A stretch of DNA of 64,000 bases from Bacillota bacterium (lineage in GTDB: Bacteria; Bacillota; Clostridia; Ch29), in contig JABVCK010000001.1 in NCBI GenBank assembly GCA_013540605.1, positions 186,001-250,000 on the forward strand. Reading direction: 5' to 3'. A program made the translations under genes and the position numbers. The notes under the pieces were generated by a model. That model was given only the letters and a program-made list of their open reading frames with translations, had not been told where the DNA came from and did not search any database. Below, piece by piece: positions 1-64,000 of the stretch (position 1 is the first letter of the stretch; every line of letters begins with the position of its first letter).

Positions 1-1
1 C

Positions 2-133
2 AGGCACCTTAAGGAACCTGGCTGTTCAGTGAAAAGTGCGGTTGAAAAGGGAAGGATTGCTTCATGGAGATATGAGAATTACACAGAGATAATGGGTGAG
101 ATTGAAGAGAGCAGGAGGAGAAGATATGATTAA
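2..133 (+). CDS. rsgA: Ribosome small-subunit GTPase RsgA, C-terminal end only
   Basis: The last 43 residues of a gene cut by the window edge. The reading frame contains H-L-K-EPGC, the downstream part of the zinc-binding run of RsgA (YloQ/CpgA), followed by [10 protein letters not shown], both typical of this family's C-terminus. RsgA is a circularly permuted GTPase that checks maturation of the 30S subunit in the cytosol. The stop codon lies 8 bases past the start of rpe, so the two genes are probably translationally coupled. The order rsgA-rpe-thiN-spoVM matches Bacillus subtilis, which supports the call despite the short fragment. Confidence 0.82.
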
Positions 134-794
134 ACTTGCCCCCTCCATACTGTCGGCGAATTTTGCGGACCTGGGCGGAGAGATAAAAAGAGCCGAAAGG
201 GGTGGAGCAGACCTCATTCACATAGACGTGATGGACGGGCATTTTGTGCCTAACATAACAATAGGCCCTCCGGTGATAAAGAGCATAAGGGGAGTTACAA
301 AGCTGCCCTTTGACGTTCATTTGATGATAGACAGAGCAGATTGCTATATTGAAGATTTTGCGAAGGCAGGGGCGGATATAATTACGGTTCACTGGGAGGC
401 TTCAACACACCTTAACAGGACATTGCAGCGCATCAAAGAAGCGGGGCTAAGGGCCGGAGTCTCAATTAACCCGGCGACTCCGGTTTCGGTTCTGCAGCAC
501 GTGTTGGAAGATGTTGACCTTGTCCTGGTGATGAGTGTTAACCCCGGTTTCGGCGGGCAAAAGTTTATAAAAGGGGCTTTGGAAAAAATCAGGGAACTGG
601 ATGCGCTGAAAAGGGATGCCTGCTATGGATACGAAATAGAGGTTGATGGGGGAGTCAACCTTGAAAACGCAGCAGCCATAATAGAAGCTGGAGCGACCAT
701 ACTGGTGGCGGGCTCCTCGGTTTACGGCGCGGAGCATGTTGAAGAAAGAGTCAAGGAGTTTAAGAGAATCTGTTATGGACTGAGGGAATGCTGA
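126..794 (+). CDS. rpe: Ribulose-phosphate 3-epimerase
   Basis: A 222-residue TIM-barrel enzyme of normal family length. It interconverts ribulose 5-phosphate and xylulose 5-phosphate in the pentose phosphate pathway. Visible marks are the N-terminal [12 protein letters not shown], the metal-binding [12 protein letters not shown] strand, the [12 protein letters not shown] phosphate loop and the C-terminal VDGGV / VAGSSV strands. I chose the ATG at 126 because AGGAGG lies 6-12 bases upstream; a GTG 30 bases earlier in the same frame has no such site. It overlaps the rsgA end by 8 bases and touches the thiN start, so the three genes are one transcription unit. Confidence 0.97.
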
Positions 795-1420
795 TGGCAG
801 CAGTAATAATATCCCATGGAACTATCCGCGATTATGAATTTCATAAAGGGATAATAAAGCAGGATGATTTAGTTATATGCGCTGATGGAGGCGCTGCGCA
901 TGCAAGGAAGATGGGTATTGAACCCGATGTAATTCTTGGGGATTTTGATTCTTTGAGGGAATGCGATCTTGACAGTTTCAAAGAAGCTGAGATTTTGACC
1001 TTTCCCCGGAACAAGGACAAAACAGACACCGAACTCGCAGTGGACTACGCGGTCGCAAAGGGTGAGAAGCGCATTATAATGCTCGGTTCTACAGGGACCA
1101 GGCTGGACCATACGCTGTCAAACATTTTTCTTCTGAAAACCATGCTGGATAAAGGGGTCAGAGGAGAAATCATCAACGAGAATAACAGGATTTTTTTAAT
1201 ATCGGATACGGCAAAGATAAGCGGAAGGGGCACCATTGTTTCCCTGGTTCCGCTTAGCACGAAGGTAACAGGAATAACGCTTCGGGGGTTCAAGTATCCC
1301 CTTGAGAATGAAACCATCGAGATAGGAAGTTCTAGGGGAGTCAGCAACGTATTGGTCGAGGAGACCGGGGAAATCAGTCTAAGCGGCGGCCTGCTGCTTG
1401 TTGTTGAGGCTAAGGATTAA
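794..1420 (+). CDS. thiN: Thiamine pyrophosphokinase
   Basis: About 208 residues. Transfers pyrophosphate from ATP to thiamine to give thiamine diphosphate. The family motifs are present: CADGGAAHA, PDVILGDFDSL, KDKTDTELAVDYA and GSTGTRLDHTLSN, followed by a beta-rich C-terminal thiamine-binding domain. Two in-frame ATGs exist, at 788 and 794; GAGGG at 782-786 is better spaced for 794, where the A of the ATG is also the last base of the rpe stop. A strong hairpin terminator follows at 1444. The neighbourhood (rpe before, spoVM after) is the conserved Bacillota arrangement. Confidence 0.93.
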   Translation: MAAVIISHGTIRDYEFHKGIIKQDDLVICADGGAAHARKMGIEPDVILGDFDSLRECDLDSFKEAEILTFPRNKDKTDTELAVDYAVAKGEKRIIMLGSTGTRLDHTLSNIFLLKTMLDKGVRGEIINENNRIFLISDTAKISGRGTIVSLVPLSTKVTGITLRGFKYPLENETIEIGSSRGVSNVLVEETGEISLSGGLLLVVEAKD

Positions 1421-1443
1421 AATAAATAGTGTCAATGAGTAAG

Positions 1444-1476
1444 CTTCCTGCATACCATAGTATCAGGGAGTTTTTT
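1444..1476 (+). terminator. Intrinsic terminator after thiN
   Basis: CTTCCTG (1444-1450) pairs with CAGGGAG (1464-1470) and an inner ATAC/GTAT stem closes the loop; six T residues follow at once. It should end the rsgA-rpe-thiN transcript. Confidence 0.85.
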
Positions 1477-1487
1477 ATTGGTCAAAA

Positions 1488-1596
1488 GGGGACATTCCGC
1501 GGCAAGGAATGTCAATTGGGGACATTCCTCCCACCTTAGATTTGGGCTTCAGAGAGGAGGTGTGTCCCCTGGCCTTAAAAGCAGCGGTGTGTCCCC
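1488..1596. repeat. Nested GGGGACA dispersed repeat, copy 1
   Basis: Two GGGGACATTCC words (1488-1498 and 1518-1528) face two GGTGTGTCCCC words (1559-1569 and 1586-1596), so GGGGACA and TGTCCCC arms form a nested inverted repeat. The first 26 or so bases, through GCGGCAAGGAATG, are the same as at 46216-46241 in front of the flagellar riboswitch. Single words of the family also occur at 2342, 22051 and 24002. No transposase gene is inside. This looks like a small non-autonomous repeat inserted upstream of the small membrane protein gene at 1620. Confidence 0.75.
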
Positions 1597-1619
1597 TTGT
1601 CTTAAAAGGGGGTATAAGC

Positions 1620-1775
1620 TTGAAAAAGCTTAACATACGTAAAATTGTCGGTTTAGTTATGATTGGGGCCGGAGTATTAATAACTATGTTTTATGTGCCG
1701 TCGTGGGTTTGGTTTCTTGTGCTTGGCGTGCTATGCGTACTGTTTGTCTTTACGCTGATACGTATTTATTTGTAA
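1620..1775 (+). CDS. Small membrane protein upstream of spoVM, unknown function
   Basis: A 51-residue protein starting at TTG 1620, just after AAAAGGGGG. It is MKKLNIRKI followed by two closely spaced hydrophobic segments (about residues 10-24 and 27-46) with a PSW turn, so it is probably a two-pass membrane hairpin. The same frame is open upstream to 1509, but that part lies within the repeat copy and has no ribosome binding site, so I did not use it. I do not recognise a named family. Its position just ahead of a second similar gene and spoVM suggests, by inference only, a role in sporulation or the cell envelope. Confidence 0.6.
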   Translation: MKKLNIRKIVGLVMIGAGVLITMFYVPSWVWFLVLGVLCVLFVFTLIRIYL

Positions 1776-1833
1776 CAATTGGCAAATTCGCTGAATGTAA
1801 TGAAAAGTGCCTTTTTGGCTGGAGGTGTTTGAG

Positions 1834-1986
1834 TTGTCCAGGCATTGGAATGAGACTTTAGGAATCATGCTGCTGGCAGCATTTATTCTGGGAATTGTGC
1901 TGAAGGCTTTATTACCGGTGTGGGGCTGGCTCTTAATAGTGAGTGTTGGGTTAATATATTTCGGTTACAGGATTTTTGTCGACTAA
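1834..1986 (+). CDS. Small membrane protein next to spoVM, unknown function
   Basis: A 50-residue reading frame from TTG 1834 with GGAGGTG at 1821-1827 as ribosome binding site. The product starts SRHWNETLG and then has two hydrophobic stretches separated by a short PVWGW turn, ending YRIFVD. It resembles the upstream protein (1620-1775) in size and two-segment design, though not clearly in sequence. It ends 18 bases before the spoVM start, so co-expression with spoVM is likely. No function can be assigned from sequence. Confidence 0.6.
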   Translation: MSRHWNETLGIMLLAAFILGIVLKALLPVWGWLLIVSVGLIYFGYRIFVD

Positions 1987-2004
1987 TTTTCGGGAGGTGC
2001 TGTT

Positions 2005-2082
2005 ATGAAGATATATGTAATCAAGCCGCCAAAATTTTTAAGTTCTATAATTAAAAAGCTTTTCAGATTCAAACAGGAGTGA
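2005..2082 (+). CDS. spoVM: Stage V sporulation protein M (SpoVM)
   Basis: Only 25 residues: MKIYVIKPPKFLSS followed by a basic amphipathic stretch ending FRFKQE. It aligns by eye with Bacillus SpoVM, which begins MKFYTIKLPKFLGG. SpoVM is an amphipathic helix that senses the convex curvature of the forespore and anchors SpoIVA, starting spore coat assembly. The Pro in PPKFL, important for its membrane behaviour in Bacillus, is present. GGGAGGTG at 1992-1999 is a strong ribosome binding site. The thiN-spoVM-rpmB order is the same as in Bacillus. Such a short gene is easily missed by gene finders. Confidence 0.9.
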   Translation: MKIYVIKPPKFLSSIIKKLFRFKQE

Positions 2083-2084
2083 AT

Positions 2085-2122
2085 AAAAAAACGTGCCGAG
2101 TAACTGTGCTCTGCACGTTTTT
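2085..2122. terminator. Bidirectional terminator between spoVM and rpmB
   Basis: An A-run plus ACGTGC (to 2096) pairs with GCACGT plus a T-run (2113-2122). Because the stem has A residues on one side and T residues on the other, it can stop transcription from spoVM (plus) and rpmB (minus), which converge here. Confidence 0.85.
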
Positions 2123-2127
2123 GTTAG

Positions 2128-2319
2128 CTATATTGACCTCACTACCTTACCGGAACGCAAGCAACGGGTACATACGTAAATCCTCTTGGGGCTCCCGTCA
2201 ACAATAGCCTTTACCTTTTTTATGTTAGGGCTCCAACGCCTCTTTGAATGCCTGTTGGAGTGACTAACTTTGCTACCAGCCAAGCGTTCTTTATCACATA
2301 TGTGACAAACTGTAGCCAT
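2128..2319 (-). CDS. rpmB: 50S ribosomal protein L28
   Basis: A 63-residue ribosomal protein of the zinc-binding type: CHIC (residues 5-8) and CTRC (50-53) form a four-cysteine site. The core SNRHSKRRWSPNI is typical of L28. The start at 2319 reads MATVCHIC and has GGAGG 9-13 bases upstream on the minus strand; the open frame extends ten codons further but without support. It is transcribed against its neighbours, as in many Bacillota, with its own start region at 2320-2400. Confidence 0.95.
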   Translation of the reverse strand: MATVCHICDKERLAGSKVSHSNRHSKRRWSPNIKKVKAIVDGSPKRIYVCTRCLRSGKVVRSI

Positions 2320-2341
2320 AAAAACACCTCCTATAATGTCA

Positions 2342-2352
2342 GGGGACACACC
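2342..2352 (-). repeat. GGTGTGTCCCC repeat word, copy 2
   Basis: GGGGACACACC on the plus strand is the exact reverse complement of the GGTGTGTCCCC arm of the repeat at 1488-1596. It lies about 20 bases upstream of the rpmB start codon. Only a single arm is seen, so this may be a decayed copy. Confidence 0.45.
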
Positions 2353-2430
2353 TTACAGTAAAACAATAATATTTTAACATACAACAATATTATTGGCAAC
2401 AGGGTATATTAATAAACAATTTGGGCTCAG

Positions 2431-2459
2431 TTGTAAAAAGAAACCGTATATTATAGAAT
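2431..2459 (+). promoter_or_regulatory. Sigma-A promoter for the asp23-fakA-recG unit
   Basis: TTGTAA (2431-2436) and TAGAAT (2454-2459) are separated by 17 bases. The predicted transcription start near 2466 would put the long hairpin at 2472-2515 at the very 5' end of the message. Confidence 0.6.
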
Positions 2460-2471
2460 ATATATATCCTA

Positions 2472-2515
2472 AATAGTCCCTGGCACGAGCCTCACGGCTG
2501 TGTACAGGAACTATT
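2472..2515 (+). promoter_or_regulatory. Long leader hairpin upstream of the Asp23-family gene
   Basis: AATAGTCCCTG (2472-2482) pairs with CAGGAACTATT (2505-2515) with one mismatch, and the inside continues as GCAC/GTGT and AGCC/GGCT around a TCAC loop. The stem is nearly uninterrupted, ends 4-5 bases before the ribosome binding site GAGGAGG, and has no T-run, so it is not an ordinary terminator. It may stabilise the 5' end or control translation. I do not recognise it as a named RNA family. Confidence 0.6.
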
Positions 2516-2533
2516 ATACGAGGAGGTAATTAT

Positions 2534-2887
2534 ATGTCCGCAAAGATAGAAAATGAATACGGGTCAATCACGGTTAGTGATGAAGTGCTGGCAAATATCG
2601 CCGGAATTGCTACCATGGAATGCTACGGTCTGGTAGGTATGGCCTCTAAAAGCAGCGCAGACGGGATAGTTGAATTATTGAGAAGGGAACACCTTAGCAA
2701 AGGGGTTAAAGTATATTCCGAAGAGGATAACTACCTGGTTATTGACTTATATATTGTGGTAGAATTCGGTACTAGAATATCCACTGTTGCGCAAAACATT
2801 ATAGACAAAGTCAAATACACGGTGGAAACAATGACGGGGATGAAGGTTAAGAAGGTAAATGTTAATGTTCAGGGCGTAAGGGTTTAG
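2534..2887 (+). CDS. Asp23/Gls24 family envelope stress protein (YloU-like)
   Basis: 117 residues, full family length. The domain begins YGSITVSDEVLANIAGIAT and ends with VQGVRV, typical of Asp23/YloU proteins. In Staphylococcus, Asp23 is a membrane-associated protein linked to cell-envelope stress; in most Bacillota the yloU-yloV pair is conserved and the precise role of YloU is unsettled. The start follows GAGGAGG by 8 bases. The fakA-like gene begins 19 bases downstream, so the two are cotranscribed. Confidence 0.9.
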   Translation: MSAKIENEYGSITVSDEVLANIAGIATMECYGLVGMASKSSADGIVELLRREHLSKGVKVYSEEDNYLVIDLYIVVEFGTRISTVAQNIIDKVKYTVETMTGMKVKKVNVNVQGVRV

Positions 2888-2906
2888 GCACAAAGGAGGT
2901 ATAGAC

Positions 2907-4517
2907 TTGAAAAACCAGTACATAGATGGTCCGCTATTAATGAAAATGTTTGTCAATGCAGCAAATACTCTGGATAATAATAGAGAAGCCATAGATTCCC
3001 TGAATGTTTTTCCGGTTCCGGACGGAGATACAGGCACAAACATGTCGTTAACCATGTTTTCAGCGGTGGAAGAGTTGAACCGACTGAAGGAGGTTACGGT
3101 GGGAAGCGTGGCTGAGGCGGTAGCAAGCGGTTCACTAATGGGGGCAAGGGGAAATTCCGGCGTTATACTGTCACAGCTCTTCAGGGGATTTGCAGCCAAG
3201 TTGAAAAATCTAAGAAATGTCGATACTGTTCAGTTTGCGCATGCACTCGCTGAGGGCGTAGACACTGCATACAAAGCAGTTATGAAGCCGACCGAGGGCA
3301 CAATACTCACCGTCGCAAGGGAAACTGCGGAAAAGGCTGTTAGAATCAGCAGCGAAGTCAAGGATTTTAACAAGTTCATAGAAGAAATTCTTCTACAATC
3401 CACCTCCACCCTGGAAAAAACGTCTCAGATGCTGAAGGTGCTTGCACAGGCCGGTGTAGTGGATGCAGGAGGTAAGGGTTTTGTATATATATTATTGGGG
3501 CTTCTGAAGACCTTAAAGGGCGAGGATATCAAGCTGAACGGAAAGAACAGGCTTACGGCTGTGGCGACCGAAGAGCTTGATGAGGAACTGTACCTGGAAT
3601 ACCCATATTGTACAGAATTTATAATAAAAAATCCAAAGGGTACACCTGAACAGCTTAAGGAGTTATTAAGCGGTTTGGGAGACTCAACCCTGGTGGTTGG
3701 TGATGGCAGGGTAATAAAGGTTCATATACATACTGATAGGCCAAATAAAGTTATGGAAGAGGGCCTACGGCTGGGAGAGCTGTCAAGGATTAAAATTGAA
3801 AATATGAAAGAGCAGCACAGGTCAATAATTGAGGATGAGATTAAAGAGGAGCAGAAGGCTAAAGATTACGGAATTATTAGTGTATCAATGGGAGATGGCT
3901 TTTCAAACCTGTTCAAAGACCTGGGTGTTGACGTAGTAATTCATGGAGGCCAGACGATGAATCCAAGCACCCAGGACATAGTAAAGGCGGTGGACAGCCT
4001 GAATGCGGAGAACATAATTGTACTTCCTAACAACAGCAACATAATACTTGCCGCCAACCAGGCAAGGGAACTCAGTTCTAAAAATGTATACGTCGTTCCA
4101 AGCAAGACAATACCACAGGGAATTTCTGCCATGGTTGCCTTCAACAGTATGCAAAGCGCAGAGGACAATTTCAGGGAAATGACAGAAGCGCTGGAAAGAG
4201 TGAAAACCGGCCAGGTAACCTATGCGGTCAGGGATTCGGTTTTTGATGGAATAGAAATAAAAGAAGGGGATATTATTGGGATAGGAGAGGGCAAGATTAA
4301 GAACAAAGGGGATAATATTTCTGATGTTGCCTTTGAGCTTGTGAAAACGCTTATTGACGATGATAGTGAAGTTATAACGGTATTTTACGGTCAAGAAGTG
4401 GATGAGGATGATGCATACAGTCTGGAAGAAAGGATCAGTGAAGAATACAAGGATTGCGATGTGGAAGTTCACTATGGAGGACAACCCGTCTATTATTATG
4501 TATTTGCGGTGGAATAA
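2907..4517 (+). CDS. DAK-phosphatase domain protein, FakA/YloV family
   Basis: 536 residues, close to the usual 550. The N-terminal DhaL-like domain carries NVFPVPDGDTGTNM (about residues 32-45), GARGNSGVILSQLFRG and DAGGKGFVYIL, the ATP/metal site of the fatty-acid kinase catalytic subunit FakA. The middle and C-terminal parts match the rest of the YloV family. FakA phosphorylates fatty acids held by a FakB (DegV-type) carrier so that they can enter phospholipid synthesis through PlsX/PlsY; a plsX gene is in this same window. No fakB is seen nearby. Start is TTG 2907 after AAAGGAGG. Confidence 0.88.
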   Translation: MKNQYIDGPLLMKMFVNAANTLDNNREAIDSLNVFPVPDGDTGTNMSLTMFSAVEELNRLKEVTVGSVAEAVASGSLMGARGNSGVILSQLFRGFAAKLKNLRNVDTVQFAHALAEGVDTAYKAVMKPTEGTILTVARETAEKAVRISSEVKDFNKFIEEILLQSTSTLEKTSQMLKVLAQAGVVDAGGKGFVYILLGLLKTLKGEDIKLNGKNRLTAVATEELDEELYLEYPYCTEFIIKNPKGTPEQLKELLSGLGDSTLVVGDGRVIKVHIHTDRPNKVMEEGLRLGELSRIKIENMKEQHRSIIEDEIKEEQKAKDYGIISVSMGDGFSNLFKDLGVDVVIHGGQTMNPSTQDIVKAVDSLNAENIIVLPNNSNIILAANQARELSSKNVYVVPSKTIPQGISAMVAFNSMQSAEDNFREMTEALERVKTGQVTYAVRDSVFDGIEIKEGDIIGIGEGKIKNKGDNISDVAFELVKTLIDDDSEVITVFYGQEVDEDDAYSLEERISEEYKDCDVEVHYGGQPVYYYVFAVE

Positions 4518-4544
4518 CGGCAGAACGATAAACGGGGTGGCTAT

Positions 4545-6611
4545 ATGGATGGACTAAAGGTTCCTGTGTCGGCAGTAAGGGGCATAGGTGAAAAAAAACA
4601 AAAACTCTTCGAAGCAGCGGGAATAAAATCCGTGGAAGACCTTTTGCATTATTTCCCCAGGGATTATGAGGACAGGACAAAAATCCATTGTTTGAAGCAA
4701 CTGCCTTCGAATGAAAAAGTGTGGATACGGGCCATGGTGACCGGTACTGCCAGCACCCGTTATATTAAAAGGAACTTTTCTGTTACGAAGCTGCAGATAG
4801 AGGACACGAGCGGTAAAGGGTGGGCGGTTTGGTTTAATAACCCCTTTACGGCTAAGGGGCTGCGCAGGGGAGTTGTGTATGATTTTTTTGGAAAGGCAGT
4901 AGTTAAATTCGGTGAAACCCAGGTACAGAACCCCAACGTGTGTGAAACAGCGAAACAGGATGATAACTATAAGAAGAATATTGTTCCTATATATTCCAAG
5001 AGCGGGAAACTGTCCACAGGAGATTTTGAAAGAGCAATATACAACGCAATGGGGATAGCCGAGGGCAAGTTTGACGAAATTTTTCCCCACAGGGTTCGCG
5101 AGGAATATAATCTGGAAGAAAAAAACGTTGCAATCAGAAATATACATTTTCCAGCCGATTATAAGAGCATTGAGAGGTCCAGACACAGGCTTGCCTTTGA
5201 GGAGCTTTTCCTTTTACAGCTGAGCCTGTTTTTAATAAAAAGCGGTTATCAAAGGGAAGGCGCCGGCATAAAATTATGTGCGTCGGACAAGGAAACAGAA
5301 TTCCTGAGCAGACTCCCGTTTACCCTTACTGGTGCACAGCTGCGGGTATGGCATGAGATTAAAGGTGATATGGAAAGTAATAAATCTATGAACAGGCTGC
5401 TGCAAGGGGATGTGGGATCGGGTAAAACCGTGTTGGCGGCCCTTGCAATGGTGAAGGCGGCTGCTAACGGGTACCAGGGGGCTCTCATGGTTCCAACTGA
5501 GATCCTTGCTGAACAGCACTACATAACCCTAAACAGCATGATGAAGGATCATGGAATAAAGGTGGAACTATTGACCGGGAGCTGCTCCGCAGGAGAAAAA
5601 CGTGAAAAATATAGGAAAATTCAGCAAGGTGAAGTGGATATAATAATTGGTACTCATGCCCTTATTCAGGAGAAACTCGAATATAGAAACCTGGGGATTG
5701 TTGTGACCGACGAGCAGCATAGGTTTGGAGTGAGGCAAAGGGCAGCTTTGCTTAATAAGGGTAAGAACCCCGAAGTGCTGGTGATGACGGCGACACCCAT
5801 ACCAAGAACCCTTGCGTTGATACTTCATGGAGATATGGATATTTCAGTGATAGATCAGATGCCTCCGGGCAGGAAGGAAGTTAAAACCTATGTAATTGAA
5901 GACAGCCTGAGGCAGAGGGCTTATGATTTTGTTGCGAAGCAGGTCAAGGAAGGACGACAGGGGTATATTGTATGCCCGCTGATTGAGGATTCCGAATCCA
6001 TAGAAGCGGCTTCAGCCGCTGAGATATATGACAGCCTTGCGGCAGGACATTTTAAAGATTTAAGGGTATCTCTGCTCCATGGAAAGATGTCCTCAAATGA
6101 AAAAGAATGCATAATGAAGGGATTCAGAGACGGTAAGATAGATTTATTGGTTTCAACTACCGTTATAGAAGTGGGAGTCAATGTGCCGAACGCAAATATC
6201 ATGCTGGTGGAGAACGCAGAAAGATTTGGTCTGGCACAGCTCCATCAACTGCGGGGGAGGGTTGGAAGGGGCAATTACCAGTCCTATTGTATCTTAATAA
6301 ATGGAAACAGGGGATCGACCGCAGTGGAACGGATGCGGATACTGGCATCCTCGTCCGATGGGTTTGCGATATCAGAAAAGGACCTGGAACTCAGGGGGCC
6401 GGGCGATTTTTTGGGAACAAGACAGCACGGCATTCCGGAACTGAAGATTGCCCAGCTTCCCAGGGATATAAACATACTCAAACAGGTTCAGAGGCTGGCT
6501 GAGGAGTTTATGGACGAAAAAGCCGGGTTTTCAGACCAGGAACGGGCACTGGTAATGGAAAAATCTAAGCTTTTCTTATCTGAGAATAATTTTCCTGGCA
6601 GCACAATTTAA
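4545..6611 (+). CDS. recG: ATP-dependent DNA helicase RecG
   Basis: 688 residues, normal for RecG. It remodels stalled replication forks and branch-migrates Holliday junctions. The N-terminal wedge/OB domain (HYFPRDYEDRT near residue 35) is followed by the helicase core: QGDVGSGKT Walker A (about 285-295), VTDEQHRFGVRQR motif II (about 388), TATPIPRT, then STTVIEVGVNVPNA and QLRGRVGR in the second RecA-like domain. The C-terminus has the RecG GPGDFLGTRQHG motif. GGGGTGG precedes the ATG. It follows the fakA-like gene by 27 bases and closes this unit. Confidence 0.97.
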   Translation: MDGLKVPVSAVRGIGEKKQKLFEAAGIKSVEDLLHYFPRDYEDRTKIHCLKQLPSNEKVWIRAMVTGTASTRYIKRNFSVTKLQIEDTSGKGWAVWFNNPFTAKGLRRGVVYDFFGKAVVKFGETQVQNPNVCETAKQDDNYKKNIVPIYSKSGKLSTGDFERAIYNAMGIAEGKFDEIFPHRVREEYNLEEKNVAIRNIHFPADYKSIERSRHRLAFEELFLLQLSLFLIKSGYQREGAGIKLCASDKETEFLSRLPFTLTGAQLRVWHEIKGDMESNKSMNRLLQGDVGSGKTVLAALAMVKAAANGYQGALMVPTEILAEQHYITLNSMMKDHGIKVELLTGSCSAGEKREKYRKIQQGEVDIIIGTHALIQEKLEYRNLGIVVTDEQHRFGVRQRAALLNKGKNPEVLVMTATPIPRTLALILHGDMDISVIDQMPPGRKEVKTYVIEDSLRQRAYDFVAKQVKEGRQGYIVCPLIEDSESIEAASAAEIYDSLAAGHFKDLRVSLLHGKMSSNEKECIMKGFRDGKIDLLVSTTVIEVGVNVPNANIMLVENAERFGLAQLHQLRGRVGRGNYQSYCILINGNRGSTAVERMRILASSSDGFAISEKDLELRGPGDFLGTRQHGIPELKIAQLPRDINILKQVQRLAEEFMDEKAGFSDQERALVMEKSKLFLSENNFPGSTI

Positions 6612-6622
6612 TTGAAACAACA

Positions 6623-6643
6623 GCATTAATTGCTAGTTTAAAA
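6623..6643 (+). promoter_or_regulatory. Conserved element upstream of first SASP gene
   Basis: A 21-base block that matches 7043-7063 upstream of the second SASP gene at 20 of 21 positions (core ATTGCTAGTTTAAAA). In both cases it starts 59-60 bases before the AGGAGG ribosome binding site. A shared forespore-specific (sigma-G type) promoter part or operator is likely by position, but I could not fit standard -35 and -10 boxes to both copies. Confidence 0.5.
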
Positions 6644-6696
6644 TGCACCTCTCTGTACAAACTATGATTAGATTAAATTACAGGAGGTGAATTTAT

Positions 6697-6987
6697 TTGG
6701 ATAATATGACAGGAAGAATAGGGACGGCCGGAATCACCGGAACCACCGGGACCACCGGAATCACCGGAATCACCGGAACCACCGGGACCACCGGAACAAG
6801 CAGGGTGCTCTATCCGCAGGCGAAGGAAGCCCTTAATAGAATGAAATTTGAGGTTGCCAGCCAGATTGGCGTTAACCTTACCGATGGCTACAATGGAAAC
6901 ATTAGAGCTAGGGATGCGGGCTCCGTCGGCGGTTTTATGGTAAAGAGGATGATTGAACAGGTTGAAAGGCAGATGAGCGGAAGATAA
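6697..6987 (+). CDS. Alpha/beta-type small acid-soluble spore protein with collagen-like N-terminal tract
   Basis: 96 residues, longer than the usual 60-70. The C-terminal part (from about residue 37) is a standard DNA-binding alpha/beta SASP: a helix with KFEVASQIGV, the germination-protease cleavage region, then GYNGNIRARDAG, GSVGGFMVKRMIEQ. SASPs coat spore DNA and protect it from UV and heat. The N-terminus is odd: residues 6-35 are ten G-X-Y triplets, mostly Gly-Ile-Thr or Gly-Thr-Thr, resembling the Gly-X-Thr repeats of exosporium collagen-like proteins. Start TTG 6697 has AGGAGG at 6682-6687; an internal GTG at 6805 would give a normal-length SASP but lacks a good ribosome site. Confidence 0.85.
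   Translation: MDNMTGRIGTAGITGTTGTTGITGITGTTGTTGTSRVLYPQAKEALNRMKFEVASQIGVNLTDGYNGNIRARDAGSVGGFMVKRMIEQVERQMSGR
6730..6801 (+). repeat. 9-base tandem repeat encoding Gly-X-Thr triplets
   Basis: Eight 9-base units in tandem within the SASP gene. Calling GGAATCACC A, GGAACCACC B and GGGACCACC C, the order is A-B-C-A-A-B-C plus a final GGAACAAGC. The A-B-C block is a 27-base unit present twice, which points to slipped-strand or recombination duplication. Every unit is in frame and encodes Gly-Ile-Thr or Gly-Thr-Thr. Confidence 0.92.
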
Positions 6988-7000
6988 CTAGTACTTAAAC

Positions 7001-7023
7001 AAAGGAACGGTACCCGTTCCTTT
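7001..7023 (+). terminator. Hairpin terminator after the first SASP gene
   Basis: AAAGGAACGG (7001-7010) and CCGTTCCTTT (7014-7023) form a perfect 10-base-pair stem around a TAC loop. Only three T residues end the stem, so termination may be partial. Confidence 0.7.
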
Positions 7024-7042
7024 GATTAAAATGAAAACAGTA

Positions 7043-7063
7043 GCATTTATTGCTAGTTTAAAA
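7043..7063 (+). promoter_or_regulatory. Conserved element upstream of second SASP gene
   Basis: Second copy of the 21-base block described at 6623-6643, with one base difference, again about 60 bases ahead of the ribosome binding site. Flanking sequences are not conserved, so the block itself is probably the functional part. Confidence 0.5.
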
Positions 7064-7118
7064 CGAAAACCTTGTGGTTAAATTAATAATACAAACCGTA
7101 ACAGGAGGTGAGAAGACA

Positions 7119-7322
7119 GTGGCAAGAGGAGGAAACAGAAAAGTGGTTCCTGAAGCAAGGGGAGCTCTTGACCAGATGAAGTATGAAGTAGCAGGTCAAG
7201 TAGGTGTGAACCTGAAGAAAGGATATAATGGAGACCTTACTGCCAAAGAAGCTGGCTATGTAGGCGGATTTATGGTTAAGAGGATGATAGAGCAGGCTGA
7301 AAGGCAAATGGCTGGTAAGTAA
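7119..7322 (+). CDS. Alpha/beta-type small acid-soluble spore protein
   Basis: 67 residues, normal size. MARGGNRKVVPEARGALDQ leads into KYEVAGQVGV (protease cleavage region) and GYVGGFMVKRMIEQAERQM, nearly the same as the C-terminal half of the upstream SASP. It saturates and protects DNA in the forespore and is degraded at germination for amino acids. GTG 7119 is preferred: AGGAGGTG ends 9 bases upstream, while the frame open from 7074 has no ribosome site. It lacks the collagen-like tract of its neighbour, so the two paralogs differ mainly at the N-terminus. Confidence 0.92.
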   Translation: MARGGNRKVVPEARGALDQMKYEVAGQVGVNLKKGYNGDLTAKEAGYVGGFMVKRMIEQAERQMAGK

Positions 7323-7334
7323 ATTAATATAAAT

Positions 7335-7369
7335 AAAAAAGGAAGGACCCCCTGGGTTCTTCCTTTTTT
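7335..7369 (+). terminator. Intrinsic terminator after the second SASP gene
   Basis: A 16-base stem, 7335-7350 against 7354-7369, with one G-T pair and a CCT loop, starting in an A-run and ending in six T residues. Strong and probably bidirectional. Confidence 0.9.
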
Positions 7370-7383
7370 AGTTCATAATAAAA

Positions 7384-7407
7384 GTACCGGTGGAATTCCA
7401 CCGGTAC
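7384..7407. repeat. Perfect 24-base palindrome
   Basis: Every base of 7384-7407 pairs with its mirror: GTACCGGTGGAA on the left, TTCCACCGGTAC on the right, with no loop. It is just downstream of the SASP terminator and upstream of the rsmD promoter. It could be a dimeric regulator's operator or a cruciform/transcript end. Confidence 0.7.
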
Positions 7408-7475
7408 AGGAGAGGAGAAATTGAAGGAAGAGCTCTTTAGGGAAATTATATTTAGTACTGTCCGTATATTTAGAA

Positions 7476-7506
7476 TTGACTTTTGCCTATCCTTTTATTC
7501 TAAAAT
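7476..7506 (+). promoter_or_regulatory. Possible sigma-A promoter for rsmD-coaD
   Basis: TTGACT (7476-7481) and TAAAAT (7501-7506) with a long 19-base spacer. A second candidate is TTGTTT (7510-7515) and TAAAAT (7533-7538) with a 17-base spacer. Either would drive rsmD. Confidence 0.4.
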
Positions 7507-7560
7507 GTTTTGTTTAAATTTGGCTGTTGTGCTAAAATATTAAAGGATGGAGGGTTATTT

Positions 7561-8148
7561 TTGAGAATCATAGCAGGTTGTTTAAAAGGGAGAAAGCTGA
7601 AAGAACCAAAGGGCAGAAACATTCGCCCCACGGCAGACCGTGTCAAGGAAGCGGTTTTCAGCATTATAGCGTTTGACATACAGGGAAAACGTGTACTGGA
7701 CCTTTTTGCCGGGACCGGAAATCTAGGCCTTGAAGCACTGAGCAGGGGAGCAAACTATTCGGTATTCGTTGACAGCAGTAGAGAGGCGCTTACCCTGGTC
7801 AAGGAAAATATAAAGCTGTTAGGTCTTGAAGATAGATCAGATGTATTGTTCATGGATGCTTTTAAATCAATAGAATATTTAGACAGAAACCGAGACAAAT
7901 TTGACATAATTTTTATTGACCCTCCCTACAGAGAAGGTTTGTATGAAGATATAATAAAGAAAATAGCAGTTTCCGGCATAATGAACGAAGAATGCATTGT
8001 TGTAATTGAACACCCGAGCGATATGAAACTGGAGAAGCATCCGGACGATATGAAAATGTACAAGCAAAAAAAGTACGGGAACACAAAAATAACTATTATG
8101 AAAAGGACTGATTCTGATGAAAACAGCTGTTTATCCGGGCAGTTTTGA
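7561..8148 (+). CDS. rsmD: 16S rRNA (guanine-966-N2)-methyltransferase
   Basis: 195 residues. Starts [13 protein letters not shown], the family's usual N-terminus, with the SAM-binding [20 protein letters not shown] and the catalytic IFIDPPY motif of N-methylating enzymes. It methylates G966 of 16S rRNA on the assembled 30S subunit. TTG 7561 follows GGATGGAGG; the frame is open to 7510 without a ribosome site. The gene overlaps coaD by 32 bases, the same rsmD-coaD pairing seen across Bacillota (ylbH-ylbI in Bacillus). Confidence 0.95.
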
Positions 8149-8602
8149 CCCCGTTACATACGGGCACATTGACATTATTGACAGAGCATCGAGGTTGTTT
8201 GACAGGGTTATTGTAGCAGTACTCAACAATCCTTCTAAAACCCCGCTGTTCAATACCGATGAGCGGCTTGATATGCTGCTGACAGCTACAAGGGAAATAA
8301 AAAATGTTGAAGTTGATTGCTTTTCCGGCCTTTTGATCGATTATGTCGAGAAAAAGGAAGCGACCACCGTCGTAAAGGGATTGCGCGCTGTCTCGGATTT
8401 TGAGTCTGAGCTTCAGATGGCTCTAATGAACAGAAAGCTTAACAGAAATGTAGAAACCATATTCATGATGACCAGCAGCAGATATTCCTTTTTGAGTTCC
8501 AGCCTCGTGAAGGAAGTCGCTAAACTCGGAGGCTGTGTAAAGGATTTGGTACCAGAGTATGTTAACGACCAGCTTATGAAAAAGTTCGAAAAACAATTTT
8601 AA
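8117..8602 (+). CDS. coaD: Phosphopantetheine adenylyltransferase
   Basis: 161 residues, exact family size. Catalyses the fourth step of coenzyme A synthesis, joining 4'-phosphopantetheine and ATP. The nucleotidyltransferase motif [15 protein letters not shown] (residues 6-20) and the C-terminal [14 protein letters not shown] loop, which binds the ATP phosphates, are both intact. It begins inside rsmD and is followed after 13 bases by a coiled-coil gene. Confidence 0.97.
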
Positions 8603-8615
8603 AGGAGGGGCTTCA

Positions 8616-9068
8616 GTGGTGGATATTGGAGAACTGCTTGACAAGCTTGAGGAAACAATTAACCAGGGCAGATCCGTTCCCTTTTCCGATAAAGTCCTGG
8701 TTGACGGGGAAAAAGTGTTAGGAGTGATTGATACTATAAGAGACATTTTACCTGAAGAGATAAAACAGGCAAACTGGATCAAGGAGGAAAGAAACAGGAT
8801 ACTGATAGATGCCCAAAAGGAAGCCGAACTAATGCTTAAAGAGACCGAGGAACATATAAAGCGCTTGGTCGAAGAGAATGAAATAACAAAAAGGGCGTAT
8901 CGGCAGGCAGAGGAAATAATCGAGAACGCAAAGAAAAATGCAAGGGAGATCAGGCTGGGGACAAAGGAATACGCCGATAACATGCTGGAGGAACTGGAAA
9001 AACAGTTGAGGGAATACATAGAGCTTATAGAAAAAAACAGGGAAGAAATAAGGAATTTGAAAAGCTAG
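8616..9068 (+). CDS. Coiled-coil protein of unknown function between coaD and ylbJ
   Basis: 150 residues from GTG 8616 (AAAGGAGGGG at 8601-8610). Residues 1-40 look globular; from about 45 to the end the protein is a charged, Glu/Lys-rich helix of the kind that gives false hits to ATP synthase subunit b or DivIVA. No membrane segment or nucleotide-binding motif is visible. Proteins of this type sit next to coaD in several Clostridia as far as I recall, but I know no function. The heptamer array at 9067 starts in its TAG stop codon. Confidence 0.7.
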   Translation: MVDIGELLDKLEETINQGRSVPFSDKVLVDGEKVLGVIDTIRDILPEEIKQANWIKEERNRILIDAQKEAELMLKETEEHIKRLVEENEITKRAYRQAEEIIENAKKNAREIRLGTKEYADNMLEELEKQLREYIELIEKNREEIRNLKS

Positions 9069-9264
9069 ATATTAGTTCGTAGTTTGTAGAATGCAGATTA
9101 CAGATTATGGATCACAGATTGCAGGTGCAATAATTCAGTTTCTAGTTCTCAGTTTTCAGCCTCCAGGGTTAGTCTTACAGGCTTTTTCCCTTAAGCTTTA
9201 CCCTATGCACTGGTCACTGGCAACTGATAACTGATAACTGATAACTGATAACTGGCAACTGATA
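9067..9264. repeat. Heptanucleotide mosaic array, copy 1
   Basis: Fills the gap between two genes. It starts in the stop codon of the coiled-coil gene with 7-base units (AGTTCGT, AGATTAC, AGATTGC types), becomes degenerate around 9130-9200, then ends with eight in-phase units of the NNNACTG form (9206-9261), including four ATAACTG in a row. The order of unit types is the same as at 34188-34285. The array runs up to the end of ylbJ on the other strand. Confidence 0.8.
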
Positions 9265-10548
9265 TTACCTTCGTCTCAAAAAATATAATAGCTTAATCAG
9301 CAGGAGAAACGCCAAGATGCCTAAAACGGTTGTTAGCAGTATCCCTGACGAGGCCAAAAGGGTTTTCGAAAAGGTAAGGGCAGGCAGTGTGGAAGGACCA
9401 GGAAGATAAACCTGCTGAACCGGTTCGGCAATAAATAATTTATAAAAAACAGTTGAAAGAATTAGAGCGAAGAACCCATGCAGCAGTTTTGTCACCAGGT
9501 ATACTAAGGGGCTCAAGTCTGTCTTGCTGATAAAGCTTATCGATTGGGCGTGTATTGAAAAACCGCTCCATCCAATAATAAAGCTGACGGACAGCACTTT
9601 GTAGATTAAAGGAACGGATGCCAGCGAAGCAATCATTCTACTGCCGGTAGTAATCTCTAAAATCCCGCTTAGGATAGGTTTTACAATGGCAGCAGGCAGG
9701 GCTGCGCGCATTAACAGCGAAGAAACAGGCTCTGACAGGAAATCTAGAAGCCCGGTTATGGTGCACACTTCGATCACAACAGAGAAAATTATTATGAAGC
9801 CTCCAACCATCAACAGAGTGTCTATGCTCTCGCGAACCGCATCTCCGAGCAGGACACCAACAGGTCTCCCGTCTTCGAGTCTCCTGCGATACATAGCGCC
9901 GATACTATCCTTCAAACTGGGAAATCTGTAGCTGGTATTTCTGCAATATCCATAATCCTTCAAGATACGGCTGAAGATTATACCAAGTATTATTGATGCC
10001 GTATAGTGTGAAACAGCTATAATAATTCCTGCTTTTGAGTTTCCCAGCATACCCACTGCTACAGCTCCAATCATGAAAAGCGGACCCGACGTGCTGCAAA
10101 AAGCGAGCATACGCTGCCCTTCGACCCGGGTGCATTTGTTTTGCTGTCTTAAGCGGCACGTAAGTTTTACGCCGACCGGATAGCCGGAAGTCATGCTCAT
10201 GATGAGCGCGAAGGAAGACAGCCCCGGTGTCCTGAAAACAGGACGCATAAAAGGCTCAAGCATAGTCCCCATAAGGTCTATGATACCGAGCCCGATCATC
10301 AGTTCCGCCCCTACGAAGAAGGGTAAGAGCGCCGGCAATACCACATTAAACCAGGTGTCAACCCCCTCTACGGCGGCCCTGTAACAGGCTTCGGGATAAG
10401 CTATCAGGCTGAGAACAAAAAAAGTTACCGCTGAGGATGTAAAGAGTAGGAAGACCCTGCCCTTTGCTGTGGAAGTAAATATGCTCCTTCCGGTTTTTAT
10501 ATACACAAATACGAACAAAAGGAATACTATTAGAGATATAGCAAACAT
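9265..10548 (-). CDS. ylbJ: Sporulation integral membrane protein YlbJ
   Basis: 427 residues with about eight to ten hydrophobic segments. Characteristic features are the LPALLPFFVGAELMIGLG stretch, the SMTSGYPVGVKL motif of the nucleoside-recognition (Gate) fold, and a second Gate half later in the protein. YlbJ is made under sigma-E in the mother cell and is needed for normal spore formation in Bacillus; its transport substrate is not settled. On the minus strand the start has GAAGGAG upstream. It runs against the flanking plus-strand genes, so it is likely transcribed alone from about 10560. Confidence 0.9.
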   Translation of the reverse strand: MFAISLIVFLLFVFVYIKTGRSIFTSTAKGRVFLLFTSSAVTFFVLSLIAYPEACYRAAVEGVDTWFNVVLPALLPFFVGAELMIGLGIIDLMGTMLEPFMRPVFRTPGLSSFALIMSMTSGYPVGVKLTCRLRQQNKCTRVEGQRMLAFCSTSGPLFMIGAVAVGMLGNSKAGIIIAVSHYTASIILGIIFSRILKDYGYCRNTSYRFPSLKDSIGAMYRRRLEDGRPVGVLLGDAVRESIDTLLMVGGFIIIFSVVIEVCTITGLLDFLSEPVSSLLMRAALPAAIVKPILSGILEITTGSRMIASLASVPLIYKVLSVSFIIGWSGFSIHAQSISFISKTDLSPLVYLVTKLLHGFFALILSTVFYKLFIAEPVQQVYLPGPSTLPALTFSKTLLASSGILLTTVLGILAFLLLIKLLYFLRRR

Positions 10549-10635
10549 TATAATTGCTCCTTCACAAAAATTGACCTGATATTCTAAATATATTTGTCTG
10601 GCAGCGCTAATATGAATACCTTGGGAGGTACGGGC

Positions 10636-11460
10636 ATGAAAAGAAAGAAACTGGGATTGGCTCTAGGGTCCGGTGCAGCTCGGGGCTTTGCCCATCTTGG
10701 TGTCATCGAGGCTTTAGAGGAGGAAGGCATACCGATAGATTTTGTATCGGGCTGCAGCATAGGTTCCATAATCGGCGCACTGTACTGCTGCGGTATGGGT
10801 ACAGGAGAAATTCTGAAGCTGGCTGAAGAGGTTGATTTCTGGGAATGGATTGACATTTCCATTCCGAAGAACGGGTTTATACTTGGCAAGAAAATAGAGC
10901 AATTGATGAAGAAGTATACTGAAGGAAGGACCTTCGAGGAACTACGCAAACCCTTTGCGATAGTTGCAACAGACCTGGAGAGCGGCAGACAGGTTATTTT
11001 TAAGAACGGATATTTATATAAGGCCATCAGAGCTAGTATAGCAATCCCCGGAATATTTGTTCCTGTTGAAGAGGAAGGCAGGACACTGGCCGATGGGGGC
11101 CTGATTGATCCGGTTCCGGTTGACCTGGTAAAGAGTATGGGCGCCGATGTGGTGATCGGGGTAAACCTTGGGTCTGGAATAAGCGAGAAAGAGATAAACA
11201 GCATATACGATGTGATAATTCGAAGTATAGATATAATGCAGAATGAAATAATCCGATTGAGGGGTATAGAGGCGGATATACTAATAAACCCGGATTTGCG
11301 TGGAATTAACCCTGTTACCTTCAACCAGGCAAGGGAATGCTATCAAATCGGAAAGACGGCTGCGCGGGAAAAGATCGGTCAAATAAGAAGCATCATGTCT
11401 AAGGAAGATAGACCGGACTGGTTACATAATCTTGGCCGGCGAAAGCGGCACGATGGTTAG
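10636..11460 (+). CDS. Patatin-like phospholipase family protein (YlbK/RssA type)
   Basis: 274 residues. The patatin fold is clear: GSGAARGFAHLGV oxyanion loop (residues 11-23), GCSIGS with nucleophile Ser about 41, and the catalytic DGGLIDPVP with Asp about 153. It is predicted to be a cytosolic serine hydrolase acting on acyl esters; the real substrate is unknown. ATG 10636 is chosen because GGGAGGT lies 6 bases upstream; earlier codons in frame have no support. The last 62 bases overlap the end of the opposing tmcAL gene. Confidence 0.88.
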   Translation: MKRKKLGLALGSGAARGFAHLGVIEALEEEGIPIDFVSGCSIGSIIGALYCCGMGTGEILKLAEEVDFWEWIDISIPKNGFILGKKIEQLMKKYTEGRTFEELRKPFAIVATDLESGRQVIFKNGYLYKAIRASIAIPGIFVPVEEEGRTLADGGLIDPVPVDLVKSMGADVVIGVNLGSGISEKEINSIYDVIIRSIDIMQNEIIRLRGIEADILINPDLRGINPVTFNQARECYQIGKTAAREKIGQIRSIMSKEDRPDWLHNLGRRKRHDG

Positions 11461-12646
11461 GATAACCGAGAACGTACAGGTCGGTTGCGAGGAGATCCTT
11501 CTCAAGCATCCTATGGGTCAGGAAACCTTCGGGGATATTGTGGCGTGCCATTTTTGTTATCACCGGAATACAGGCTGAAGACGCCATTCTCCTCAGTATC
11601 TGGCGGCCTTTCCTGTTAAAGGCCAGCACCCTGGCATATCCCGGGTATCCTTCATCAACTGTTTTGCTAAACAATTCGCTGTTGATATCCAGGAGAATAT
11701 AAACAAGAATTCTTTTAAGTCTTGTGAGGGTATATCTTTTGGATTTGACCAGCCGCAGCATTTCCTGGGTGGTGGCTTTTTTCCTGGCGGCATCGATAAT
11801 TGCGAACTCAAGCCCTTCCGCGACATCTGGCACACTACTCAACTCCTGTGCCGATGCCCTTCTTATCTGGGAGACGATTAAAGAACTGAAGGCTTTATCC
11901 GTAACGGGTCCCCTTCCTATTGAAAACTCCTTTTCGAGAATATCCCGGGTGGTATTGGGTATGGCGCTTTCAACGCTTTGGGCTAATTGGCCTGTCCCCA
12001 GGATATGCTTTCTAATGGCGGTAGCGCTTGCTATTGGCGATTTTATCGCTGTATCGTTATAGTGTGCGGCAATCCTCTTTATTGTGTATGGTTTTATTGA
12101 GCTGCCGAAGCTCTTCAATGCTTTTAGGTACTCAAGGGAAAGCACGTTGTTAGGATTACTCAGCAGTTTTCCGACATTGAAACCGTTGTCGGACAGGCAG
12201 CCTTCAAGAGCCTTCGCCCGTGCTGCCGGAAACGAGAGACCCTTGTCGAGATGAGCCTTTAACAGGCTGCGGAATTCCTCCGGTTCGTTTGAAAGCACTT
12301 CAGCAATATAGCTAAGCCTATCAAGATTTCCGGTTTCGCTTCCGAAGCAAATGCAATCAACGGCACCGCATTTGTCAAGTATGCTGACAGCTCCGTGAGC
12401 AAAGGCTTCGGCGCTGCGGCAGGAATATACGAAGGGCAGTTCTATGACAAGGTCAATTCCGGACCTGACAGCCATTTCCGCCCGCGCCCATTTGTTTATC
12501 AAAGCGGCTTCTCCGCGCTGGAGGAAGTTTCCGCTCATTATGGCCATCACATGGGAAGCGCCGGTAATATTTACCGACTTTCTTAGGTGATATAGATGGC
12601 CGTTATGAAAAGGGTTGTATTCTGCAATAATCCCTAGAACCTTCAT
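11399..12646 (-). CDS. tmcAL: tRNA(Met) cytidine acetate ligase
   Basis: 415 residues. N-terminal nucleotidyltransferase-type motif AEYNPFHNGHLYHL (residues 8-21) with MSGNFLQRGE, as in Bacillus YlbM/TmcAL, which uses acetate and ATP to acetylate the wobble cytidine of elongator tRNA-Met. The frame stays open for 29 codons upstream of the chosen start, but MKVLGIIAEYNP is the family N-terminus and AAAGGATG lies before it. Transcribed toward the patatin-like gene, with a 62-base tail-to-tail overlap. The acetate link to the adjacent ackA is suggestive but may be chance. Confidence 0.93.
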   Translation of the reverse strand: MKVLGIIAEYNPFHNGHLYHLRKSVNITGASHVMAIMSGNFLQRGEAALINKWARAEMAVRSGIDLVIELPFVYSCRSAEAFAHGAVSILDKCGAVDCICFGSETGNLDRLSYIAEVLSNEPEEFRSLLKAHLDKGLSFPAARAKALEGCLSDNGFNVGKLLSNPNNVLSLEYLKALKSFGSSIKPYTIKRIAAHYNDTAIKSPIASATAIRKHILGTGQLAQSVESAIPNTTRDILEKEFSIGRGPVTDKAFSSLIVSQIRRASAQELSSVPDVAEGLEFAIIDAARKKATTQEMLRLVKSKRYTLTRLKRILVYILLDINSELFSKTVDEGYPGYARVLAFNRKGRQILRRMASSACIPVITKMARHNIPEGFLTHRMLEKDLLATDLYVLGYPNHRAAFAGQDYVTSPVYLP

Positions 12647-12739
12647 TATATAACACATCCTTTCCCCTGACCTTATTATACAAAAAAAACCAAAAACCAG
12701 AAATAGGCTATGCAAAATAACAAAGATATACATATTATT

Positions 12740-12767
12740 TTGCTTATCTTGGCAGGATATTTATGAT
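12740..12767 (+). promoter_or_regulatory. Possible ackA promoter
   Basis: TTGCTT (12740-12745) and TATGAT (12762-12767) with a 16-base spacer, about 55 bases ahead of the ackA start, in the divergent gap with tmcAL. Confidence 0.35.
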
Positions 12768-12822
12768 TAATGAAGAAATTTAAATGGGTTGAATGTATAT
12801 GATTTTACAGGGAGGAATAGCT

Positions 12823-14016
12823 ATGAAAATATTAGTTGTGAACTGCGGGAGTTCATCTTTGAAGTATCAGCTCCTGAATATGGACGACGAAAGCGTTATG
12901 GCAAAGGGCCTCGCAGAGAGAATAGGCATTGAAGGTTCAAGGCTTAAGCATGTATCCGCCGGCAGGGAAGAGATTGTAATAGACAAAGACCTGCCGGACC
13001 ATAAAGCTGCGCTGAAGCTCATTACCGACATCCTTGTAGATGCAGAGCAGGGAGTTATATCCGATATGGCCGAGATTTCTGCCGTTGGCCACCGCGTTGT
13101 GCATGGTGGGGAAAGGTTTTCGGGTTCTGTAAGAATTACAGAAGAGGTGATGAAAACCCTGGAAGAGTGCGCGGAGCTGGCGCCACTGCACAACCCTCCT
13201 AATATAATGGGTATACAAGCATGTAAACAGCTTATGCCGGACGTGCCAATGGGCGGGGTATTTGATACGGCTTTTCATCATACAATTCCGGATTATGCGT
13301 TTATATATCCCATACCCTACGAGTTTTATAAAAAATACGGTATCAGAAAATATGGTTTCCATGGAACATCACACAAATTTGTTGCACAAAGGGCTGCCCA
13401 GATACTAGGGAAAGCCCTGGAAGAAATAAAAATAATAACGTGCCATCTTGGAAATGGGGCCAGTATAACCGCGGTTGACAGAGGCAGATCGGTTGAGACC
13501 AGCATGGGATTTACTCCGCTGGAAGGGCTTGCGATGGGCACAAGGTGCGGAAGCATAGATCCGGCTATAGTAGCATTTATAATGGAAAAGGAGAATATGA
13601 CCGCCGAGCAGGCGAACGATATGCTGAATAAACGCTCCGGAGTGCTGGGCATTTCAGGAGTCAGCAGCGACTTCAGGGACCTGGAAACCGCGGCCGGTGA
13701 AGGAAATGAAAGGGCCAGACTTGCGATAGATGTTTTCGCATATAAAGTCAAAAAATTCATCGGATCCTATTCGGCTGTAATGAACGGCGTGGATGCTATC
13801 GTGTTTACTGCAGGATTGGGAGAGAATTCCGCTTCAATGAGGGAAAAGATATGTTCAGGGCTCGAATACCTCGGCGCAGAACTTGATATGGAAGAAAATA
13901 AGGTGAGAGGCAAAGAAAAGGTGGTAAGCAAGCCGCAGTCTAAGGTGAAAATTATAGTTATTCCAACCAACGAGGAATTGATGATAGCAAGGGAAACCAA
14001 GAATATAATCGGATAA
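12823..14016 (+). CDS. ackA: Acetate kinase
   Basis: 397 residues, full length. Makes ATP and acetate from acetyl phosphate, the final substrate-level phosphorylation of many clostridial fermentations. ASKHA-fold motifs are present: [11 protein letters not shown] phosphate loop, [24 protein letters not shown] and FTAGLGENS. The ATG at 12823 has GGGAGGAA upstream. Unlike in many clostridia, no pta (phosphotransacetylase) lies next to it; pta must be elsewhere. The yceD-rpmF unit with its own promoter follows. Confidence 0.97.
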
Positions 14017-14022
14017 TTCTGA

Positions 14023-14068
14023 GAGAGGCAGGAATAATACTATGTAGGGTATTAGCCTGTCTCTTTCT
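14023..14068 (+). terminator. Imperfect terminator after ackA
   Basis: GAGAGGCAGG pairs with CCTGTCTC (14056-14063) with a two-base bulge, and AATAC (14036-14040) pairs with GTATT (14049-14053); T-rich sequence follows. Confidence 0.5.
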
Positions 14069-14082
14069 AATTGCTGCTTATC

Positions 14083-14111
14083 TTGACAAATATCTTGAGG
14101 ATTTGTATAAT
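14083..14111 (+). promoter_or_regulatory. Consensus sigma-A promoter for yceD-rpmF
   Basis: TTGACA (14083-14088) and TATAAT (14106-14111), both perfect, with a 17-base spacer. This is the best match to consensus in the window and fits a highly expressed ribosomal protein gene. Confidence 0.9.
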
Positions 14112-14139
14112 AAAGTTTGTTGACTCACGGGGTGATTAT

Positions 14140-14631
14140 ATGCTGCTTTACACCAGCAAGTTAAAGATGGATCAAAGAGGCAATTACCAGTTTGAACTGC
14201 ATGAAGATATCAAACCGTTTGAATATAACGGCGAATCTGTGAGGTTTGCCGGCCCGGTTGTGATAAGGGGTGAAATACAAAAACACCAGGATTACAGCAC
14301 GGTAACGGGGCATATCAATGGAAAAGTGATACTTAAATGTTCAAGATGTCTGGGCGAATTTGTTTTTGAAATCGACACGGCATTTCAGCGGAAGTATTCT
14401 GAAACAGCGGATCAGGAAGAAGTGCTTCCGATGAAGGGAGATAGGATAGACATAACAGAACCCGTTAATGAGAGCATATTGTTGGAGCTTCCGATAAAGG
14501 GTTTGTGCAGGCAAGACTGCAGGGGCATATGCCCGGTTTGCGGCAGCGATAGAAACGAGAACCATTGCAATTGCTCTCAGGATGATATTGATCCGAGGTT
14601 GGCGGGATTGAGAAAACTACTTAAAGAGTAA
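14140..14631 (+). CDS. yceD: DUF177 family protein YceD
   Basis: 163 residues. The conserved KCSRCLGEF motif and a C-terminal cysteine-rich region ([14 protein letters not shown], then HCNC) suggest a zinc site. The family is almost always encoded just before rpmF; it is linked to rRNA/ribosome biogenesis in plants and bacteria, though its exact act is not defined. Start ATG 14140 follows GGGGTG; a frame open to 14071 runs through the promoter and is rejected. Nineteen bases separate it from rpmF. Confidence 0.88.
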
Positions 14632-14650
14632 GCTGCGAGGAGGTGTTATT

Positions 14651-14827
14651 ATGGCCCTACCAAAAAGGAAAATATCAAAATCCAGAAGAAATATGAGAAA
14701 AGCCCAGTGGAAGCTTGAAAGACCAAGCCTGGCTGAATGCCCGCAGTGTCATGAACCAAAGATGCCGCACAGGGTTTGCAAGTCATGTGGTTATTACAAG
14801 GGAAAAGAAGTGGTAAATGTTGAATAA
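14651..14827 (+). CDS. rpmF: 50S ribosomal protein L32
   Basis: 58 residues: [19 protein letters not shown], then CPQC (30-33) and CKSC (43-46), a four-cysteine zinc-binding L32. GAGGAGGTG is the ribosome binding site. The yceD-rpmF-plsX linkage is widespread; here fapR sits between rpmF and plsX. The heptamer array at 14827 starts in the last base of its TAA stop, followed by a terminator. Confidence 0.97.
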
Positions 14828-14884
14828 GGTACTAGGTGCTAGGTACTAGGTGCGAGATTATAGTTCGTAGTTGGTAGTTCGTAG
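14827..14884. repeat. Heptanucleotide mosaic array, copy 2
   Basis: Eight 7-base units in perfect phase: AGGTACT, AGGTGCT, AGGTACT, AGGTGCG, AGATTAT, AGTTCGT, AGTTGGT, AGTTCGT, then AG. Begins at the last base of the rpmF stop and ends just before the rpmF terminator. The same unit types recur at the other four arrays. Confidence 0.85.
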
Positions 14885-14887
14885 AAT

Positions 14888-14913
14888 AAGGTGCGAAATT
14901 TGCGCCTTTTTTT
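14888..14913 (+). terminator. Intrinsic terminator after rpmF
   Basis: AAGGTGC (14888-14894) pairs with GCGCCTT (14902-14908, one G-T pair) and a run of T residues follows. It separates rpmF from the FapR-controlled fatty acid genes. Confidence 0.85.
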
Positions 14914-14964
14914 ATTGCATAACTACCACCGATGGAGACTTTTTACATCGAAATCAAAAATAAG

Positions 14965-14993
14965 TTGATTCAGCAAGGCAAATATTATATACT
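14965..14993 (+). promoter_or_regulatory. Sigma-A promoter of the fapR-fab operon
   Basis: TTGATT (14965-14970) and TATACT (14988-14993) with a 17-base spacer. Transcription should start near 15000, inside the FapR operator. Confidence 0.75.
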
Positions 14994-14998
14994 TAATA

Positions 14999-15015
14999 TT
15001 AGTATCAGGTACTAA
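14999..15015 (+). promoter_or_regulatory. FapR operator
   Basis: TTAGTA, five bases, TACTAA: a 17-base inverted repeat of the known FapR binding-site form. It lies over the start point of the fapR promoter, so FapR would block its own operon until malonyl-CoA/malonyl-ACP releases it. Confidence 0.85.
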
Positions 15016-15042
15016 ATCCAAGTCATAATCGAGGTGAGATGA

Positions 15043-15621
15043 TTGGTTAGAAAGGGATTGAGTAAAAGGGAAAGGCAAAAAAGCCTTGAGGAAAAAATCA
15101 GGAAGGACCCTTTTTTAACCGATGAGGAGCTTAGCGAATACTTTGATGTGAGTATTCAGACCATACGCCTGGACAGGATGGAACTGGGGATACCGGAACT
15201 GAGGGAGAGAATGAGAAGTGTTGCAGAGGGTACATACACAAGGGTTAGGTCTTTGGCGGGAAAGGAGATAATCGGAGAACTCGTCGACCTTGACCTCGGG
15301 AAAAAGGGTATATCTATTCTGGAAGCCGATGCTTCCATGGCCTTTGAAAAGACTAATGTGGTGAGGGGCCAGTTCATATATGCACAGGCAGAGTCGCTGG
15401 CAATTGCGGTTATTGACGCTGACGTTGCACTTATCGGTGTGGCAAATATCAAGTACAAGCAGCCGGTAACGGCCGGACAGAAGCTGGTTGCCCAGGCCGA
15501 AGTGGTGAGACAGAGAGGAAATAAATATTTTGTCTGGGTAAAAATTAAACTGAGGATGCAGGAGGTCTTTAGGGGCAAGTTTATACTCGTTGCAATGGAT
15601 GAATGGGAAAAGGAGGAATAG
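15043..15621 (+). CDS. fapR: Transcription factor FapR, malonyl-CoA-responsive repressor of lipid synthesis
   Basis: 192 residues. An N-terminal DeoR-like helix-turn-helix ([21 protein letters not shown] region is the recognition part, about residues 25-46) joins a C-terminal hot-dog domain (about 75-190) that binds malonyl-CoA; [14 protein letters not shown] is typical of the latter. FapR represses fatty acid and phospholipid genes in the absence of malonyl-CoA. TTG 15043 has GAGGTGAG upstream. A FapR operator lies 28 bases before the start. The plsX start follows after 2 bases. Confidence 0.95.
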
Positions 15622-15623
15622 CA

Positions 15624-16601
15624 TTGCGTATTGTTGTTGATGCTATGGGAGGGGATAACGCCCCGAGGGAGATTGTGCTGGGATGCCTGAACGCATTGAA
15701 TAGAGATACCAGGCTGACCATTGCGCTGGTCGGAAAACAGGATATAATACATAGGGTATTGGAGGGCAATACAAATGGTCGTCTGGAAGTAATCGATGCA
15801 GCAGAGGTAATAACAAATGAAGAATCGCCGGTTGAGGCTATCAGGAGAAAGAAGGCATCTTCGATGGTTGCAGGTATGGATATAGTGAAAAGGGGAGAGG
15901 CGGAGGCCTTTATTTCGGCCGGCAATACCGGAGCATTGATGGCAGGAGCCCTTTTCCGGATAGGGAGGATAGAAGGCATTGACCGTCCTGCCCTGGCGCC
16001 TATTATACCCACTTTATCCGGAGGTTCCATGCTCATAGACGCCGGAGCGAATGCCGACTGTAAGCCGAAAAACCTCCTGCAGTTTGGGCTCATGGGCTCC
16101 GCCTATATGGAAAGGGTTGCAGGCATTGCAAAACCCAGGGTGGCGCTGGTTAATGTAGGGAGCGAAAAAGGAAAGGGAAATCAGCTTACGAAGGAAGCCT
16201 TTGAGTTGCTGGAAGCATCCAACCTGAATTTTATCGGAAATATTGAAGCCAGAGATATACCTGAGGGCAAGGCGGAGGTTCTTGTTTGCGACGGGTTTGT
16301 GGGCAATGTCATACTGAAGCTTACAGAAGGCCTTGCAATGTCGATTTTTTCGGAGCTTAAGAAGGAGTTCACGGCCAATACGGCTGCCAAGCTGGCGGCC
16401 GCCGTGCTGAAGCCGGGGCTGAAAAGGTTTAAGGCGAGGCTGGATTATAAGGAATACGGCGGAGCTGCCCTGCTTGGAGTATCGGGGGGCTGTATAAAAG
16501 CCCATGGCAGTTCGGATGCAAAAGCAATAGAAAGCGCTGTGTTTCAGGCAGTGAAGTTCGTTGATATGCAGGTGATAGACAAGATAAAGGAAGAGATTTA
16601 A
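15624..16601 (+). CDS. plsX: Phosphate acyltransferase PlsX
   Basis: 325 residues. Converts acyl-ACP to acyl-phosphate for PlsY, the first committed step of phospholipid synthesis in Bacillota; acts peripherally at the membrane. Recognisable motifs are VDAMGGDNAP at the N-terminus, FISAGNTGALMAGA, LIDAGANADCKP and VCDGFVGNVILK. TTG 15624 after AGGAGG is the start; codons before it belong to the fapR tail. In the fap operon, this links acyl chain supply to membrane lipid output. Confidence 0.96.
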   Translation: MRIVVDAMGGDNAPREIVLGCLNALNRDTRLTIALVGKQDIIHRVLEGNTNGRLEVIDAAEVITNEESPVEAIRRKKASSMVAGMDIVKRGEAEAFISAGNTGALMAGALFRIGRIEGIDRPALAPIIPTLSGGSMLIDAGANADCKPKNLLQFGLMGSAYMERVAGIAKPRVALVNVGSEKGKGNQLTKEAFELLEASNLNFIGNIEARDIPEGKAEVLVCDGFVGNVILKLTEGLAMSIFSELKKEFTANTAAKLAAAVLKPGLKRFKARLDYKEYGGAALLGVSGGCIKAHGSSDAKAIESAVFQAVKFVDMQVIDKIKEEI

Positions 16602-16615
16602 CGGGAGGTAATACC

Positions 16616-17614
16616 ATGATGAAATGTTTGAAGCCTGTCGGTATTGTCGGAACGGGGAGCTGTCTTCCAGAGAGGATTCTGACAAATTCGGATTTGGAAA
16701 AGATTGTTGACACCAGCGATGAGTGGATAACAACCAGAACGGGGATTAAAGAACGAAGGATAAGCGATGATAAAACGGCAACATCCGATCTTGCCACATG
16801 CGCGGCTTTGAGGGCAATGGAGAGCGCCGGAGTGGTTGCTGAAGATATCGACCTGATAATCGTTGGCACGGTGACCCCTGATATGGCTTTCCCTTCTACC
16901 GCGTGTATAGTTCAGGATAATATAGGCGCTGTCAACGCCGCAGCCTTTGACCTGGAAGCTGCCTGTACAGGGTTTATTTACGGTTTAAGCGTGGGCGAAA
17001 AGTTTATTTCGACCGGCCAGGCAAAGACTGTCCTGGTTATTGGAGCCGAAACCCTGTCCAAAATCTGCAACTGGGAAGACCGGAACACCTGTGTGTTATT
17101 CGGCGATGGAGCAGGGGCAGCGGTGCTAAGGGAAGTTGAAGAAGGAAGCGGCATAATGTCTACGGTCTTAGGAGCGGAAGGCTGGAAGGGAAAAGCGTTG
17201 ATGCAGCCTGCCGGGGGCTCTAGGATGCCAGCGTCCCATGAAACAATAGAAGGAAAGAAACATTATATTCATATGGATGGCAGCGAGGTGTTCAAGTTTG
17301 CGGTGAACATTATGGCGCAGGCGGCCAGAAAGGTAGCAGAGAAGGTCGGAATAGGAATGGAACAGATAAACTATATAATCCCGCATCAGGCTAACATAAG
17401 GATAGTTGAAGCGGCTGCAAAAAGGCTGAATTTCGACATGGAAAGGATTTATGTCAACCTTGACAGCTACGGTAACATGTCCGCTGCTTCAATACCGGTT
17501 GCCCTTGACGAGGCTGCTAAAGCAGGAAAGATAGTGAAAGGCGACAATGTGCTGCTGGTCGGTTTTGGTGCGGGGTTGACCTGGGGGTCCTGTATTGTCA
17601 GATGGAGTATTTAG
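16616..17614 (+). CDS. fabH: 3-oxoacyl-ACP synthase III
   Basis: 332 residues. Starts fatty acid synthesis by condensing acetyl-CoA (or branched acyl-CoA) with malonyl-ACP. The catalytic triad is visible: Cys about 117 in EAACTGFIYG, His in IPHQANIRI and Asn in the later GNMSAASIP segment. GGGAGGTAAT precedes two successive ATGs (16616, 16619). The gene lies between plsX and fabK as in other clostridial fab clusters. Confidence 0.96.
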   Translation: MMKCLKPVGIVGTGSCLPERILTNSDLEKIVDTSDEWITTRTGIKERRISDDKTATSDLATCAALRAMESAGVVAEDIDLIIVGTVTPDMAFPSTACIVQDNIGAVNAAAFDLEAACTGFIYGLSVGEKFISTGQAKTVLVIGAETLSKICNWEDRNTCVLFGDGAGAAVLREVEEGSGIMSTVLGAEGWKGKALMQPAGGSRMPASHETIEGKKHYIHMDGSEVFKFAVNIMAQAARKVAEKVGIGMEQINYIIPHQANIRIVEAAAKRLNFDMERIYVNLDSYGNMSAASIPVALDEAAKAGKIVKGDNVLLVGFGAGLTWGSCIVRWSI

Positions 17615-17631
17615 AAAACGAGGTGAGTTGC

Positions 17632-18579
17632 ATGATATATACCAGAGTTTGCGAAATACTGGGAATAGAACACCCAATAATCCAGGGGGGTATGGCATGG
17701 GTTGCAACGGCTGAACTGGCGGCTGCGGTTTCTAATGCCGGGGGTCTTGGAATTATCGGAGCAGGTAATGCGCCTGCAGATGTAGTAGAGAAGGAAATAA
17801 TCAAAGCAAAGGGCATGACGGGCAAACCCTTCGGAGTCAATGTAATGCTGTTGTCTCCGTTTGTTGATGAAGTCATGGATGTCATAATAAAAAACAAGGT
17901 TAAGGTAGTAACCACAGGGGCCGGCAACCCGGGAAAATACATAGGAAGACTAAAGGAAATCGGTACACGGATAATTCCTGTGGTGCCCAGTGTGGCCCTT
18001 GCGAAAAGGATGGAATCCATGGGCGTGGATGCCGTTATAGTAGAAGGTACGGAGGCAGGCGGACATATAGGCGAACTGACAACCATGTGTTTGGTGCCGC
18101 AGATAGCAGATGCAGTTCGGGTGCCGGTGATTGCAGCCGGTGGGATAGCGGACGGTAGAGGATTGGCGGCTGCTATGATACTGGGAGCGGAAGGGGTACA
18201 AATAGGCACTAGATTCGTCTGTTCGGATGAGTGTACAGCACACAAGAACTATAAGGAAGCAATCGTAAAAGCAAAGGACAGGGATGCAGTTGTCACCGGA
18301 AGGAGTACCGGACACCCGGTAAGATGTTTAAAAAACAGGCTTACAAGGGAATTTGAATACCTGGAACAGCGGGGTATATCTCCTGAGGAGATAGAAAAAC
18401 TGGGGGCAGGAAAGCTGAAAGAAGCCGTTGTTGATGGCAATGTGGAAAGCGGTTCTGTGATGGCAGGCCAGATTGCAGGCCTGGTCGGAGATATTAAACC
18501 TGTTAAGGAAATAATCGATCAGTTGTTAAAGGAAGCCGAAAATGTAATGAGCGATACAATGCAGATTTTCAGGAGGTAA
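17632..18579 (+). CDS. fabK: Enoyl-ACP reductase II, FMN-dependent
   Basis: 315 residues, a TIM-barrel flavoprotein that reduces trans-2-enoyl-ACP with NAD(P)H. IQGGMAWVATAELA and NAGGLGIIG near the N-terminus, EGTEAGGHIG with the catalytic His, and AAGGIADGRG / GAEGVQIGTRF for FMN phosphate binding mark the FabK family. Homology alone would also fit nitronate monooxygenase, but the fabH-fabK-fabD-fabG order decides for FabK. Start ATG 17632 follows GAGGTGAG; upstream in-frame codons overlap fabH. No fabI is present here, so this is likely the enoyl reductase of the cluster. Confidence 0.94.
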   Translation: MIYTRVCEILGIEHPIIQGGMAWVATAELAAAVSNAGGLGIIGAGNAPADVVEKEIIKAKGMTGKPFGVNVMLLSPFVDEVMDVIIKNKVKVVTTGAGNPGKYIGRLKEIGTRIIPVVPSVALAKRMESMGVDAVIVEGTEAGGHIGELTTMCLVPQIADAVRVPVIAAGGIADGRGLAAAMILGAEGVQIGTRFVCSDECTAHKNYKEAIVKAKDRDAVVTGRSTGHPVRCLKNRLTREFEYLEQRGISPEEIEKLGAGKLKEAVVDGNVESGSVMAGQIAGLVGDIKPVKEIIDQLLKEAENVMSDTMQIFRR

Positions 18580-18585
18580 TATAAA

Positions 18586-19536
18586 ATGGGTAAACTAGCC
18601 TTTGTATTTCCGGGCCAGGGTGCACAGTACGTAGGTATGGGGAAGGACCTATACTGCGCTTTTCCGGAAATACGCGAATTGATGGACCGCGCAGGGGTTG
18701 TCCTGGGATACGACTTAAAGGAAATTATGTTTGAAGGGCCTGCAGATAAACTCGCGGAGACCGAGAATACGCAGCCGGCGATTGTTACGATGAGTGCTGC
18801 TATATTGAGTGTATTGGAGAAGGAAGGGGTGAAGCCGGACATTGCCGCAGGGCTCAGTCTGGGTGAGTATTCAGCACTGGTTTCGGCAGGTGTCATGGAA
18901 TTCGACGATGCAGTTGTGCTTGTTAGAAAAAGAGGAAGATTCATGCAGGAGGCTGTCCCCATAGGTAAGGGAACTATGGCGGCTATACTCGGTCTGGAAA
19001 AGCAGGAAGTTATTGAATGCTGCAGGGAAGCTTCCGGGTACGGGGTTGTGGAAGCTGCAAATTACAACTGTCCAGGACAGGTGGCCATTTCTGGGGAGGT
19101 TAAAGCGGTGGAAAGGGCTGTGGAAATTGCGAAGGAAAAGGGTGCGAAGAGGGCAGTTGTTCTTCCGGTCAGCGCCCCCTTCCATTGCAGCATGCTGAAA
19201 CCTGCAGGGGAGAAACTTGCAGTGGAATTATCAAAGGTGAAAATAAAAGACGCAAGTATACCCGTTGTGGCAAATGTAAATGCTAGGGAAGAGAATTGCA
19301 GCGCAGAAATCATAGATAACCTGATTAAACAGGTAAGCAGCCCGGTTCTGTGGGAGGACAGCATACGGCGTATGATTGAAAATGGCGTTGACGTTTTTGT
19401 GGAAATCGGCCCCGGCAAGGCGCTTACGGGTTTCATACGAAAGATAAGCAAAGAGGTTAAGACGTTCAATATAGATGATATAAAATCCCTTGAGAGCACT
19501 CTCATGGACCTGGAGGGAATAAAATGTTTAAGCTAG
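18586..19536 (+). CDS. fabD: Malonyl-CoA:ACP transacylase
   Basis: 316 residues. Loads malonyl groups onto ACP. FPGQGAQYVGMG at the N-terminus, nucleophile Ser about 91 in GLSLGEYSALV and the catalytic His in SAPFHCSML are intact. AGGAGGTAAT lies before the ATG, 6 bases after fabK ends. The C-terminus overlaps the fabG start by 13 bases. Confidence 0.97.
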   Translation: MGKLAFVFPGQGAQYVGMGKDLYCAFPEIRELMDRAGVVLGYDLKEIMFEGPADKLAETENTQPAIVTMSAAILSVLEKEGVKPDIAAGLSLGEYSALVSAGVMEFDDAVVLVRKRGRFMQEAVPIGKGTMAAILGLEKQEVIECCREASGYGVVEAANYNCPGQVAISGEVKAVERAVEIAKEKGAKRAVVLPVSAPFHCSMLKPAGEKLAVELSKVKIKDASIPVVANVNAREENCSAEIIDNLIKQVSSPVLWEDSIRRMIENGVDVFVEIGPGKALTGFIRKISKEVKTFNIDDIKSLESTLMDLEGIKCLS

Positions 19537-20270
19537 AGGATAGGGTTGCCCTTGTAACCGGAGGGTCAAGGGGAATAGGGAAAGCTGTGTCAATACTGCT
19601 GGCCGGCCTTGGGGCCTGTGTGGTTGTGAACTATTCAAGCAGCGGCGAGGCTGCTGAAGGAGTTGTGGAAGAAATAAATGCGCGTGGGGGCAAAGCCATC
19701 GCCCTTGGCGGAGATGTATCAAAGGCGGCAGAAGCTGCGGTCCTGGTTGAAAATACAATGAATAATTACGGGCGGCTGGACATACTAGTAAATAACGCAG
19801 GTATAACAAGGGACAACTTAATTATGAGAATGAAAGATGAAGAATGGCAGAGGGTAATAGATATAAATCTGACCGGAGCGTTTAACTGTACAAAGGCGGC
19901 TGTCCGTCCTATGATGCGGCAAAGGAGCGGCCGGATCATCAATATATCCTCCGTTGTGGGGATCCGGGGTAACGCCGGGCAGGCAAATTATAGTGCATCG
20001 AAGGCAGGTATAATAGGTTTGACCAAAGCGGTTGCAAAGGAGGTGGGAAGCAGGAACATTACTGTTAACGCTGTTGCTCCGGGCTATATCCAGACAGACA
20101 TGACCGAAGTGCTGTCTGATGGAGTAAAGGATGAGATGGTAAAACGGATTGTCCTGGGCAGGCCGGGAAAACCGGAGGATGTGGCATGGTTGGTCGCCTT
20201 TCTGGCCAGTGACTTAAGTTCCTACATAACAGGTCAAATAATTGGCGTTGACGGTGGAATTGTTATGTAA
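19524..20270 (+). CDS. fabG: 3-oxoacyl-ACP reductase
   Basis: 248 residues, a short-chain dehydrogenase that reduces 3-oxoacyl-ACP with [16 protein letters not shown] (cofactor loop), NNAGITRDN, Ser in NISSVVG, then YSASKAG (Tyr and Lys of the catalytic set) and the C-terminal [12 protein letters not shown] are all standard. Starts within the end of fabD, so the pair is translationally coupled. acpP follows after 46 bases. Confidence 0.97.
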
Positions 20271-20316
20271 TATATTAAATATATATTTTATTAGAAAAGG
20301 CCTGGAAGGAGGTGAC

Positions 20317-20547
20317 ATGATGATACTCGAAAAAGTTAAGGAGATTGTTGCCGAACAATTGGGCGTGGATGAAGACGAAGTAGTACTGGAAGCTTCATTT
20401 ATTGACGACCTTGGGGCAGATTCTCTTGATATAGTGGAGTTGATTATGGCTCTGGAAGAAGAGTTCGATATGGAAATCCCTGATGAGGATGCAGAAAAGA
20501 TTGTTACCGTTGGGGATGCGGTTGAATACATAAAGAATAACAGCTAA
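20317..20547 (+). CDS. acpP: Acyl carrier protein
   Basis: 76 residues, acidic. The [10 protein letters not shown] motif carries the Ser (about 36) that takes the 4'-phosphopantetheine arm, made from the CoA pathway to which coaD in this window belongs. AAGGAGGTG lies before two consecutive ATGs (20317, 20320). An upstream in-frame extension to 20242 would overlap fabG and is not typical. A hairpin at 20551 separates it from fabF. Confidence 0.97.
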
Positions 20548-20550
20548 TTC

Positions 20551-20578
20551 GAAAGTCCCGATGAACATCGGGGCTTTC
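20551..20578 (+). terminator. Hairpin between acpP and fabF
   Basis: GAAAGTCCCGAT (20551-20562) pairs with ATCGGGGCTTTC (20567-20578) around GAAC. There is little T-run after it, so it probably stabilises or partly terminates the abundant acpP message rather than ending the operon. Confidence 0.6.
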
Positions 20579-20654
20579 CTAAGAAATGAGGCAAATCGAA
20601 AGATTTGTTTATATATACGGGTATATATTAACTATAGAAGAGGAGGTTACCCGG

Positions 20655-21893
20655 TTGAAGCGAAGAGTAGTTGTTACTGGACTGGGGGCGGTAACTCCGG
20701 TAGGGATCGGGAAGGACGAGTTTTGGACAGCACTCAAAGAGGGAAAGTCCGGTGTGGACAGTATAACAAAATTTGATACGGAAGGTTTTGACACAAAGAT
20801 TGCAGCAGAGGTAAAAGGGTTCAACCCGGGAGATTTCATGGACAAAAAGGAAGCCAGGAGGATGGATACCTTTACCCAGTACGCAATTGCAGCGGCCAGG
20901 CTGGCAGTGGAAGACGGGAATATTGACCTCAAGAGTGTAGAAGGTGATAGATTAGGTGTGATTTTAGGGTCGGGAATCGGTGGGATAGAAACACTGGAAA
21001 ACCAGTTCCGGACAATGTATGATAAAGGGCCCTCAAGGATCAGCCCGTTTTTTATTCCGATGATGATTTCCAATATGGCTGCAGGGCAGGTATCGATAGC
21101 CTTTGGAGCAAGGGGTCCGAATGAAACAATAGTAACCGCCTGTGCATCCGGTACAAATGCCATAGGGGACGCATTTAAGGTAATCCAGCGTGGAGACGCG
21201 GACATGGTTATAACGGGTGGAACCGAGGCAGCGGTAACGCCCATGGCGGTTGGAGGGTTCTGCTCAATGAAGGCGCTGTCAACCAGAAACGATGACCCTA
21301 AGGCTGCAAGCCGGCCCTTTGACAAGGGAAGGGACGGATTCGTCCTGGGTGAGGGCGCAGGGATCATTATATTGGAAGAACTGGGGCATGCGCTGAAAAG
21401 AGGGGCAAAGGTTTACGCAGAGATTATAGGATATGGGATGAGTGCCGATGCCTATCATATAACCGCACCGGCTCCGGGCGGCGCGGGAGCGGCTGCCGCT
21501 ATGAAAATGGCGATCGACGACGGGGGCATTGAGCTTGAACAGGTGGATTATATAAACGCCCATGGCACTTCTACCGAATACAATGATAAGTTCGAGACCG
21601 AGGCAATAAAACAGGTGTTCGGCAGCCATGCGTATAAAATGATTGTAAGCTCAACCAAATCCGTTACAGGCCACCTGCTTGGCGCCGCGGGTGCTATAGA
21701 AGCCATAGCATCGGTAATGGCAATACATGATGGGTTCATACCACCTACGATAAACTATGAAACACCGGACCCGGAGTGCGACCTTAATTATATGCCGAAC
21801 AGAGGTATGCGCAAAGGGATTAAGGTTGCTATGTCGAATTCCCTTGGGTTTGGCGGCCACAACGCAAGCTTGTGCTTCAGGGAGATTGTTTAA
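20655..21893 (+). CDS. fabF: 3-oxoacyl-ACP synthase II
   Basis: 412 residues. Extends the growing acyl chain on ACP. The thiolase-fold Cys in [11 protein letters not shown] (about residue 160), the two His in [11 protein letters not shown] and [12 protein letters not shown], and the [10 protein letters not shown] end are all present. TTG 20655 follows AGGAGGTTAC; the frame is open to 20586 without a ribosome site. It is the last gene of the fab cluster; no fabZ or acetyl-CoA carboxylase genes follow. Confidence 0.96.
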
Positions 21894-21912
21894 GATGAGA
21901 GGACATGCCTTC

Positions 21913-22045
21913 GATCAGTGACCAGTGGCCAGTGATCAGTGGCTAGAGAATAGTTATCAGTTGGCAGTTCCCAGTTCCCACTAGCACCTGCGATCTGCGA
22001 TCTGCCGACTGCGATCTATATTCTAGCACCTAGCACCTGGCACCT
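21913..22045. repeat. Heptanucleotide mosaic array, copy 3
   Basis: Nineteen 7-base units without a break in phase. The units go from GATCAGT/GACCAGT/GGCCAGT through TATCAGT, TGGCAGT and TCCCAGT to AGCACCT, GCGATCT (three), and AGCACCT again. They are the reverse complements of units in copies 1, 2 and 4. Starts 20 bases after fabF and runs up to a GGAATGTCCCC repeat word. Confidence 0.85.
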
Positions 22046-22050
22046 GTGAA

Positions 22051-22061
22051 GGAATGTCCCC
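22051..22061 (+). repeat. GGAATGTCCCC repeat word, copy 3
   Basis: Reverse complement of the GGGGACATTCC arm of the repeat at 1488, followed by TTTTGATT. The same GGAATNTCCCC plus TTTTGATT string occurs at 24002-24020 upstream of smc. Confidence 0.5.
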
Positions 22062-22091
22062 TTTTGATTCACCCTGTTCTCTATTTTCTTC

Positions 22092-22120
22092 TTGAATTGG
22101 ATGCAGCATTCAGGTAATAA
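22092..22120 (+). promoter_or_regulatory. Probable sigma-A promoter for rnc
   Basis: TTGAAT (22092-22097) and TAATAA (22115-22120) with a 17-base spacer. The predicted transcript starts about 20 bases before the leader hairpin at 22146. Confidence 0.5.
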
Positions 22121-22145
22121 TATACTGGGAAACAATTAGGTGTTT

Positions 22146-22179
22146 TTTACTGGGAGATGGGGTTCCATACCCCAGTAAA
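22146..22179 (+). promoter_or_regulatory. Leader hairpin just upstream of rnc
   Basis: TTTACTGGG (22146-22154) pairs perfectly with CCCAGTAAA (22171-22179), and the loop itself folds as ATGG/CCAT around GGTT, giving a 34-base hairpin with a small internal loop. It ends 15 bases before the rnc start. In other bacteria RNase III cuts a stem in its own leader to limit its synthesis; this could be such a site. Confidence 0.6.
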
Positions 22180-22194
22180 GGGCATCTGGGAAGG

Positions 22195-22914
22195 ATGTTG
22201 GTTGTGAATACAAAGCGTAACGGACACACCGATTTTTCAGAGCTTGAAGAGCTGATAGGGTACAGCTTTAGAGATAAAAAGCTTCTACGCATCGCATTGA
22301 CCCACAGCTCCTTTGCCAATGAGCACGGCGGCTCTATCGAGGAATACAATGAAAGGCTCGAATTCCTTGGAGATGCGGTTTTAGAGCTTGTTACCAGCGA
22401 ATACCTGTACACACACCTTCCGGAGCAGCCGGAGGGGTGTCTCACGCGGACCAGGGCGATAATAGTAAGAGGACAAGCCCTTGCCGCATACGCGAATAGA
22501 ATAAACCTGAACAGGTTTCTGCTGCTGGGAAAGGGAGAGGAAAGCTCAGGCGGGAGGAAGAGGGCTTCCATTCTAGCTAATACCTTTGAGGCGGTCATAG
22601 GTGCGATATACCTGGATGGTGGTCTGGAAAAGGCTAAACGGTTTATTGAGAGATTTGTGATCAAGACGGCCGGCAATCTGGAAAAGCAGAATTTCCTATA
22701 CGACTGCAAGACGGCGCTGCAGGAAGAAATCCAGTCGACCACAGGGGAAACGATCGAATACAGGATACTGGAAGAGTTAGGTCCCGACCATGACAAAACA
22801 TTTCATGTGCAGGTGGTAATAGGGAACAGGCCCATGGGGGAGGGTACAGGAAAGAGCAAGAAGGAAGCGGAACAAAAAGCTGCCAGGCAAGCCCTGGGAA
22901 AACTGGTGGAATGA
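22195..22914 (+). CDS. rnc: Ribonuclease III
   Basis: 239 residues. Cuts double-stranded RNA, including rRNA precursors. The nuclease signature ERLEFLGDAVLEL, the later LANTFEAVIGAIYLD with the catalytic acidic residues, and a C-terminal double-stranded RNA-binding domain ending GKSKKEAEQKAARQAL are intact. The ATG 22195 sits right against GGGAAGG; GTG 22204 is better spaced and could be the real start. The radical SAM gene starts inside its stop codon. The rnc-smc-ftsY linkage is conserved in Bacillota. Confidence 0.95.
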   Translation: MLVVNTKRNGHTDFSELEELIGYSFRDKKLLRIALTHSSFANEHGGSIEEYNERLEFLGDAVLELVTSEYLYTHLPEQPEGCLTRTRAIIVRGQALAAYANRINLNRFLLLGKGEESSGGRKRASILANTFEAVIGAIYLDGGLEKAKRFIERFVIKTAGNLEKQNFLYDCKTALQEEIQSTTGETIEYRILEELGPDHDKTFHVQVVIGNRPMGEGTGKSKKEAEQKAARQALGKLVE

Positions 22915-23984
22915 TGGCGAAGAAACATTATATAATCCCCTTTTTTATTCCCCATGAGGGCTGTCCCTATGACTGTGTCTTCTGCAACCAGAAAAAGATA
23001 ACAGGGAACGAGCAGATAGTAAACCCTGATGCTATAATGACAACCATTGACAGGTACCGTCAGACGTTTCCCGAGGGCGATCGCACCGTTGAAATTGCTT
23101 TTTTCGGAGGCAGCTTTACGGGAATCCCTGTGAGGCTGCAGGAGACGTATTTGGAAAAGGCAAGGGAGGCGCTACACGCAGGTAAAGCGGATAAGATCAG
23201 ACTTTCAACCAGGCCTGACTACATAGATGACGATGTGCTGAAAAGGCTGAGGAAATATGGCGTAAACACTGTTGAACTGGGAGTCCAATCGATGGATGAT
23301 GCAGTGCTTCGAATGAGCTGCAGGGGCCATAGCGCCTATGATGTGGTAAGGTCCTCAGAACTAATAAAAAGCTACGGGTTTTCCCTTGGGCTACAGATGA
23401 TGATTGGCCTTCCCGGAGATAACCGGGAAAAGGACGAAAGGACAGCCCGCATAATTTCCGGATTGAAACCTGATTTTGTAAGAATATATCCCACATTGGT
23501 TGTCAGGGGGACAGCCCTGGAAATAATGTATAACAACGGGAAATATAAACCCCTTGACCTGGAGAAAGCAGTTACGATAAGTGAAGGGCTTGTCAAGATT
23601 TTTATTAAGGGTGATATAGAGATTATAAGGATCGGGTTACAGCCCACCGACCTGATTAATCTTGAAAATGAGGTGGTTGCCGGCCCCTTCCACCCATCCT
23701 TCAGGCAGATTGTCGACAGCCGTGTTCTGACGGGAGTTGTTAACCATATCATAGGTGAAACGGTCGATAGGATTGGGAGGGAGCTGGTGATAGAGGTAAA
23801 CCCTTTACTTCTTTCCAGCCTCATAGGAATAAAAAAAGAGGGTATAAACCGCATTCGTTCCGGCTTTCCGGATATTCGCATACGGGTTGCACAAAACCGG
23901 GAGTTGGGCAAAGAATGTTTAAGATTCACTGCAGGGCATAAAAGGTTTGAGGTGGACTATAAAGAAGTGGTAAAAGGGAATTAA
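22911..23984 (+). CDS. Elp3-family radical SAM protein
   Basis: 357 residues. The 4Fe-4S radical SAM motif is Cys18, Cys22, Cys25 in GCPYDCVFCNQ, followed by IAFFGGSFTGI and a VNTVELGVQSMDD strand shared with Elp3 and oxygen-independent coproporphyrinogen oxidase relatives. No acetyltransferase domain like that of Elp3 is seen, so its reaction is unknown; tRNA modification is one guess from family ties. Overlaps the rnc stop by 4 bases, so it is coupled. Homologs occur between rnc and smc in other Clostridia. Confidence 0.8.
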   Translation: MMAKKHYIIPFFIPHEGCPYDCVFCNQKKITGNEQIVNPDAIMTTIDRYRQTFPEGDRTVEIAFFGGSFTGIPVRLQETYLEKAREALHAGKADKIRLSTRPDYIDDDVLKRLRKYGVNTVELGVQSMDDAVLRMSCRGHSAYDVVRSSELIKSYGFSLGLQMMIGLPGDNREKDERTARIISGLKPDFVRIYPTLVVRGTALEIMYNNGKYKPLDLEKAVTISEGLVKIFIKGDIEIIRIGLQPTDLINLENEVVAGPFHPSFRQIVDSRVLTGVVNHIIGETVDRIGRELVIEVNPLLLSSLIGIKKEGINRIRSGFPDIRIRVAQNRELGKECLRFTAGHKRFEVDYKEVVKGN

Positions 23985-24001
23985 GTGGTCTGTCCTCTGA
24001 T

Positions 24002-24012
24002 GGAATATCCCC
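24002..24012 (+). repeat. GGAATATCCCC repeat word, copy 4
   Basis: One base different from the GGAATGTCCCC word at 22051 and followed by the same TTTTGATT. It lies 16 bases ahead of the extended -10 box for smc. Confidence 0.4.
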
Positions 24013-24024
24013 TTTTGATTAATA

Positions 24025-24033
24025 TGGTACAAT
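24025..24033 (+). promoter_or_regulatory. Extended -10 promoter for smc
   Basis: TGGTACAAT is an extended -10 (TG, one base, TACAAT). No good -35 was found at 17 bases, which extended -10 promoters can tolerate. The smc start is 20 bases further on. Confidence 0.4.
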
Positions 24034-24053
24034 AGATGGCAGGGGGTTTTGTT

Positions 24054-27000
24054 ATGTATCTAAAAAAGATAGAGATGAAAGGTTTCAAATCCTTTGCAGA
24101 CAAAATAGAAATGGAATTCGGTCCCGGGATAACAGCTATCGTGGGTCCAAACGGAAGCGGCAAGAGCAATATTGCTGATGCCGTAAGATGGGTTCTCGGC
24201 GAACAGAGCGCAAAATCCCTGAGGGGAAGCAAGATGGAAGATGTGATATTTACCGGAACGGACAACAGGAAGGCCTTAGGTTTTGCTGAGGTTTCGATAA
24301 CCCTTGACAATAAGGACGGCCACCTTCCGCTGGATTATACCGAAGTCATGATAACCAGAAGGGTGTTCAGGTCCGGCGAGAGCGAATACTACATAAACAA
24401 GACGGGGTCCAGGCTTAAAGACATAAATGAATTATTTATGGATACCGGTGTCGGTAAAGAAGGGTACTCAATTATCGGACAGGGGAGAATAGACGAAATC
24501 CTCAGCACCAAGTCGGAGGACCGGAGGAAGGTTTTTGAGGAAGCTGCCGGTATAGTGAAGTACAAAAGCCGTAAAGACGAAGCTGAGCGGAAGCTGGAAA
24601 AGACTAAGGACAACCTGACACGGTTGCAGGATATCATAGAGGAATTGAACAGACAGATTGAGCCGTTGCAGGAGCAGAGCGAAAAGGCTAAAGCGTACCT
24701 GCAAATGAAGGAAAGGCTCATGGAACTGGAACTGAATGTATTTGTTAGAAATATAGAAAGGCTGAACCGGCAAAGGAGCCAGATTACAGAGAAGATAAAG
24801 GAATACCAGAGGCTTATTTACGAAAAGAACAACATTGGCGCAAGTCTGGAGGCTGCCTTTAACAATCTGTCGAACAGAATCCGGCAGATAGAGGACGAAA
24901 TACAGAAACAGCAGGAAAAGCTGTACTCGGATATAAATCTGATAGAAAAAAAAGAGGGCGAAACAAAGGTATTGCTGCAGAAGGTTTTGGGGGAAAATGA
25001 AAGCATCAAACTGCATGAGAAGGAAATAAACAGGCTGAACCAGGAAATAGAAAGAATGAAGACCGAAAAGGAAAACAGGCTTAGTGAATACAGGGAATTG
25101 AGCGCGGTATTGGACGAAAAGAAAAAGCTCCTTGACGCTTTCCAGGAAAACCTGGATTCTATCAGCATGCAGGTAGGGGAAGAAGAGGGCAGAGTAGAGG
25201 AGCTTAAATCACAGATAATTGAAAACATGAATACAATTTCCCAACTGAACAGCAAAGCCGACAGCATGAAGGCCATGAACGACAGCATATACAGACGAAA
25301 CCTTCAGATAGTAGAAGAGACCCAATCCCTGGAAGGATTGAGTTCAGCACTGCAAAGGGAACTCAAGGAACTGTACGACAAAACCGCTGCGCTGAAACGT
25401 GATCACAGTAAACAAAATGAGAAGCACAGGCGTCTCGAGAATGACCTCAAAAGGGTGAGAAGCGAAATATTGGCATTGACGCAAAAAAAGGACAGGTTAA
25501 GCAGCGAACTGAAATCGGATTTTTCGAGATTGGAACTGCTTAAGGAGATGGAAAGGGAATTTGAAGGGTACAGCAGGAGTGTAAGGGGGCTGATGGAAGG
25601 ATGCAGGTCCAGCAAGGAATTGAGCAGGGGTATTATCGGTCCGGTAGCTGAACTTATAAGCGTCAGGAGCGGTATGGAGACCGCCATAGAGGTTGCACTG
25701 GGGCCCAATTTGCAGAATATTATTACATATGATGAAGAGGATGCAAAAAGGGCAATTGGATATTTGAAGAGCAACAGGCTTGGAAGGGCGACATTTCTCC
25801 CTATAGCATCGATAAAACGAAGACACCTGGACAAAAACGAAGAAAAGGCACTGCGCATGAAAGGCTGCATCGGGATTGCCAGTGAACTGGTGGACTGCCC
25901 GGAGAATATCAGAGGCGTAATCGACAATCTGCTTGGGAGGGTTGTCGTAGTAGATAACCTGGACAGCGGTATTGCTATGGCAAAAAGTTTTGAGTATAGT
26001 TTCCGTATTGTCACCATAGAAGGCGATGTATTGAACCCGGGAGGCTCAATATCCGGGGGCAGCAGTCCCAGCAGAGAAACAGGGTTGCTGCACAGAAAAA
26101 GAGAGATTGAAAGCATTGAGAGGCGGATTGGTGAGAAGGAAAAGGGCCTTTCATCATTAAAAGAGGAAGAAAAAAGGCTGGCTGAAGAGGAGAAAGAAAT
26201 CTTGCCCCAGATAGAGTATGCCAGGGATAAAATACACAGGCTGGATATAGAACGGACCAGGCTTGAAGAAACAATAGATGCTAGGAAGAGAGAGCTGGAG
26301 GATAAAGCGGGAAAGATAGAAGAAATCCGGAAGGAGAAACTCGACCTGGAGATTGAGTACCAGGAGACATTGAATGCTGTTAATGAAATTCAGAACAAAG
26401 TTAAGAATTATGAAAGGGAAAACAGGATAAAACAGGAGCAGGTAAGGTCACTTCAGAAGGGGAGCGCGGAGAAGAAACAGGATAGGGAAAACATAATGCA
26501 GCAGATTACCGTTATCAAGATAGAGGTTGCGAAAATGAGCCAGAGGCTGGAAGACATGCACAGCAGCATGGAGCAATCTTCCCTGGCGCTTCAAAACCTC
26601 AGCCTTAATAAATTGGAAAGGGAAAAAGATATTGAAATAAACAGAAACAATATCAAAAAAATTGAAAACCAAATAGGTGAAATCAAGGAGGAAATAAACG
26701 GTCTTATAGGAGAAAAAAATAAGGGAAACGACGAACTTGTCAGGCTCCAACAGGCTAAAGCGGGCTCTCAGCAAAGATTGAAGGAAAAGGAAGAAAGCAT
26801 TAAAGCAAACAATAAAGAAATCTCAGAGGTTGAGGAGCAGCTTCATAAGGACGAAGTCCTGTTGGCAAAGGTTGAGATGGAGCTGAAGGGTATACACGAT
26901 AAAATGTGGGAAGAGTATGAGGTCAGCTATATAAAAGCGCTGGATTACAAGAAGGACATTGACAACTATAGAACAGTAGAAAACGAAATTTCTGATATCA

Positions 27001-27623
27001 AGAAAAGGATCAAGGTGCTGGGCAGCGTTAATGTAGATGCTATCAATGAGTATAAGAGGGTGAAGGACAGATATGATTTCTTGACCCAACAGAGAAAAGA
27101 CCTCATAGAGGCGAAGGATTCCCTGAATAAAATCATACGGGAAATGGTTGAGACAATGAAAAGGCAGTTCAGCGCACAGTTTGCGGTGATCGACCATGAG
27201 TTCAACAAAGTATTCCGGGAACTGTTCGGAGGGGGGAAGGCGCAGCTGGTATTAGCCGAGGAAGATAATATTCTTGAGTCAGGTATAGATATCATAGCGC
27301 AGCCTCCCGGGAAAAAGCTTCAGCAGCTGTCGCTTTTGTCAGGAGGGGAAAAGTCCCTTGCGGCCATAGCGTTGCTTTTTGCGATTCTAAGGGTAAAGCC
27401 TACCCCTTTCTGCCTGCTGGATGAGATAGAGGCAGCGCTGGACGATGCGAATGTAGAGAGGTTCGGCAAATTTCTCAGAAAGCTTGCCGGTAATACACAG
27501 TTCATAATAATCACGCATCGGAAGGGAACGATGGAGGAAGCGGATAACCTTTACGGGATCACTATGGAGGAAAAGGGGATATCAAAGCTGGTATCCATAA
27601 AACTTGAGGATAAGGTTAGCTGA
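24054..27623 (+). CDS. smc: Chromosome segregation/condensation ATPase SMC
   Basis: 1189 residues, full length. The N-terminal ATPase half has GPNGSGKSN (Walker A, about 31-39); the C-terminal half has LSGGEKS (about 1095-1101) and LLDEIEAAL (Walker B, about 1120). Between them are two long coiled coils and a globular hinge (roughly 510-660, with GG-rich SISGG). SMC dimers with ScpA/ScpB condense and align chromosome arms. ATG 24054 is preferred since MYLKKIEMKGFKSF is the standard N-terminus. ftsY follows after 15 bases. Confidence 0.97.
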   Translation: MYLKKIEMKGFKSFADKIEMEFGPGITAIVGPNGSGKSNIADAVRWVLGEQSAKSLRGSKMEDVIFTGTDNRKALGFAEVSITLDNKDGHLPLDYTEVMITRRVFRSGESEYYINKTGSRLKDINELFMDTGVGKEGYSIIGQGRIDEILSTKSEDRRKVFEEAAGIVKYKSRKDEAERKLEKTKDNLTRLQDIIEELNRQIEPLQEQSEKAKAYLQMKERLMELELNVFVRNIERLNRQRSQITEKIKEYQRLIYEKNNIGASLEAAFNNLSNRIRQIEDEIQKQQEKLYSDINLIEKKEGETKVLLQKVLGENESIKLHEKEINRLNQEIERMKTEKENRLSEYRELSAVLDEKKKLLDAFQENLDSISMQVGEEEGRVEELKSQIIENMNTISQLNSKADSMKAMNDSIYRRNLQIVEETQSLEGLSSALQRELKELYDKTAALKRDHSKQNEKHRRLENDLKRVRSEILALTQKKDRLSSELKSDFSRLELLKEMEREFEGYSRSVRGLMEGCRSSKELSRGIIGPVAELISVRSGMETAIEVALGPNLQNIITYDEEDAKRAIGYLKSNRLGRATFLPIASIKRRHLDKNEEKALRMKGCIGIASELVDCPENIRGVIDNLLGRVVVVDNLDSGIAMAKSFEYSFRIVTIEGDVLNPGGSISGGSSPSRETGLLHRKREIESIERRIGEKEKGLSSLKEEEKRLAEEEKEILPQIEYARDKIHRLDIERTRLEETIDARKRELEDKAGKIEEIRKEKLDLEIEYQETLNAVNEIQNKVKNYERENRIKQEQVRSLQKGSAEKKQDRENIMQQITVIKIEVAKMSQRLEDMHSSMEQSSLALQNLSLNKLEREKDIEINRNNIKKIENQIGEIKEEINGLIGEKNKGNDELVRLQQAKAGSQQRLKEKEESIKANNKEISEVEEQLHKDEVLLAKVEMELKGIHDKMWEEYEVSYIKALDYKKDIDNYRTVENEISDIKKRIKVLGSVNVDAINEYKRVKDRYDFLTQQRKDLIEAKDSLNKIIREMVETMKRQFSAQFAVIDHEFNKVFRELFGGGKAQLVLAEEDNILESGIDIIAQPPGKKLQQLSLLSGGEKSLAAIALLFAILRVKPTPFCLLDEIEAALDDANVERFGKFLRKLAGNTQFIIITHRKGTMEEADNLYGITMEEKGISKLVSIKLEDKVS

Positions 27624-27638
27624 GAAAGGAGCAAGGTC

Positions 27639-28562
27639 ATGACTGAAAACCAGACAGGGATATTTTCCAGATTAAAGGAAGGCCTCGCAAAGAGCAGAAA
27701 TCACCTGAAGGAAAAGATTGACGGGGTACTGGGGCTGAAAGGCAGAATAGACGAGGAAAGTCTGGAGGAATTGGAGGAGATATTGATCACAGCTGATGTG
27801 GGCGTTAGGACAAGTATGGAGGTAATCAGCAGGCTAAGGCAAAAAGTAAGGGCTGAAAAGGAATACCAAAGCCAGGATATTAAGACCGCACTGAAAAGCG
27901 TACTGAAAGAGATGTTGAAGGAAGAGGCGGAGGGGAAACAGGGAGAGACTGATAAAAAGGTTATCCTGGTGGTTGGGGTAAATGGAGTTGGCAAAACAAC
28001 CACCATCGGAAAACTGGCCAACCTGTATAAGGCACAGGGCAAAAGGGTTCTGCTGGCTGCGGGGGATACATTCAGAGCAGCGGCAATAGACCAGCTTGAG
28101 GTTTGGAGCAAGAGGGCCGGTGTAGAAATGACAAAGCACAGCGAGGGGTCGGACCCCGCCGCTGTTGTGTTTGATGCGATAAATGCCGCTAAAGCACGGA
28201 ATGTGGACGTGCTTATTTGCGACACTGCAGGAAGACTTCATAATAAAAAGAACCTGATGGAAGAGCTTAGAAAGGTCCAAAGGGTGATAAACCGGGAAAT
28301 GGAGAACTTCGATAGGGAAACCTATATTGTGCTTGACGCGACGACAGGCCAGAACGCCTTGAATCAGGCGGATATTTTTAAAGAAGTGGTTGACATAACC
28401 GGCATCATTCTGACAAAGCTTGATGGTACTGCAAAGGGTGGTATGGTATTTGCCATAAAAGACCAATTGGGTATTCCGGTAAAATTTATAGGAGTGGGGG
28501 AGAAGATAGACGACCTGCAGCCCTTTGACAGTGACCAGTTTGTGGATGCTATAATTGATTAG
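27639..28562 (+). CDS. ftsY: Signal recognition particle receptor FtsY
   Basis: 307 residues. The NG GTPase domain docks the SRP-ribosome complex at the membrane translocon. GVNGVGKTTTIGKLA (about 113), DTFRAAA, DTAGR, TKLDGTAKGG and the C-terminal GVGEKIDDLQPF are the SRP-GTPase motifs. The acidic A domain is short, as in many Bacillota. It is followed by a terminator/promoter overlap and then ylxM-ffh, the partner SRP GTPase. Confidence 0.96.
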   Translation: MTENQTGIFSRLKEGLAKSRNHLKEKIDGVLGLKGRIDEESLEELEEILITADVGVRTSMEVISRLRQKVRAEKEYQSQDIKTALKSVLKEMLKEEAEGKQGETDKKVILVVGVNGVGKTTTIGKLANLYKAQGKRVLLAAGDTFRAAAIDQLEVWSKRAGVEMTKHSEGSDPAAVVFDAINAAKARNVDVLICDTAGRLHNKKNLMEELRKVQRVINREMENFDRETYIVLDATTGQNALNQADIFKEVVDITGIILTKLDGTAKGGMVFAIKDQLGIPVKFIGVGEKIDDLQPFDSDQFVDAIID

Positions 28563-28565
28563 TAG

Positions 28566-28594
28566 TTGACAAAACGTACAGGTTAATGTAGAAT
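28566..28594 (+). promoter_or_regulatory. Near-consensus sigma-A promoter for ylxM-ffh
   Basis: TTGACA (28566-28571), 17-base spacer, TAGAAT (28589-28594). The expected start, about 28601, falls within the left arm of the hairpin at 28595-28628. Confidence 0.75.
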
Positions 28595-28628
28595 AAAACC
28601 TGTAAAGGAGAACACCTTTACAGGTTTT
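28595..28628 (+). terminator. Terminator hairpin between ftsY and ylxM
   Basis: AAAACCTGTAAAGG (28595-28608) pairs perfectly with CCTTTACAGGTTTT (28615-28628) around AGAACA. Read-through RNA from ftsY would form all 14 pairs, but RNA from the promoter just upstream would begin inside the stem and form only about 8. Confidence 0.8.
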
Positions 28629-28649
28629 GCTTTCTACGGGGTGATGGTC

Positions 28650-29018
28650 ATGATTGAAAAGTTTGTAGAAATCAGTTTGCTATATGATTTTTATGGAAAA
28701 ATATTGACAGATAAGCAAAGGGATATAATTGACCTCTACTATATGAAGGATTTGTCGCTGGGGGAGATTTCGGAATTGCAGGGTATCAGCAGACAGGCTG
28801 TACACGACAATCTCAGAAGAGCGGAAAAGCAGCTTAGGACTCTGGAAGAAAGTCTCGGGCTGGTCGAAAGGTTTTTGGCGGAGAAGGAGAAATGGAATAT
28901 TGTACTGGAAAAGATAGAGGCAATAGTGAACGGCGCGGGCAGCGGCTGTAACGGGCAAAGCCGGATTGAAGAGCTAAAATGGATAAGGAACTATATTTCA
29001 GAGATGCTGGGAGGCTGA
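28650..29018 (+). CDS. ylxM: YlxM family helix-turn-helix protein, SRP-associated
   Basis: About 122 residues. Sigma-70 region-4-like helix-turn-helix: LTDKQRDIIDLYYMKDLS then ISELQGISRQAVHDNLRRA, followed by a helical tail. YlxM is encoded with ffh in Bacillota and affects SRP assembly; in Streptococcus it binds SRP components. Starts at 28641 (GTG), 28644 and 28650 (ATG) are possible; 28650 is best spaced from GGGGTG. ffh begins 4 bases after its stop. Confidence 0.9.
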   Translation: MIEKFVEISLLYDFYGKILTDKQRDIIDLYYMKDLSLGEISELQGISRQAVHDNLRRAEKQLRTLEESLGLVERFLAEKEKWNIVLEKIEAIVNGAGSGCNGQSRIEELKWIRNYISEMLGG

Positions 29019-29022
29019 ACTC

Positions 29023-30366
29023 ATGGCGTTTGAAGGTTTAAGCGAAAAGCTTCAGCAGACCTTTAAGAAGCTTAGGGGTAAGGGCAAATTAACCGAGAAG
29101 GACGTTAAGGAGGGTATGCGGGAGGTAAAGCTTGCCCTGCTGGAAGCGGATGTTAACTTCCTCGTTGTAAAGGATTTTGTAAATAGAGTAACAGAGAGGG
29201 CCATAGGCAGTGAGGTCATGGAAAGCTTAACCCCCGGCCAGCAGGTTGTTAAAATAGTCAATGAACAGTTGACCGAGCTTATGGGAGGCTCCCCTTCCAG
29301 AATAAGCTTTTCATCCAAGGGAATAACGAAGGTTATGCTGGTGGGCTTGCAGGGAGCGGGTAAGACCACTGCCGCTGCAAAGCTGGCAAGCTATTTCAAA
29401 AGGCATAACAATAAAAGCCCTCTGATGATTGCCTGTGACGTATACCGCCCGGCCGCCATAAAACAGCTGCAGATTGTAGGCGAAAAAGCAGGGATACCGG
29501 TATTTACGATGGGCGATAGGATAAGGCCTGCGGATATTGCAAAAGCGGGCGTCTCAGAAGCCGAAAAAAACGGAAACAACGTTGTGATAATCGATACCGC
29601 AGGACGCCTCCATGTCGATGAAGAACTGATGAGCGAACTGGAAGAAATCAAGAATTCTGTTCATCCTGACCTGACTTTACTTGTTGTGGATGCAATGACC
29701 GGACAGGATGCAGTTAATGTGGCGGACACCTTCAATAAAAGAGTAGGAATAGATGGGGTTGTGCTTACAAAACTGGACGGGGATACCAGGGGCGGGGCGG
29801 CTTTGTCGGTTAAGGCTGTTACAGGAAAGCCGGTAATGTATGCCGGTATTGGGGAAAAAATAGAGGACCTGGAAGTATTTTATCCCGACAGGATGGCATC
29901 CAGGATTTTGGGAATGGGAGATGTAATAACCCTTATAGAGAAGGCCCAGCAAAGCATAGACCAAAAAAAGGCCCTGGAGATGGAAAAGAAACTGCGGAGC
30001 CAGCAGTTCACCCTTGAAGATTTCATGGAACAGTTAAAGCAGGTTAAGAATATGGGGCCAATAGACCAACTGATGGGCATGATCCCGGGATTGAATACTG
30101 CAAAGATGGGTGCCCTTAAAGTGGACGAAAAGGAACTGGCCCATGTGGAGGCGATAATAAACTCAATGACTCCGGAGGAGAGAAGAGACCCATCCATAAT
30201 CAACGGGAGCAGGCGAAGGCGAATAGCTGCGGGAAGCGGTACAAGGATACAGGATGTGAACCGTCTCTTGAAGCAATTCGAGCAGACAAGGAAGCTTATG
30301 AAGCAGTTTGCGGACATGGGTAAGAGACCTAATAAAGGAAAGTTAGGCTTTCCGTTTATGAAATAG
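29023..30366 (+). CDS. ffh: Signal recognition particle protein Ffh
   Basis: 447 residues. N-terminal four-helix bundle and GTPase domain with GLQGAGKTT (about 108-116), DVYRPAAI, DTAGR and TKLDGDTRGG; then a methionine-rich M domain (IDQLMGMIPG, and the RNA-binding RRRRIAAGSGTRIQDVNRLL). Ffh binds 4.5S/SRP RNA and signal sequences and works with FtsY encoded 0.5 kb upstream. GGGAGGCTG precedes the ATG. rpsP follows. Confidence 0.97.
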   Translation: MAFEGLSEKLQQTFKKLRGKGKLTEKDVKEGMREVKLALLEADVNFLVVKDFVNRVTERAIGSEVMESLTPGQQVVKIVNEQLTELMGGSPSRISFSSKGITKVMLVGLQGAGKTTAAAKLASYFKRHNNKSPLMIACDVYRPAAIKQLQIVGEKAGIPVFTMGDRIRPADIAKAGVSEAEKNGNNVVIIDTAGRLHVDEELMSELEEIKNSVHPDLTLLVVDAMTGQDAVNVADTFNKRVGIDGVVLTKLDGDTRGGAALSVKAVTGKPVMYAGIGEKIEDLEVFYPDRMASRILGMGDVITLIEKAQQSIDQKKALEMEKKLRSQQFTLEDFMEQLKQVKNMGPIDQLMGMIPGLNTAKMGALKVDEKELAHVEAIINSMTPEERRDPSIINGSRRRRIAAGSGTRIQDVNRLLKQFEQTRKLMKQFADMGKRPNKGKLGFPFMK

Positions 30367-30410
30367 GTTCTTATGATAATTAATTATGCAGTTGCTAAGG
30401 AGGTGAGACT

Positions 30411-30680
30411 ATGGCAGTGAGAATAAGGCTTAGAAGGATGGGAGCCAAGAAGAGACCTTTCTATAGAATCGTAGTAGCGGACTCAAGGTCCCCAAGGGAT
30501 GGAAGGTTCATCGAAGAAATTGGATACTACAATCCGATATCTGAACCCAAGGAAATAAAGATTAATGCTGAAAAGGCCATAGAATGGCTGGGTAAGGGAG
30601 CAAAGCCCTCTGATACAGTTAAAGCCCTGTTTGAGAAAAACGGTATATACGAGCAGATTAAGAACAACAATAATGAGTAG
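30411..30680 (+). CDS. rpsP: 30S ribosomal protein S16
   Basis: 89 residues: [26 protein letters not shown]-type start, the S16 signature. AAGGAGGTGAG lies before the ATG. First gene of the rpsP-khpA-rimM-trmD-rplS group, whose order is conserved across most bacteria. Confidence 0.98.
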
Positions 30681-30697
30681 TATGTGGAGGTGTATCC

Positions 30698-30928
30698 ATG
30701 AAGGAACTGGTCGAACTGATAGCTCGAGCTCTTGTGGATAATCCCGAATCAGTGGAAGTGAATCAGGTTGAAGGTGAACAGTCGATTATTATTGAACTAA
30801 AGGTTGCACCTGATGATATGGGCAAAGTGATAGGCAAGCAGGGCAGAATAGCGAAGGCAATAAGGACCATCGTGAAAGCTGCGGCTACCCGTGACAGCAA
30901 GAGGGTAGTAGTGGAGATAATTGAATAA
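30698..30928 (+). CDS. khpA: KH-domain RNA-binding protein KhpA
   Basis: 76 residues. The single KH type-II-like domain has the VIGKQGRIAKAIR loop (GXXG-type RNA contact). KhpA forms a dimer or pairs with KhpB/Jag and affects cell division and small-RNA function in Gram-positive bacteria. Gene order rpsP-khpA(ylqC)-rimM is standard; the ylqD gene found between them in Bacillus is missing. Tandem hairpins follow its stop. Confidence 0.94.
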   Translation: MKELVELIARALVDNPESVEVNQVEGEQSIIIELKVAPDDMGKVIGKQGRIAKAIRTIVKAAATRDSKRVVVEIIE

Positions 30929-30930
30929 GG

Positions 30931-30954
30931 GTTAGGTTGTGCCTAACTCTTTTT
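30931..30954 (+). terminator. Terminator-like hairpin 1 after khpA
   Basis: GTTAGG (30931-30936) pairs with CCTAAC (30942-30947) and TCTTTTT follows. The right arm can instead pair with the rimM ribosome-site region (30978-30991), so this hairpin has a competing fold. Confidence 0.65.
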
Positions 30955-30991
30955 AAGCACCCGGTCGCCGGGTTTTTAAAAAAAGTTAGGC
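30941..30991 (+). promoter_or_regulatory. Alternative leader structure hiding the rimM ribosome site
   Basis: GCCTAACTCTTTTT (30941-30954) can pair with AAAAAAAGTTAGGC (30978-30991) at 13 of 14 positions. The right strand includes the start of the rimM ribosome binding site GGCGGTGAG. This helix excludes hairpin 1, so the RNA has two mutually exclusive folds. Confidence 0.5.
30959..30977 (+). terminator. Terminator-like hairpin 2 after khpA
   Basis: ACCCGG, TCG loop, CCGGGT, then four more T residues. A short but G+C-rich stem. It would be enclosed by the long-range helix between 30941-30954 and 30978-30991. Confidence 0.7.
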
Positions 30992-31000
30992 GGTGAGATT

Positions 31001-31507
31001 ATGGAGTACTACAGAATCGGTTATATAGCAAACACCTTGGGAATCGCCGGGGAGCTTAAGGTGCAGGTCTTAACAAATGATATTGCGAGGTTCTCCTCGC
31101 TGGAATTTTGTTTTATAGATATGGGAAAAGAAAAGGAAAGGGTTGAAATCCAGTACTACAGGGAATACAAAAAGGGCTATATAATAATCAAATTTAGAGG
31201 CTTGGATACAATAAGCGAAACGGAAAAATTCAAGGGAAGATATATGGTTGTGGACGAGGATAACCTAGCTCAATTGGAGGAAGGGCACTATTATATATTC
31301 CAGATACTGGGCTGCCGTGTAAAAACAGAAGAGGGAGAAGAACTGGGCGAAGTAACGGATGTTTTGCAGCCGGGAGGAAACGATGTCTACGTAGTGAGGG
31401 GAAGGGAGAAAGAAATCCTGGTGCCGGCCGTGAAACAGTTTGTAAAGGATATAGATATAAAAAGAAAGGTCATTACCGTTGACCTTCCGGAAGGGCTGAT
31501 AGAGTGA
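31001..31507 (+). CDS. rimM: Ribosome maturation factor RimM
   Basis: 168 residues. Two-domain 30S assembly factor acting near S19; the N-terminal domain begins YRIGYIANTLGIAGELKV (translation-barrel fold) and the PRC-barrel C-terminal domain contains GEELGEVTDVLQPGGNDVYVV. It ends by overlapping the GTG start of trmD by 4 bases, the conserved rimM-trmD coupling. Confidence 0.95.
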   Translation: MEYYRIGYIANTLGIAGELKVQVLTNDIARFSSLEFCFIDMGKEKERVEIQYYREYKKGYIIIKFRGLDTISETEKFKGRYMVVDEDNLAQLEEGHYYIFQILGCRVKTEEGEELGEVTDVLQPGGNDVYVVRGREKEILVPAVKQFVKDIDIKRKVITVDLPEGLIE

Positions 31508-32232
31508 GAATAGATGTGCTGACCCTTTTCCCTGAAATGTTTTATGGAGTTTTGTGCAGCAGTATTTTGGGGAAAGCCGTGGAAAAGGGATTGCTAACGG
31601 TTAATCTTGTAAATATCAGGGATTTTTCCAAAGACAAGCATAGGAGGGTCGATGACTACCCCTATGGCGGCGGAGCAGGAATGGTAATGATGGTACAACC
31701 CCTGTACGATGCAATACTCAGCATAAAGGGCACTGATCCCGGAGCAAAGACCATAATGACATCACCCAGAGGGAAAAGGTTTAACCAGGCCATTGCAAAG
31801 GAACTCAGCACCGAGAAACACCTGGTTCTGGTATGCGGGCATTATGAAGGGGTTGACCAAAGGGTAATAGACAGCATGGTGGACGAAGAAATATCCATCG
31901 GTGACTATGTGCTCACAGGGGGAGAAATTCCTTCGATGGCAATAATTGATGCGGTGACCAGATTGCTCCCGGAAGCCCTTGGAAGCTCGGATTCGCTGGA
32001 GGAAGAGTCGTTCAAACAGGGCCTGCTGGAGTATCCCCAGTATACCAGACCTGCCGAATTTAATGGTATGAAGGTGCCGGAGGTGCTCCTTTCGGGGAAC
32101 CACAAAGAGATTGAAAAGTGGAGAAGGGAAAAGTCCCTGGAGGTAACACGCAGGTTCAGGCCCGATCTTTTGGAAGGTACCCGACTTTCGGTGGAAGAGG
32201 AAAGACGTATGCAAAGCAAAAACTCATTGTAA
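31504..32232 (+). CDS. trmD: tRNA (guanine-37-N1)-methyltransferase
   Basis: 242 residues. SPOUT enzyme that methylates G37 next to the anticodon to prevent frameshifting. DYPYGGGAGMVM, the SAM-binding trefoil-knot segment with HYEGVD and SIGDYVLTGGE, and YPQYTRP are intact. GTG start overlaps the rimM stop. Its stop codon is part of the -35 box of the rplS promoter. Confidence 0.97.
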   Translation: MRIDVLTLFPEMFYGVLCSSILGKAVEKGLLTVNLVNIRDFSKDKHRRVDDYPYGGGAGMVMMVQPLYDAILSIKGTDPGAKTIMTSPRGKRFNQAIAKELSTEKHLVLVCGHYEGVDQRVIDSMVDEEISIGDYVLTGGEIPSMAIIDAVTRLLPEALGSSDSLEEESFKQGLLEYPQYTRPAEFNGMKVPEVLLSGNHKEIEKWRREKSLEVTRRFRPDLLEGTRLSVEEERRMQSKNSL

Positions 32233-32255
32233 AGAAAGGAATTATATGCTATAAT
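32227..32255 (+). promoter_or_regulatory. Internal promoter for rplS, overlapping the end of trmD
   Basis: TTGTAA (32227-32232, containing the trmD TAA stop), 17-base spacer, then TGCTATAAT, a perfect -10 with an extended TG. It allows L19 to be made at higher levels than TrmD. Confidence 0.82.
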
Positions 32256-32271
32256 AACATTCGGTCACTAC

Positions 32272-32322
32272 GGACGGTCCGCTGTCAGGGGTGCTGACAT
32301 GAACGTCTAGGAGGGAAGGAGG
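32272..32322 (+). promoter_or_regulatory. L19-type ribosomal protein leader
   Basis: GGACG (32272-32276) can pair with CGTCT (32304-32308), enclosing a TGTCAG/CTGACA hairpin with a GGGTG loop (32283-32299). Position and shape, and the ATGAACGTCTAGGAGG-like end, fit the L19 leader known upstream of rplS in Bacillota, thought to be bound by L19 for feedback. Confidence 0.65.
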
Positions 32323-32329
32323 TACACAA

Positions 32330-32674
32330 ATGGATCTTGTAAAGATGGTTGAAAGCCAGCAGTTAAAGAAGGAAGTACCAGCTTTTAATATTGGAGATAC
32401 GGTTAGAGTACATGTAAAGGTTAAAGAAGGAAACAGGGAAAGGATACAGGTCTTTGAAGGTATCGTAATGAAGAGGCAAAACGGTGGTATCAACGAGACC
32501 TTTACCGTAAGGAGAATATCTTATGGAGTTGGAGTGGAAAGAACCTTCCTGCTACATTCTCCAAAAGTAGAGAATATTGAAGTGATCAGAAGAGGTAAAG
32601 TCAGAAGGGCTAGACTCTATTATTTGAGGGATAGGGTTGGAAAAGCTGCCAAAGTTAAAGAGAGACAAAGATAA
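32330..32674 (+). CDS. rplS: 50S ribosomal protein L19
   Basis: 114 residues, normal size. [16 protein letters not shown] and [13 protein letters not shown] near the middle, then [18 protein letters not shown], are L19 hallmarks. L19 lies at the 30S-50S bridge. AAGGAGGTAC precedes the ATG. It has its own promoter and leader and is followed by a strong terminator, so it forms an independently regulated gene. Confidence 0.98.
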
Positions 32675-32677
32675 TTC

Positions 32678-32710
32678 TTATGGGACTGGTAGGCAGTCCC
32701 ATAATTTTTT
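32678..32710 (+). terminator. Intrinsic terminator after rplS
   Basis: TTATGGGACTG (32678-32688) and CAGTCCCATAA (32694-32704) form a perfect 11-base-pair stem with six T residues after it. Confidence 0.95.
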
Positions 32711-32797
32711 AGGACCCACGGCCCTAACATAAAAAATTAAACACAGTAGAGTGAGCAAGGGATACGAGAGCTTTGACAGAAACTGGAGGTAGAAGCG

Positions 32798-33319
32798 TTG
32801 GAAGGTAAAAAAAAGGGAGAAATACGGGAATGGGTTGAATCAATATTCATCGCCATTATTATTGCTATAGCAATAAAGGCTTTCATTTTTGAGACAATAC
32901 TTGTTGAAGGCTATTCAATGCTGCCCACTTTACATGACAGGGACAGGTTAGCGGTGAATAAAATTGGATATCATATAGGTGAGCCTGCCAGGGGTGATAT
33001 CGTTGTGTTTAAATACCCTGGCGACCCTAAGCTTATTTTTATTAAAAGAGTAATCGGTATAGAGGGGGACAGGGTTGAGATTAAGAATCACCGGGTAATC
33101 GTGAATGGAGAGGAACTTAAGGAGGATTATATATTGGAGATGACCCTTGGTGAGTACCCGGAAACTGTCGTGCCGAAGGATAGGGTGTTTGTTTTAGGTG
33201 ATAACAGAAATGACAGCAGGGACAGCAGGTATCCCGATGTTGGCTTCATTTCTGTTAAAAATATTAGGGGTAAGGCCTTTGCACGGATATGGCCTCTTCC
33301 AATGGAGATAATTGATTAA
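32798..33319 (+). CDS. lepB: Type I signal peptidase
   Basis: 173 residues. One N-terminal membrane segment (about 15-32), then the extracytoplasmic catalytic domain with Ser40 (GYSMLPTL) and Lys83 (FIKRVIG), and VLGDNRNDSRDSR near the end. Cleaves signal peptides of exported proteins, including substrates delivered by FtsY/Ffh encoded nearby. TTG 32798 follows GGAGGTAGA. rbgA starts 16 bases after its stop. Confidence 0.95.
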   Translation: MEGKKKGEIREWVESIFIAIIIAIAIKAFIFETILVEGYSMLPTLHDRDRLAVNKIGYHIGEPARGDIVVFKYPGDPKLIFIKRVIGIEGDRVEIKNHRVIVNGEELKEDYILEMTLGEYPETVVPKDRVFVLGDNRNDSRDSRYPDVGFISVKNIRGKAFARIWPLPMEIID

Positions 33320-33335
33320 GCAAGGGATGGTTAGA

Positions 33336-34196
33336 ATGGAAATTCAATGGTATCCAGGCCACATGGCGAAAACACTAAGGATTATCAAAGAGCACCTTAA
33401 GCTGGTGGAAATTGTCTTGGAGATGCTTGATGCAAGAATTCCGCTCAGCAGCAGCAATCCGGAGCTAGGGAAGATGATTCCCCCGGGCAAAAGGCTAATA
33501 GCCATGAATAAAGCTGACCTGGCTGATCCGGAAAAAACAAAGGTCTGGATAGAGCATTACAGGAGGCTAGGCCTTTCCAGTGTAAGCCTGAATTCTATTG
33601 ATGAGCGAGGAATTGATGGCCTGCTCAAAGAGATTAGAGTTATGGGCGATGCACAAAGGCAAAAATGGGAAGCCAGGGGAAGAATTCAAAAAACCATCCG
33701 TGTGATGATCGTTGGGATTCCAAACGTGGGTAAGTCATCACTTATTAACCGGCTGTCAAGAAAAAGCTCTGCAAAGACCGGTAATAAACCCGGGGTGACA
33801 AAGAGCAAACAGTGGATCAAGGTGGATAAGGACATAATGCTTCTGGATACGCCCGGAATCCTATGGCCGAAATTTGAGGACAGAGAAACCGGCATTAACC
33901 TGGCGATTACCGGGGCAATAAAGGAAGAGATCATTGATATGGAGGAAATCGCGGTAAAGATGATTGAAAAAATTCTCCGGATAGACGAACAAAGACTGAC
34001 CGGCTTATACGGTATAGAAAAAACATGGGAGGATGCGACGGATTTATTCAAGCAAATTGGGATTAAACGCGGATGTTTGTTGGCCGGAGGAAGAGTAGAC
34101 ACCCTAAGGGCCGCCAGAATAGTACTGGAAGATTACAGGTTGGGAAGGATGGGACGTATAACCCTCGAGACGCCGGAGAGCATCGGCAGTTCTTAG
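33336..34196 (+). CDS. rbgA: Ribosome biogenesis GTPase RbgA (YlqF)
   Basis: About 286 residues. Circularly permuted GTPase: the G4 motif AMNKADL comes before G1 GIPNVGKSS and G3 DTPG. WYPGHMAKTL at the N-terminus is the family signature. RbgA works in late 50S assembly in Bacillota. Several in-frame starts exist upstream (33312, 33327); MEIQWYPGHM at 33336 fits best. Its last codons and TAG stop are part of the heptamer array at 34188. Confidence 0.94.
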   Translation: MEIQWYPGHMAKTLRIIKEHLKLVEIVLEMLDARIPLSSSNPELGKMIPPGKRLIAMNKADLADPEKTKVWIEHYRRLGLSSVSLNSIDERGIDGLLKEIRVMGDAQRQKWEARGRIQKTIRVMIVGIPNVGKSSLINRLSRKSSAKTGNKPGVTKSKQWIKVDKDIMLLDTPGILWPKFEDRETGINLAITGAIKEEIIDMEEIAVKMIEKILRIDEQRLTGLYGIEKTWEDATDLFKQIGIKRGCLLAGGRVDTLRAARIVLEDYRLGRMGRITLETPESIGSS

Positions 34197-34285
34197 TTGG
34201 TAGTTGGTAGTTCGTAGATCACAGATCACAGATTGCAGGTACTAGGTGTTAGTCACTGGCCACTGGTAACTGATAACTGATAGCT
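34188..34285. repeat. Heptanucleotide mosaic array, copy 4
   Basis: Fourteen 7-base units in unbroken phase: AGTTCTT, AGTTGGT (two), AGTTCGT, AGATCAC (two), AGATTGC, AGGTACT, AGGTGTT, AGTCACT, GGCCACT, GGTAACT, GATAACT, GATAGCT. Begins 6 bases before the rbgA stop codon. The order of unit types is the same as copy 1 and the reverse complement of copy 5. Confidence 0.9.
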
Positions 34286-34318
34286 ATACTCTGGCCAACT
34301 GAACAAGGGGGGGGAAGA

Positions 34319-35089
34319 GTGAGGGACAAGAGCGTCATAGAAATAGAAAAGGAGCTTACTACCTATACGATGGAAAAGCTGGACGAGATTATTCCTGCGC
34401 TATTGTGCGATGAGAGAAAATCCGTGAGGGATCTCGGCAAAAGGATGCTAAGAAGGGTCAAGAGTCAAAGGGAAGAATACGAAAGAATAAATAGGATGAA
34501 AGAGATTGAAGCCGGACTGCGGAAAAAGGGCTTTACGGTAATAGCGGGAATAGATGAAGCCGGGAGAGGACCCCTGTGCGGACCGGTGGTCGCTGCGGCT
34601 GTTATCCTGCCTGAAGGTTTTTTTGTGCCGGGAGTGAATGATTCAAAGAAGTTGAGTCCCCAAAGAAGGGAAGAACTATTTCTGGAGATAACCGAGAAGT
34701 GTCTGGACTATGCTGTGGGTATGGTTGACAGCAGAGAGATAGACAGGATCAATATACTGAACGCCACGTACAAGGCGGTGGATATTGCGATAGGGCGTCT
34801 TAATTTGACCCCGCAGTGCTTGGTTCTGGACGCAATCAAGCTTCCGGGCTGCAGTATGTATCAGGAAAGCGTGATAAAGGGCGACCAGAAATGTTTATCG
34901 GTGGCTGCAGCCAGTATCATCGCGAAGGTTGAAAGGGATAGGTATATGGCAAAGGTCCACGGGCTGTATCCTGAGTATAACTTTGAATCTAACAAAGGAT
35001 ATGGAACGAAGGAGCATATCGACGCTATTTTAAAGCACGGCCCCTGCTCAGAACACCGCATTACCTTTTTAAGGAATATTCCCTTCTGA
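34319..35089 (+). CDS. rnhB: Ribonuclease HII
   Basis: 256 residues. Removes ribonucleotides and RNA from RNA-DNA hybrids. The catalytic IDEAGRGPLCGP (Asp79, Glu80), NDSKKLS, a later LDAI Asp and KVERD are present. An N-terminal helical extension of about 70 residues, as in Bacillus RnhB, precedes the core. GTG 34319 after a G-rich run is the likely start. The next gene lies 23 bases downstream. Confidence 0.95.
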   Translation: MRDKSVIEIEKELTTYTMEKLDEIIPALLCDERKSVRDLGKRMLRRVKSQREEYERINRMKEIEAGLRKKGFTVIAGIDEAGRGPLCGPVVAAAVILPEGFFVPGVNDSKKLSPQRREELFLEITEKCLDYAVGMVDSREIDRINILNATYKAVDIAIGRLNLTPQCLVLDAIKLPGCSMYQESVIKGDQKCLSVAAASIIAKVERDRYMAKVHGLYPEYNFESNKGYGTKEHIDAILKHGPCSEHRITFLRNIPF

Positions 35090-35112
35090 TTAAAATTTCG
35101 GAGGATAGAATA

Positions 35113-36432
35113 ATGAGAATTAACACATCCATTCCCCGGATTCCTATAGGAACGGTTATTAGCGAACTGTTTTCAGAGAACGAGGGAAAAACCCTGAGCG
35201 CCATCGTTGCATCCATTAAGGATGAAATGATACTTTTAGTGTTCAACCAAAGGGTTGCTCTGCAGGCAAGGGCAAAGGGACCCTTATTGCTGCACGAAGG
35301 GCAGAGAGTTGAGTTGGTGGTATCAGCGGTAACGGACGAAGAGATTCAACTGCAAATAACAAAGGATTGGAAGAATGAGGGCGATAAGACAACGCTGACA
35401 CTGCAAAAACCGCTGCAGGCAAGACAAATGTCCGAAAGACCCGATAGGAGGAGTGAGGGTGCAGCGGATAGAACGGCGGGGAACGAGCCCAATGACCGCA
35501 TTATTGACAGCATCGGCATAAAGACTGCTATGAAGGAGATTAAGGAGGTAATCAAGTACAAAGAAAAACTATTGTCTTCGGATGGAGTTGAGCCGGAAGA
35601 ACTGCTTAATATGCCGCTAAAAAAACTGTTTGAGATAGCTGTTGGGAGCAAGGTGAACGGCAGCAGTCCAAATAAAGAACTAAATCCAAATAAAGGGTTA
35701 GAGAAACAGGACCTCCGGTTCCTGGATGAACTGGAAGGGGTAAAGCCGGACGACATAAAAAGGCTGATCAGGCTGGACAGGGAACTGAATGTTTTCAACC
35801 TTATAATTGCCAAAACCGTAAGGGAGGGTAAGGATTTCATAAAACCCCTGTTAAAGGAACTGCTAAGGTACAATAATGCACAAACCTATATAGACGGCAA
35901 AAGCATGGTGTTCAAGGATTCTGGCGACGGGTCCAAGGTAGAAAGGTTCGAGTATAAAAACATTGTGAACGGTGTGGTCAGAGAGAATGCCAAGGCAAAG
36001 GCAGAGGGAAGCACAGCCTTAAATGCCCTGATTGAAAAGGCAAGCAGGATTAGTAGAGCACTGGGTTTCAAAGACTGTATAATTCTCCCGCTGCTGTATA
36101 ATGGCGAGTGCGAAGAAGCGCTTGCGCTGATAAAGAACAGAAACAGAAAGAAAACCGGTGGTAAAGAAGCCGGTCTGCATGCTGAGGTGGAATTGATTAT
36201 CAGGCTCGCAAATCTCGGGGAAGTAAGAGCAGTTGTAAGTATAATGGATAAGGATCTGGCGCTGAGGTTCTTTGCCGAAAAGGACTATACTGTTAGACTT
36301 ATCGATGAGAATAAGGGTATCCTCATCGAAAAGGCCGGAGAAAAGGGATATAATATAATTGCCGTCAGCAGCAATGAATTAAGGAGAGAACTTTTCCATT
36401 GCGGGGATGCAACAATTGATTTGAGGGTGTGA
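35113..36432 (+). CDS. FliK-like hook-length-control-type protein (YlqG homolog)
   Basis: 439 residues. The N-terminal part (about 1-80) is a small beta-rich domain; the middle is charged and variable; the C-terminal 110 residues (ALIKNRNRKK to the end) look like the FliK C-terminal export-switch domain. Its position, directly before a small FlhB-tail protein and next to rnhB, matches ylqG of Bacillus subtilis. It is separate from the flagellar operon, which has its own fliK at 53481. Function is not established; FliK-type behaviour is inferred from context and weak similarity. Confidence 0.65.
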   Translation: MRINTSIPRIPIGTVISELFSENEGKTLSAIVASIKDEMILLVFNQRVALQARAKGPLLLHEGQRVELVVSAVTDEEIQLQITKDWKNEGDKTTLTLQKPLQARQMSERPDRRSEGAADRTAGNEPNDRIIDSIGIKTAMKEIKEVIKYKEKLLSSDGVEPEELLNMPLKKLFEIAVGSKVNGSSPNKELNPNKGLEKQDLRFLDELEGVKPDDIKRLIRLDRELNVFNLIIAKTVREGKDFIKPLLKELLRYNNAQTYIDGKSMVFKDSGDGSKVERFEYKNIVNGVVRENAKAKAEGSTALNALIEKASRISRALGFKDCIILPLLYNGECEEALALIKNRNRKKTGGKEAGLHAEVELIIRLANLGEVRAVVSIMDKDLALRFFAEKDYTVRLIDENKGILIEKAGEKGYNIIAVSSNELRRELFHCGDATIDLRV

Positions 36433-36436
36433 TCAA

Positions 36437-36715
36437 ATGCGTAAAAAAAGAATCGCGGCAGCTATAAAATACGAAAAAACCAATAAAGCTCCTGTATTAA
36501 CGGCATTGGGAGAAGGAAGGATTGCAGATAAAATTGTGGAGATTGCAACCCGGGCCGGAGTGCCTTTGTACAATGACGAAGAGCTGGCTTACAAGCTTAA
36601 GGAAGTTGATACAGGAAGCGAAATACCGCCGGAATTATATGAAATAATAGCTGAGATACTATCATTTGTATATTTTTTAGACCGGAAAGAGGGAGAGGAT
36701 AAGTATGGCCTCTAA
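36437..36715 (+). CDS. FlhB C-terminal-domain protein (YlqH homolog)
   Basis: 92 residues, corresponding only to the cytosolic export-switch domain of FlhB/YscU. IAAAIKYEKTNKAPVLTALGEG is followed by ADKIVEIATRAGVPLYNDEELAYKL, typical of the FlhB C-terminal half. The autocleaving NPTH site expected in full FlhB is replaced here by about NKAP, so cleavage is unlikely. Encoded 4 bases after the FliK-like protein, it may form a switch pair with it. The full flhB gene is expected just past the end of this window, after fliR. Confidence 0.85.
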   Translation: MRKKRIAAAIKYEKTNKAPVLTALGEGRIADKIVEIATRAGVPLYNDEELAYKLKEVDTGSEIPPELYEIIAEILSFVYFLDRKEGEDKYGL

Positions 36716-37079
36716 AAAGGAAATAGGCGATATTGGAGAAAGGGCCGCAAGGTCCTATATTGAAGGCATCGGATATAATATACTTGATGTAAACTACAGG
36801 AGCAAGTATGGAGAAATCGATATTGTCGCCTATGATGGAACTACCCTGGCCTTTATTGAAGTAAAGAGCAGAAGAAGTACAAGATACGGGACCCCCGGCG
36901 AAGCGGTTGACTGGAACAAACAAAAAAGAATGATAAAAACAGCGATGGCGTATTTGTCTCAAAATAGGACGTTTTACAGCCAACTGAGGTTCGATGTTGT
37001 TGAAGTAATTATTAAAGAAAAAGAAATCAAACAGGTCAGATTGATAAAGGATGCATTCCAGTCGGTTGGCAGGTTTTAG
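36705..37079 (+). CDS. yraN: UPF0102 family endonuclease-like protein YraN
   Basis: 124 residues. Predicted restriction-endonuclease-fold protein: GERAARSYIEGIGYNILDVNYR, then GEIDIVAYDGTTLAFIEVKSR, which contains the E...D...ExK nuclease core. Often found next to rnhB and comM; its substrate is unknown, though a DNA-processing role is likely. Overlaps the FlhB-tail gene by 11 bases. Confidence 0.92.
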   Translation: MASKKEIGDIGERAARSYIEGIGYNILDVNYRSKYGEIDIVAYDGTTLAFIEVKSRRSTRYGTPGEAVDWNKQKRMIKTAMAYLSQNRTFYSQLRFDVVEVIIKEKEIKQVRLIKDAFQSVGRF

Positions 37080-37151
37080 CGGCGCAGGTCGTTTTTTTTG
37101 TAGCAAAATAGAAAGATTTAAAAATAATTGTCATCTGAAGGAGGAATCCGG

Positions 37152-37179
37152 AAAGATTTATTGAAAAAGATTTATTGAA
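37152..37179. repeat. 14-base perfect tandem duplication upstream of comM
   Basis: AAAGATTTATTGAA occurs twice in a row in the short gap between yraN and comM. It could be a recent slippage event; no function is evident. Confidence 0.8.
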
Positions 37180-37213
37180 ATAGATGGATAAAATTTCCTA
37201 CGGGTGGTCAATT

Positions 37214-38740
37214 ATGCTGTCTAAAATCTATAGCTGCTGTTTCATAGGTCTTGAAGGTCATTTGGTTGAGATTGAAACATATATATCAAGCGGGCTGCCG
37301 AGTTTCAATATCGTTGGGCTGCCCGATATCTCGGTAAACGAATCCAAGGAAAGAGTACGATCAGCGATCAAGAACAGCGGATTTTCTTTTCCCACCAACA
37401 GGATTACCGTGAATATGGCGCCCGCCGACATCAGAAAAGAGGGCACTTACTATGACCTTCCCATTGCCCTTGGTGTTTTACTGTCATCGGAACAGATCAA
37501 GCCGGTGGAGCCTATAGAGGACGTAGTTTTTATTGGTGAACTGTCGCTGGGTGGAAAACTGAAGAAGGTTAACGGCATTCTTACAATGGCAATAACCATG
37601 AAAGAATTAGGGTACAGAAAACTGATACTTCCTTCGGATAACGCAGACGAGGCTTGCATGATTGATGGCATTGAGGTTTATGCCGCAAGTTCCCTTGAAC
37701 AGGTTGTCGGCTTTCTTTGTGACGAGGAGAGACCGGCTGCCCACAGTCCAAAGGCTGTTCAGAACATAGAATGCTTGAGTGACCTTGACTATCTGGAAGT
37801 CAAAGGTCAGGAAAATGCAAAGAGAGCCCTTGAAATTGCGGCGGCCGGAATGCATAATATAATATTGATCGGTCCTCCGGGGTCGGGAAAGACAATGCTT
37901 GCGAAAAGGCTGCCGTCAATCATGCCGGATTTAACACAGCAGCAGGCGCTGGAAGTTACGAAAATATACAGCATAGCCGGTAAACTAAAAGGAAAAGCGA
38001 TGGTCCACAGGCCTCCGTTCCGTGCTCCGCATCACACAATTTCCGCCGCATCACTGGTTGGTGGAGGAAAAATACCGAAACCCGGTGAAATAAGCCTGTC
38101 GCATCATGGAGTGTTATTCCTGGATGAGATGCCGGAGTTCCCGAAAAAAACCCTTGAAGCCCTTAGGCAGCCTATGGAAAATGAGACAGTAACTATATCA
38201 CGGGTTAATGCTACCCTTACTTATCCGGCTAAATTCTTGCTTGCAGCAAGTGCGAATCCCTGTCCATGCGGCTATCACGGGGACACAGGCAGGGAGTGCA
38301 GGTGTTCCCCGGGGGAGATTAGCAGATATTTCGGCAAGATTTCCGGGCCCCTGCTGGACAGGATAGACCTGCAGCTTGAGGTTGGAAGGGTTGAATTGGG
38401 TGATCTGGAAAGCAACGCTGCCGGAACCGGATCGGCTGAAATGAAAGAAAGAGTAATGAAAGCAAGGGAAATGCAATATAATAGGTTCATGAGAAAGGAT
38501 ACCCAATACAATTCCCAGCTTTCGGTGAAGGATATTGAAGAGATGGGCATGATGGATCCCAAAGCACTGGATTTTCTCAGGAGAGCTTACTCAAGGCTCG
38601 CGTTAAGTGCAAGGGGTTATGTTAAAATAATGAAGGTGGCAAGAACCATAGCCGATCTTTCAGGGAAAACAATGGTGGAAACAGGAGACGTGGCCGAGGC
38701 TCTGCAGTACAGGATTTCATGCGCAAAGGATGGGATATAA
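37214..38740 (+). CDS. comM: YifB/ComM family Mg-chelatase-like AAA+ ATPase
   Basis: 508 residues. N-terminal Lon-like domain (GLPSFNIVGLPDISVNESKERV), Walker A GPPGSGKT (about 220-227), LFLDEMPEF Walker B and the Mg-chelatase C-terminal domain; a cysteine-containing PCPCGYHGD insert is typical. ComM is a hexameric helicase that extends branch migration during natural transformation in Gram-negatives; in Bacillota its role is less clear. Followed directly by dprA, another transformation gene. ATG 37214 (MLSKIYSCCFIGLEG) is the family start; 37184 is less likely. Confidence 0.94.
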   Translation: MLSKIYSCCFIGLEGHLVEIETYISSGLPSFNIVGLPDISVNESKERVRSAIKNSGFSFPTNRITVNMAPADIRKEGTYYDLPIALGVLLSSEQIKPVEPIEDVVFIGELSLGGKLKKVNGILTMAITMKELGYRKLILPSDNADEACMIDGIEVYAASSLEQVVGFLCDEERPAAHSPKAVQNIECLSDLDYLEVKGQENAKRALEIAAAGMHNIILIGPPGSGKTMLAKRLPSIMPDLTQQQALEVTKIYSIAGKLKGKAMVHRPPFRAPHHTISAASLVGGGKIPKPGEISLSHHGVLFLDEMPEFPKKTLEALRQPMENETVTISRVNATLTYPAKFLLAASANPCPCGYHGDTGRECRCSPGEISRYFGKISGPLLDRIDLQLEVGRVELGDLESNAAGTGSAEMKERVMKAREMQYNRFMRKDTQYNSQLSVKDIEEMGMMDPKALDFLRRAYSRLALSARGYVKIMKVARTIADLSGKTMVETGDVAEALQYRISCAKDGI

Positions 38741-39832
38741 TTGGAAATGGATAGGTATTTGATATGGTTGACAAGCATTAAAAACATAGGGAGTGTCAGG
38801 GTAAAAAAACTGCTTGAACATTTTGGCTCAGCGGAGGGTGTATGGGAGGCGAGAGCCGAAGAGTTAATAAAGGTTAAAGGAATAAGCAAAGAAATATCTC
38901 AAAGTATAATAAATAGTAAAAATGAAGAGAAGATTGATTATCATATAAGGAATCTAGAAAAACTAGGGATATATACTGTAGACATTAATTCCGTACTGTA
39001 CCCGGCACTCCTGAAAGAGATATACAATCCTCCCTATTTGCTTTATGCGAAGGGGAATATCAATATATTAAAAACAAGATGTATAGCTGTAGTGGGCTCG
39101 AGGAACGCCAGCCACTACGGTAGAAAGGTGGCTTTCAGGCTTGCAGGGCAGCTGGCAAAAAGAGGAATTACCGTAGTCAGCGGGTTCGCAAGGGGAATTG
39201 ACAGCTATGCGCATAAAGGCGCGCTTGCGGTAGGCGGAGATACGATAGCTGTCCTGGGCAACGGTCTGGATGTGATCTATCCTAGGGAAAATTATTCTCT
39301 GATGAAAGAGATGAATGAAAATGGACTTCTGCTAAGCGAGTATCCACCGGGAACAAGTCCATTACGAGGAAATTTTCCGGCAAGAAACCGCCTGATAAGT
39401 GGACTGACCTACGGGGTTATAGTAGTGGAAGCTTCTGAAAGAAGCGGAGCATTGATTACTGCAGATTTTGCGCTCGAACAGGACCGGGAGGTATTTGCAG
39501 TTCCCGGAAACATAAACAGTCCAACCAGCGTAGGTACCAACAGGCTGATAAAACAGGGTGCAAAGATTGTAAACTGTATTGAGGATATTCTTGAAGAATT
39601 ACCGATGCTGAACGAATGCAGAAAAACGGCTGCGGCAAAGGTCAACAAAAATCAAAAGGAAAGAACGGATGGAAAGGTCCTCAGCCTTATAGGGGCACAG
39701 CCCGTTCATATAGAGATGCTGATTCAGGAAAGCGGTATGAAAATAAGCGAGCTGAACGCCTGCCTTTCCCAACTGGAAATAGAAGGATGTATTGAAAAGC
39801 TTCCCGGAAATTATTACGTTTTGAAGGATTAG
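38741..39832 (+). CDS. dprA: DNA-processing protein DprA
   Basis: 363 residues. Loads RecA onto single-stranded DNA during transformation. An N-terminal helix-hairpin-helix/SAM-like region, then the Rossmann-like core with VVGSRNASHYG, SGFARGID, VLGNGLDVIYP and FPARNRLISGL, then a C-terminal winged-helix domain. Start is TTG 38741 or ATG 38747. Follows comM with no gap, and touches the topA region at its stop. Confidence 0.96.
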   Translation: MEMDRYLIWLTSIKNIGSVRVKKLLEHFGSAEGVWEARAEELIKVKGISKEISQSIINSKNEEKIDYHIRNLEKLGIYTVDINSVLYPALLKEIYNPPYLLYAKGNINILKTRCIAVVGSRNASHYGRKVAFRLAGQLAKRGITVVSGFARGIDSYAHKGALAVGGDTIAVLGNGLDVIYPRENYSLMKEMNENGLLLSEYPPGTSPLRGNFPARNRLISGLTYGVIVVEASERSGALITADFALEQDREVFAVPGNINSPTSVGTNRLIKQGAKIVNCIEDILEELPMLNECRKTAAAKVNKNQKERTDGKVLSLIGAQPVHIEMLIQESGMKISELNACLSQLEIEGCIEKLPGNYYVLKD

Positions 39833-39846
39833 TGGAGGTGATATTG

Positions 39847-41919
39847 TTGGCAAAACATCTAGTAATAGTTGAATCTCCTGCAAAGGCAAAAACAATCCGG
39901 AAATTCTTGGGATCAAATTATAGAATAGAAGCCTCGATGGGGCATGTAAGGGATCTACCAAAAAGTCAGATGGGAGTTGACATAGATGCTGACTTTGATC
40001 CGAAATACATAACAATAAGGGGAAAGGGACCTGTACTGGAAAAAATTAAAAAAACAGCCAGAGACGCCGGCACCATATTGCTGGCGACCGACCCGGACAG
40101 GGAAGGAGAAGCAATATCATGGCACCTGGCGTATATACTCGATATCGATGAAAACTCACACTGCAGGATAGAATTCAACGAGATTACTAAAGATGCTGTG
40201 AGAAATGCAGTCAAGAACCCAAGACCAATAAACAGAAACCTCGTTGATGCCCAGCAGGCCAGAAGAGTCGTTGACAGGCTTGTTGGTTATGAGATCAGTC
40301 CTCTTCTTTGGAAGAAGGTTAAGAAGGGTTTGAGCGCCGGCAGGGTTCAATCGGTGGCCGTAAAGCTCATATGCGATAGGGAAGAGGAGATTGAAAGGTT
40401 TGTCCCTGAGGAATACTGGAAATTGACTGCTGTATTATACAAGAAAAACAGGAAAGACAGCTTTGAAGCCGAGCTTAACTCTTTGAAAGGAAACAAGATA
40501 TCAATTAAGAATAAAGAAGAAATGGATGCGGTATTGAAGGAGATAAAAACCCACCGGTTTATCGTAGACAAGATTAAGAAGGGAACAAAAACCAGGAATC
40601 CATATCCGCCCTACAACACCAGCAGCCTGCAGCAGGATGCATATAACAAGCTTGGTTTTTCCGCTAAGAGAACAATGATGGCTGCTCAGCAGTTGTATGA
40701 AGGAGTAGAAGTTAAAGGTGAGGGCTCTGTCGGTCTGATAACATATATGAGGACGGATTCAGTAAGAATATCAGAAACTGCTATGACACAGGCAAGAAAC
40801 TATATAAAAAAGGAACTGGGAGCGGCACTGCTTCCGGAAAAACCAAGGTATTATAAAGGAAGAAAAGGAAGCCAGGATGCCCATGAAGCTATCAGGCCTA
40901 CATCGGTTTTGACAGTACCGGAAGCGATAAAAGCGTCTCTTACACCGGACCAGTATAAGCTGTATGGCTTGATTTGGAGAAGGTTTGTCGCATGCCAGAT
41001 GAAAAACGCAGAGTACAATACAATAAGCTACGATATATCATGCGGTGACTATGGGTTCAAAGCTTCAGGCTCAAAGCTGGTTTTTGAAGGATTCCTTAAA
41101 ATATATAATGAAGATGAAGGAAAGAAGGAAAAAGAACTGCCGGAACTCGATGAAGGGGACATTCTTAACGTTAAAAGATTAGATGACAAGCAGCTTTTTA
41201 CGCAGCCTCCGTCAAGATACACCGAAGCATCCCTAATAAAAGTTCTTGAGGAAGAGGGTATTGGAAGGCCCAGCACATATGCTCCGATCATATCGACAAT
41301 CCTGCAGCGGGGATACGTGGAGAGAGAAAGCAAAGCCCTTAAGCCCACTTACCTGGGTAATGTCGTCAACGATGTTATGAAAGAGTACTTTCAGGAAATT
41401 GTGGATGTTGACTTTACCGCAGAGATGGAGAAGAAACTTGACGAGATCGAAGAAGAGGGCATTGAATGGAAAAAGGTTGTTAAGGATTTCTACGGGCCGT
41501 TTACAAAGATGCTGGATAGGGCAGAAGAAGAAATGAAGAAGATTACGATAAAGGATAAAGAGACCGAAGAGATTTGTGAACTGTGCGGTAGAAATATGGT
41601 AATAAAACATGGTAAGTACGGGAAGTTTCTGGCTTGTCCCGGATTCCCGGAATGCAGAAACACGAAGCCTATATTGGAAAAGACCGGAATAGAATGCCCG
41701 AAATGCGGAGGGGAAATCGTAGTCAAAAAAACCAAGAGGAAAAGGAATTTTTATGGCTGCAGCAAATATCCGGAATGTGATTTTATGACGTGGAACAAAC
41801 CATCTAAGGAAAAGTGCCCGGAATGCGGAAAAAACCTGTGGGAAAACAAAAGCAAGAAGGGATCGGAAAACGTTTGTCTTAACGAAGGGTGCAGTTATAC
41901 ACAAAAGAAGATGAAGTAG
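39847..41919 (+). CDS. topA: DNA topoisomerase I
   Basis: 690 residues. Relaxes negative supercoils by a transient 5'-phosphotyrosine link. The Toprim domain starts LVIVESPAKAKTI; the active Tyr is in LITYMRTDSVRIS (about residue 300). Three C-terminal zinc modules are clear: CELCGR with CPGFPEC, CPKCGGE with CSKYPEC, CPECGKN with CLNEGC. TTG 39847 is best spaced from GGAGGTG (39834-39840); earlier codons overlap the dprA stop. Confidence 0.96.
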   Translation: MAKHLVIVESPAKAKTIRKFLGSNYRIEASMGHVRDLPKSQMGVDIDADFDPKYITIRGKGPVLEKIKKTARDAGTILLATDPDREGEAISWHLAYILDIDENSHCRIEFNEITKDAVRNAVKNPRPINRNLVDAQQARRVVDRLVGYEISPLLWKKVKKGLSAGRVQSVAVKLICDREEEIERFVPEEYWKLTAVLYKKNRKDSFEAELNSLKGNKISIKNKEEMDAVLKEIKTHRFIVDKIKKGTKTRNPYPPYNTSSLQQDAYNKLGFSAKRTMMAAQQLYEGVEVKGEGSVGLITYMRTDSVRISETAMTQARNYIKKELGAALLPEKPRYYKGRKGSQDAHEAIRPTSVLTVPEAIKASLTPDQYKLYGLIWRRFVACQMKNAEYNTISYDISCGDYGFKASGSKLVFEGFLKIYNEDEGKKEKELPELDEGDILNVKRLDDKQLFTQPPSRYTEASLIKVLEEEGIGRPSTYAPIISTILQRGYVERESKALKPTYLGNVVNDVMKEYFQEIVDVDFTAEMEKKLDEIEEEGIEWKKVVKDFYGPFTKMLDRAEEEMKKITIKDKETEEICELCGRNMVIKHGKYGKFLACPGFPECRNTKPILEKTGIECPKCGGEIVVKKTKRKRNFYGCSKYPECDFMTWNKPSKEKCPECGKNLWENKSKKGSENVCLNEGCSYTQKKMK

Positions 41920-41928
41920 GTGATTGCA

Positions 41929-43227
41929 GTGGATGAAGTAACTGTGATAGGCGGAGGGCTGGCGGGCAGCGAGGCAGCCTGGCAGCTTGCAGCAAGGGGC
42001 ATCAAAGTAAAGCTATATGAAATGAGGCCGCAGAGGCAGACACCGGCTCACCATACCGGTTATCTTGCAGAGCTGGTATGCAGTAATTCGCTGCGCTCGG
42101 ATGATCTGGAAAACGCTGCGGGGCTCCTCAAGGAAGAACTGAGAAAGCTTGGGTCTTTGGTCATAGGCTGTGCCGATAGGAACAGAGTCCCGGCAGGCTC
42201 TGCTTTAGCAGTAGACCGACAGGGTTTCGCCGAACAGGTAACGAGAATGATCGAAGAAAATTCAAACATATCCGTTGTTAGAGAAGAGGTTACAGCTATT
42301 AAAGAAGGAAGGGTAATAATTGCAACCGGGCCACTGACATCGGACGCTTTATCCGATGCCATTAAAGAAAAAGTCGGTACGGATTACCTGTATTTCTATG
42401 ATGCCGCAGCTCCTATAGTGACCTCGGAATCTATAGATTATGACAAGGTCTTTAGGGCATCAAGATACGGAAAGGGAGGGGACCATTACATTAATTGTCC
42501 CTTCACAGAAGAGGAATATGACAATTTTGTATACGAGCTTGTAAACGCAGAAACCCATCCGGTTAAGGAATTTGAAACACTAAAGGTTTTTGAAGGCTGT
42601 ATGCCCATTGAGGTGATGGCAAGGCGGGGAAGGGATACCCTTTTATACGGCCCTTTGAAACCCGTTGGGCTGTCGGATCCGCGTACAGGCAAACCGCCCT
42701 ACGCGGTTGTACAGCTTAGGCAGGATAATCTAGAGGGAACTCTATATAATTTAGTAGGTTTTCAGACCAACCTCAAGTGGGGTGAACAAAAGAGAGTTTT
42801 CGGAAAGATTCCAGGCCTGGAGCAAGCGGAATTTGTAAGATTTGGCGTTATGCACAGGAATACTTTTATCAACTCACCAAGGGTATTGTTGCCTACCCAG
42901 CAGATGAAACAAGACCCGAATATCATGTTTGCAGGTCAGATTACAGGGGTGGAAGGGTATATAGAATCGACGGCCAGCGGGCTAGCGGCGGGAATCAATA
43001 TGGCAAGGATTGTCAAGGACGAGAAACCGGTGATATTTCCTCTGGAAACAGCCATTGGAAGCCTGCTTGGATACATATCGCGGAACGATTCCGGCAGCTT
43101 TCAGCCTATGAATATTAATTTCGGCTTGCTGCCTCCGCTGAAAGAACGGATAAGAAACAAGCGGGAAAGAAACAGGATGCTTTCCGAACGTTCGTTGAAG
43201 GAAATAAATCAATTGACAAATATCTAA
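41929..43227 (+). CDS. trmFO: tRNA (uracil-54-C5)-methyltransferase, folate-dependent
   Basis: 432 residues. FAD- and methylenetetrahydrofolate-dependent enzyme that makes ribothymidine-54. [16 protein letters not shown] is the FAD dinucleotide-binding start; [14 protein letters not shown] and CSNSLRSDD follow, as in TrmFO (formerly Gid). GTG 41929 is spaced correctly from AGGTG. In Bacillus, xerC (codV) would come next; here hslV follows. Confidence 0.95.
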
Positions 43228-43242
43228 ATATACTAGTATTAT
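43213..43242 (+). promoter_or_regulatory. Promoter for hslVU(-codY)
   Basis: TTGACA (43213-43218, in the last codons of trmFO), 18-base spacer, TATTAT (43237-43242). About 50 bases upstream of hslV. Confidence 0.6.
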
Positions 43243-43293
43243 TTTGAATTTTATGATAATATCAATAAATCGGATGCACGAGGTGGTGTGTAA

Positions 43294-43824
43294 ATGTTGA
43301 AGGGAACGACAATAGTAGCGGTCATAAGGGACGGAAAGCCGGCCATAGCAGGCGATGGGCAAGTAACTTTCGGCGAAAACACTATTATGAAACATACGGC
43401 CAGGAAAGTGAGGAAAATATACGATGATAGGATTCTTGTGGGATTTGCAGGCTCGGTTGCAGACGCCCTGACACTAACAGATAAGTTTGAAGGAAAGCTT
43501 GAACAATATGGTGGAAATCTGAAACGCGCAGCAGTTGAGCTTGCCCAGGAATGGAGAACCGATAAGGTTCTTAGAAAACTGGAAGCAATGCTGATTGCTG
43601 TTGACAAAGAGGCATTGCTGGTAATATCCGGTAATGGCGAAGTTATCGAACCCGACGATAATATTGCAGCGGTAGGTTCAGGAGGGGCGTATGCCCTTGC
43701 CGCTGCCAAAGCCCTGATGAACAATACCGGATTGGATGCGAAGGAAATAGCAGAGAAATCCCTGAGAATCGCTGCGGATATCTGTGTATATACGAACGAC
43801 AACATAACAGTGCTTGAATTATAA
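43294..43824 (+). CDS. hslV: ATP-dependent protease subunit HslV (ClpQ)
   Basis: 176 residues. Proteasome-like peptidase of the HslVU complex. MLKG precedes TTIVAV, so Thr5 would become the N-terminal nucleophile after removal of four residues. [21 protein letters not shown] and [13 protein letters not shown] match HslV. GAGGTGGTGTG precedes the ATG. hslU follows after 15 bases. Confidence 0.96.
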
Positions 43825-43839
43825 AGGAGTGATACATTA

Positions 43840-45234
43840 ATGACGGAATTGACTCCTGCGGAAATCGTCAAAGAACTGGATAAATATATAATCGGTCAGG
43901 ATAAGGCGAAAAAATCGGTCGCAGTCGCCTTAAGGAACAGATATAGAAGGAGACAGCTTCCAGAAGACCTCCAGGAGGAAATAAAGCCTAAAAACATATT
44001 GATGATAGGCCCTACCGGAGTTGGGAAAACGGAAATAGCGAGAAGACTGGCAAAGCTGGTGGATGCACCCTTTATAAAGGTAGAGGCAACGAAGTTTACA
44101 GAGGTCGGGTATGTTGGTCGTGATGTGGATTCAATGGTAAGGGATCTTGTGGAAACATCCATAAGGATGGTAAAGAACAACAAGCTCATTGAGGTCCAGA
44201 ATAAGGCAGAGGTCATGGCTGAAGACAGGCTGGTTGAAATATTGGTGCCGCTGCCAAAAAAGGAGAGCCCGTACAGGAATCCGCTTGAAGCACTGTTTGG
44301 CGGGGGTAAATTCAATGAAGAAGAGGAAAAAAACAGGGAAGCTTTTAAAGATATTGAAGAAGAGAGAAGAATAATCCGGTCCAAGCTCAAGATAGGAGAT
44401 CTGGAGGACAAGGTCATAGAAATAGAGGTGGAAGACAAGGGAGGCACCGCCGTAGAATTATTCACGGGCATGGGCACGGAAGAAATGAATATAAACTTTC
44501 AAGATTTGCTTGGAGGAATATTCCCGGGCAAGAAAAAAAAGAGAAAGGTTACGGTCCGGGAGGCCAGAAAGATGCTTATTCAAGAAGAGGCAAACAAGCT
44601 AATCGATATGGATAGCGTAACAACGGAGGCTATTAACAAAGCCGAACAAAGCGGCATCATATTCCTGGATGAAATTGACAAAATTGCAGGAAGCAGTTAC
44701 AAGGTAGGGCCGGATGTGTCAAGGGAAGGAGTTCAAAGGGATATATTACCTCTCGTAGAAGGAAGTACGGTTATGACAAAGTACGGTCCGGTAAAAACTG
44801 ACCACATTCTGTTTATAGCGGCCGGTGCTTTTCATATAGCAAAACCTTCGGACCTTATACCCGAACTGCAGGGACGTTTCCCAATACGGGTAGAATTAAG
44901 CAGCCTGACCAAAGATGACTTCCGGAGGATTCTAACTCAGCCCAAAAATGCAATAATAAAACAATACACCGCATTATTGGAGACTGAAGGAATTAAGATA
45001 GTGGTTGAGGATGATGCTGTAGAAAAGCTTGCAGAGATAGCATACTCGGTAAACCAGACCGACGAGAATATTGGCGCCAGAAGACTTCATACCATTGTGG
45101 AAAAGCTTTTTGAGGAAATCTCCTATACAGCTTCGGATGTATCAAAGGAAGGATTTGTGATTGACGGGAACTATATAGAGCAGCAGCTTAAGGACTTGAT
45201 AAAGGAAAAGGATATAGACAAATTTATTATCTAG
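43840..45234 (+). CDS. hslU: ATP-dependent protease ATPase subunit HslU (ClpY)
   Basis: 464 residues. AAA+ unfoldase that feeds Hsl[21 protein letters not shown], Walker [10 protein letters not shown] (about 57-65), then a charged insertion (I domain, about 130-230), Walker [11 protein letters not shown] and a C-terminal sensor-2 region with [16 protein letters not shown] precedes the ATG. Its TAG stop (45232-45234) is the first unit of a heptamer array. Confidence 0.97.
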
Positions 45235-45340
45235 TTGCCAGTTAACAGATGACAGTGATCAGTGACCAGTGGCTAGTGAACAGTGACTAGTACCTAGTAC
45301 CTGTAATCTGTGATCTGCGAACTACGAACTACGAACTAGT
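45231..45340. repeat. Heptanucleotide mosaic array, copy 5
   Basis: Fifteen 7-base units plus five bases with no phase slip: CTAGTTG, CCAGTTA, ACAGATG, ACAGTGA, TCAGTGA, CCAGTGG, CTAGTGA, ACAGTGA, CTAGTAC (two), CTGTAAT, CTGTGAT, CTGCGAA, CTACGAA (two), CTAGT. Its unit types run in the reverse-complement order of copy 4. Starts one base before the hslU stop and ends 7 bases before the codY ribosome binding site. Confidence 0.9.
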
Positions 45341-45355
45341 ATAGGGAGGAAAACA

Positions 45356-46141
45356 ATGGCCAGTTCACTATTAGTCAAGATGAGAAAAATAAATAAAATA
45401 CTGCATTGGCCCTCCAACCAACAGATCGATTTTTCTGAATTGTGCAAGGTGCTGGGCAAGATCTTGGATGCCAATGTATACGTACTTGGGCTTAAGGGTA
45501 ATCTTATAGGTTTCAGTCTAGCCGAGGGTTACAATTGCACAATTATGGAGGAGGAAGTGCTTGAACAGAAGAATTTTCCCAAGCACTTCAACCAGGACTT
45601 GATGGATATCGAAGAGACCGAAGTGACTTCCACCAACCATGTCGTCGGCTGCGTTTTTGACGACAGTATAAATTGTCCTTACGAGACAAGGTTTACTGTT
45701 ATAATACCGATAAACGGCGGAGGCGATAGGTTGGGCTCCCTGATATTAACGCGGTTTGACAGGGAGTTTGCAGAGGACGATGTGGTGCTGGGTGAACACA
45801 GTGCTACCGTTGTAGCGTTGGAAATACTGCATTCAAAGAGCCAGGAGATGGAAGAAGAGGCAAGAAAAAAGGCTGTGGTGCAGATGGCCATTGGCACTCT
45901 GTCGTATTCCGAGCTGGAGGCTATGGAGCATATATTTAGAGAACTGAATGGCAAGGAGGGGCTTCTGATTGCCAGCAAGATTGCCGATAAGGCTGGGATC
46001 ACCCGTTCGGTCATAGTAAATGCTTTAAGAAAATTTGAAAGCGCCGGAGTTATCGAATCCCGTTCTCTCGGCATGAAGGGTACTTTTATAAAAATACTCA
46101 ACGACAAACTGATCGATGAGCTGGAAAAATACAGAAGTTAA
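45356..46141 (+). CDS. codY: GTP- and branched-chain amino acid-sensing repressor CodY
   Basis: 261 residues, full length. The N-terminal GAF domain (about 1-155) binds isoleucine, leucine or valine; the C-terminal winged helix (ASKIADKAGITRSVIVNALRKFESAGV, about 203-229 in total) binds DNA. CodY shuts off stationary-phase and nutrient-scavenging genes when amino acids and GTP are high. AGGGAGGAAAAC precedes the ATG. Lying between hslVU and the flagellar operon is the conserved Bacillota location. Confidence 0.96.
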   Translation: MASSLLVKMRKINKILHWPSNQQIDFSELCKVLGKILDANVYVLGLKGNLIGFSLAEGYNCTIMEEEVLEQKNFPKHFNQDLMDIEETEVTSTNHVVGCVFDDSINCPYETRFTVIIPINGGGDRLGSLILTRFDREFAEDDVVLGEHSATVVALEILHSKSQEMEEEARKKAVVQMAIGTLSYSELEAMEHIFRELNGKEGLLIASKIADKAGITRSVIVNALRKFESAGVIESRSLGMKGTFIKILNDKLIDELEKYRS

Positions 46142-46184
46142 AAAAATGACAAATTAACGCAAAATTTACACAAAGTAGAAGGAA

Positions 46185-46213
46185 TTAGCACTTTTGCATC
46201 GAATGAGTATATC
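46185..46213 (+). promoter_or_regulatory. Possible promoter of the flagellar operon leader
   Basis: TTAGCA (46185-46190) and TATATC (46208-46213) with a 17-base spacer. Weak matches, but the riboswitch needs a start point upstream of about 46275. Read-through from codY is the alternative. Confidence 0.3.
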
Positions 46214-46217
46214 GAAA

Positions 46218-46264
46218 GGGGACATTCCGCGGCAAGGAATGCCCGCGAACAGCGGTGTGTCCCC
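46218..46264. repeat. GGGGACA dispersed repeat, copy 5
   Basis: GGGGACA (46218-46224) and TGTCCCC (46258-46264) arms enclose TTCCGCGGCAAGGAATG and a second GC-rich part ending AGCGGTG. The left half is the same as the repeat at 1486-1511. It lies directly upstream of the riboswitch, in the flagellar leader. Confidence 0.7.
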
Positions 46265-46274
46265 ATACTTTATT

Positions 46275-46362
46275 AACCGATAAAGGCAAACCCATTGAAA
46301 GGTGGGGACGCAAAGCCACGGGCCTAAAGTAAACTTTGCTATGGTAGCCGGGTTGCCGGAAC
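46275..46362 (+). ncRNA. Cyclic-di-GMP-I (GEMM) riboswitch
   Basis: The conserved parts are all there: AAAGGCAAACC, a GAAA tetraloop (TTGAAAGG), GGGGACGCAAAGCC, GGGCCTAAAG and the ATGGTAGCCGGGTTGCC end, in the right order and spacing. This class of aptamer binds c-di-GMP, the signal that favours biofilm over swimming. It is placed in front of flgB, the first gene of the flagellar operon, the same place where Clostridioides difficile has its c-di-GMP OFF switch. An intrinsic terminator lies 22 bases downstream. Confidence 0.95.
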
Positions 46363-46383
46363 GAGAGAAGATGCTAACGCATG

Positions 46384-46419
46384 CCTGTTTTCCGGATTCC
46401 GGTGAACAGGTATTTTTTA
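46384..46419 (+). terminator. Riboswitch expression platform terminator
   Basis: CCTGTT (46384-46389) pairs with AACAGG (46405-46410), with an inner CCGG/CCGG stem, followed by TATTTTTTA. The TCCGG in its left side can instead pair with the CCGGA at 46356-46360 at the end of the aptamer, giving an antiterminator. Ligand binding should hold the aptamer end and favour the terminator (OFF). Confidence 0.82.
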
Positions 46420-46592
46420 TTGAATTTATTAAAGGAGACTATTTTGTCGAAGTATTCCCGTTTATCTCGGAAGCATCTGGATACCTATATATAATAATAG
46501 AATAATGGGTTAATTTAGATGTTCATGAAGGAATATGATGAAGATTATCGAATATTTATTGAAATAGTGTTGTACATTTGGGAGGTGTTTTT
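46420..46592 (+). other. Flagellar operon leader after the riboswitch
   Basis: A 173-base A+T-rich stretch with no clear gene. It contains one tiny reading frame with a good ribosome site (AAAGGAG at 46431, TTG 46444, 16 codons: MSKYSRLSRKHLDTYI) and a 29-codon frame overlapping flgB without one. No sigma-D box (TAAA, 15 bases, GCCGATAT) was found. Confidence 0.4.
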
Positions 46593-47000
46593 ATGGCCAG
46601 CGAATTGACGGGAATAAAGGCGTTGGAAAAGGCCCTTGATGCCGCTTGGGTCAGAAACCAGGTAATCTCCAATAATATTGCCAATGCTGATACACCTAAC
46701 TACAAAGCGTACAAGGTGGAATTCGAGGATATGCTGAAAGAAGCCATTGAAAATCAAGCAGTGACGGGAAAAAGGACAAGCTCAAAACATCTTCCGGTGG
46801 GAATGGATCCGATTGATAATGTAAGCATCAGGATTTCCCGACAGAGAAACACAAGTACCCGTTTGGACGGGAACAACGTGGATATCGATACCGAAATGGC
46901 TAACCTTGCAAAGAATACGATTAAGTACCAGACACTGGTTCAGCAATTGTCGCAACGGTTGGCAAGGCTCAAAACCGTGATAAACGAAGGTAGGAGGTAA
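46593..47000 (+). CDS. flgB: Flagellar basal body rod protein FlgB
   Basis: 135 residues. Proximal rod subunit, exported by the flagellar type III system. NQVISNNIANADTPNYKA is the rod-family N-terminal motif. ATG 46593 follows GGGAGGTG; a longer in-frame start at 46578 is less likely. First gene of the operon that runs to the end of the window; its transcription depends on escape from the riboswitch terminator. Confidence 0.95.
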   Translation: MASELTGIKALEKALDAAWVRNQVISNNIANADTPNYKAYKVEFEDMLKEAIENQAVTGKRTSSKHLPVGMDPIDNVSIRISRQRNTSTRLDGNNVDIDTEMANLAKNTIKYQTLVQQLSQRLARLKTVINEGRR

Positions 47001-47005
47001 GCACT

Positions 47006-47458
47006 ATGGGAACTTTCGATGCGCTAAATATCAGTGCGAGCGGACTAACTGCACAAAGGCTGAGAATGGATGTAATCGCAAAAAACATTGCGAACGCAAA
47101 CACAACAAGAACTGAAAACGGGCTGCCCTACAGGCGTCAGGTGGTGGTTTTTGAAGAAAACAGCAGGGATTTACCCTTCTCAGAGTACCTGTCCGGTGAA
47201 AGCAGAAAACTCTTTCCGAGGCTTGATGGGGGTGTTAAGGTGACAGCCATTAAAGAAGACAAATCCCCTTACAAAGTTGTGTATGATCCGGGTCATCCTG
47301 ACGCAGACCAGGATGGCTATGTAAGGATGCCTAACGTTGATGTTGTAACGGAGATGGTTAACATGATTTCCGCAACAAGAGCCTATGAGGCTAACGTAAC
47401 AGCCTTGAACGCCACAAAGAGTATGGCAATGAAAGCCCTTGAAATAGGAAGGGCATAG
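47006..47458 (+). CDS. flgC: Flagellar basal body rod protein FlgC
   Basis: 150 residues. Rod subunit next to FlgB. SASGLTAQRLRMDVIAKNIANANTTRT at the N-terminus and MISATRAYEANVTALNATKSM at the C-terminus form the two coiled-coil ends shared by axial proteins. GGTAGGAGGTAAG precedes the ATG, five bases after flgB. Confidence 0.96.
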   Translation: MGTFDALNISASGLTAQRLRMDVIAKNIANANTTRTENGLPYRRQVVVFEENSRDLPFSEYLSGESRKLFPRLDGGVKVTAIKEDKSPYKVVYDPGHPDADQDGYVRMPNVDVVTEMVNMISATRAYEANVTALNATKSMAMKALEIGRA

Positions 47459-47471
47459 GAGGGTATATATC

Positions 47472-47768
47472 ATGAAAATTTTATTTCCGGGGCAAGTGGA
47501 TCCGCTGGCTATCAGCACCGTAGACAAGACGAGTAAAGTTACAAATGACGCTGGTTTTTCCGATTATTTGAAGAAGGCAATAGCAGAAGTTGACGCAATG
47601 CAAAAAGAATCGGATGCCTCCTCTATGGCACTGGCCACGGGGGATCTGGACTATCTGCATAGGGTTATGATAGATGCGGAAAAGGCAGAGATTGCCCTTC
47701 AGTTTACGCTGCAGGTAAGAAACAAGATAATTGATGCATACCAAGAAATCATGAGGATGCAGATATAA
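47472..47768 (+). CDS. fliE: Flagellar hook-basal body complex protein FliE
   Basis: 98 residues. Joins the MS ring to the rod and is the first exported subunit. The C-terminal MIDAEKAEIALQFTLQVRNKIIDAYQEIMRMQI-type end (last 33 residues) is the family signature. AGGAGGG precedes the ATG. Place between flgC and fliF is conserved. Confidence 0.94.
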   Translation: MKILFPGQVDPLAISTVDKTSKVTNDAGFSDYLKKAIAEVDAMQKESDASSMALATGDLDYLHRVMIDAEKAEIALQFTLQVRNKIIDAYQEIMRMQI

Positions 47769-47798
47769 TAACGACTATGTCGGAATGGGGTGACCTGG

Positions 47799-49346
47799 AT
47801 GGGAGATGCCCTGGATAAGGCCAGAATACAGCTTAACGAGTTTTGGCAGGGTAGATCAAAGGCCCAAAAGATTAAGATCGGGTTGAGCGCAATCATACTG
47901 TTATTGAGTTTATCAATACTGGTGGTATTTACATCCAGGCCGGAAATGGTACCACTGTATAAAGAACTCGATATTAAGGATGCAGGGGCTATTACAAAAA
48001 AACTTGACGAGATGAAAATTAAGTGGAAAACCGGTTCAACCGAGACCGAAATATTGGTGCCTAAAGAAGACGTGAACCGCCTGCGCATGCAGTTGGCGAC
48101 GGAAGGTCTGCCCCGGAATGGGTTTAGCCTTGTGGAAGCCCTTGATAATACCAAGCTCGGCACAACGGATATGGAACGGAGAGAAAGAATCCGGTTAGGT
48201 CAGGAATATGCTATTGCTGATGCTATTGAAACAATAGAAGGAGTAGAGTATTGCCAGGTAAACCTTTATATCCCTGAAGACAGCCTGTTCGTTTTAAGTT
48301 CAAAGAGCTATGAATCCAGTGCTGGGATAATCGTTAAGCTTGAGCCGGGTGTTGAACTTACCCAGAATCAAATCGACGGCATAATACAATTTGTTTCCAA
48401 AAGTGTCAAGGGACTGAGGAGCGAAAATATCTCAATTATTGACCAAACCGGGAAAGAACTTACTTCGCTGTTTGCCACCGAGCAGGGAATTCTGCTCAAG
48501 CAGATGGAGATAGAACAAAATGCGCAGGAGAAGCTCCAGAGGAGCATAAGGGAATTTTTAGAAACCGCGTATGGTAAGAATAACGTTGATGTCAGGGTAA
48601 ATTTGAAGCTGGATTTCGATAGCAAAATTACGAATATCATTAAGTTTGAACCTCCCGTACCGGGAGAAACCAGTGGGCTTATTGCAAGCATGCAGGAGCT
48701 TGAGGAGCATGCAGTAAACGGAGGAAACGGTGGTATACCCGGAACCGATACAAATAGCGGTGAGAACATAAACTATGCCGAGGTGGAGAGCCAGCAGTCG
48801 AAATATGACAAAGTAAGCAGAGTTGTAAACTATGAACTCAACCAGATAAAGGAAGAGATCGTAAAAGCACAGGGGCAGGTCAGGAGTTTATCTGTGGCTG
48901 TACTGATTAATAGTACCGCTCTGGCCAAGGAACTGACTCAGCAGGACAAGCAAAGCATTTCATATATCGTGTCGGCAGCAGCGGGAATAGACAGTGGACT
49001 TGTGGAGATACAATCGCTGCCCTTTGACACGAAGCTTGCCGATGCGATTAGCAAAGGGTTCGAGGATAGACAAAGACTTGAGAGGATAAAGCTGCTTACA
49101 TCTGTCGGAGCTGCCGTATTGTTGATTGCCGGGCTGATCACATCGGTTGTAATACTGCGCAGGAGGAAGGACAGAAGGGATGACCTCATCATGGCAGGAC
49201 AGAAACAGGCTGTGGTCACTGAAGACCTGGGAGAGATAACACTGGAACAGGAACAGAATGCGGCAAGGAAACAGGTGGAAAAATTCATCCAGAGAAAGCC
49301 GGAAACTGCAGCTCAATTGCTGAAAACATGGCTTAGTGAAGAGTAG
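47799..49346 (+). CDS. fliF: Flagellar MS-ring protein FliF
   Basis: 515 residues. Builds the membrane ring that houses the export gate. Two membrane helices: about 24-42 and about 430-450, with the ring-building domains between them (PLYKELDIKDAG, VPKEDVNRLRMQLATEGLP). The C-terminal tail (KFIQRKPETAAQLLKTWLSEE region) binds FliG, the next gene. ATG 47799 has GGGGTG upstream; GTG 47790 is an alternative. Confidence 0.96.
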   Translation: MGDALDKARIQLNEFWQGRSKAQKIKIGLSAIILLLSLSILVVFTSRPEMVPLYKELDIKDAGAITKKLDEMKIKWKTGSTETEILVPKEDVNRLRMQLATEGLPRNGFSLVEALDNTKLGTTDMERRERIRLGQEYAIADAIETIEGVEYCQVNLYIPEDSLFVLSSKSYESSAGIIVKLEPGVELTQNQIDGIIQFVSKSVKGLRSENISIIDQTGKELTSLFATEQGILLKQMEIEQNAQEKLQRSIREFLETAYGKNNVDVRVNLKLDFDSKITNIIKFEPPVPGETSGLIASMQELEEHAVNGGNGGIPGTDTNSGENINYAEVESQQSKYDKVSRVVNYELNQIKEEIVKAQGQVRSLSVAVLINSTALAKELTQQDKQSISYIVSAAAGIDSGLVEIQSLPFDTKLADAISKGFEDRQRLERIKLLTSVGAAVLLIAGLITSVVILRRRKDRRDDLIMAGQKQAVVTEDLGEITLEQEQNAARKQVEKFIQRKPETAAQLLKTWLSEE

Positions 49347-49357
49347 GAGTTGGGAAA

Positions 49358-50371
49358 ATGGCGAAAGGTAAGAGCGGGTTGTCGGGAAGGGAGAAGGCTG
49401 CTGTGCTGCTAATAACCCTTGGCCCGGAGAATTCAGCCAAGGTATTCAAGCATTTGACGGAGGAAGAGATAGAGGAGATTACCCTTGAAATTGCAAATAT
49501 GCGCAAAGTGACTCCGGAATTGAAAAACAAGGTAATGGAAGACTTCTACCAGATCTGTGTTGCGCAGGAGTACATATCAGAAGGCGGTATAGACTACGCA
49601 AAGGATATTCTGGAAAAAGCGCTGGGAAGTCAAAAGGCCTTGGATATAATAAACAGGCTTACTTCATATTTGCAGGTCAGGCCCTTTGATTTTGTACGAA
49701 AGGCGGATCCCAACCAAATACTGAATTTTATACAGAATGAGCACCCGCAGACGATCTCGCTTATACTTGCTTATTTGAATCCGCAGCAGTCAGCGGTCAT
49801 ACTCTCAGCCCTCCCACAGGAAAAACAGGCGGAAGTGGCTAAGAGGATTGCTATTATGGATAGGACCTCGCCGGAGATAATCAAAGAGGTAGAACGGGTA
49901 TTGGAGAAAAAGATCTCCTCTATGGTGACCCATGACTATACTTCGGCCGGTGGAATTCAAGCAATTGTCGATATACTGAACTCGGTAGACAGGGGAACGG
50001 AGAAAAACATAATGGAAACCCTTGAAATCGAAGATACGGAACTGGCTGAAGAAATCAAGAAAAGGATGTTCGTATTTGAAGATATTATTACACTGGACAA
50101 CAGGTCAATACAAAGGTTCCTGCGTGAAGTCGAGAATGATGTGCTCGCGATTGCCCTCAAAGGTGCAAATGATGAGGTTGCCAGTGTAATAATGAGCAAT
50201 ATGTCGAAGCGGCTCAGCGAAATGATCAAGGAAGATATGGAATTTATGGGTCCGGTAAGGTTGAGGGATGTTGAAGAAGCGCAGCAGAAAATTGTTAATA
50301 TCATAAGAAAGCTGGAGGATGCAGGGGAGATCGTCATATCCAGAGGCGGAGGAGATGAAATAATTGTCTAG
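49358..50371 (+). CDS. fliG: Flagellar motor switch protein FliG
   Basis: 337 residues. Rotor protein that takes torque from MotA and reverses with FliM. LSGREKAAVLLITLGPENSAKVFKHL at the start, the EHPQTISLILAYL middle (EHPQ motif) and the charged torque helix DIITLDNRSIQRFLREVE near the end are intact. AGGAGTTGGG precedes the ATG. Overlaps fliH by 8 bases. Confidence 0.97.
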   Translation: MAKGKSGLSGREKAAVLLITLGPENSAKVFKHLTEEEIEEITLEIANMRKVTPELKNKVMEDFYQICVAQEYISEGGIDYAKDILEKALGSQKALDIINRLTSYLQVRPFDFVRKADPNQILNFIQNEHPQTISLILAYLNPQQSAVILSALPQEKQAEVAKRIAIMDRTSPEIIKEVERVLEKKISSMVTHDYTSAGGIQAIVDILNSVDRGTEKNIMETLEIEDTELAEEIKKRMFVFEDIITLDNRSIQRFLREVENDVLAIALKGANDEVASVIMSNMSKRLSEMIKEDMEFMGPVRLRDVEEAQQKIVNIIRKLEDAGEIVISRGGGDEIIV

Positions 50372-51104
50372 ACTGTATAAATCGGACTATGTCTATATCG
50401 GCGAACCCCTGGAAATTGCGGAAAGTTTGCCTGATGAGCAGGATGAGCCAGTTGCACGAAACGACAATCTAGCTTTGGACATGGAAAGCATCAAGAAGGA
50501 AGCAGAGAGAACTATACAGGAAGCCAGGAAAACCGCAGCTGAGATAATCAAAGGGGCCGAGGATGAGGCGAAGGTGATTTTGAAAAGGGCTGCCGAGGAA
50601 GGCTACGAGAAAGGTTATAGGGATGGCTTGCAGAAAGGGAGGCAGCAGGGCCTTGATACTTCCTCACAGATCATTGAAGAAGCTGTAAGGATAAGACAGA
50701 GAGCTGTTAATGAAAAGGAAAAAACGGTAAGGGAAGCAGAACACAGAATAGTAGAAATAATTCTTGAAATAGCAAAAAAGGTATTAGGAGAGCAGGTACG
50801 TGTGGATAAAGAAGCAATTCTTGGCCCTGTACAGAAGGCCCTGGAGAAGTGTTCGTTTTCCAGGAAAGTTACAATGAGGGTTGCTCCTGAGGATTATGAA
50901 ACAGTTTCTCTTTCGAAAAACAAGCTTATGCTGGAGATGGAAGGGGTTTCGGAGTTCGAGATAATGATGGAGAACACACTTTCTCCGGGAAGTTGTGTAC
51001 TTGAGACAGAGGCCGGCTACATAAATTCAGGAGTTGAGGTTCAGCTTGAAAGGATAGAAAAATGTTTTAAGGAGCTTTTGACTTATGAACAGACCGGACC
51101 TTGA
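50364..51104 (+). CDS. fliH: Flagellar assembly protein FliH
   Basis: 246 residues. Regulator/stator of the export ATPase FliI. An N-terminal variable part is followed by a long Glu/Lys/Arg coiled coil (about 40-130, with EKGYRDGLQKGRQQG) and the C-terminal domain with VDKEAILGPVQKAL and MRVAPEDYE. TTG start inside the fliG stop, with GGAGGAGA upstream. Ends overlapping fliI by 20 bases. Confidence 0.92.
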   Translation: MSRLYKSDYVYIGEPLEIAESLPDEQDEPVARNDNLALDMESIKKEAERTIQEARKTAAEIIKGAEDEAKVILKRAAEEGYEKGYRDGLQKGRQQGLDTSSQIIEEAVRIRQRAVNEKEKTVREAEHRIVEIILEIAKKVLGEQVRVDKEAILGPVQKALEKCSFSRKVTMRVAPEDYETVSLSKNKLMLEMEGVSEFEIMMENTLSPGSCVLETEAGYINSGVEVQLERIEKCFKELLTYEQTGP

Positions 51105-52398
51105 TAAGTATTCAGCTCTACTCAAGCAAATCGATACAATAAAATATAGCGGTAGGGTCAGCAAGGTTATCGGCCTCACAATAGAAGCAATAGGACCATC
51201 GGTAAACATCGGTGAAATCACGGAAATCGTTTCGGCAAAGGATAAAAGGACAATAAAAGCCGAGGTGGTGGGCTTTCGAGATAACAGGGTGCTTATGATG
51301 CCGCTTGGGGACATGGAAGGTATCGGCCCGGGAAGTACTGTAATTGCTACCGGAGACACTCTGCGGGTTGCAGTGGGAGATGGGCTGCTCGGACGGGTAA
51401 TAGATGGTTTGGGCAATCCTATAGACGGAAAAGGCAGCATAAGCTTTAACGCCCTGTATCCGCTGTCAAATTCTCCACCTAACCCTTTAGATAGAAAGAG
51501 GATAACTGAAGCGCTTCCGCTGGGGATAAAATCCATTGACGGTTTGCTTACATGCGGCAAAGGACAAAGGATTGGGATATTTTCGGGGAGCGGTGTTGGA
51601 AAGAGTACCCTCCTGGGTATGATCGCAAGGAACACATCTGCCGATGTAAATGTTATAGGGTTGATAGGTGAGAGAGGGAGAGAAGTAAGGGAGTTCCTGG
51701 AAAATGACCTTGGTGAGGAAGGCCTGGAACGCTCTGTTGTGGTTGTAGCTACATCTGACCAGCCTGCTTTGGTCAGACTGAAAAGCGCCCTCTTGGTCAC
51801 TACGATAGCCGAGTTCTTCAGGGATAAAGGCAAGGATGTAATGCTCATGATGGATTCTTTGACAAGGTTTGCGCTGGCTCAAAGGGAAGTGGGTCTTGCC
51901 ATAGGCGAACCACCGGTGACCAGGGGATTTACCCCTTCGGTATTCGCGATACTGCCAAAGCTGCTGGAAAGGACAGGAACGTCTTCAAAGGGTTCGATAA
52001 CAAGCTTATACGCGGTACTGGTTGATGGTGATGACATGAATGAACCTATAGCAGATGCTGTACGGGGAATACTGGACGGGCATATCGTACTGTCAAGGGC
52101 CCTTGCAAATAAAAACCATTTCCCTGCCGTAGATGTTCTGATGAGCATCAGCCGTTTGATGCCTAATGTTGTCAGCCAGGAGCATCTGGATTGTGCGCGG
52201 AGGTTGAAGGACATTATTGCCGTTTACCGTAATGCGGAGGATTTGATCAGTATAGGAGCTTATAGCAAGGGCAGCAAACCGGAGGTAGACTATTCAATAA
52301 GCAAGATGGATGAAATCAATGCTTTTTTAAAACAGGGTATCTATGAAAAAAGCAGCTTCGATGTAACAACTGATGAATTGCTGAAACTTCTTGATTAG
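51085..52398 (+). CDS. fliI: Flagellum-specific ATP synthase FliI
   Basis: 437 residues. Export ATPase related to F1-beta. SGSGVGKST (about 168-176, Walker A), IGERGREVREFLE, the DSLTRFALAQREVGLAIGEPP region and an intact C-terminal SAYSKGSKPEVD-like part. It converts ATP energy into unfolding and release of export substrates. ATG start lies within the end of fliH; fliJ follows after 11 bases. Confidence 0.97.
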   Translation: MNRPDLDKYSALLKQIDTIKYSGRVSKVIGLTIEAIGPSVNIGEITEIVSAKDKRTIKAEVVGFRDNRVLMMPLGDMEGIGPGSTVIATGDTLRVAVGDGLLGRVIDGLGNPIDGKGSISFNALYPLSNSPPNPLDRKRITEALPLGIKSIDGLLTCGKGQRIGIFSGSGVGKSTLLGMIARNTSADVNVIGLIGERGREVREFLENDLGEEGLERSVVVVATSDQPALVRLKSALLVTTIAEFFRDKGKDVMLMMDSLTRFALAQREVGLAIGEPPVTRGFTPSVFAILPKLLERTGTSSKGSITSLYAVLVDGDDMNEPIADAVRGILDGHIVLSRALANKNHFPAVDVLMSISRLMPNVVSQEHLDCARRLKDIIAVYRNAEDLISIGAYSKGSKPEVDYSISKMDEINAFLKQGIYEKSSFDVTTDELLKLLD

Positions 52399-52409
52399 GA
52401 GGCGAAAGT

Positions 52410-52853
52410 ATGAATGAAAGGTTTCAATTCCGGTTTCAGAAGGTGCTGGATTACAGGGAGACAATAAAAAAGAAAAAAACAGAAGAACTGGCCGGGTATA
52501 TGAAGGCATTTGAAGAAGAAAAGAAGCAGTTGAACGAACTAATCAACATCAGGCAGTCAATATTTAATGAAATGGATGACAGAAGCGGTTCAGGGATACC
52601 CGCATACTATCTTGTCCAGTACAGCAAATACCTTGAAAGTCTAAAAGCTTTTATTGACAAGCAGAGAGTAGCTGCCAGCCTTATGGAGAAAAAAATGGAA
52701 AACTGCAGGGAAGAGTTGATAGAAGCTTCTATAGACAAGAAGGTTATGGACAACCTCAGAACGAAAGAACTGATGAAATATACCTTAGAGAAAGAAAAGG
52801 AACGGGAGAAAGAGGTAGAAGACCTTGTGAACTTTAAGACGACAAGGGCGTAG
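52410..52853 (+). CDS. fliJ: Flagellar export protein FliJ
   Basis: 147 residues, almost entirely alpha-helical coiled coil with many Lys and Glu (FQFRFQKVLDYRETIKKKK at the start is family-like). FliJ is the central stalk of the FliI hexamer. AGGAGGCG precedes the ATG. Weak sequence conservation, so the call rests on position after fliI and the N-terminal motif. Confidence 0.88.
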   Translation: MNERFQFRFQKVLDYRETIKKKKTEELAGYMKAFEEEKKQLNELINIRQSIFNEMDDRSGSGIPAYYLVQYSKYLESLKAFIDKQRVAASLMEKKMENCREELIEASIDKKVMDNLRTKELMKYTLEKEKEREKEVEDLVNFKTTRA

Positions 52854-52862
52854 GAGGTCAAG

Positions 52863-53453
52863 ATGAACAAGTCCCCTAAAGAAAAAGCTGCAGGAAAAAA
52901 GGGAAAGAAAGCCGGCCTTATCCTGATAATCATACTATTGTCCTTTGTCATTGCCCTTGGCGCCGGTATTGCATTCAATATTGCAGGTTTGGGTGTGAAA
53001 GTAAATAATTGCATGGCTTCTCTTCCCATTACAAGGAACTTTTTTAAACCGGTTGCCCCTGCCAAATCCCCACAGGAATTGGAAATTGAAAGGATAGAGA
53101 ACGAAAAAACGCTGATCGAGGAAGAGAGAAAGCGCCTGGAAGAATTCTCAAACAGCCTGGGGACATGGGAACTGCAGCTCAAGGCAAAGGAAAGTGAACT
53201 GAATGATAAAGAGATTATGCTCATGGAATTGGAGGAAAGGCTGGAGCCAAGAATAAAAAACATTGAGGAACTGGTTTTGTATTACGAGAAGATGGACTCT
53301 GCAGATGCCGTAGAGATAATCAACAGGATGTCCAGCAACGAACTGATTATTGTATTACTGAAGAACATGAAACAGCAGAAATCTTCAGAAATTCTGGCGC
53401 AGATGGACCCGCAAAAGGCAGCGCGGATTATCGAAATGATGTCCAGCCAGTGA
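52863..53453 (+). CDS. MotE/YlxF-type protein with MgtE N-terminal-like domain
   Basis: 196 residues. Lys-rich cytosolic N-terminus, one membrane segment (about 17-40), a coiled coil (about 75-135) and a C-terminal helical domain (YYEKMDSADAVEIINRMSSNELIIVLLKNMKQQKSSEILAQMDP) resembling the MgtE N-terminal/FliG-like repeats. The ylxF gene between fliJ and fliK of Bacillus has the same design; related MotE is a stator chaperone in rhizobia. AGGAGGTC precedes the ATG. Function here is inferred. Confidence 0.82.
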   Translation: MNKSPKEKAAGKKGKKAGLILIIILLSFVIALGAGIAFNIAGLGVKVNNCMASLPITRNFFKPVAPAKSPQELEIERIENEKTLIEEERKRLEEFSNSLGTWELQLKAKESELNDKEIMLMELEERLEPRIKNIEELVLYYEKMDSADAVEIINRMSSNELIIVLLKNMKQQKSSEILAQMDPQKAARIIEMMSSQ

Positions 53454-53480
53454 CATTTAGCATCGAAAGGAGGTGATAAA

Positions 53481-54764
53481 TTGGACGTAAGGGAACTTTT
53501 GGTTCCAACAACCAAGGAAGCCGTTCTGAACAGTAAAACCAGCCCAAAGAACGATGCAAAAAAAGCCACGGACGGGTCGCCCTTCAGCAGCTTATTTGCT
53601 GATATCATGCAGAAAAACAATTCCGCATGTCCGAAGGATGAAACCATGGGCGAACAAGCCGCAAAAGCTTCAAGGCTGGCGTTTGCACCGGCACTGCTGG
53701 CAGGTTTAAACCTGATGGACTTGGCAAGCTCTGAAATGCCCGGAGACCACCCGGTTTCTGAAGAGGACAAAGCTCTTGACGGAGCATCTGTCATGATGGC
53801 AAATAGGAGTATCCAGATAAGCAAGGAGCAAACCACCCGGCAAGAATTGTTTAAGGCAACTCCTCGCAGTGACAGGGATGAAGCGATAGCACTGGAGGAA
53901 GGCGCGGGAACAATTCCGGTAGTAGAAACGGATGCAGTGCCAGCAATAGTGGCAAGGCAAAAGGGCGAGCCTCTTGAGATGCAGGACGGTTTTACTGTAG
54001 AAGGCCGCAGGAGCATTGTACAAAGCAAACGGGTTTTCAACGACAGCAATAACACTGAAGAGGAGGTTATAAAGAATACCCCTGAAGAGGAGGTTATAAA
54101 GAATACCCCTGAAGGAAAAGTCAGCAAGGATGCCGTAGAAACGGATTTAGCCGATAGAATGAAAGCTGTATATCAAGAGAACGAAAATAAACCTCCGGGG
54201 AAGGAAGAGCGGATAACCGATGCTACAAAGACAAGGGGTGAAATCAAAAATAGTATTGAATTTAACCCGGCAAGTAAACCTGAAGTAATAATAGAAACAG
54301 GAGATAACAAAACAAAAGCCTTGCAAAAGAATGTCATAGACACGGAGAAAACTGAATTCACAGTCGAGGTTGTTGAAAAGGTTAAGGTGATGGTAAATTC
54401 AAAAAGGTCGGAAGTAAGCGTTCAGCTTAAACCCGAAAGCCTTGGCAAGATGTCCTTCAAACTTGAGGTTGTGAACGGAGTTTTAAACGGGAGGATAACC
54501 GTTCACAACAACCAGGCGCGGGAAGTGCTCCAGGCCAATCTCAACCAGTTGAGGGACAACCTCGAACAAAGCGGTATTCCGGTGAGCAAACTGACGGTAA
54601 ACATCGGAAGCCACGGTGAATTCAGGCAGCATCAGTACAGCCAGGAAAACAGGCATGACCAGGATGGCTATACCGGCAGATGGGTTGTACCGGGTTATAG
54701 GGGAGAAGAAGCCGAAGAGACCTTCAGATGGAACGACGTAGGAACAGTCGAATATCTGGCATAG
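53481..54764 (+). CDS. fliK: Flagellar hook-length control protein FliK
   Basis: 427 residues. A long hydrophilic linker (about 1-290) and a conserved C-terminal domain (about 295-395) with VQLKPESLGKMSFKLEVVNGVLNGR and NLNQLRDNLEQSGIPV, typical of FliK. It measures hook length and switches export specificity through FlhB. The linker carries a 27-base perfect duplication at 54057-54110. TTG 53481 follows AAAGGAGGTG. Confidence 0.92.
   Translation: MDVRELLVPTTKEAVLNSKTSPKNDAKKATDGSPFSSLFADIMQKNNSACPKDETMGEQAAKASRLAFAPALLAGLNLMDLASSEMPGDHPVSEEDKALDGASVMMANRSIQISKEQTTRQELFKATPRSDRDEAIALEEGAGTIPVVETDAVPAIVARQKGEPLEMQDGFTVEGRRSIVQSKRVFNDSNNTEEEVIKNTPEEEVIKNTPEGKVSKDAVETDLADRMKAVYQENENKPPGKEERITDATKTRGEIKNSIEFNPASKPEVIIETGDNKTKALQKNVIDTEKTEFTVEVVEKVKVMVNSKRSEVSVQLKPESLGKMSFKLEVVNGVLNGRITVHNNQAREVLQANLNQLRDNLEQSGIPVSKLTVNIGSHGEFRQHQYSQENRHDQDGYTGRWVVPGYRGEEAEETFRWNDVGTVEYLA
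54057..54110 (+). repeat. 27-base perfect tandem duplication in fliK
   Basis: Two identical 27-base units (54057-54083 and 54084-54110) encode EEVIKNTPE twice in the FliK linker. In frame, so the protein is simply lengthened by nine residues. Confidence 0.95.
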
Positions 54765-54775
54765 GAGGTGATTGA

Positions 54776-55282
54776 ATGCAGGTAAACAGCACTACAAGCA
54801 CAAGCTCAACAACAACCACAACCACAAGCAATACAGCAACCACTGAAATGGGGAAGGATACTTTTCTGCAGCTGCTGGTAGTACAGATGAGGAACCAGGA
54901 CCCATTGAACCCTGTTGATGATAAGGAATTCCTGGCCCAAATGGCACAGTTCAGCACCCTTGAGCAGATACAGAATTTGAGCGCTACAATGGAGACAGGC
55001 TTGACAAACCTTTCGGCGGTGGTGAATACAGGAGTTGACGACCTCTACACGGCTCTGATGCTGATGAACAGCAACCTGATTATGCAGCAGAATTTTCAGG
55101 CTATGAATATGCTCGGGCAAGACGTAAAGGCGGTTCTGAACGGCGAGGAAGACGAGGAAATAGTGATTGAAGGAAGGGTGGAAAAGGTATCGTTTAAGGA
55201 TGGCAGGGTAATAGTACAGATCGGTGAAGAGGAAGTTTACATGGATGAAGTTATACAGCTGGAAATGAAGAAAGCCGAATAG
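54776..55282 (+). CDS. flgD: Flagellar hook assembly protein FlgD
   Basis: 168 residues. Hook scaffold. The N-terminus is a Thr/Ser run (about residues 4-25), then [39 protein letters not shown], the FlgD core. The C-terminal part is short and lacks the larger beta domain of enterobacterial FlgD, as is common in clostridia. AGGAGGTGATT precedes the ATG. Confidence 0.95.
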
Positions 55283-55309
55283 TAAAACCGGTGAAAAGGG
55301 TGGTAAGAG

Positions 55310-55690
55310 ATGAACCAGATAAACAAGGTAAACAGCAGGATATACCCGGTTGGCAAGGATACAGGCCAGAAACAAAACATAAACCAATCAAACGATATTT
55401 CTTTTAAAGAGGCCCTTGACGCCGCAAAGGCCCAGATGAATGTGACATTGTCCAAACATGCGCAAAACCGGATCGGCTCTAGAAATATAAACCTGGACAG
55501 CAGCCATATTGAGAGGCTGAACCGCGCGATAGAAAAGGCTAGGGAAAAGGGTATCCGGGATACGCTGGTGCTCATGGATGACAAGGCCTTTGTGGTGAAT
55601 GTGAGAAACACAACGGTTATAACCGCCGCAGACAAGGAATCTTTAAAGGAAAAAGTATTCACAAATATAGACGGAGCTGTAATAATATAG
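55310..55690 (+). CDS. Flagellar operon protein, TIGR02530 family
   Basis: 126 residues. Small protein found in Bacillota flagellar operons between flgD and flgE. LSKHAQNRIGSRNINLDSSHIERLNRAIEKAREKGIRDTLVLMDD and FVVNVRNTTVITA match the family. Function is not established; by position it may help hook assembly. AAAAGGGTGGTAAG precedes the ATG. Confidence 0.88.
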   Translation: MNQINKVNSRIYPVGKDTGQKQNINQSNDISFKEALDAAKAQMNVTLSKHAQNRIGSRNINLDSSHIERLNRAIEKAREKGIRDTLVLMDDKAFVVNVRNTTVITAADKESLKEKVFTNIDGAVII

Positions 55691-55770
55691 CCGGACCTTC
55701 AATGGAGGCTATGCCTTCCCGAACGACTGACGGAAGGCGTTACAGCAATCAAAAGGAGGTCAAACAAAAA

Positions 55771-57039
55771 ATGATGCGTTCGTTGTTCTCTGGTGTTTCC
55801 GGTCTTAGGGCACACCAGACTAGAATGGATGTAATAGGTAATAACATAGCGAACGTTAATACGGTGGGATACAAGTCCTCCCGGGTAACGTTCCAGGAGA
55901 TTTTCAGCGAAACTTTGAAGGGCGCCGGAGCGCCGGAAGGTGGAAGGGGAGGTACAAACCCACAGCAGGTAGGGCTGGGCATCAGCCTGGCATCCATCGA
56001 TACTCTCCACACAAGGGGCAGCATTGAGTCGACCGGCTATCCGCTGGACCTAGCGATTGAAGGAAACGGCTTCTTTATCGTATCCGACGGTGCAGCGCCT
56101 AAGTTCACCAGGGCCGGCAACTTCTCCAGGGATACCGAAGGTACTATTGTAAACGGCAATGGCCTGAAAGTGCTCGGATGGATGGCGGATGCCGTCGGGA
56201 ATATAGATACAAGCGTATCCCCGGGAGCTATCCAGATACCGGAGAACCTGCAGATGGCGCCCATGGCTACCGACAGCATCACAATAACAGGGAACCTCGA
56301 TGCTAACGCTGAAATAGATGATATTGTTCCCTTTGAAACTCTATATTACGATGAACTGGGCAGGGAAAACAAGCTGTGCTTTAACCTGGTGAAAACTGCA
56401 GATAACGAATGGGAGCTTCAGGATTTAGACGGTAACGCCAACCAGGTGACCATTATAACGCCTGATGGGACTACGAAAAGGAATGTAGCTACCAACTTAA
56501 CTGCTGAGCTTGTATTCGATTCTGGGAAGCTTAGCTCAACAACGCCCAAGACCGTGACTGTGTCGGCCAATACCACGGCACTGCCGCACGTAAGCGAAGA
56601 CATAGTAATAGATATATCCAGTATTACCCAGTTTGCCGGTGACTCCGGGATTGACCCCCTTAGTGTAAGCGGGTACGCGGCCGGGTCCCTGGAGAGCTTC
56701 AGCTTTGACGCCAACGGTATTGCCACCGGGGTGTTTACAAACGGCAAGTCAAAGGTTCTGTGCAGGATAGCCATAGCTAACTTCAACAATCCGGCAGGAC
56801 TTCAAAAGGTGGGCAGCAACCTGTATATCCAGACGCCTAACTCAGGACAGCCCTCGATAGGCATAGCAGGGGAAAGCGGAAGGGGAACCATCAACCCCAG
56901 TTCCCTGGAGATGTCAAACGTGGATATTTCCAAGGAGTTCACCGATATGATAATTACCCAGAGGGGCTTCCAGGCCAACTCAAGGATAATAACAACATCG
57001 GATGAAATGCTGCAGGAACTGGTAAACATGAAGAGGTAA
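55771..57039 (+). CDS. flgE: Flagellar hook protein FlgE
   Basis: 422 residues. Hook subunit. N-terminal SLFSGVSGLRAHQTRMDVIGNNIANVNTVGYK and C-terminal FTDMIITQRGFQANSRIITTSDEMLQELVNMKR pack as the inner coiled coils; the middle has domain-D1/D2 beta structure and GNGFFIVSDG. AAAGGAGG precedes ATG 55771/55774; an upstream frame to 55702 overlaps nothing and has no ribosome site. Confidence 0.96.
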   Translation: MMRSLFSGVSGLRAHQTRMDVIGNNIANVNTVGYKSSRVTFQEIFSETLKGAGAPEGGRGGTNPQQVGLGISLASIDTLHTRGSIESTGYPLDLAIEGNGFFIVSDGAAPKFTRAGNFSRDTEGTIVNGNGLKVLGWMADAVGNIDTSVSPGAIQIPENLQMAPMATDSITITGNLDANAEIDDIVPFETLYYDELGRENKLCFNLVKTADNEWELQDLDGNANQVTIITPDGTTKRNVATNLTAELVFDSGKLSSTTPKTVTVSANTTALPHVSEDIVIDISSITQFAGDSGIDPLSVSGYAAGSLESFSFDANGIATGVFTNGKSKVLCRIAIANFNNPAGLQKVGSNLYIQTPNSGQPSIGIAGESGRGTINPSSLEMSNVDISKEFTDMIITQRGFQANSRIITTSDEMLQELVNMKR

Positions 57040-57046
57040 CAATAAG

Positions 57047-57076
57047 CGGGGCTGCCCGTAGTTTGCGGCAGCCCCG
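57047..57076 (+). terminator. Strong hairpin after flgE
   Basis: CGGGGCTGCC (57047-57056) pairs perfectly with GGCAGCCCCG (57067-57076). There is no T-run, so it is more likely an mRNA-stability or partial-termination hairpin that raises flgE message over the downstream genes. Confidence 0.6.
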
Positions 57077-57100
57077 ACTAAAAAACTGGGTGTGAGAATT

Positions 57101-57292
57101 TTGATAAAGGTTACAAGGCTTAACGGCAAGGAATTTGTAGTTAATGCTGAGCAAATAGAGTTTATTGAATCGACACCTGATACTGTGATATCTCTAATAT
57201 CCGGCAAGAAAATCGTGGTAAATGAAAGCGTTGAGGAAATTATAGATAGTGTTGTAAAGTACAAGGGGAGAATTCACAGTCTGGAAGTATGA
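57101..57292 (+). CDS. flbD: Flagellar FlbD family protein
   Basis: 63 residues: MIKVTRLNGKEFVVNAEQIEFIESTPDT then SGKKIVVNESVEEII, a well-conserved small protein of clostridial and Bacillus flagellar operons. Named after a Caulobacter protein but shorter and probably of different function. TTG 57101 is the family start; GTG 57092 adds three residues. Confidence 0.9.
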   Translation: MIKVTRLNGKEFVVNAEQIEFIESTPDTVISLISGKKIVVNESVEEIIDSVVKYKGRIHSLEV

Positions 57293-57309
57293 GGAAATGA
57301 GGTGTGGGT

Positions 57310-58122
57310 ATGGATATTGCAACGCTAGCTGGGTTTTTGCTTGGGATTACGTTTCTGATTATAGGAATACTGATCAACGGCAGATTGGGAACTTATTATG
57401 ACGTAGCATCCGTTATGATTGTATTGGGAGGAACTTTAGCGGCAACCCTGGTCAGCTTTCCGTTTCCCAAGTTTATAGAAACTATAAAAAGTGTAAAGCA
57501 CGTTTTTGCAGGAAAAGAATACAGGCCGGGCGATGTTATAGATAAGATAATTGAGTTGGCAAACATCGCCCGTAAAGAAGGCCTGCTGGCCCTTGAGGAG
57601 GCTGCATTCCAGCTGGATGACGACTTCCTGAAAAAGGGGATTCTGCTGATTGTTGATGGAACAGATCCTGAACTTGTGCGCAGCATACTTGAAACCGAGC
57701 TGTCCTTTATTGAAGACCGTCACAACGTCGGGCAGAGCCTTTTTGAGACAATGGGAAGCTTATCCCCTGCCTTTGGCATGATCGGTACTCTTATAGGCCT
57801 CATAAACATGCTGAAAAAGCTTGATGATCCGTCGAGTATTGGTCCCAATATGGCCGTTGCATTGATAACGACTTTTTACGGAGCGGTAATGGCATACCTG
57901 TTCTTCATTCCTATAGCCAAAAAGCTTAAGTTAAGAAGCAGGGAAGAGATACATATTAAAGAGGTGCTGGTTGAGGGTATGCTCTCCATACAGGCCGGTG
58001 AAAACCCCAGGATTATCGAAGAAAAGCTCGTGGCTTTCCTATCGCCGAAGGTAAGACGGGATATCAGCAAGGAGAAAGAACAGGAAAGTGGGGAGGAAGC
58101 ATATGCGGGCGCGACGAGGTAG
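57310..58122 (+). CDS. motA: Flagellar motor stator protein MotA
   Basis: 270 residues. Four membrane helices (about 2-20, 30-48, 148-168, 178-198) with a cytosolic loop between the second and third that touches FliG. The GSLSPAFGMIGTLIGLI region of the third helix carries the functional Pro. MotA and MotB form the ion channel. GAGGTGTGGG precedes the ATG. Overlaps motB by 20 bases. Confidence 0.96.
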   Translation: MDIATLAGFLLGITFLIIGILINGRLGTYYDVASVMIVLGGTLAATLVSFPFPKFIETIKSVKHVFAGKEYRPGDVIDKIIELANIARKEGLLALEEAAFQLDDDFLKKGILLIVDGTDPELVRSILETELSFIEDRHNVGQSLFETMGSLSPAFGMIGTLIGLINMLKKLDDPSSIGPNMAVALITTFYGAVMAYLFFIPIAKKLKLRSREEIHIKEVLVEGMLSIQAGENPRIIEEKLVAFLSPKVRRDISKEKEQESGEEAYAGATR

Positions 58123-58846
58123 AAACAATGGAGAAGGCGACTCAGGCAGCACGTGGATGACAACGTACAGCGACCTGGTAACCCTTTTGATGTGTTTCTT
58201 TGTGCTGCTGTTTTCATTCTCTGAAATCGATGCGAGGAAATTCCAGGCGATTATCAGGTCGTTCCAGGGGTCTATGGGTATCCTTGACGGCGGTAAGACC
58301 ATAGACCAGGACCAGTTTATCAACCAGGCAATGGAAAGCAACAAACTTTTCAGGGAACAGGATGAAGCCCAGAGTATGGAAAGGCTCTATCAGCAGCTGG
58401 ACGAGTATATTAAGAACAATAACCTGGAGGCAACCGTTGTTCTTGCAATGGAGGAAAGGGGCCTTCTTATACGGTTTAACGATCAGGTGCTGTTTGATTC
58501 AGGCAAGGCGCAAATAAAACTGGAAGCCGAAAGAATCCTTGATGATATCGGAGCAATACTCAATCAAAATCAGAAATTCATACGGGTAGAGGGTCATACG
58601 GATAATGTACCTATTCATACCGTATTCTACCCGTCCAACTGGGAACTTTCAACCGCAAGGGCTGTGAACGTAGTCAAGTTCTTTATTGAAAAGGCGGGAA
58701 TCACTCCCGGCAGACTGTCGGCTGCGGGGTACAGCGAATACCATCCGATAGCCGATAACTATACGAGCGAAAACAGGCAAAAAAACAGAAGGGTAGATGT
58801 GGTCATACTGAAAGCCAGTTATGCAATGGCAGAGCCTTACTATTGA
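58103..58846 (+). CDS. motB: Flagellar motor stator protein MotB
   Basis: 247 residues. One membrane helix (about 20-41) with the ion-binding Asp24 in TTYSDLVTLLMCFF, then a peptidoglycan-binding OmpA-like domain (RVEGHTDNVPIH, NWELSTARAVNVV, ENRQKNRRVDVVI). Anchors the stator to the wall. ATG 58103 has GGGGAGG upstream; a longer frame from 58088 is less likely. Starts inside the motA end. Confidence 0.96.
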   Translation: MRARRGRNNGEGDSGSTWMTTYSDLVTLLMCFFVLLFSFSEIDARKFQAIIRSFQGSMGILDGGKTIDQDQFINQAMESNKLFREQDEAQSMERLYQQLDEYIKNNNLEATVVLAMEERGLLIRFNDQVLFDSGKAQIKLEAERILDDIGAILNQNQKFIRVEGHTDNVPIHTVFYPSNWELSTARAVNVVKFFIEKAGITPGRLSAAGYSEYHPIADNYTSENRQKNRRVDVVILKASYAMAEPYY

Positions 58847-58868
58847 GCAAAGCTAAAGAGGTGGAAAC

Positions 58869-59282
58869 ATGAAAGGGAAGAAAATAATTCTTTTAATTTT
58901 AACACTGGTAGCAGTCATATTTATAACTGCTGCGGGGGTATACGTTTATACCAGCCGGACACCGGCGGAAAAGAAAACGGAAACTATAATACTGTCTATT
59001 GGCGACAAGTTTCAGACAAATCTTAAAGACAGCCGCAGTATTATATCAATAAGCATACAGCTAGAAATCCAAAAGGATAAAAAACTGATGCAGACGCTCG
59101 AAGAAAGAAACGCGGAAATCAGGTCTAAGATACTGGATATTCTAAGGGAAAAAACCGTTGAGGATGTTAACGGCAAAACCGGCAAACAAAACCTTGAAAT
59201 GCAAACGCTTCAGTATCTGCAGCAGAGTTTTGGAAAGGAAAAGGTGGTCAGTGTTTTCATAGACGACTTTGTAGTCCAGTAG
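58869..59282 (+). CDS. fliL: Flagellar basal body-associated protein FliL
   Basis: 137 residues. One N-terminal membrane anchor (about 5-26) and a periplasmic-side stomatin-like domain. FliL strengthens stator function. The C-terminal VVSVFIDDFVVQ is typical. AAAGAGGTGG precedes the ATG. fliM follows after 11 bases. Confidence 0.92.
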   Translation: MKGKKIILLILTLVAVIFITAAGVYVYTSRTPAEKKTETIILSIGDKFQTNLKDSRSIISISIQLEIQKDKKLMQTLEERNAEIRSKILDILREKTVEDVNGKTGKQNLEMQTLQYLQQSFGKEKVVSVFIDDFVVQ

Positions 59283-59293
59283 GGGGGATAAAT

Positions 59294-60289
59294 ATGCCCG
59301 ATGTTTTGACGCAGTCTGAAATTGATGAACTATTGAAGGCGATAAGCACAGGAGATCTTGATGTGCGCGAAGTAGTACAGGACACAACCGAAAAAAAGAT
59401 CAGGGTTTATGACTTTAAAAGGCCTAACAAGTTTGCTAAGGATCAGCTGAGAACACTGGAGATGATACATGAAAACTATGCCAGGCTCGTATCCACTTTC
59501 CTTTCAGGGTATCTTAGGACCTTTGTAACCGTTGACCTTATTTCGGTGGAGCAGCTTACATATTACGAATTCACCAATTCACTGTCAAACCCCACCATAA
59601 TGGCGATCAGTGAATTCAGGCCCCTATCGGGAAACATTGTGGTTGAAGTAAATTATTCGATTACATACCCCATTATTGACAGGATACTGGGTGGAATAGG
59701 AAAAGGCGAAGCAAAACCAAGAAACTTTACCGAAATAGAGCTAACAATAATGCGGAATATGCTGGAAAAAATGCTCAATCTTTTGATAGAGCCATGGAAG
59801 AATGTTATAGATATAACACCGGTATTAAGCAAGTTGGAAACAAATGCGCAGTTTGTGCAGATTATGTCTCCCAACGAAACCATAGCTCTAATAACCATGA
59901 GAGTGAAGATTGGCGATTATGAAGGTATGATGAACCTATGTATACCTCACCTTTCCATAGAACCGATTATAAATAAGATTACTACGAAATACTGGTTTAC
60001 ATCCAGTAATAACCGGGTGTCCGAACTGGATACAACGGTTTTGGAAAGGAGAATAGAAAACGCATCGGTAATGCTAAGGGTAGTTCTGGGAGAATGCGAA
60101 ATAACGGTAGAGGAATTCTCGGAACTGCGTGTGGGCGATGTTTTACTGCTTGATAAAAAATGCGACGAACCGCTGGATATGTATGTGGACAATAGGGCCA
60201 CCTATCGTGTGAAGCCGGGTGTAAAGAGAAACAAACTGGCGGTGAAGGTTGCTGAAGTAATACGGAGAGGAGATGAAACCGGTGAATGA
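59294..60289 (+). CDS. fliM: Flagellar motor switch protein FliM
   Basis: 331 residues. The N-terminal LTQSEIDELLKAI is the phospho-CheY binding helix, then a CheC-like middle domain (YDFKRPNKFAKDQLRTLE at its start, FYGLISVEQL-like strands) and a C-terminal SpoA domain. FliM passes the CheY signal to FliG. TAGGGGGGATAA precedes the ATG. Overlaps fliY by 17 bases. Confidence 0.96.
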   Translation: MPDVLTQSEIDELLKAISTGDLDVREVVQDTTEKKIRVYDFKRPNKFAKDQLRTLEMIHENYARLVSTFLSGYLRTFVTVDLISVEQLTYYEFTNSLSNPTIMAISEFRPLSGNIVVEVNYSITYPIIDRILGGIGKGEAKPRNFTEIELTIMRNMLEKMLNLLIEPWKNVIDITPVLSKLETNAQFVQIMSPNETIALITMRVKIGDYEGMMNLCIPHLSIEPIINKITTKYWFTSSNNRVSELDTTVLERRIENASVMLRVVLGECEITVEEFSELRVGDVLLLDKKCDEPLDMYVDNRATYRVKPGVKRNKLAVKVAEVIRRGDETGE

Positions 60290-61379
60290 AATTTTATCCC
60301 AGGATGAAATCGATGCTTTGTTAAAAATGAATTCAAAACAGGATGAGGATCAATTATCTCCGGAAGAAATAGATGCCCTTGGTGAGATAGGCAATATAAG
60401 CATGGGCACATCCGCAACCACTCTTTATACATTATTGGGGAATAAGGTTACAATAACTACCCCAAGGGTGGAAATTATAGACCTCAGCAAGATTTCTCAG
60501 GAATACCCCCTGCCGTTCATAGCCATCAAAGTACAGTTTACAGAGGGCTTGGAAGGGTTAAACCTACTGCTGCTGAAGGAAAGGGATGCGTTGATAATTG
60601 CAGATTTGATGATGGGGGGTGATGGAAGTAATTACAGGCAGGAGATTGATGATCTTACTATGAGCGCAATAAGCGAAGCGATGAACCAGATGATAGGCTC
60701 AGCTTCAACCTCGCTATCTACAATGCTGGATAAGCCGATAAATATATCGCCTCCAATAGCATTCCGAGTAGATCTGGGAAGCGACTATGAAGAAATTGAG
60801 TTTTTCCAGACCAACACACGGTTTGCAAAGATAGCGTTTAAGATGGTAGTTGGAAATCTGATCGACAGCGAAATAATGCAGCTACTTCCGCTAAAGTTTG
60901 CGAAGGAAATGGTAACAGACTTGATGGAAGTAGAAGAAAAGAAAGATGCTTATGGAACAGAGGAACCCGTTGCGAACAAGAAGAATAAAGAGGATGGTTT
61001 ATCAGTAGAAGAACAGCAGCAAAAGAATTCAGCAAACAATGTTCTCAGGAAAGAAGGGGTAAGAATCCAACCCGTATCGCTGAAGGAACTTCAGGATGAA
61101 GCTCCAGGGGGGGAAAAGGAGAATATCAAACTGATACTGGATGTTCCGCTGCAGGTTACCGTGGAACTTGGGAGGACAAAAAAACAGATCAGGGAGATTC
61201 TTCAGTTTGGAGTAGGTACGATCGTAGAATTGGATAAACTGGCCGGGGAACCGGTGGATATCCAGGTTAACGGCAAGTTCATCGCAAAGGGCGAGGTTGT
61301 TGTAATAGACGAGAGCTTCGGAGTTCGGATAACTGATATAGTGCATCCGGCGAAAAGAATAAGCAGTATCCCAAAGTAA
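60273..61379 (+). CDS. fliY: Flagellar motor switch phosphatase FliY
   Basis: 368 residues, far longer than FliN. Starts with the CheY-binding LSQDEIDALL, followed by a CheC-type phosphatase domain with two sites (EIGNISMGTSATTLYTLL and EAMNQMIGSASTSLST; both E-x-x-N pairs intact), a variable linker (about 210-280), and a C-terminal FliN/SpoA domain (LDVPLQVTVELGRTKKQ, QVNGKFIAKGEVVVID). It both builds the C ring and dephosphorylates CheY, ending its signal. Followed by a CheY gene, which fits. Confidence 0.95.
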   Translation: MKPVNEILSQDEIDALLKMNSKQDEDQLSPEEIDALGEIGNISMGTSATTLYTLLGNKVTITTPRVEIIDLSKISQEYPLPFIAIKVQFTEGLEGLNLLLLKERDALIIADLMMGGDGSNYRQEIDDLTMSAISEAMNQMIGSASTSLSTMLDKPINISPPIAFRVDLGSDYEEIEFFQTNTRFAKIAFKMVVGNLIDSEIMQLLPLKFAKEMVTDLMEVEEKKDAYGTEEPVANKKNKEDGLSVEEQQQKNSANNVLRKEGVRIQPVSLKELQDEAPGGEKENIKLILDVPLQVTVELGRTKKQIREILQFGVGTIVELDKLAGEPVDIQVNGKFIAKGEVVVIDESFGVRITDIVHPAKRISSIPK

Positions 61380-61397
61380 TCGCATAAAGGAGGAAGT

Positions 61398-61760
61398 ATG
61401 ATGTCAAAGGGAATTCTCATTGTAGATGATGCTGCATTCATGCGAATGATGATCAAGGATATCCTTTCAAAGAACGGTTTTAACGTAATAGGGGAAGCAG
61501 AGAATGGGATAAAGGCTGTAGAGAAATTTTCTGAACTGAAACCGGATTTGGTTATTATGGATATAACAATGCCTGAATTGGACGGAATAGAAGCGGTAAA
61601 AAAGATTAGAACCATTGATGGTAACGCAAAGATAATCATGTGCTCGGCCATGGGGCAGCAGGCGATGGTTATTGAGGCGATACAGGCAGGGGCAAAGGAT
61701 TTTATAGTGAAACCCTTCCAGCCGGAGAGAGTGTTGGAAGCAGTTAATAAAGTAATCTGA
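61398..61760 (+). CDS. cheY: Chemotaxis response regulator CheY
   Basis: 120 residues, a single receiver domain. Asp10/Asp11 (VDDAAFMR), phosphorylation Asp55 (VIMDITMPE), Ser83 (CSAMG) and Lys105 (IVKPF) are all present. Phospho-CheY binds FliM and FliY to change rotation. AAAGGAGGAAG precedes two ATGs (61398, 61401). Embedded in the fli operon, as in Bacillus. Confidence 0.95.
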   Translation: MMSKGILIVDDAAFMRMMIKDILSKNGFNVIGEAENGIKAVEKFSELKPDLVIMDITMPELDGIEAVKKIRTIDGNAKIIMCSAMGQQAMVIEAIQAGAKDFIVKPFQPERVLEAVNKVI

Positions 61761-61776
61761 CGAGAAGGGATATAGT

Positions 61777-62172
61777 ATGGAAGGATTTATCTCGCTGCTT
61801 CTAAAGGTAATATATTTCATCGTGGTATTCGGAATAATCATATTTTTTGCCTATTATATAACAAGATTGCTGGGCAGGAAAGTTTCTTCGAATTCCGGTA
61901 AATATATGAAGGTTGTTGATTTTTTGCATGTAGGAACCGACAGAACGCTGGTTATTGTCAAGGTTGGGAATGAGTACATACTTTTAGCTTCAACTGCAAA
62001 GGGATTGGAACTGATAAAGACTATAGACGGTTTTGGCGAAGATGTGGAGGATGGAGAACGTTTCACCGGTTATCTGGACAGGTACAGCAAGTCCTATAAA
62101 GGGGGAATGGGAGCTTTTAAAGCGCTGAAGAGAAAATTCACAAGCGGGGATGGTCGTAATGAAGAGCTGTAG
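61777..62172 (+). CDS. fliO: Flagellar biosynthetic protein FliO
   Basis: 131 residues. One N-terminal membrane helix (about 7-28), then the conserved KYMKVVDFLHVGTDRTLVIVKVGNEYILLAST region. FliO helps FliP ring assembly. GAGAAGGG precedes the ATG. Its end overlaps the fliP start by 14 bases. Confidence 0.9.
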   Translation: MEGFISLLLKVIYFIVVFGIIIFFAYYITRLLGRKVSSNSGKYMKVVDFLHVGTDRTLVIVKVGNEYILLASTAKGLELIKTIDGFGEDVEDGERFTGYLDRYSKSYKGGMGAFKALKRKFTSGDGRNEEL

Positions 62173-62923
62173 GACAAACATGATTTTTTACATAATAATT
62201 GCTGTGGTGGTTTTAAGCAGCACTTCAGCACTGGCCGCGCAAAATGTTCCGATACCAAAGGTGGGTATTAATATGGAACCGGCCGAAACCCCCCAGGATG
62301 TTGCTTTAAGCCTCCAAATACTGTTTTTGCTTACTATTCTCAGCCTTGCACCGTCCATACTTATTATGATGACCAGTTTCACCAGGATTGTTATTGTGCT
62401 ATCCTTCGTGAGAAACGCAATAGGGACGCAGCAGATGCCTCCAAATCAAGTAATGGTGGGACTTGCGCTGTTTCTTACACTGTTTGTAATGTCTCCTGTC
62501 GTTTCACAGATAAATGAGCAGGCTTTCAAGCCATATATGGCAGAAGAAATCACCTTCGAGCAGGCAGTAGAAAGATCAATGGGCCCTTTGAAGAACTTCA
62601 TGCTCAGACAGACACGGCAAAAGGATCTGGCGTTATTCGTCAATCTCTCGGAGAGCACTCCGGTAAGCGATGTAAACCAGATAAGCAGCAGAGTCCTTAT
62701 ACCCGCATTTATAATCAGCGAACTTAAAACGGCGTTTCAGATCGGGTTTTTGCTGTTTATACCTTTTCTGATAATAGACATGGTCGTGGCCAGCACACTA
62801 ATGTCTATGGGTATGATGATGCTTCCTCCGGTTATGGTGTCGCTTCCGTTTAAGATACTGCTGTTCATAATGGTTGATGGTTGGAACCTGATCGTCCAGT
62901 CCCTGATTATGGGATTTAGATAG
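62159..62923 (+). CDS. fliP: Flagellar export gate protein FliP
   Basis: 254 residues. Signal peptide (about 1-27, cleavage near ALAAQ), then FLLTILSLAPSILIMMTSFTRIVIVLSFVRNAIG and PAFIISELKTAFQIGFLLFIPFLIIDMVVAS, the FliP signatures. FliP, FliQ and FliR form the export pore. ATG 62159 is chosen over 62150 for its spacing from GCGGGGATGG. Confidence 0.95.
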   Translation: MKSCRTNMIFYIIIAVVVLSSTSALAAQNVPIPKVGINMEPAETPQDVALSLQILFLLTILSLAPSILIMMTSFTRIVIVLSFVRNAIGTQQMPPNQVMVGLALFLTLFVMSPVVSQINEQAFKPYMAEEITFEQAVERSMGPLKNFMLRQTRQKDLALFVNLSESTPVSDVNQISSRVLIPAFIISELKTAFQIGFLLFIPFLIIDMVVASTLMSMGMMMLPPVMVSLPFKILLFIMVDGWNLIVQSLIMGFR

Positions 62924-62933
62924 GGGGTAGGTT

Positions 62934-63203
62934 ATGGGGCAGAGTTTAATTTTAGATATAGCGAAGGATGCACTGTTTACTATAATTATTGTTTCTATGC
63001 CAATGCTTGGCCTTGCGCTTCTTGTTGGCCTTGTTGTCAGTATTTTTCAGGCGACTACTCAGATTCAGGAACCTACACTTACATTCATTCCAAAAATACT
63101 GGCGGTACTTTTTGCAGTTCTTGTGTTTGGTCCATGGATGCTCAACATAATAATTGATTTTACAGTCAGATTGTTTGGCAGCATAAATTCCTTTGTTTTC
63201 TGA
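62934..63203 (+). CDS. fliQ: Flagellar export gate protein FliQ
   Basis: 89 residues, two membrane helices (about 15-38, 50-75). MPMLGLALLVGLVVSIFQATTQIQEPTLTFIPKI is the family motif. TAGGGGGTAGG precedes the ATG. Confidence 0.95.
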   Translation: MGQSLILDIAKDALFTIIIVSMPMLGLALLVGLVVSIFQATTQIQEPTLTFIPKILAVLFAVLVFGPWMLNIIIDFTVRLFGSINSFVF

Positions 63204-63217
63204 AAAGGGTGTAATAA

Positions 63218-63997
63218 ATGGATAACATAGTGGACTTGATCTCAACCAAACTTGAACTTTTCTTTCTGCTGATGGTAAGAAACTCTGCCATATTCCTGAT
63301 TGCCCCTGTTTTTGGCAGAAAGAATGTTCCGGCTATTTTTAAAATCGGGTTGGCGTTCTTCATGAGCATAATCCTGCTGGAGATTGTAGATGCAGACATA
63401 CAGCCTTACGGCAATGTATTTGGGTATGCTGTACTCCTTTTCAGGGAGACCTCCGTCGGGTTTCTGATCGGCTTCGTCAGCTACGTAATATTTGCATCTA
63501 TTTACATAGCCGGGCAGATTATAGATATGGAAACAGGGTTTGGTGTCGTAAACGTTCTGGACCCGCAAAACAATATTCAAGTTCCGATAATGGGAAATTA
63601 TCTGTACATTATTTCATTGATAATCTTTATTACCATTGACGGGCATCATATGTTACTCTCTGCATTGTTCAAGAGCTATGAATTGGTACCCCCGGGCGGG
63701 GTATTTGCATATACTTCCTCAATAAATGACCTGATCGGAATTACCGGAGAAACCTTTGTTATAGGGTTCAAGATCAGTGCCCCTGTCATTACGGCTGTCT
63801 TTTTGACTGATATGGCACTGGGTATTCTGTCAAGGACAATGCCGCAAATGAACGTTTTTATTATTGGTATTCCTATTAAAATAATAGTGGGTATGGTCAC
63901 GCTTATGATAATGATCCCCGTGTTCTCAACAATACTTGACAGCATTTTTTCTAATATGGGAAACAGCATATTCCGGGTGCTGACTCATCTTAAATGA
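63218..63997 (+). CDS. fliR: Flagellar export gate protein FliR
   Basis: 259 residues, six membrane helices, complete up to its TGA at 63995-63997. GFLIGFVSYVIFASIYIAGQIIDMETGFG and LGILSRTMPQMNVFIIGIPIKIIVGM are FliR marks. Seals the export gate with FliP and FliQ. The window ends right after its stop; flhB is expected next. Confidence 0.95.
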   Translation: MDNIVDLISTKLELFFLLMVRNSAIFLIAPVFGRKNVPAIFKIGLAFFMSIILLEIVDADIQPYGNVFGYAVLLFRETSVGFLIGFVSYVIFASIYIAGQIIDMETGFGVVNVLDPQNNIQVPIMGNYLYIISLIIFITIDGHHMLLSALFKSYELVPPGGVFAYTSSINDLIGITGETFVIGFKISAPVITAVFLTDMALGILSRTMPQMNVFIIGIPIKIIVGMVTLMIMIPVFSTILDSIFSNMGNSIFRVLTHLK

Positions 63998-64000
63998 AAG

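Follow-up and report, generated by a model that had tools for sequence, protein, structure and literature searches.

The question raised by this locus is what an RNA able to fold in two competing ways might do in the gap of 72 bases between the khpA stop codon (30926-30928) and the rimM start (31001). The window, that is, the whole 64,000-nt stretch of DNA that was analysed, carries at this site the gene order ffh-rpsP-khpA-rimM-trmD-rplS, as read from its open reading frames (ORFs). The genes concerned are the following:

30411..30680, + strand: ORF for ribosomal protein S16, presumed to be rpsP; its protein query retrieved rpsP loci
30698..30928, + strand: ORF presumed to be khpA (KH-domain protein, YlqC family), the name given by the earlier note
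31001..31507, + strand: rimM, an ORF with a homologue in 6/6 genomes of the family
31504..32232, + strand: ORF presumed to be trmD from its position
32330..32674, + strand: rplS (L19), an ORF with a homologue in 30/30 genomes searched

Homologues of khpA were found in 372 of the 391 Clostridia genomes of a class-wide search. We consider it probable, from the letters and their comparison across genomes, that the site is an operon-internal intrinsic terminator at the boundary between rpsP-khpA and rimM-trmD-rplS, joined by a hairpin near the rimM ribosome site that was found in this genome alone. Four elements lie in or reach into the gap:

30929..30954, + strand: hairpin 1 with its U-run, a conserved intrinsic terminator by energy, covariation and placement after khpA in relatives
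30959..30977, + strand: hairpin 2, ACCCGG-UCG-CCGGGU with a U-run, a second terminator-like hairpin (−9.2 kcal/mol)
30940..30992, + strand: long hairpin, formed by an outer helix around hairpin 2; not conserved and predicted to form solely in read-through RNA
30989..30996, + strand: rimM ribosome-binding site, GGCGGTGA, by anti-SD pairing (−11.6 kcal/mol, with assumed anti-SD letters)

The earlier note had described 30941-30954 as pairing either with 30931-30936, in a terminator-like hairpin, or with 30978-30991, and both pairings proved right in letters and coordinates. In the first, 30931-30936 pairs with 30942-30947, and the helix extends to eight pairs, GGGUUAGG/CCUAACUC (30929-30936 with 30942-30949; predicted energy −10.0 kcal/mol), with UUUUU at 30950-30954 directly 3' of the stem. 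Hairpin 1 therefore has a stable eight-pair stem with a U-run immediately after it, as an intrinsic terminator should; its strength is uncertain because the U-run is short (five U, then AA).

The same hairpin was sought class-wide in 231 loci, made up of many of the best-matching khpA places in the class search (among them 114 of the listed places that had no locus yet; places left out include G299, G363, G373 and G239), 80 rpsP loci from another collection and the loci of the window's own family; khpA was matched in 226 of these, and 213 were unique. In 178 of the 213 unique loci a hairpin with a T-run was present close to the khpA stop, from 20 nt ahead of it to 90 nt beyond it. Hairpins of the GTTAGG type were aligned (alignment A1) from 42 of 47 motif-matched loci, the other five (L047, L077, L113, L119 and L168) being dropped as judged non-khpA hairpins or irregular. 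In this alignment 98.6% of cells were paired and 9 of the 10 pairs showed both-side changes, where cells count sequences and not independent events, and none of 500 shuffles was as good. The expression that selected the rows referred to the inner five pairs alone, and the outer five (columns 1-5), free of this selection, all carried both-side changes. Such compensatory changes across relatives are a further mark of an intrinsic terminator, and they bear out, for hairpin 1, the covariation that the earlier note had proposed to look for.

R1, a covariance model built on hairpin 1, was rejected as a specific probe after matching 91 of 148 genomes, many of them at other terminators, and exact patterns were used in its place because of this lack of specificity. 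AGTTAGG-N2..8-CCTAACTCTTT occurred in 13 of 391 Clostridia genomes (12 directly after khpA, 1 elsewhere) and GGATTAGG-N2..8-CCTARTCCTT in 10 of 391 (8 directly after khpA, 2 elsewhere); both patterns were derived from khpA hairpins, so that these counts show where else the letters occur and not their frequency at khpA. Six of the eight khpA-adjacent GGATTAGG matches were in genomes whose KhpA is just 51-61% identical to that of the window. The sole non-khpA match of the AGTTAGG pattern (L244, 1501-1526) has nearby, by eye, a glycine-riboswitch-like sequence and a sodium:alanine symporter. One small genome (G063) gave 25 R1 matches (L257 1501-1532 and other places), at a recurring terminator-like hairpin with similar letters.

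The second pairing, 30941-30954 with 30978-30991, comprises 13 of 14 possible pairs, the sole mismatch being C30949/A30983. The G+C-rich hairpin that had been described as nested inside it is the stem-loop at 30959-30973, hairpin 2, which has its own U-run at 30973-30977; with it the outer helix makes up a long hairpin of about 23 pairs. Predicted energies were −19.2 kcal/mol for hairpins 1 and 2 together, −23.9 kcal/mol for the outer helix with hairpin 2 and −28.7 kcal/mol for the best fold. The 53-nt hairpin at 30940-30992 reached −28.5 kcal/mol against −10.8 for its shuffles (sd 2.6; 0/1000 as low), and only one of 4,919 tiles across the 64-kb window, its own, was as stable.

Rather than a regulator, the long hairpin could be a site of RNase III-type processing, or else a palindrome that is mobile or repeated. 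Some 23 paired bases in a single hairpin, found in the window genome alone, are consistent with such an origin, which we nevertheless regard as very improbable; a 161-base query around the site matched only itself in its own genome, where no other copy of the long hairpin was found, so that it does not belong to a repeat family there, and the repeat or mobile palindrome was rejected as a single copy. Searches against Rfam gave no family at gathering score at this site and no ribosomal leader near 30931-30991; the best low-threshold match, a microRNA model (E 0.11, far under its cut-off), was taken as chance. Elsewhere in the window, a c-di-GMP-I riboswitch was seen at 46275-46360 (88.1 bits).

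Since hairpin 1 and the outer helix use a common strand, they could also act as a two-state switch, with KhpA, a ribosome at the khpA stop codon or S16 as the effector that picks one or the other. Folding of the growing transcript, computed as equilibrium at each length and not as kinetics, gave hairpin 1 a probability of 1.0 through base 30988 and the outer helix one of 0.94 at base 30991 and 0.98 at 31003, a changeover that suits a switch. The duplex of the downstream arm with 30941-30956 (−16.5 kcal/mol) was equalled by just 19 of 5,000 shuffles of that arm, and the 5' strand of hairpin 1 would be expected to lie under a ribosome that has reached the khpA stop. Against this, the outer helix is incomplete until base 30991 has been made and cannot form before the terminator is complete; by then RNA polymerase is already beyond both U-runs, so that the helix is not a classical antiterminator, is by itself no bar to termination and would act only after read-through.

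Comparison with relatives also tells against the switch. Among the six genomes of the family, the window's included, one relative (G005) kept hairpin 1 alone (GGGTCAGG..CCTGGCTC), another (G004) kept a CCCGG..CCGGG stem, as in hairpin 2, and the T-run with a weakened hairpin 1, two (G001 and G002) had a degenerate or absent hairpin, and in the last (G003) hairpin 1 was lost and 16 bases separate khpA from rimM. In none of the five other family genomes does a GTTAGGC arm accompany the rimM ribosome site. Furthermore, when the 3' strand of hairpin 1 was paired with its own rimM upstream region or with those of other genomes, in 39 of the 42 A1 loci (in the rest the rimM gap exceeded 260 nt or the upstream sequence was too short), the means were −6.61 and −6.27 kcal/mol, and native pairing was not better than swapped (permutation P=0.115; P=0.225 without the window). 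Taken together, the family comparison and the swap test rule out the outer helix as a conserved element. An attenuator with an antiterminator should keep both helices, and the earlier note had named the conservation of one alone as refuting its reading; only hairpin 1 is conserved among relatives. The case for a regulatory switch is therefore weak, the competing fold having been found in one genome only, and we think a switch improbable. The analysis turned up no effector and nothing in favour of S16 or KhpA, the two candidates of the earlier note.

The outer helix had also been said to cover the rimM ribosome site, which holds for its upstream part only. Bases 30989-30991, and sometimes 30992, are paired, whereas the core GGUGA (30992-30996) is predicted to be mostly unpaired in the widest context (P about 0.75-0.84), a further point against a switch. 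A more general pairing of the khpA end with the rimM start (native −7.34 vs swapped −6.81 in 135 loci, P=0.0025) was set aside, because this P value is uncorrected for matching base composition within a genome.

Is the letter conservation of hairpin 1 peculiar to khpA? As controls, 30 genomes from six families (f1, f30, f40, f45, f46 and f70) were also compared at their rplS, groEL and rplT terminators, with hairpins recovered after khpA in 28/30 genomes, groEL in 26/30, rplS in 30/30 and rplT in 30/30; in G004, hairpin 2 was taken instead of hairpin 1. The rplS terminator closes the operon:

32678..32704, + strand: operon-end terminator with stem core GGGACTG/CAGTCCC, conserved

At least five stem bases were shared by a fraction of 0.425 of inter-family pairs for khpA (247 pairs) and 0.618 for rplS (301), against 0.014 for groEL (212), 0.010 for rplT (301) and 0 to 0.037 for cross-gene pairs; the genomes had been chosen mostly for the khpA motif, so that selection favours khpA and not rplS. 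Nearly all 30 control genomes carry GGGACTG/CAGTCCC or close variants after rplS, a conservation stronger than that at khpA. Just upstream of rplS, 32273-32308 weakly matched the family of L19 leaders (19.9 bits vs a cut-off of 36, E 0.61), and a promoter-like site at 32227-32255 may be likened to P3, which lies ahead of rplS in B. subtilis (PMC10100781).

In all 178 khpA hairpins, stem sharing between loci with KhpA identity below 70% was 0.0087-0.0220, against a cross-gene null of 0.0108, and at identities of at least 70% it was 0.071, 0.250 and 0.659, clearly above the null; because only these exceed it, the motif is confined to some families. Some families thus do conserve the letters, the class as a whole does so unevenly, and the rplS terminator shows the same property.

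This pattern bears on a further explanation, that hairpin 1 (GAGUUAGG/CCUAACUC) is a putative protein-binding feedback signal at which KhpA/KhpB or one of the operon's ribosomal proteins would set read-through. Stem letters, beyond pairing itself, are kept across families and lie mostly after khpA, and the groEL and rplT terminators of the same genomes do not keep theirs (0.014 and 0.010 vs 0.425). RNA binding by KhpA has been shown in living B. subtilis cells (PMC12456014), and preliminary KhpB RIP-seq in E. faecalis pointed to tRNAs, sRNAs and 3'UTRs (PMC10117718). Yet the rplS terminator is better kept (0.618), so that the property is not peculiar to khpA, which weakens letter conservation as proof of a khpA-specific regulator; the 30 genomes were largely selected by the khpA hairpin motif, and the hairpin is lost in several relatives. 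We accordingly hold it unlikely that hairpin 1 is such a signal. In its wider form, with both the khpA 3' hairpin (GAGUUAGG or GGAUUAGG plus complement) and the rplS terminator as putative protein-read RNA elements in Clostridia, and with KhpA/KhpB or a ribosomal protein at the khpA hairpin setting read-through into rimM-trmD, the idea seems to us unlikely to the same degree. If true, a protein-read khpA hairpin would supply the control that the trmD operon has so far lacked; a 2024 review states that nothing is known of how the operon is regulated (PMC10931766).

We thus return to the operon-internal terminator as the preferred explanation. From the structures and their pattern of conservation, both read off the letters themselves, we infer that hairpin 1 and its U-run would halt part of transcription at the boundary between rpsP-khpA and rimM-trmD-rplS; S16 and KhpA would be made in excess over RimM and TrmD because transcription partly stops there. 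Hairpin 2, with its own U-run, would serve as a back-up terminator. In read-through RNA, the 3' strand of hairpin 1 could pair anew, this time with a repeat of the 5' strand located next to the rimM ribosome site, and the resulting long hairpin, an arrangement found in the window genome only, may reduce rimM translation or act as a cleavage site. The terminator is a concrete, testable candidate for keeping S16 abundant and RimM and TrmD scarce in such operons. Also unexpected is a contrast within one set of genomes, where stem letters persist from family to family at the terminators of this operon and are not kept at those of groEL and rplT. The open-licence papers covered by our search did not describe any hairpin after khpA with a conserved sequence.

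Three known systems offer comparison. Transcription attenuators have mutually exclusive terminator and antiterminator helices, with a common strand and a U-run; the window likewise has mutually exclusive helices sharing a strand and a U-run, but its alternative strand comes only after the U-runs and is not kept in relatives, and no leader peptide or ligand domain was found at the site. In the trmD operon of E. coli, rimM is translationally controlled by mRNA folding and RimM is made far below S16. That system resembles the window in having one operon with mRNA structure at the rimM start, and differs in that neither khpA nor a terminator at this place is known there and in that its structure is a different one.

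The closest parallel is the B. subtilis operon ylxM-ffh-rpsP-ylqC-ylqD-rimM-trmD-rplS, in which terminators downstream of ylqC (T1) and rplS (T3) have been mapped (PMC10100781). Its transcripts end at T1, before rimM, while longer ones include rimM (PMC10100781), so that the operon, the terminator after khpA (ylqC), the stop ahead of rimM and, in B. subtilis, short and long transcripts correspond to what is proposed here. The attenuation suggested by the earlier note stands in a loose sense, as an operon-internal terminator that restricts rimM transcription, and is well supported in this form by conservation and by the mapped equivalent in B. subtilis; the two-fold switch, whose outer helix is not conserved, is not. 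The two operons differ in that B. subtilis has ylqD between ylqC and rimM, that Bacillus hairpins have other stem letters, and that the window has, beyond the terminator, a second hairpin as well as the rimM-side arm.

Follow-up and report, generated by a model that had tools for sequence, protein, structure and literature searches.

We find that the heptanucleotide arrays of this Bacillota genome are probably dispersed, noncoding, and nonautonomous hairpin-like repeats, gained in this lineage by copying and then reshaped seven bases at a time through slippage or unequal exchange. A full copy, ~100 to 330 bp in length, comprises an arm of YAGNNNN words and one of reverse-complement words, separated by a center that is either an AGGTRCTAG apex or an imperfect hairpin core. 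New copies would have arisen in gene gaps, often right after a stop codon and ahead of the next ribosome-binding site; after insertion, their arms would lengthen, shorten, and diversify via slippage or unequal exchange, giving rise to mosaics that are ordered yet variable. The pattern needs no coding or regulatory role; some copies do supply stop codons, and some probably form hairpins in mRNA. Bacterial gene gaps have for decades been known to contain heptamer arrays, mostly regarded as putative binding sites or as products of slippage; the present genome shows that such arrays can take the form of two-arm elements that are dispersed and follow a grammar. The initial annotation of this DNA, which had proposed a dispersed family shaped by a copied mosaic together with slippage, was largely right.

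The window (the whole stretch of DNA analyzed, 64 kb) contains six period-7 clusters that score 27 or more matches out of 42 (the best scoring 36), and all six fall inside the five arrays that the initial annotation had located. Order-2 Markov copies of the window gave 0.1 clusters on average, with a maximum score of 27, and the other periods from 4 to 13 (7 excluded) gave 0 to 2 clusters in the window; period 14, the double of 7, is set aside here. All five arrays are present, and no other period-7 signal in the window comes close to theirs. A tandem repeat with a 27-bp unit (2.5 copies, 95% match) also lies within an ORF at 54048-54114. The arrays and their neighboring genes are as follows.

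9066..9261, unstranded: full element with a type 2 center (nhmmer with the center-2 model, E = 1.1e-44), made up of a plus arm of YAG heptamers (~9066-9170), a center (~9171-9198), and a minus arm (~9199-9261)
14827..14888, plus strand: partial element with a single arm, AGGTRCT words and then TAGTTCG, TAGTTGG, and TAGTTCG
20586..21893, plus strand: fabF (beta-ketoacyl synthase), upstream of the next element
21916..22046, unstranded: full two-arm element in the fabF/rnc gap, with a REP-like GGAATGTCCCC downstream at 22051
22195..22914, plus strand: rnc (RNase III), downstream of 21916..22046
33312..34196, plus strand: ylqF/rbgA-like ribosome-binding GTPase (Pfam MMR_HSR1), upstream of the next element
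34187..34293, unstranded: full two-arm element of the AGGTACTAG apex type in the ylqF/rnhB gap
34319..35089, plus strand: rnhB (RNase HII; Pfam RNase_HII), downstream of 34187..34293
43840..45234, plus strand: hslU-like AAA ATPase (Pfam AAA_2), presumptively named hslU by synteny with codY, upstream of the next element
45232..45338, unstranded: full two-arm element in the hslU/codY gap, with the apex type of 34187-34293 in inverted orientation
45356..46141, plus strand: codY (Pfam CodY and HTH_CodY), downstream of 45232..45338

The element at 9066..9261 occupies the whole gap between convergent ORFs (8616-9068 on the plus strand and 9265-10548 on the minus strand). Two others provide the stop codon of the upstream gene: that of ylqF is the TAG of TAGTTGG, the second word of the element at 34187..34293, and that of hslU is the TAG of TAGTTGC, the first word of the element at 45232..45338. 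The unit types that had been named (AGTTCGT, AGATCAC, AGGTACT, etc.) are correct, as is the report that the array at 45231 is the one at 34188 in reverse-complement order, its minus strand running parallel to the latter. What had been missed is the hairpin layout: rather than one ordered chain, an array comprises two converging arms, so that the change of unit type along the array at 34188 (from AGTTCGT to GATAACT), previously read as mosaic stepping, marks the point where one arm gives way to its partner. Likewise, 9067-9264 is not a single chain but an arm, a nonheptamer center of ~30 to 45 bp, and an opposite arm, and the array at 14827-14884, although present, is only a partial one-arm copy. 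The exact phase ascribed to the arrays breaks at the centers and at some arm junctions.

The same layout, a YAGNNNN heptamer arm followed by a center and an arm of reverse-complement words that together form a long imperfect hairpin, recurs across the host genome (3.35 Mb in 36 contigs). The array at 34188, used as a BLAST query, recovered 67 matches in its own genome; AGTTNGTAGTTNGT recovered 212 there, versus 0 for a reversed control pattern, and the core motif CCCTGACGTCTGTCATCTG recovered 44 with up to 2 mismatches. We parsed 71 elements totaling 10.6 kb, a census drawn from searches and retrieved genome stretches, mainly with AGTTNGT-type queries, and hence a biased sample. With a 7-base phase at many intergenic loci, they belong to the broad class of intergenic heptanucleotide repeats. 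Among the 60 two-arm elements, the order is plus then minus (words pointing inward) in 57, the remaining 3 are composites, and none is minus then plus.

All-against-all alignment showed that whole copies at unlinked loci match edge to edge in either orientation (for instance, at 86% over 140 bp and at 81% over 182 bp) and that the similarity does not extend past the element edges. Two subfamilies of centers were seen in these alignments, and a third group, including the arrays at 34188 and 45231, has a AGGTRCTAGNCACT apex. This end-to-end homology shows that whole copies are duplicated from site to site. Word order is also shared: 967 element pairs have ordered three-word strings in common, versus 101 ± 19 when words were shuffled within arms, and 12 have five-word strings in common, versus 0.4. 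Transitions from one word class to another have a direction (AGATGA to AGACGT, 10:0; AGTTCG to AGTTCA, 8:0; AGTTCG to AGATCA, 12:3), whereas words of one class alternate symmetrically (AGTTCG/AGTTGG, 54:48), which argues for a class grammar with short copied modules rather than a long fixed template. The unit order that had been predicted to be shared genome-wide thus exceeds the shuffles, but it holds at the level of classes and short modules, seldom beyond 5 to 6 units.

Adjacent identical words number 153, versus 91 ± 8 in shuffles; word-to-word distance is 1.95 at lag 1 and climbs to about 2.6 with separation; and the most common gap length in pairwise alignments is 7 (153 gaps; lengths 6 and 8 account for 75 and 20), a lesser rise being seen at 13 to 14. 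As neighboring words are the most alike and the gaps peak at 7, slippage acts too, and copying between loci and slippage are both at work. Independent local slippage from chance seeds under a shared sequence bias, with no copying between loci, would account for the likeness of neighboring words, for the gap peak, and for the patchiness of YAGTT arrays over the phylum (28 of 398 genomes). However, nonrepetitive centers are common to many unlinked copies, homology runs from edge to edge, and multiword ordered strings are shared above shuffles, so we consider such an origin highly improbable; pure slippage was rejected on account of the shared centers and the edge-to-edge copies. The proposal that the family spread "not only by local slippage" is thereby upheld, with slippage clearly acting as well.

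The elements lie between codirectional genes in 54 of the 66 resolved contexts, at a median of 14.5 bp from the upstream stop and 37.5 bp from the next start, and both strands fold better than shuffles (mean fold z-score across both strands, −1.96). Such placement and folding would suit a selected regulatory RNA or protein-binding array, comparable to the translational or mRNA-stability role proposed for the TAACTGA direct repeats of marine Beggiatoaceae (MacGregor 2015, PMC4679880). Against this, the A arm lies without preference on the same strand as the genes (25) or on the opposite one (29), orthologous junctions of relatives lack the element (see below), and cmscan at four loci recovered no Rfam match to the element, the single match being an L21 leader away from it at locus L219. 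Covariation in the element core is also slight by RNAalifold, with two-sided change in 1 of 15 pairs and a consensus energy of only −4.2 kcal/mol. Gene-sparing insertion accounts for the placement equally well, and we regard a regulatory array as very unlikely. The arms of an element pair no better with each other than with swapped ones when the A arm comes first (z = +1.1) and weakly better when the B arm does (z = −2.6). With the core covariation weak and own arms not clearly the best fit, a conserved or selected RNA structure is not supported. A likeness to integron attC sites (GTTAGGC in the core) was dropped, as no matching partner site was found by eye.

That the elements were gained in this lineage is suggested by comparison of the three junctions that carry them here (hslU-codY, 124 bp; ylqF-rnhB, 125 bp; fabF-rnc, 304 bp) with those of family relatives belonging to other genera (G001 to G005) and of more distant genomes. 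All three junctions are heptamer free in G001 and G003, as are both of the two found in each of G002, G004, and G005, and the more distant genomes that retain these junctions are likewise heptamer free. The hslU-codY and ylqF-rnhB gaps of the family relatives are short (23 to 77 bp); the fabF-rnc gap is long in some of them too (up to 246 bp), yet heptamer free. Because the orthologous sites are free of heptamers, the simplest reading by parsimony is that the element was gained at all three junctions in this lineage. Sharp-edged homologous copies at unlinked sites and orthologous sites lacking the element, the hallmarks of dispersed mobile repeats in general, are both seen here. The claim of a genome-wide family spread by mosaic copying is supported, with ~70 elements, both orientations, shared order, edge-to-edge copies, and heptamer-free orthologous sites; a single mosaic template is not, since there is no fixed one and there are at least three center types.

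Such elements might be moved by an HUH transposase of the Y1 (RAYT) type that acts on hairpins in single-stranded DNA, or they might be copied between loci by recombination or template switching. There is no signal of target site duplication (mean shared edge word, 3.39, versus 3.45 when permuted), and the ends are ragged. A MITE of a DDE transposon, with fixed terminal inverted repeats and a target site duplication, was therefore rejected, the heptamer ends being ragged and the edge words at chance level. The missing duplication does fit HUH enzymes, and in a specific version of that mechanism, the heptamer hairpin would travel as cargo between palindromes tagged with GGGGAC, which a RAYT-type HUH Y1 transposase would recognize. 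Several copies indeed have GGGGACACACC at one end and GGAATGTCCCC at the opposite end, the element lying between these in one orientation or the other; long Y1 proteins (~206 to 274 aa) are encoded in all six family genomes; and GGGGAC/GTCCCC motifs flank RAYT genes, those of G003 and G004 having the strict REP form. However, REP-like GGGGAC ends are found at just 11 (strict) to 17 of the 71 elements; G198 and G128, which are among the other Bacillota genomes richest in heptamers, are without a Y1_Tnp match; and G001 and G005 possess a Y1 gene without matching AGTT arrays. Across 45 Bacillota genomes, Y1_Tnp occurs in 12 of 15 that bear heptamers versus 18 of 30 others, with no clear link. We therefore consider the cargo mechanism unlikely, and RAYT as a general mover is not supported, since Y1 genes do not track the arrays over these 45 genomes. 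The host genome does encode a RAYT-type Y1 protein of 265 aa (locus L249, contig C15, 14500-19800), with GGGGAC upstream and GTCCCC downstream of the gene (GAACCGTCCCC). REP-like palindromes without heptamers (GGGGACATTCCGCGGCAAGGAATGTC and GGTGTGTCCCC) are found in the window at 1488-1600, 2342, and 46218-46264; these appear to be a distinct REP family with a probable link to the RAYT-type gene.

Cyanobacterial STRRs are described as intergenic tandem arrays of near-identical 7-nt units, without an ordered two-arm architecture. The initial annotation had mentioned heptamer repeats as known in cyanobacteria; similar intergenic ones have already been described beyond that group as well, in Beggiatoaceae and Bacteroidetes besides cyanobacteria (PMC4679880) and in Geobacter (PMC2700814). 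The TAACTGA repeats are the nearest described family (PMC4679880): like the present elements, they are intergenic, lie near gene ends, keep a 7-base phase with related heptamers mixed, and show lineage-specific sites, indel steps of 7 nt, and a patchy taxonomic range. The present elements differ in having two inward arms, a conserved center, and an ordered word repertoire; moreover, TAACTGA itself occurs here in 21 of the 71 elements and in tandem in just 4, so it is not dominant, and in place of a forward position directly upstream of start codons, we observed both strands (25 same, 29 opposite) and the median of 37.5 bp to the start. In Nostoc, heptanucleotide repeats with the motifs TDNGATT and NNTGAGT form stem P6b of the tRNA-Leu (UAA) intron (PMC4476775), which resembles our elements in having degenerate 7-nt words in both hairpin arms and seven-base length changes; those repeats lie within one group I intron, whereas the present ones are dispersed and intergenic. 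With REPINs and BIMEs (PMC3116915, PMC3733652), the elements share dispersed multicopy intergenic hairpins, a RAYT-type protein in the genome, and some GGGGAC-tagged ends, but they have heptamer arms, ragged ends, and no general Y1 link and are not bounded by paired tagged REP palindromes, the REP-like motif being found at the edges of 11 to 17 of the 71 elements. Elements of Geobacter metallireducens that carry four heptanucleotide repeats each are likewise dispersed and multicopy with heptanucleotide tandems inside (unit GGACCGG or MTYCTGA, in a fixed short number), and they are not reported to have an inverted-arm layout (PMC2700814). We found no description of an inward two-arm heptamer element or of a polarity rule in the open-licence literature, and the inward-polarity rule appears to be new to description.

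Searches with the 97-bp core (E ≤ 0.001) recovered only 2 of 291 genomes of the class, the host and G001, which is of the same family. The core copy in G001 (L217, contig C39; another genus) is 89% identical to the consensus query, while the proteins of the flanking genes are ~55 to 78% identical, which suggests recent transfer or strong conservation; G003 has a full copy that is more diverged. Carriage by phages or plasmids was rejected, as viral contigs had no match to two exact patterns and plasmids none to the core. The heptamer words range much farther than the core: an exact AGTT-type pattern recovered at least 85 stretches, and the matches listed come from Bacteroidota, Cyanobacteria, Planctomycetota, Acidobacteriota, Verrucomicrobiota, Chloroflexota, Gemmatimonadota, Pseudomonadota, Bacillota, a Thermodesulfovibrionales MAG, and one haloarchaeon (Natrialba sp. 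SSL1; an AGTTGG-type heptamer array at L150).

Close arm pairs in these outside loci point inward at about 18 loci in seven phyla versus 2 exceptions, in a biased sample, selected through an AGTT pattern and containing genomes related to one another, for which the binomial P of 0.0004 overstates independence. One of the exceptions is a neighboring pair in a Tychonema locus; a close outward pair (minus then plus) in a Gemmatimonadaceae bacterium (L176) also departs from the inward rule. Minus-then-plus pairs in some other Bacillota were discounted, being by inspection mostly double-counted words that contain both YAG and CTR (e.g., CTAGCAA and AGCTGAT). The arms in the outside phyla differ in sequence and have only the YAGT frame in common.

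The polarity rule is a simple testable regularity, and a mechanism joining polarity, the seven-base step, and dispersal would explain a common, neglected part of bacterial intergenic DNA. A possible origin of the polarity is directional end synthesis, whereby both 3′ ends at a break would gain YAGNNNN words, either copied off a template or added through repeated template switching, and would then be joined, leaving inward polarity. It would fit the 57-to-0 polarity in the host genome and that of the outside loci, where arms differ in sequence, given that hairpin pairing alone permits either polarity. The conserved centers, however, show that whole elements are copied, and the polarity could reflect plain common descent; we assign this origin of the present elements a minimal probability. 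That the inward YAGNNNN arms across phyla stem from one directional process (templated or telomere-like 3′-end synthesis followed by joining), and not from ordinary transposition or slippage, is very doubtful too. Two of the outside loci, in Ruminococcaceae and Oscillospiraceae MAGs (L169 and L173), have the same two-arm element with an identical center under different MAG names.
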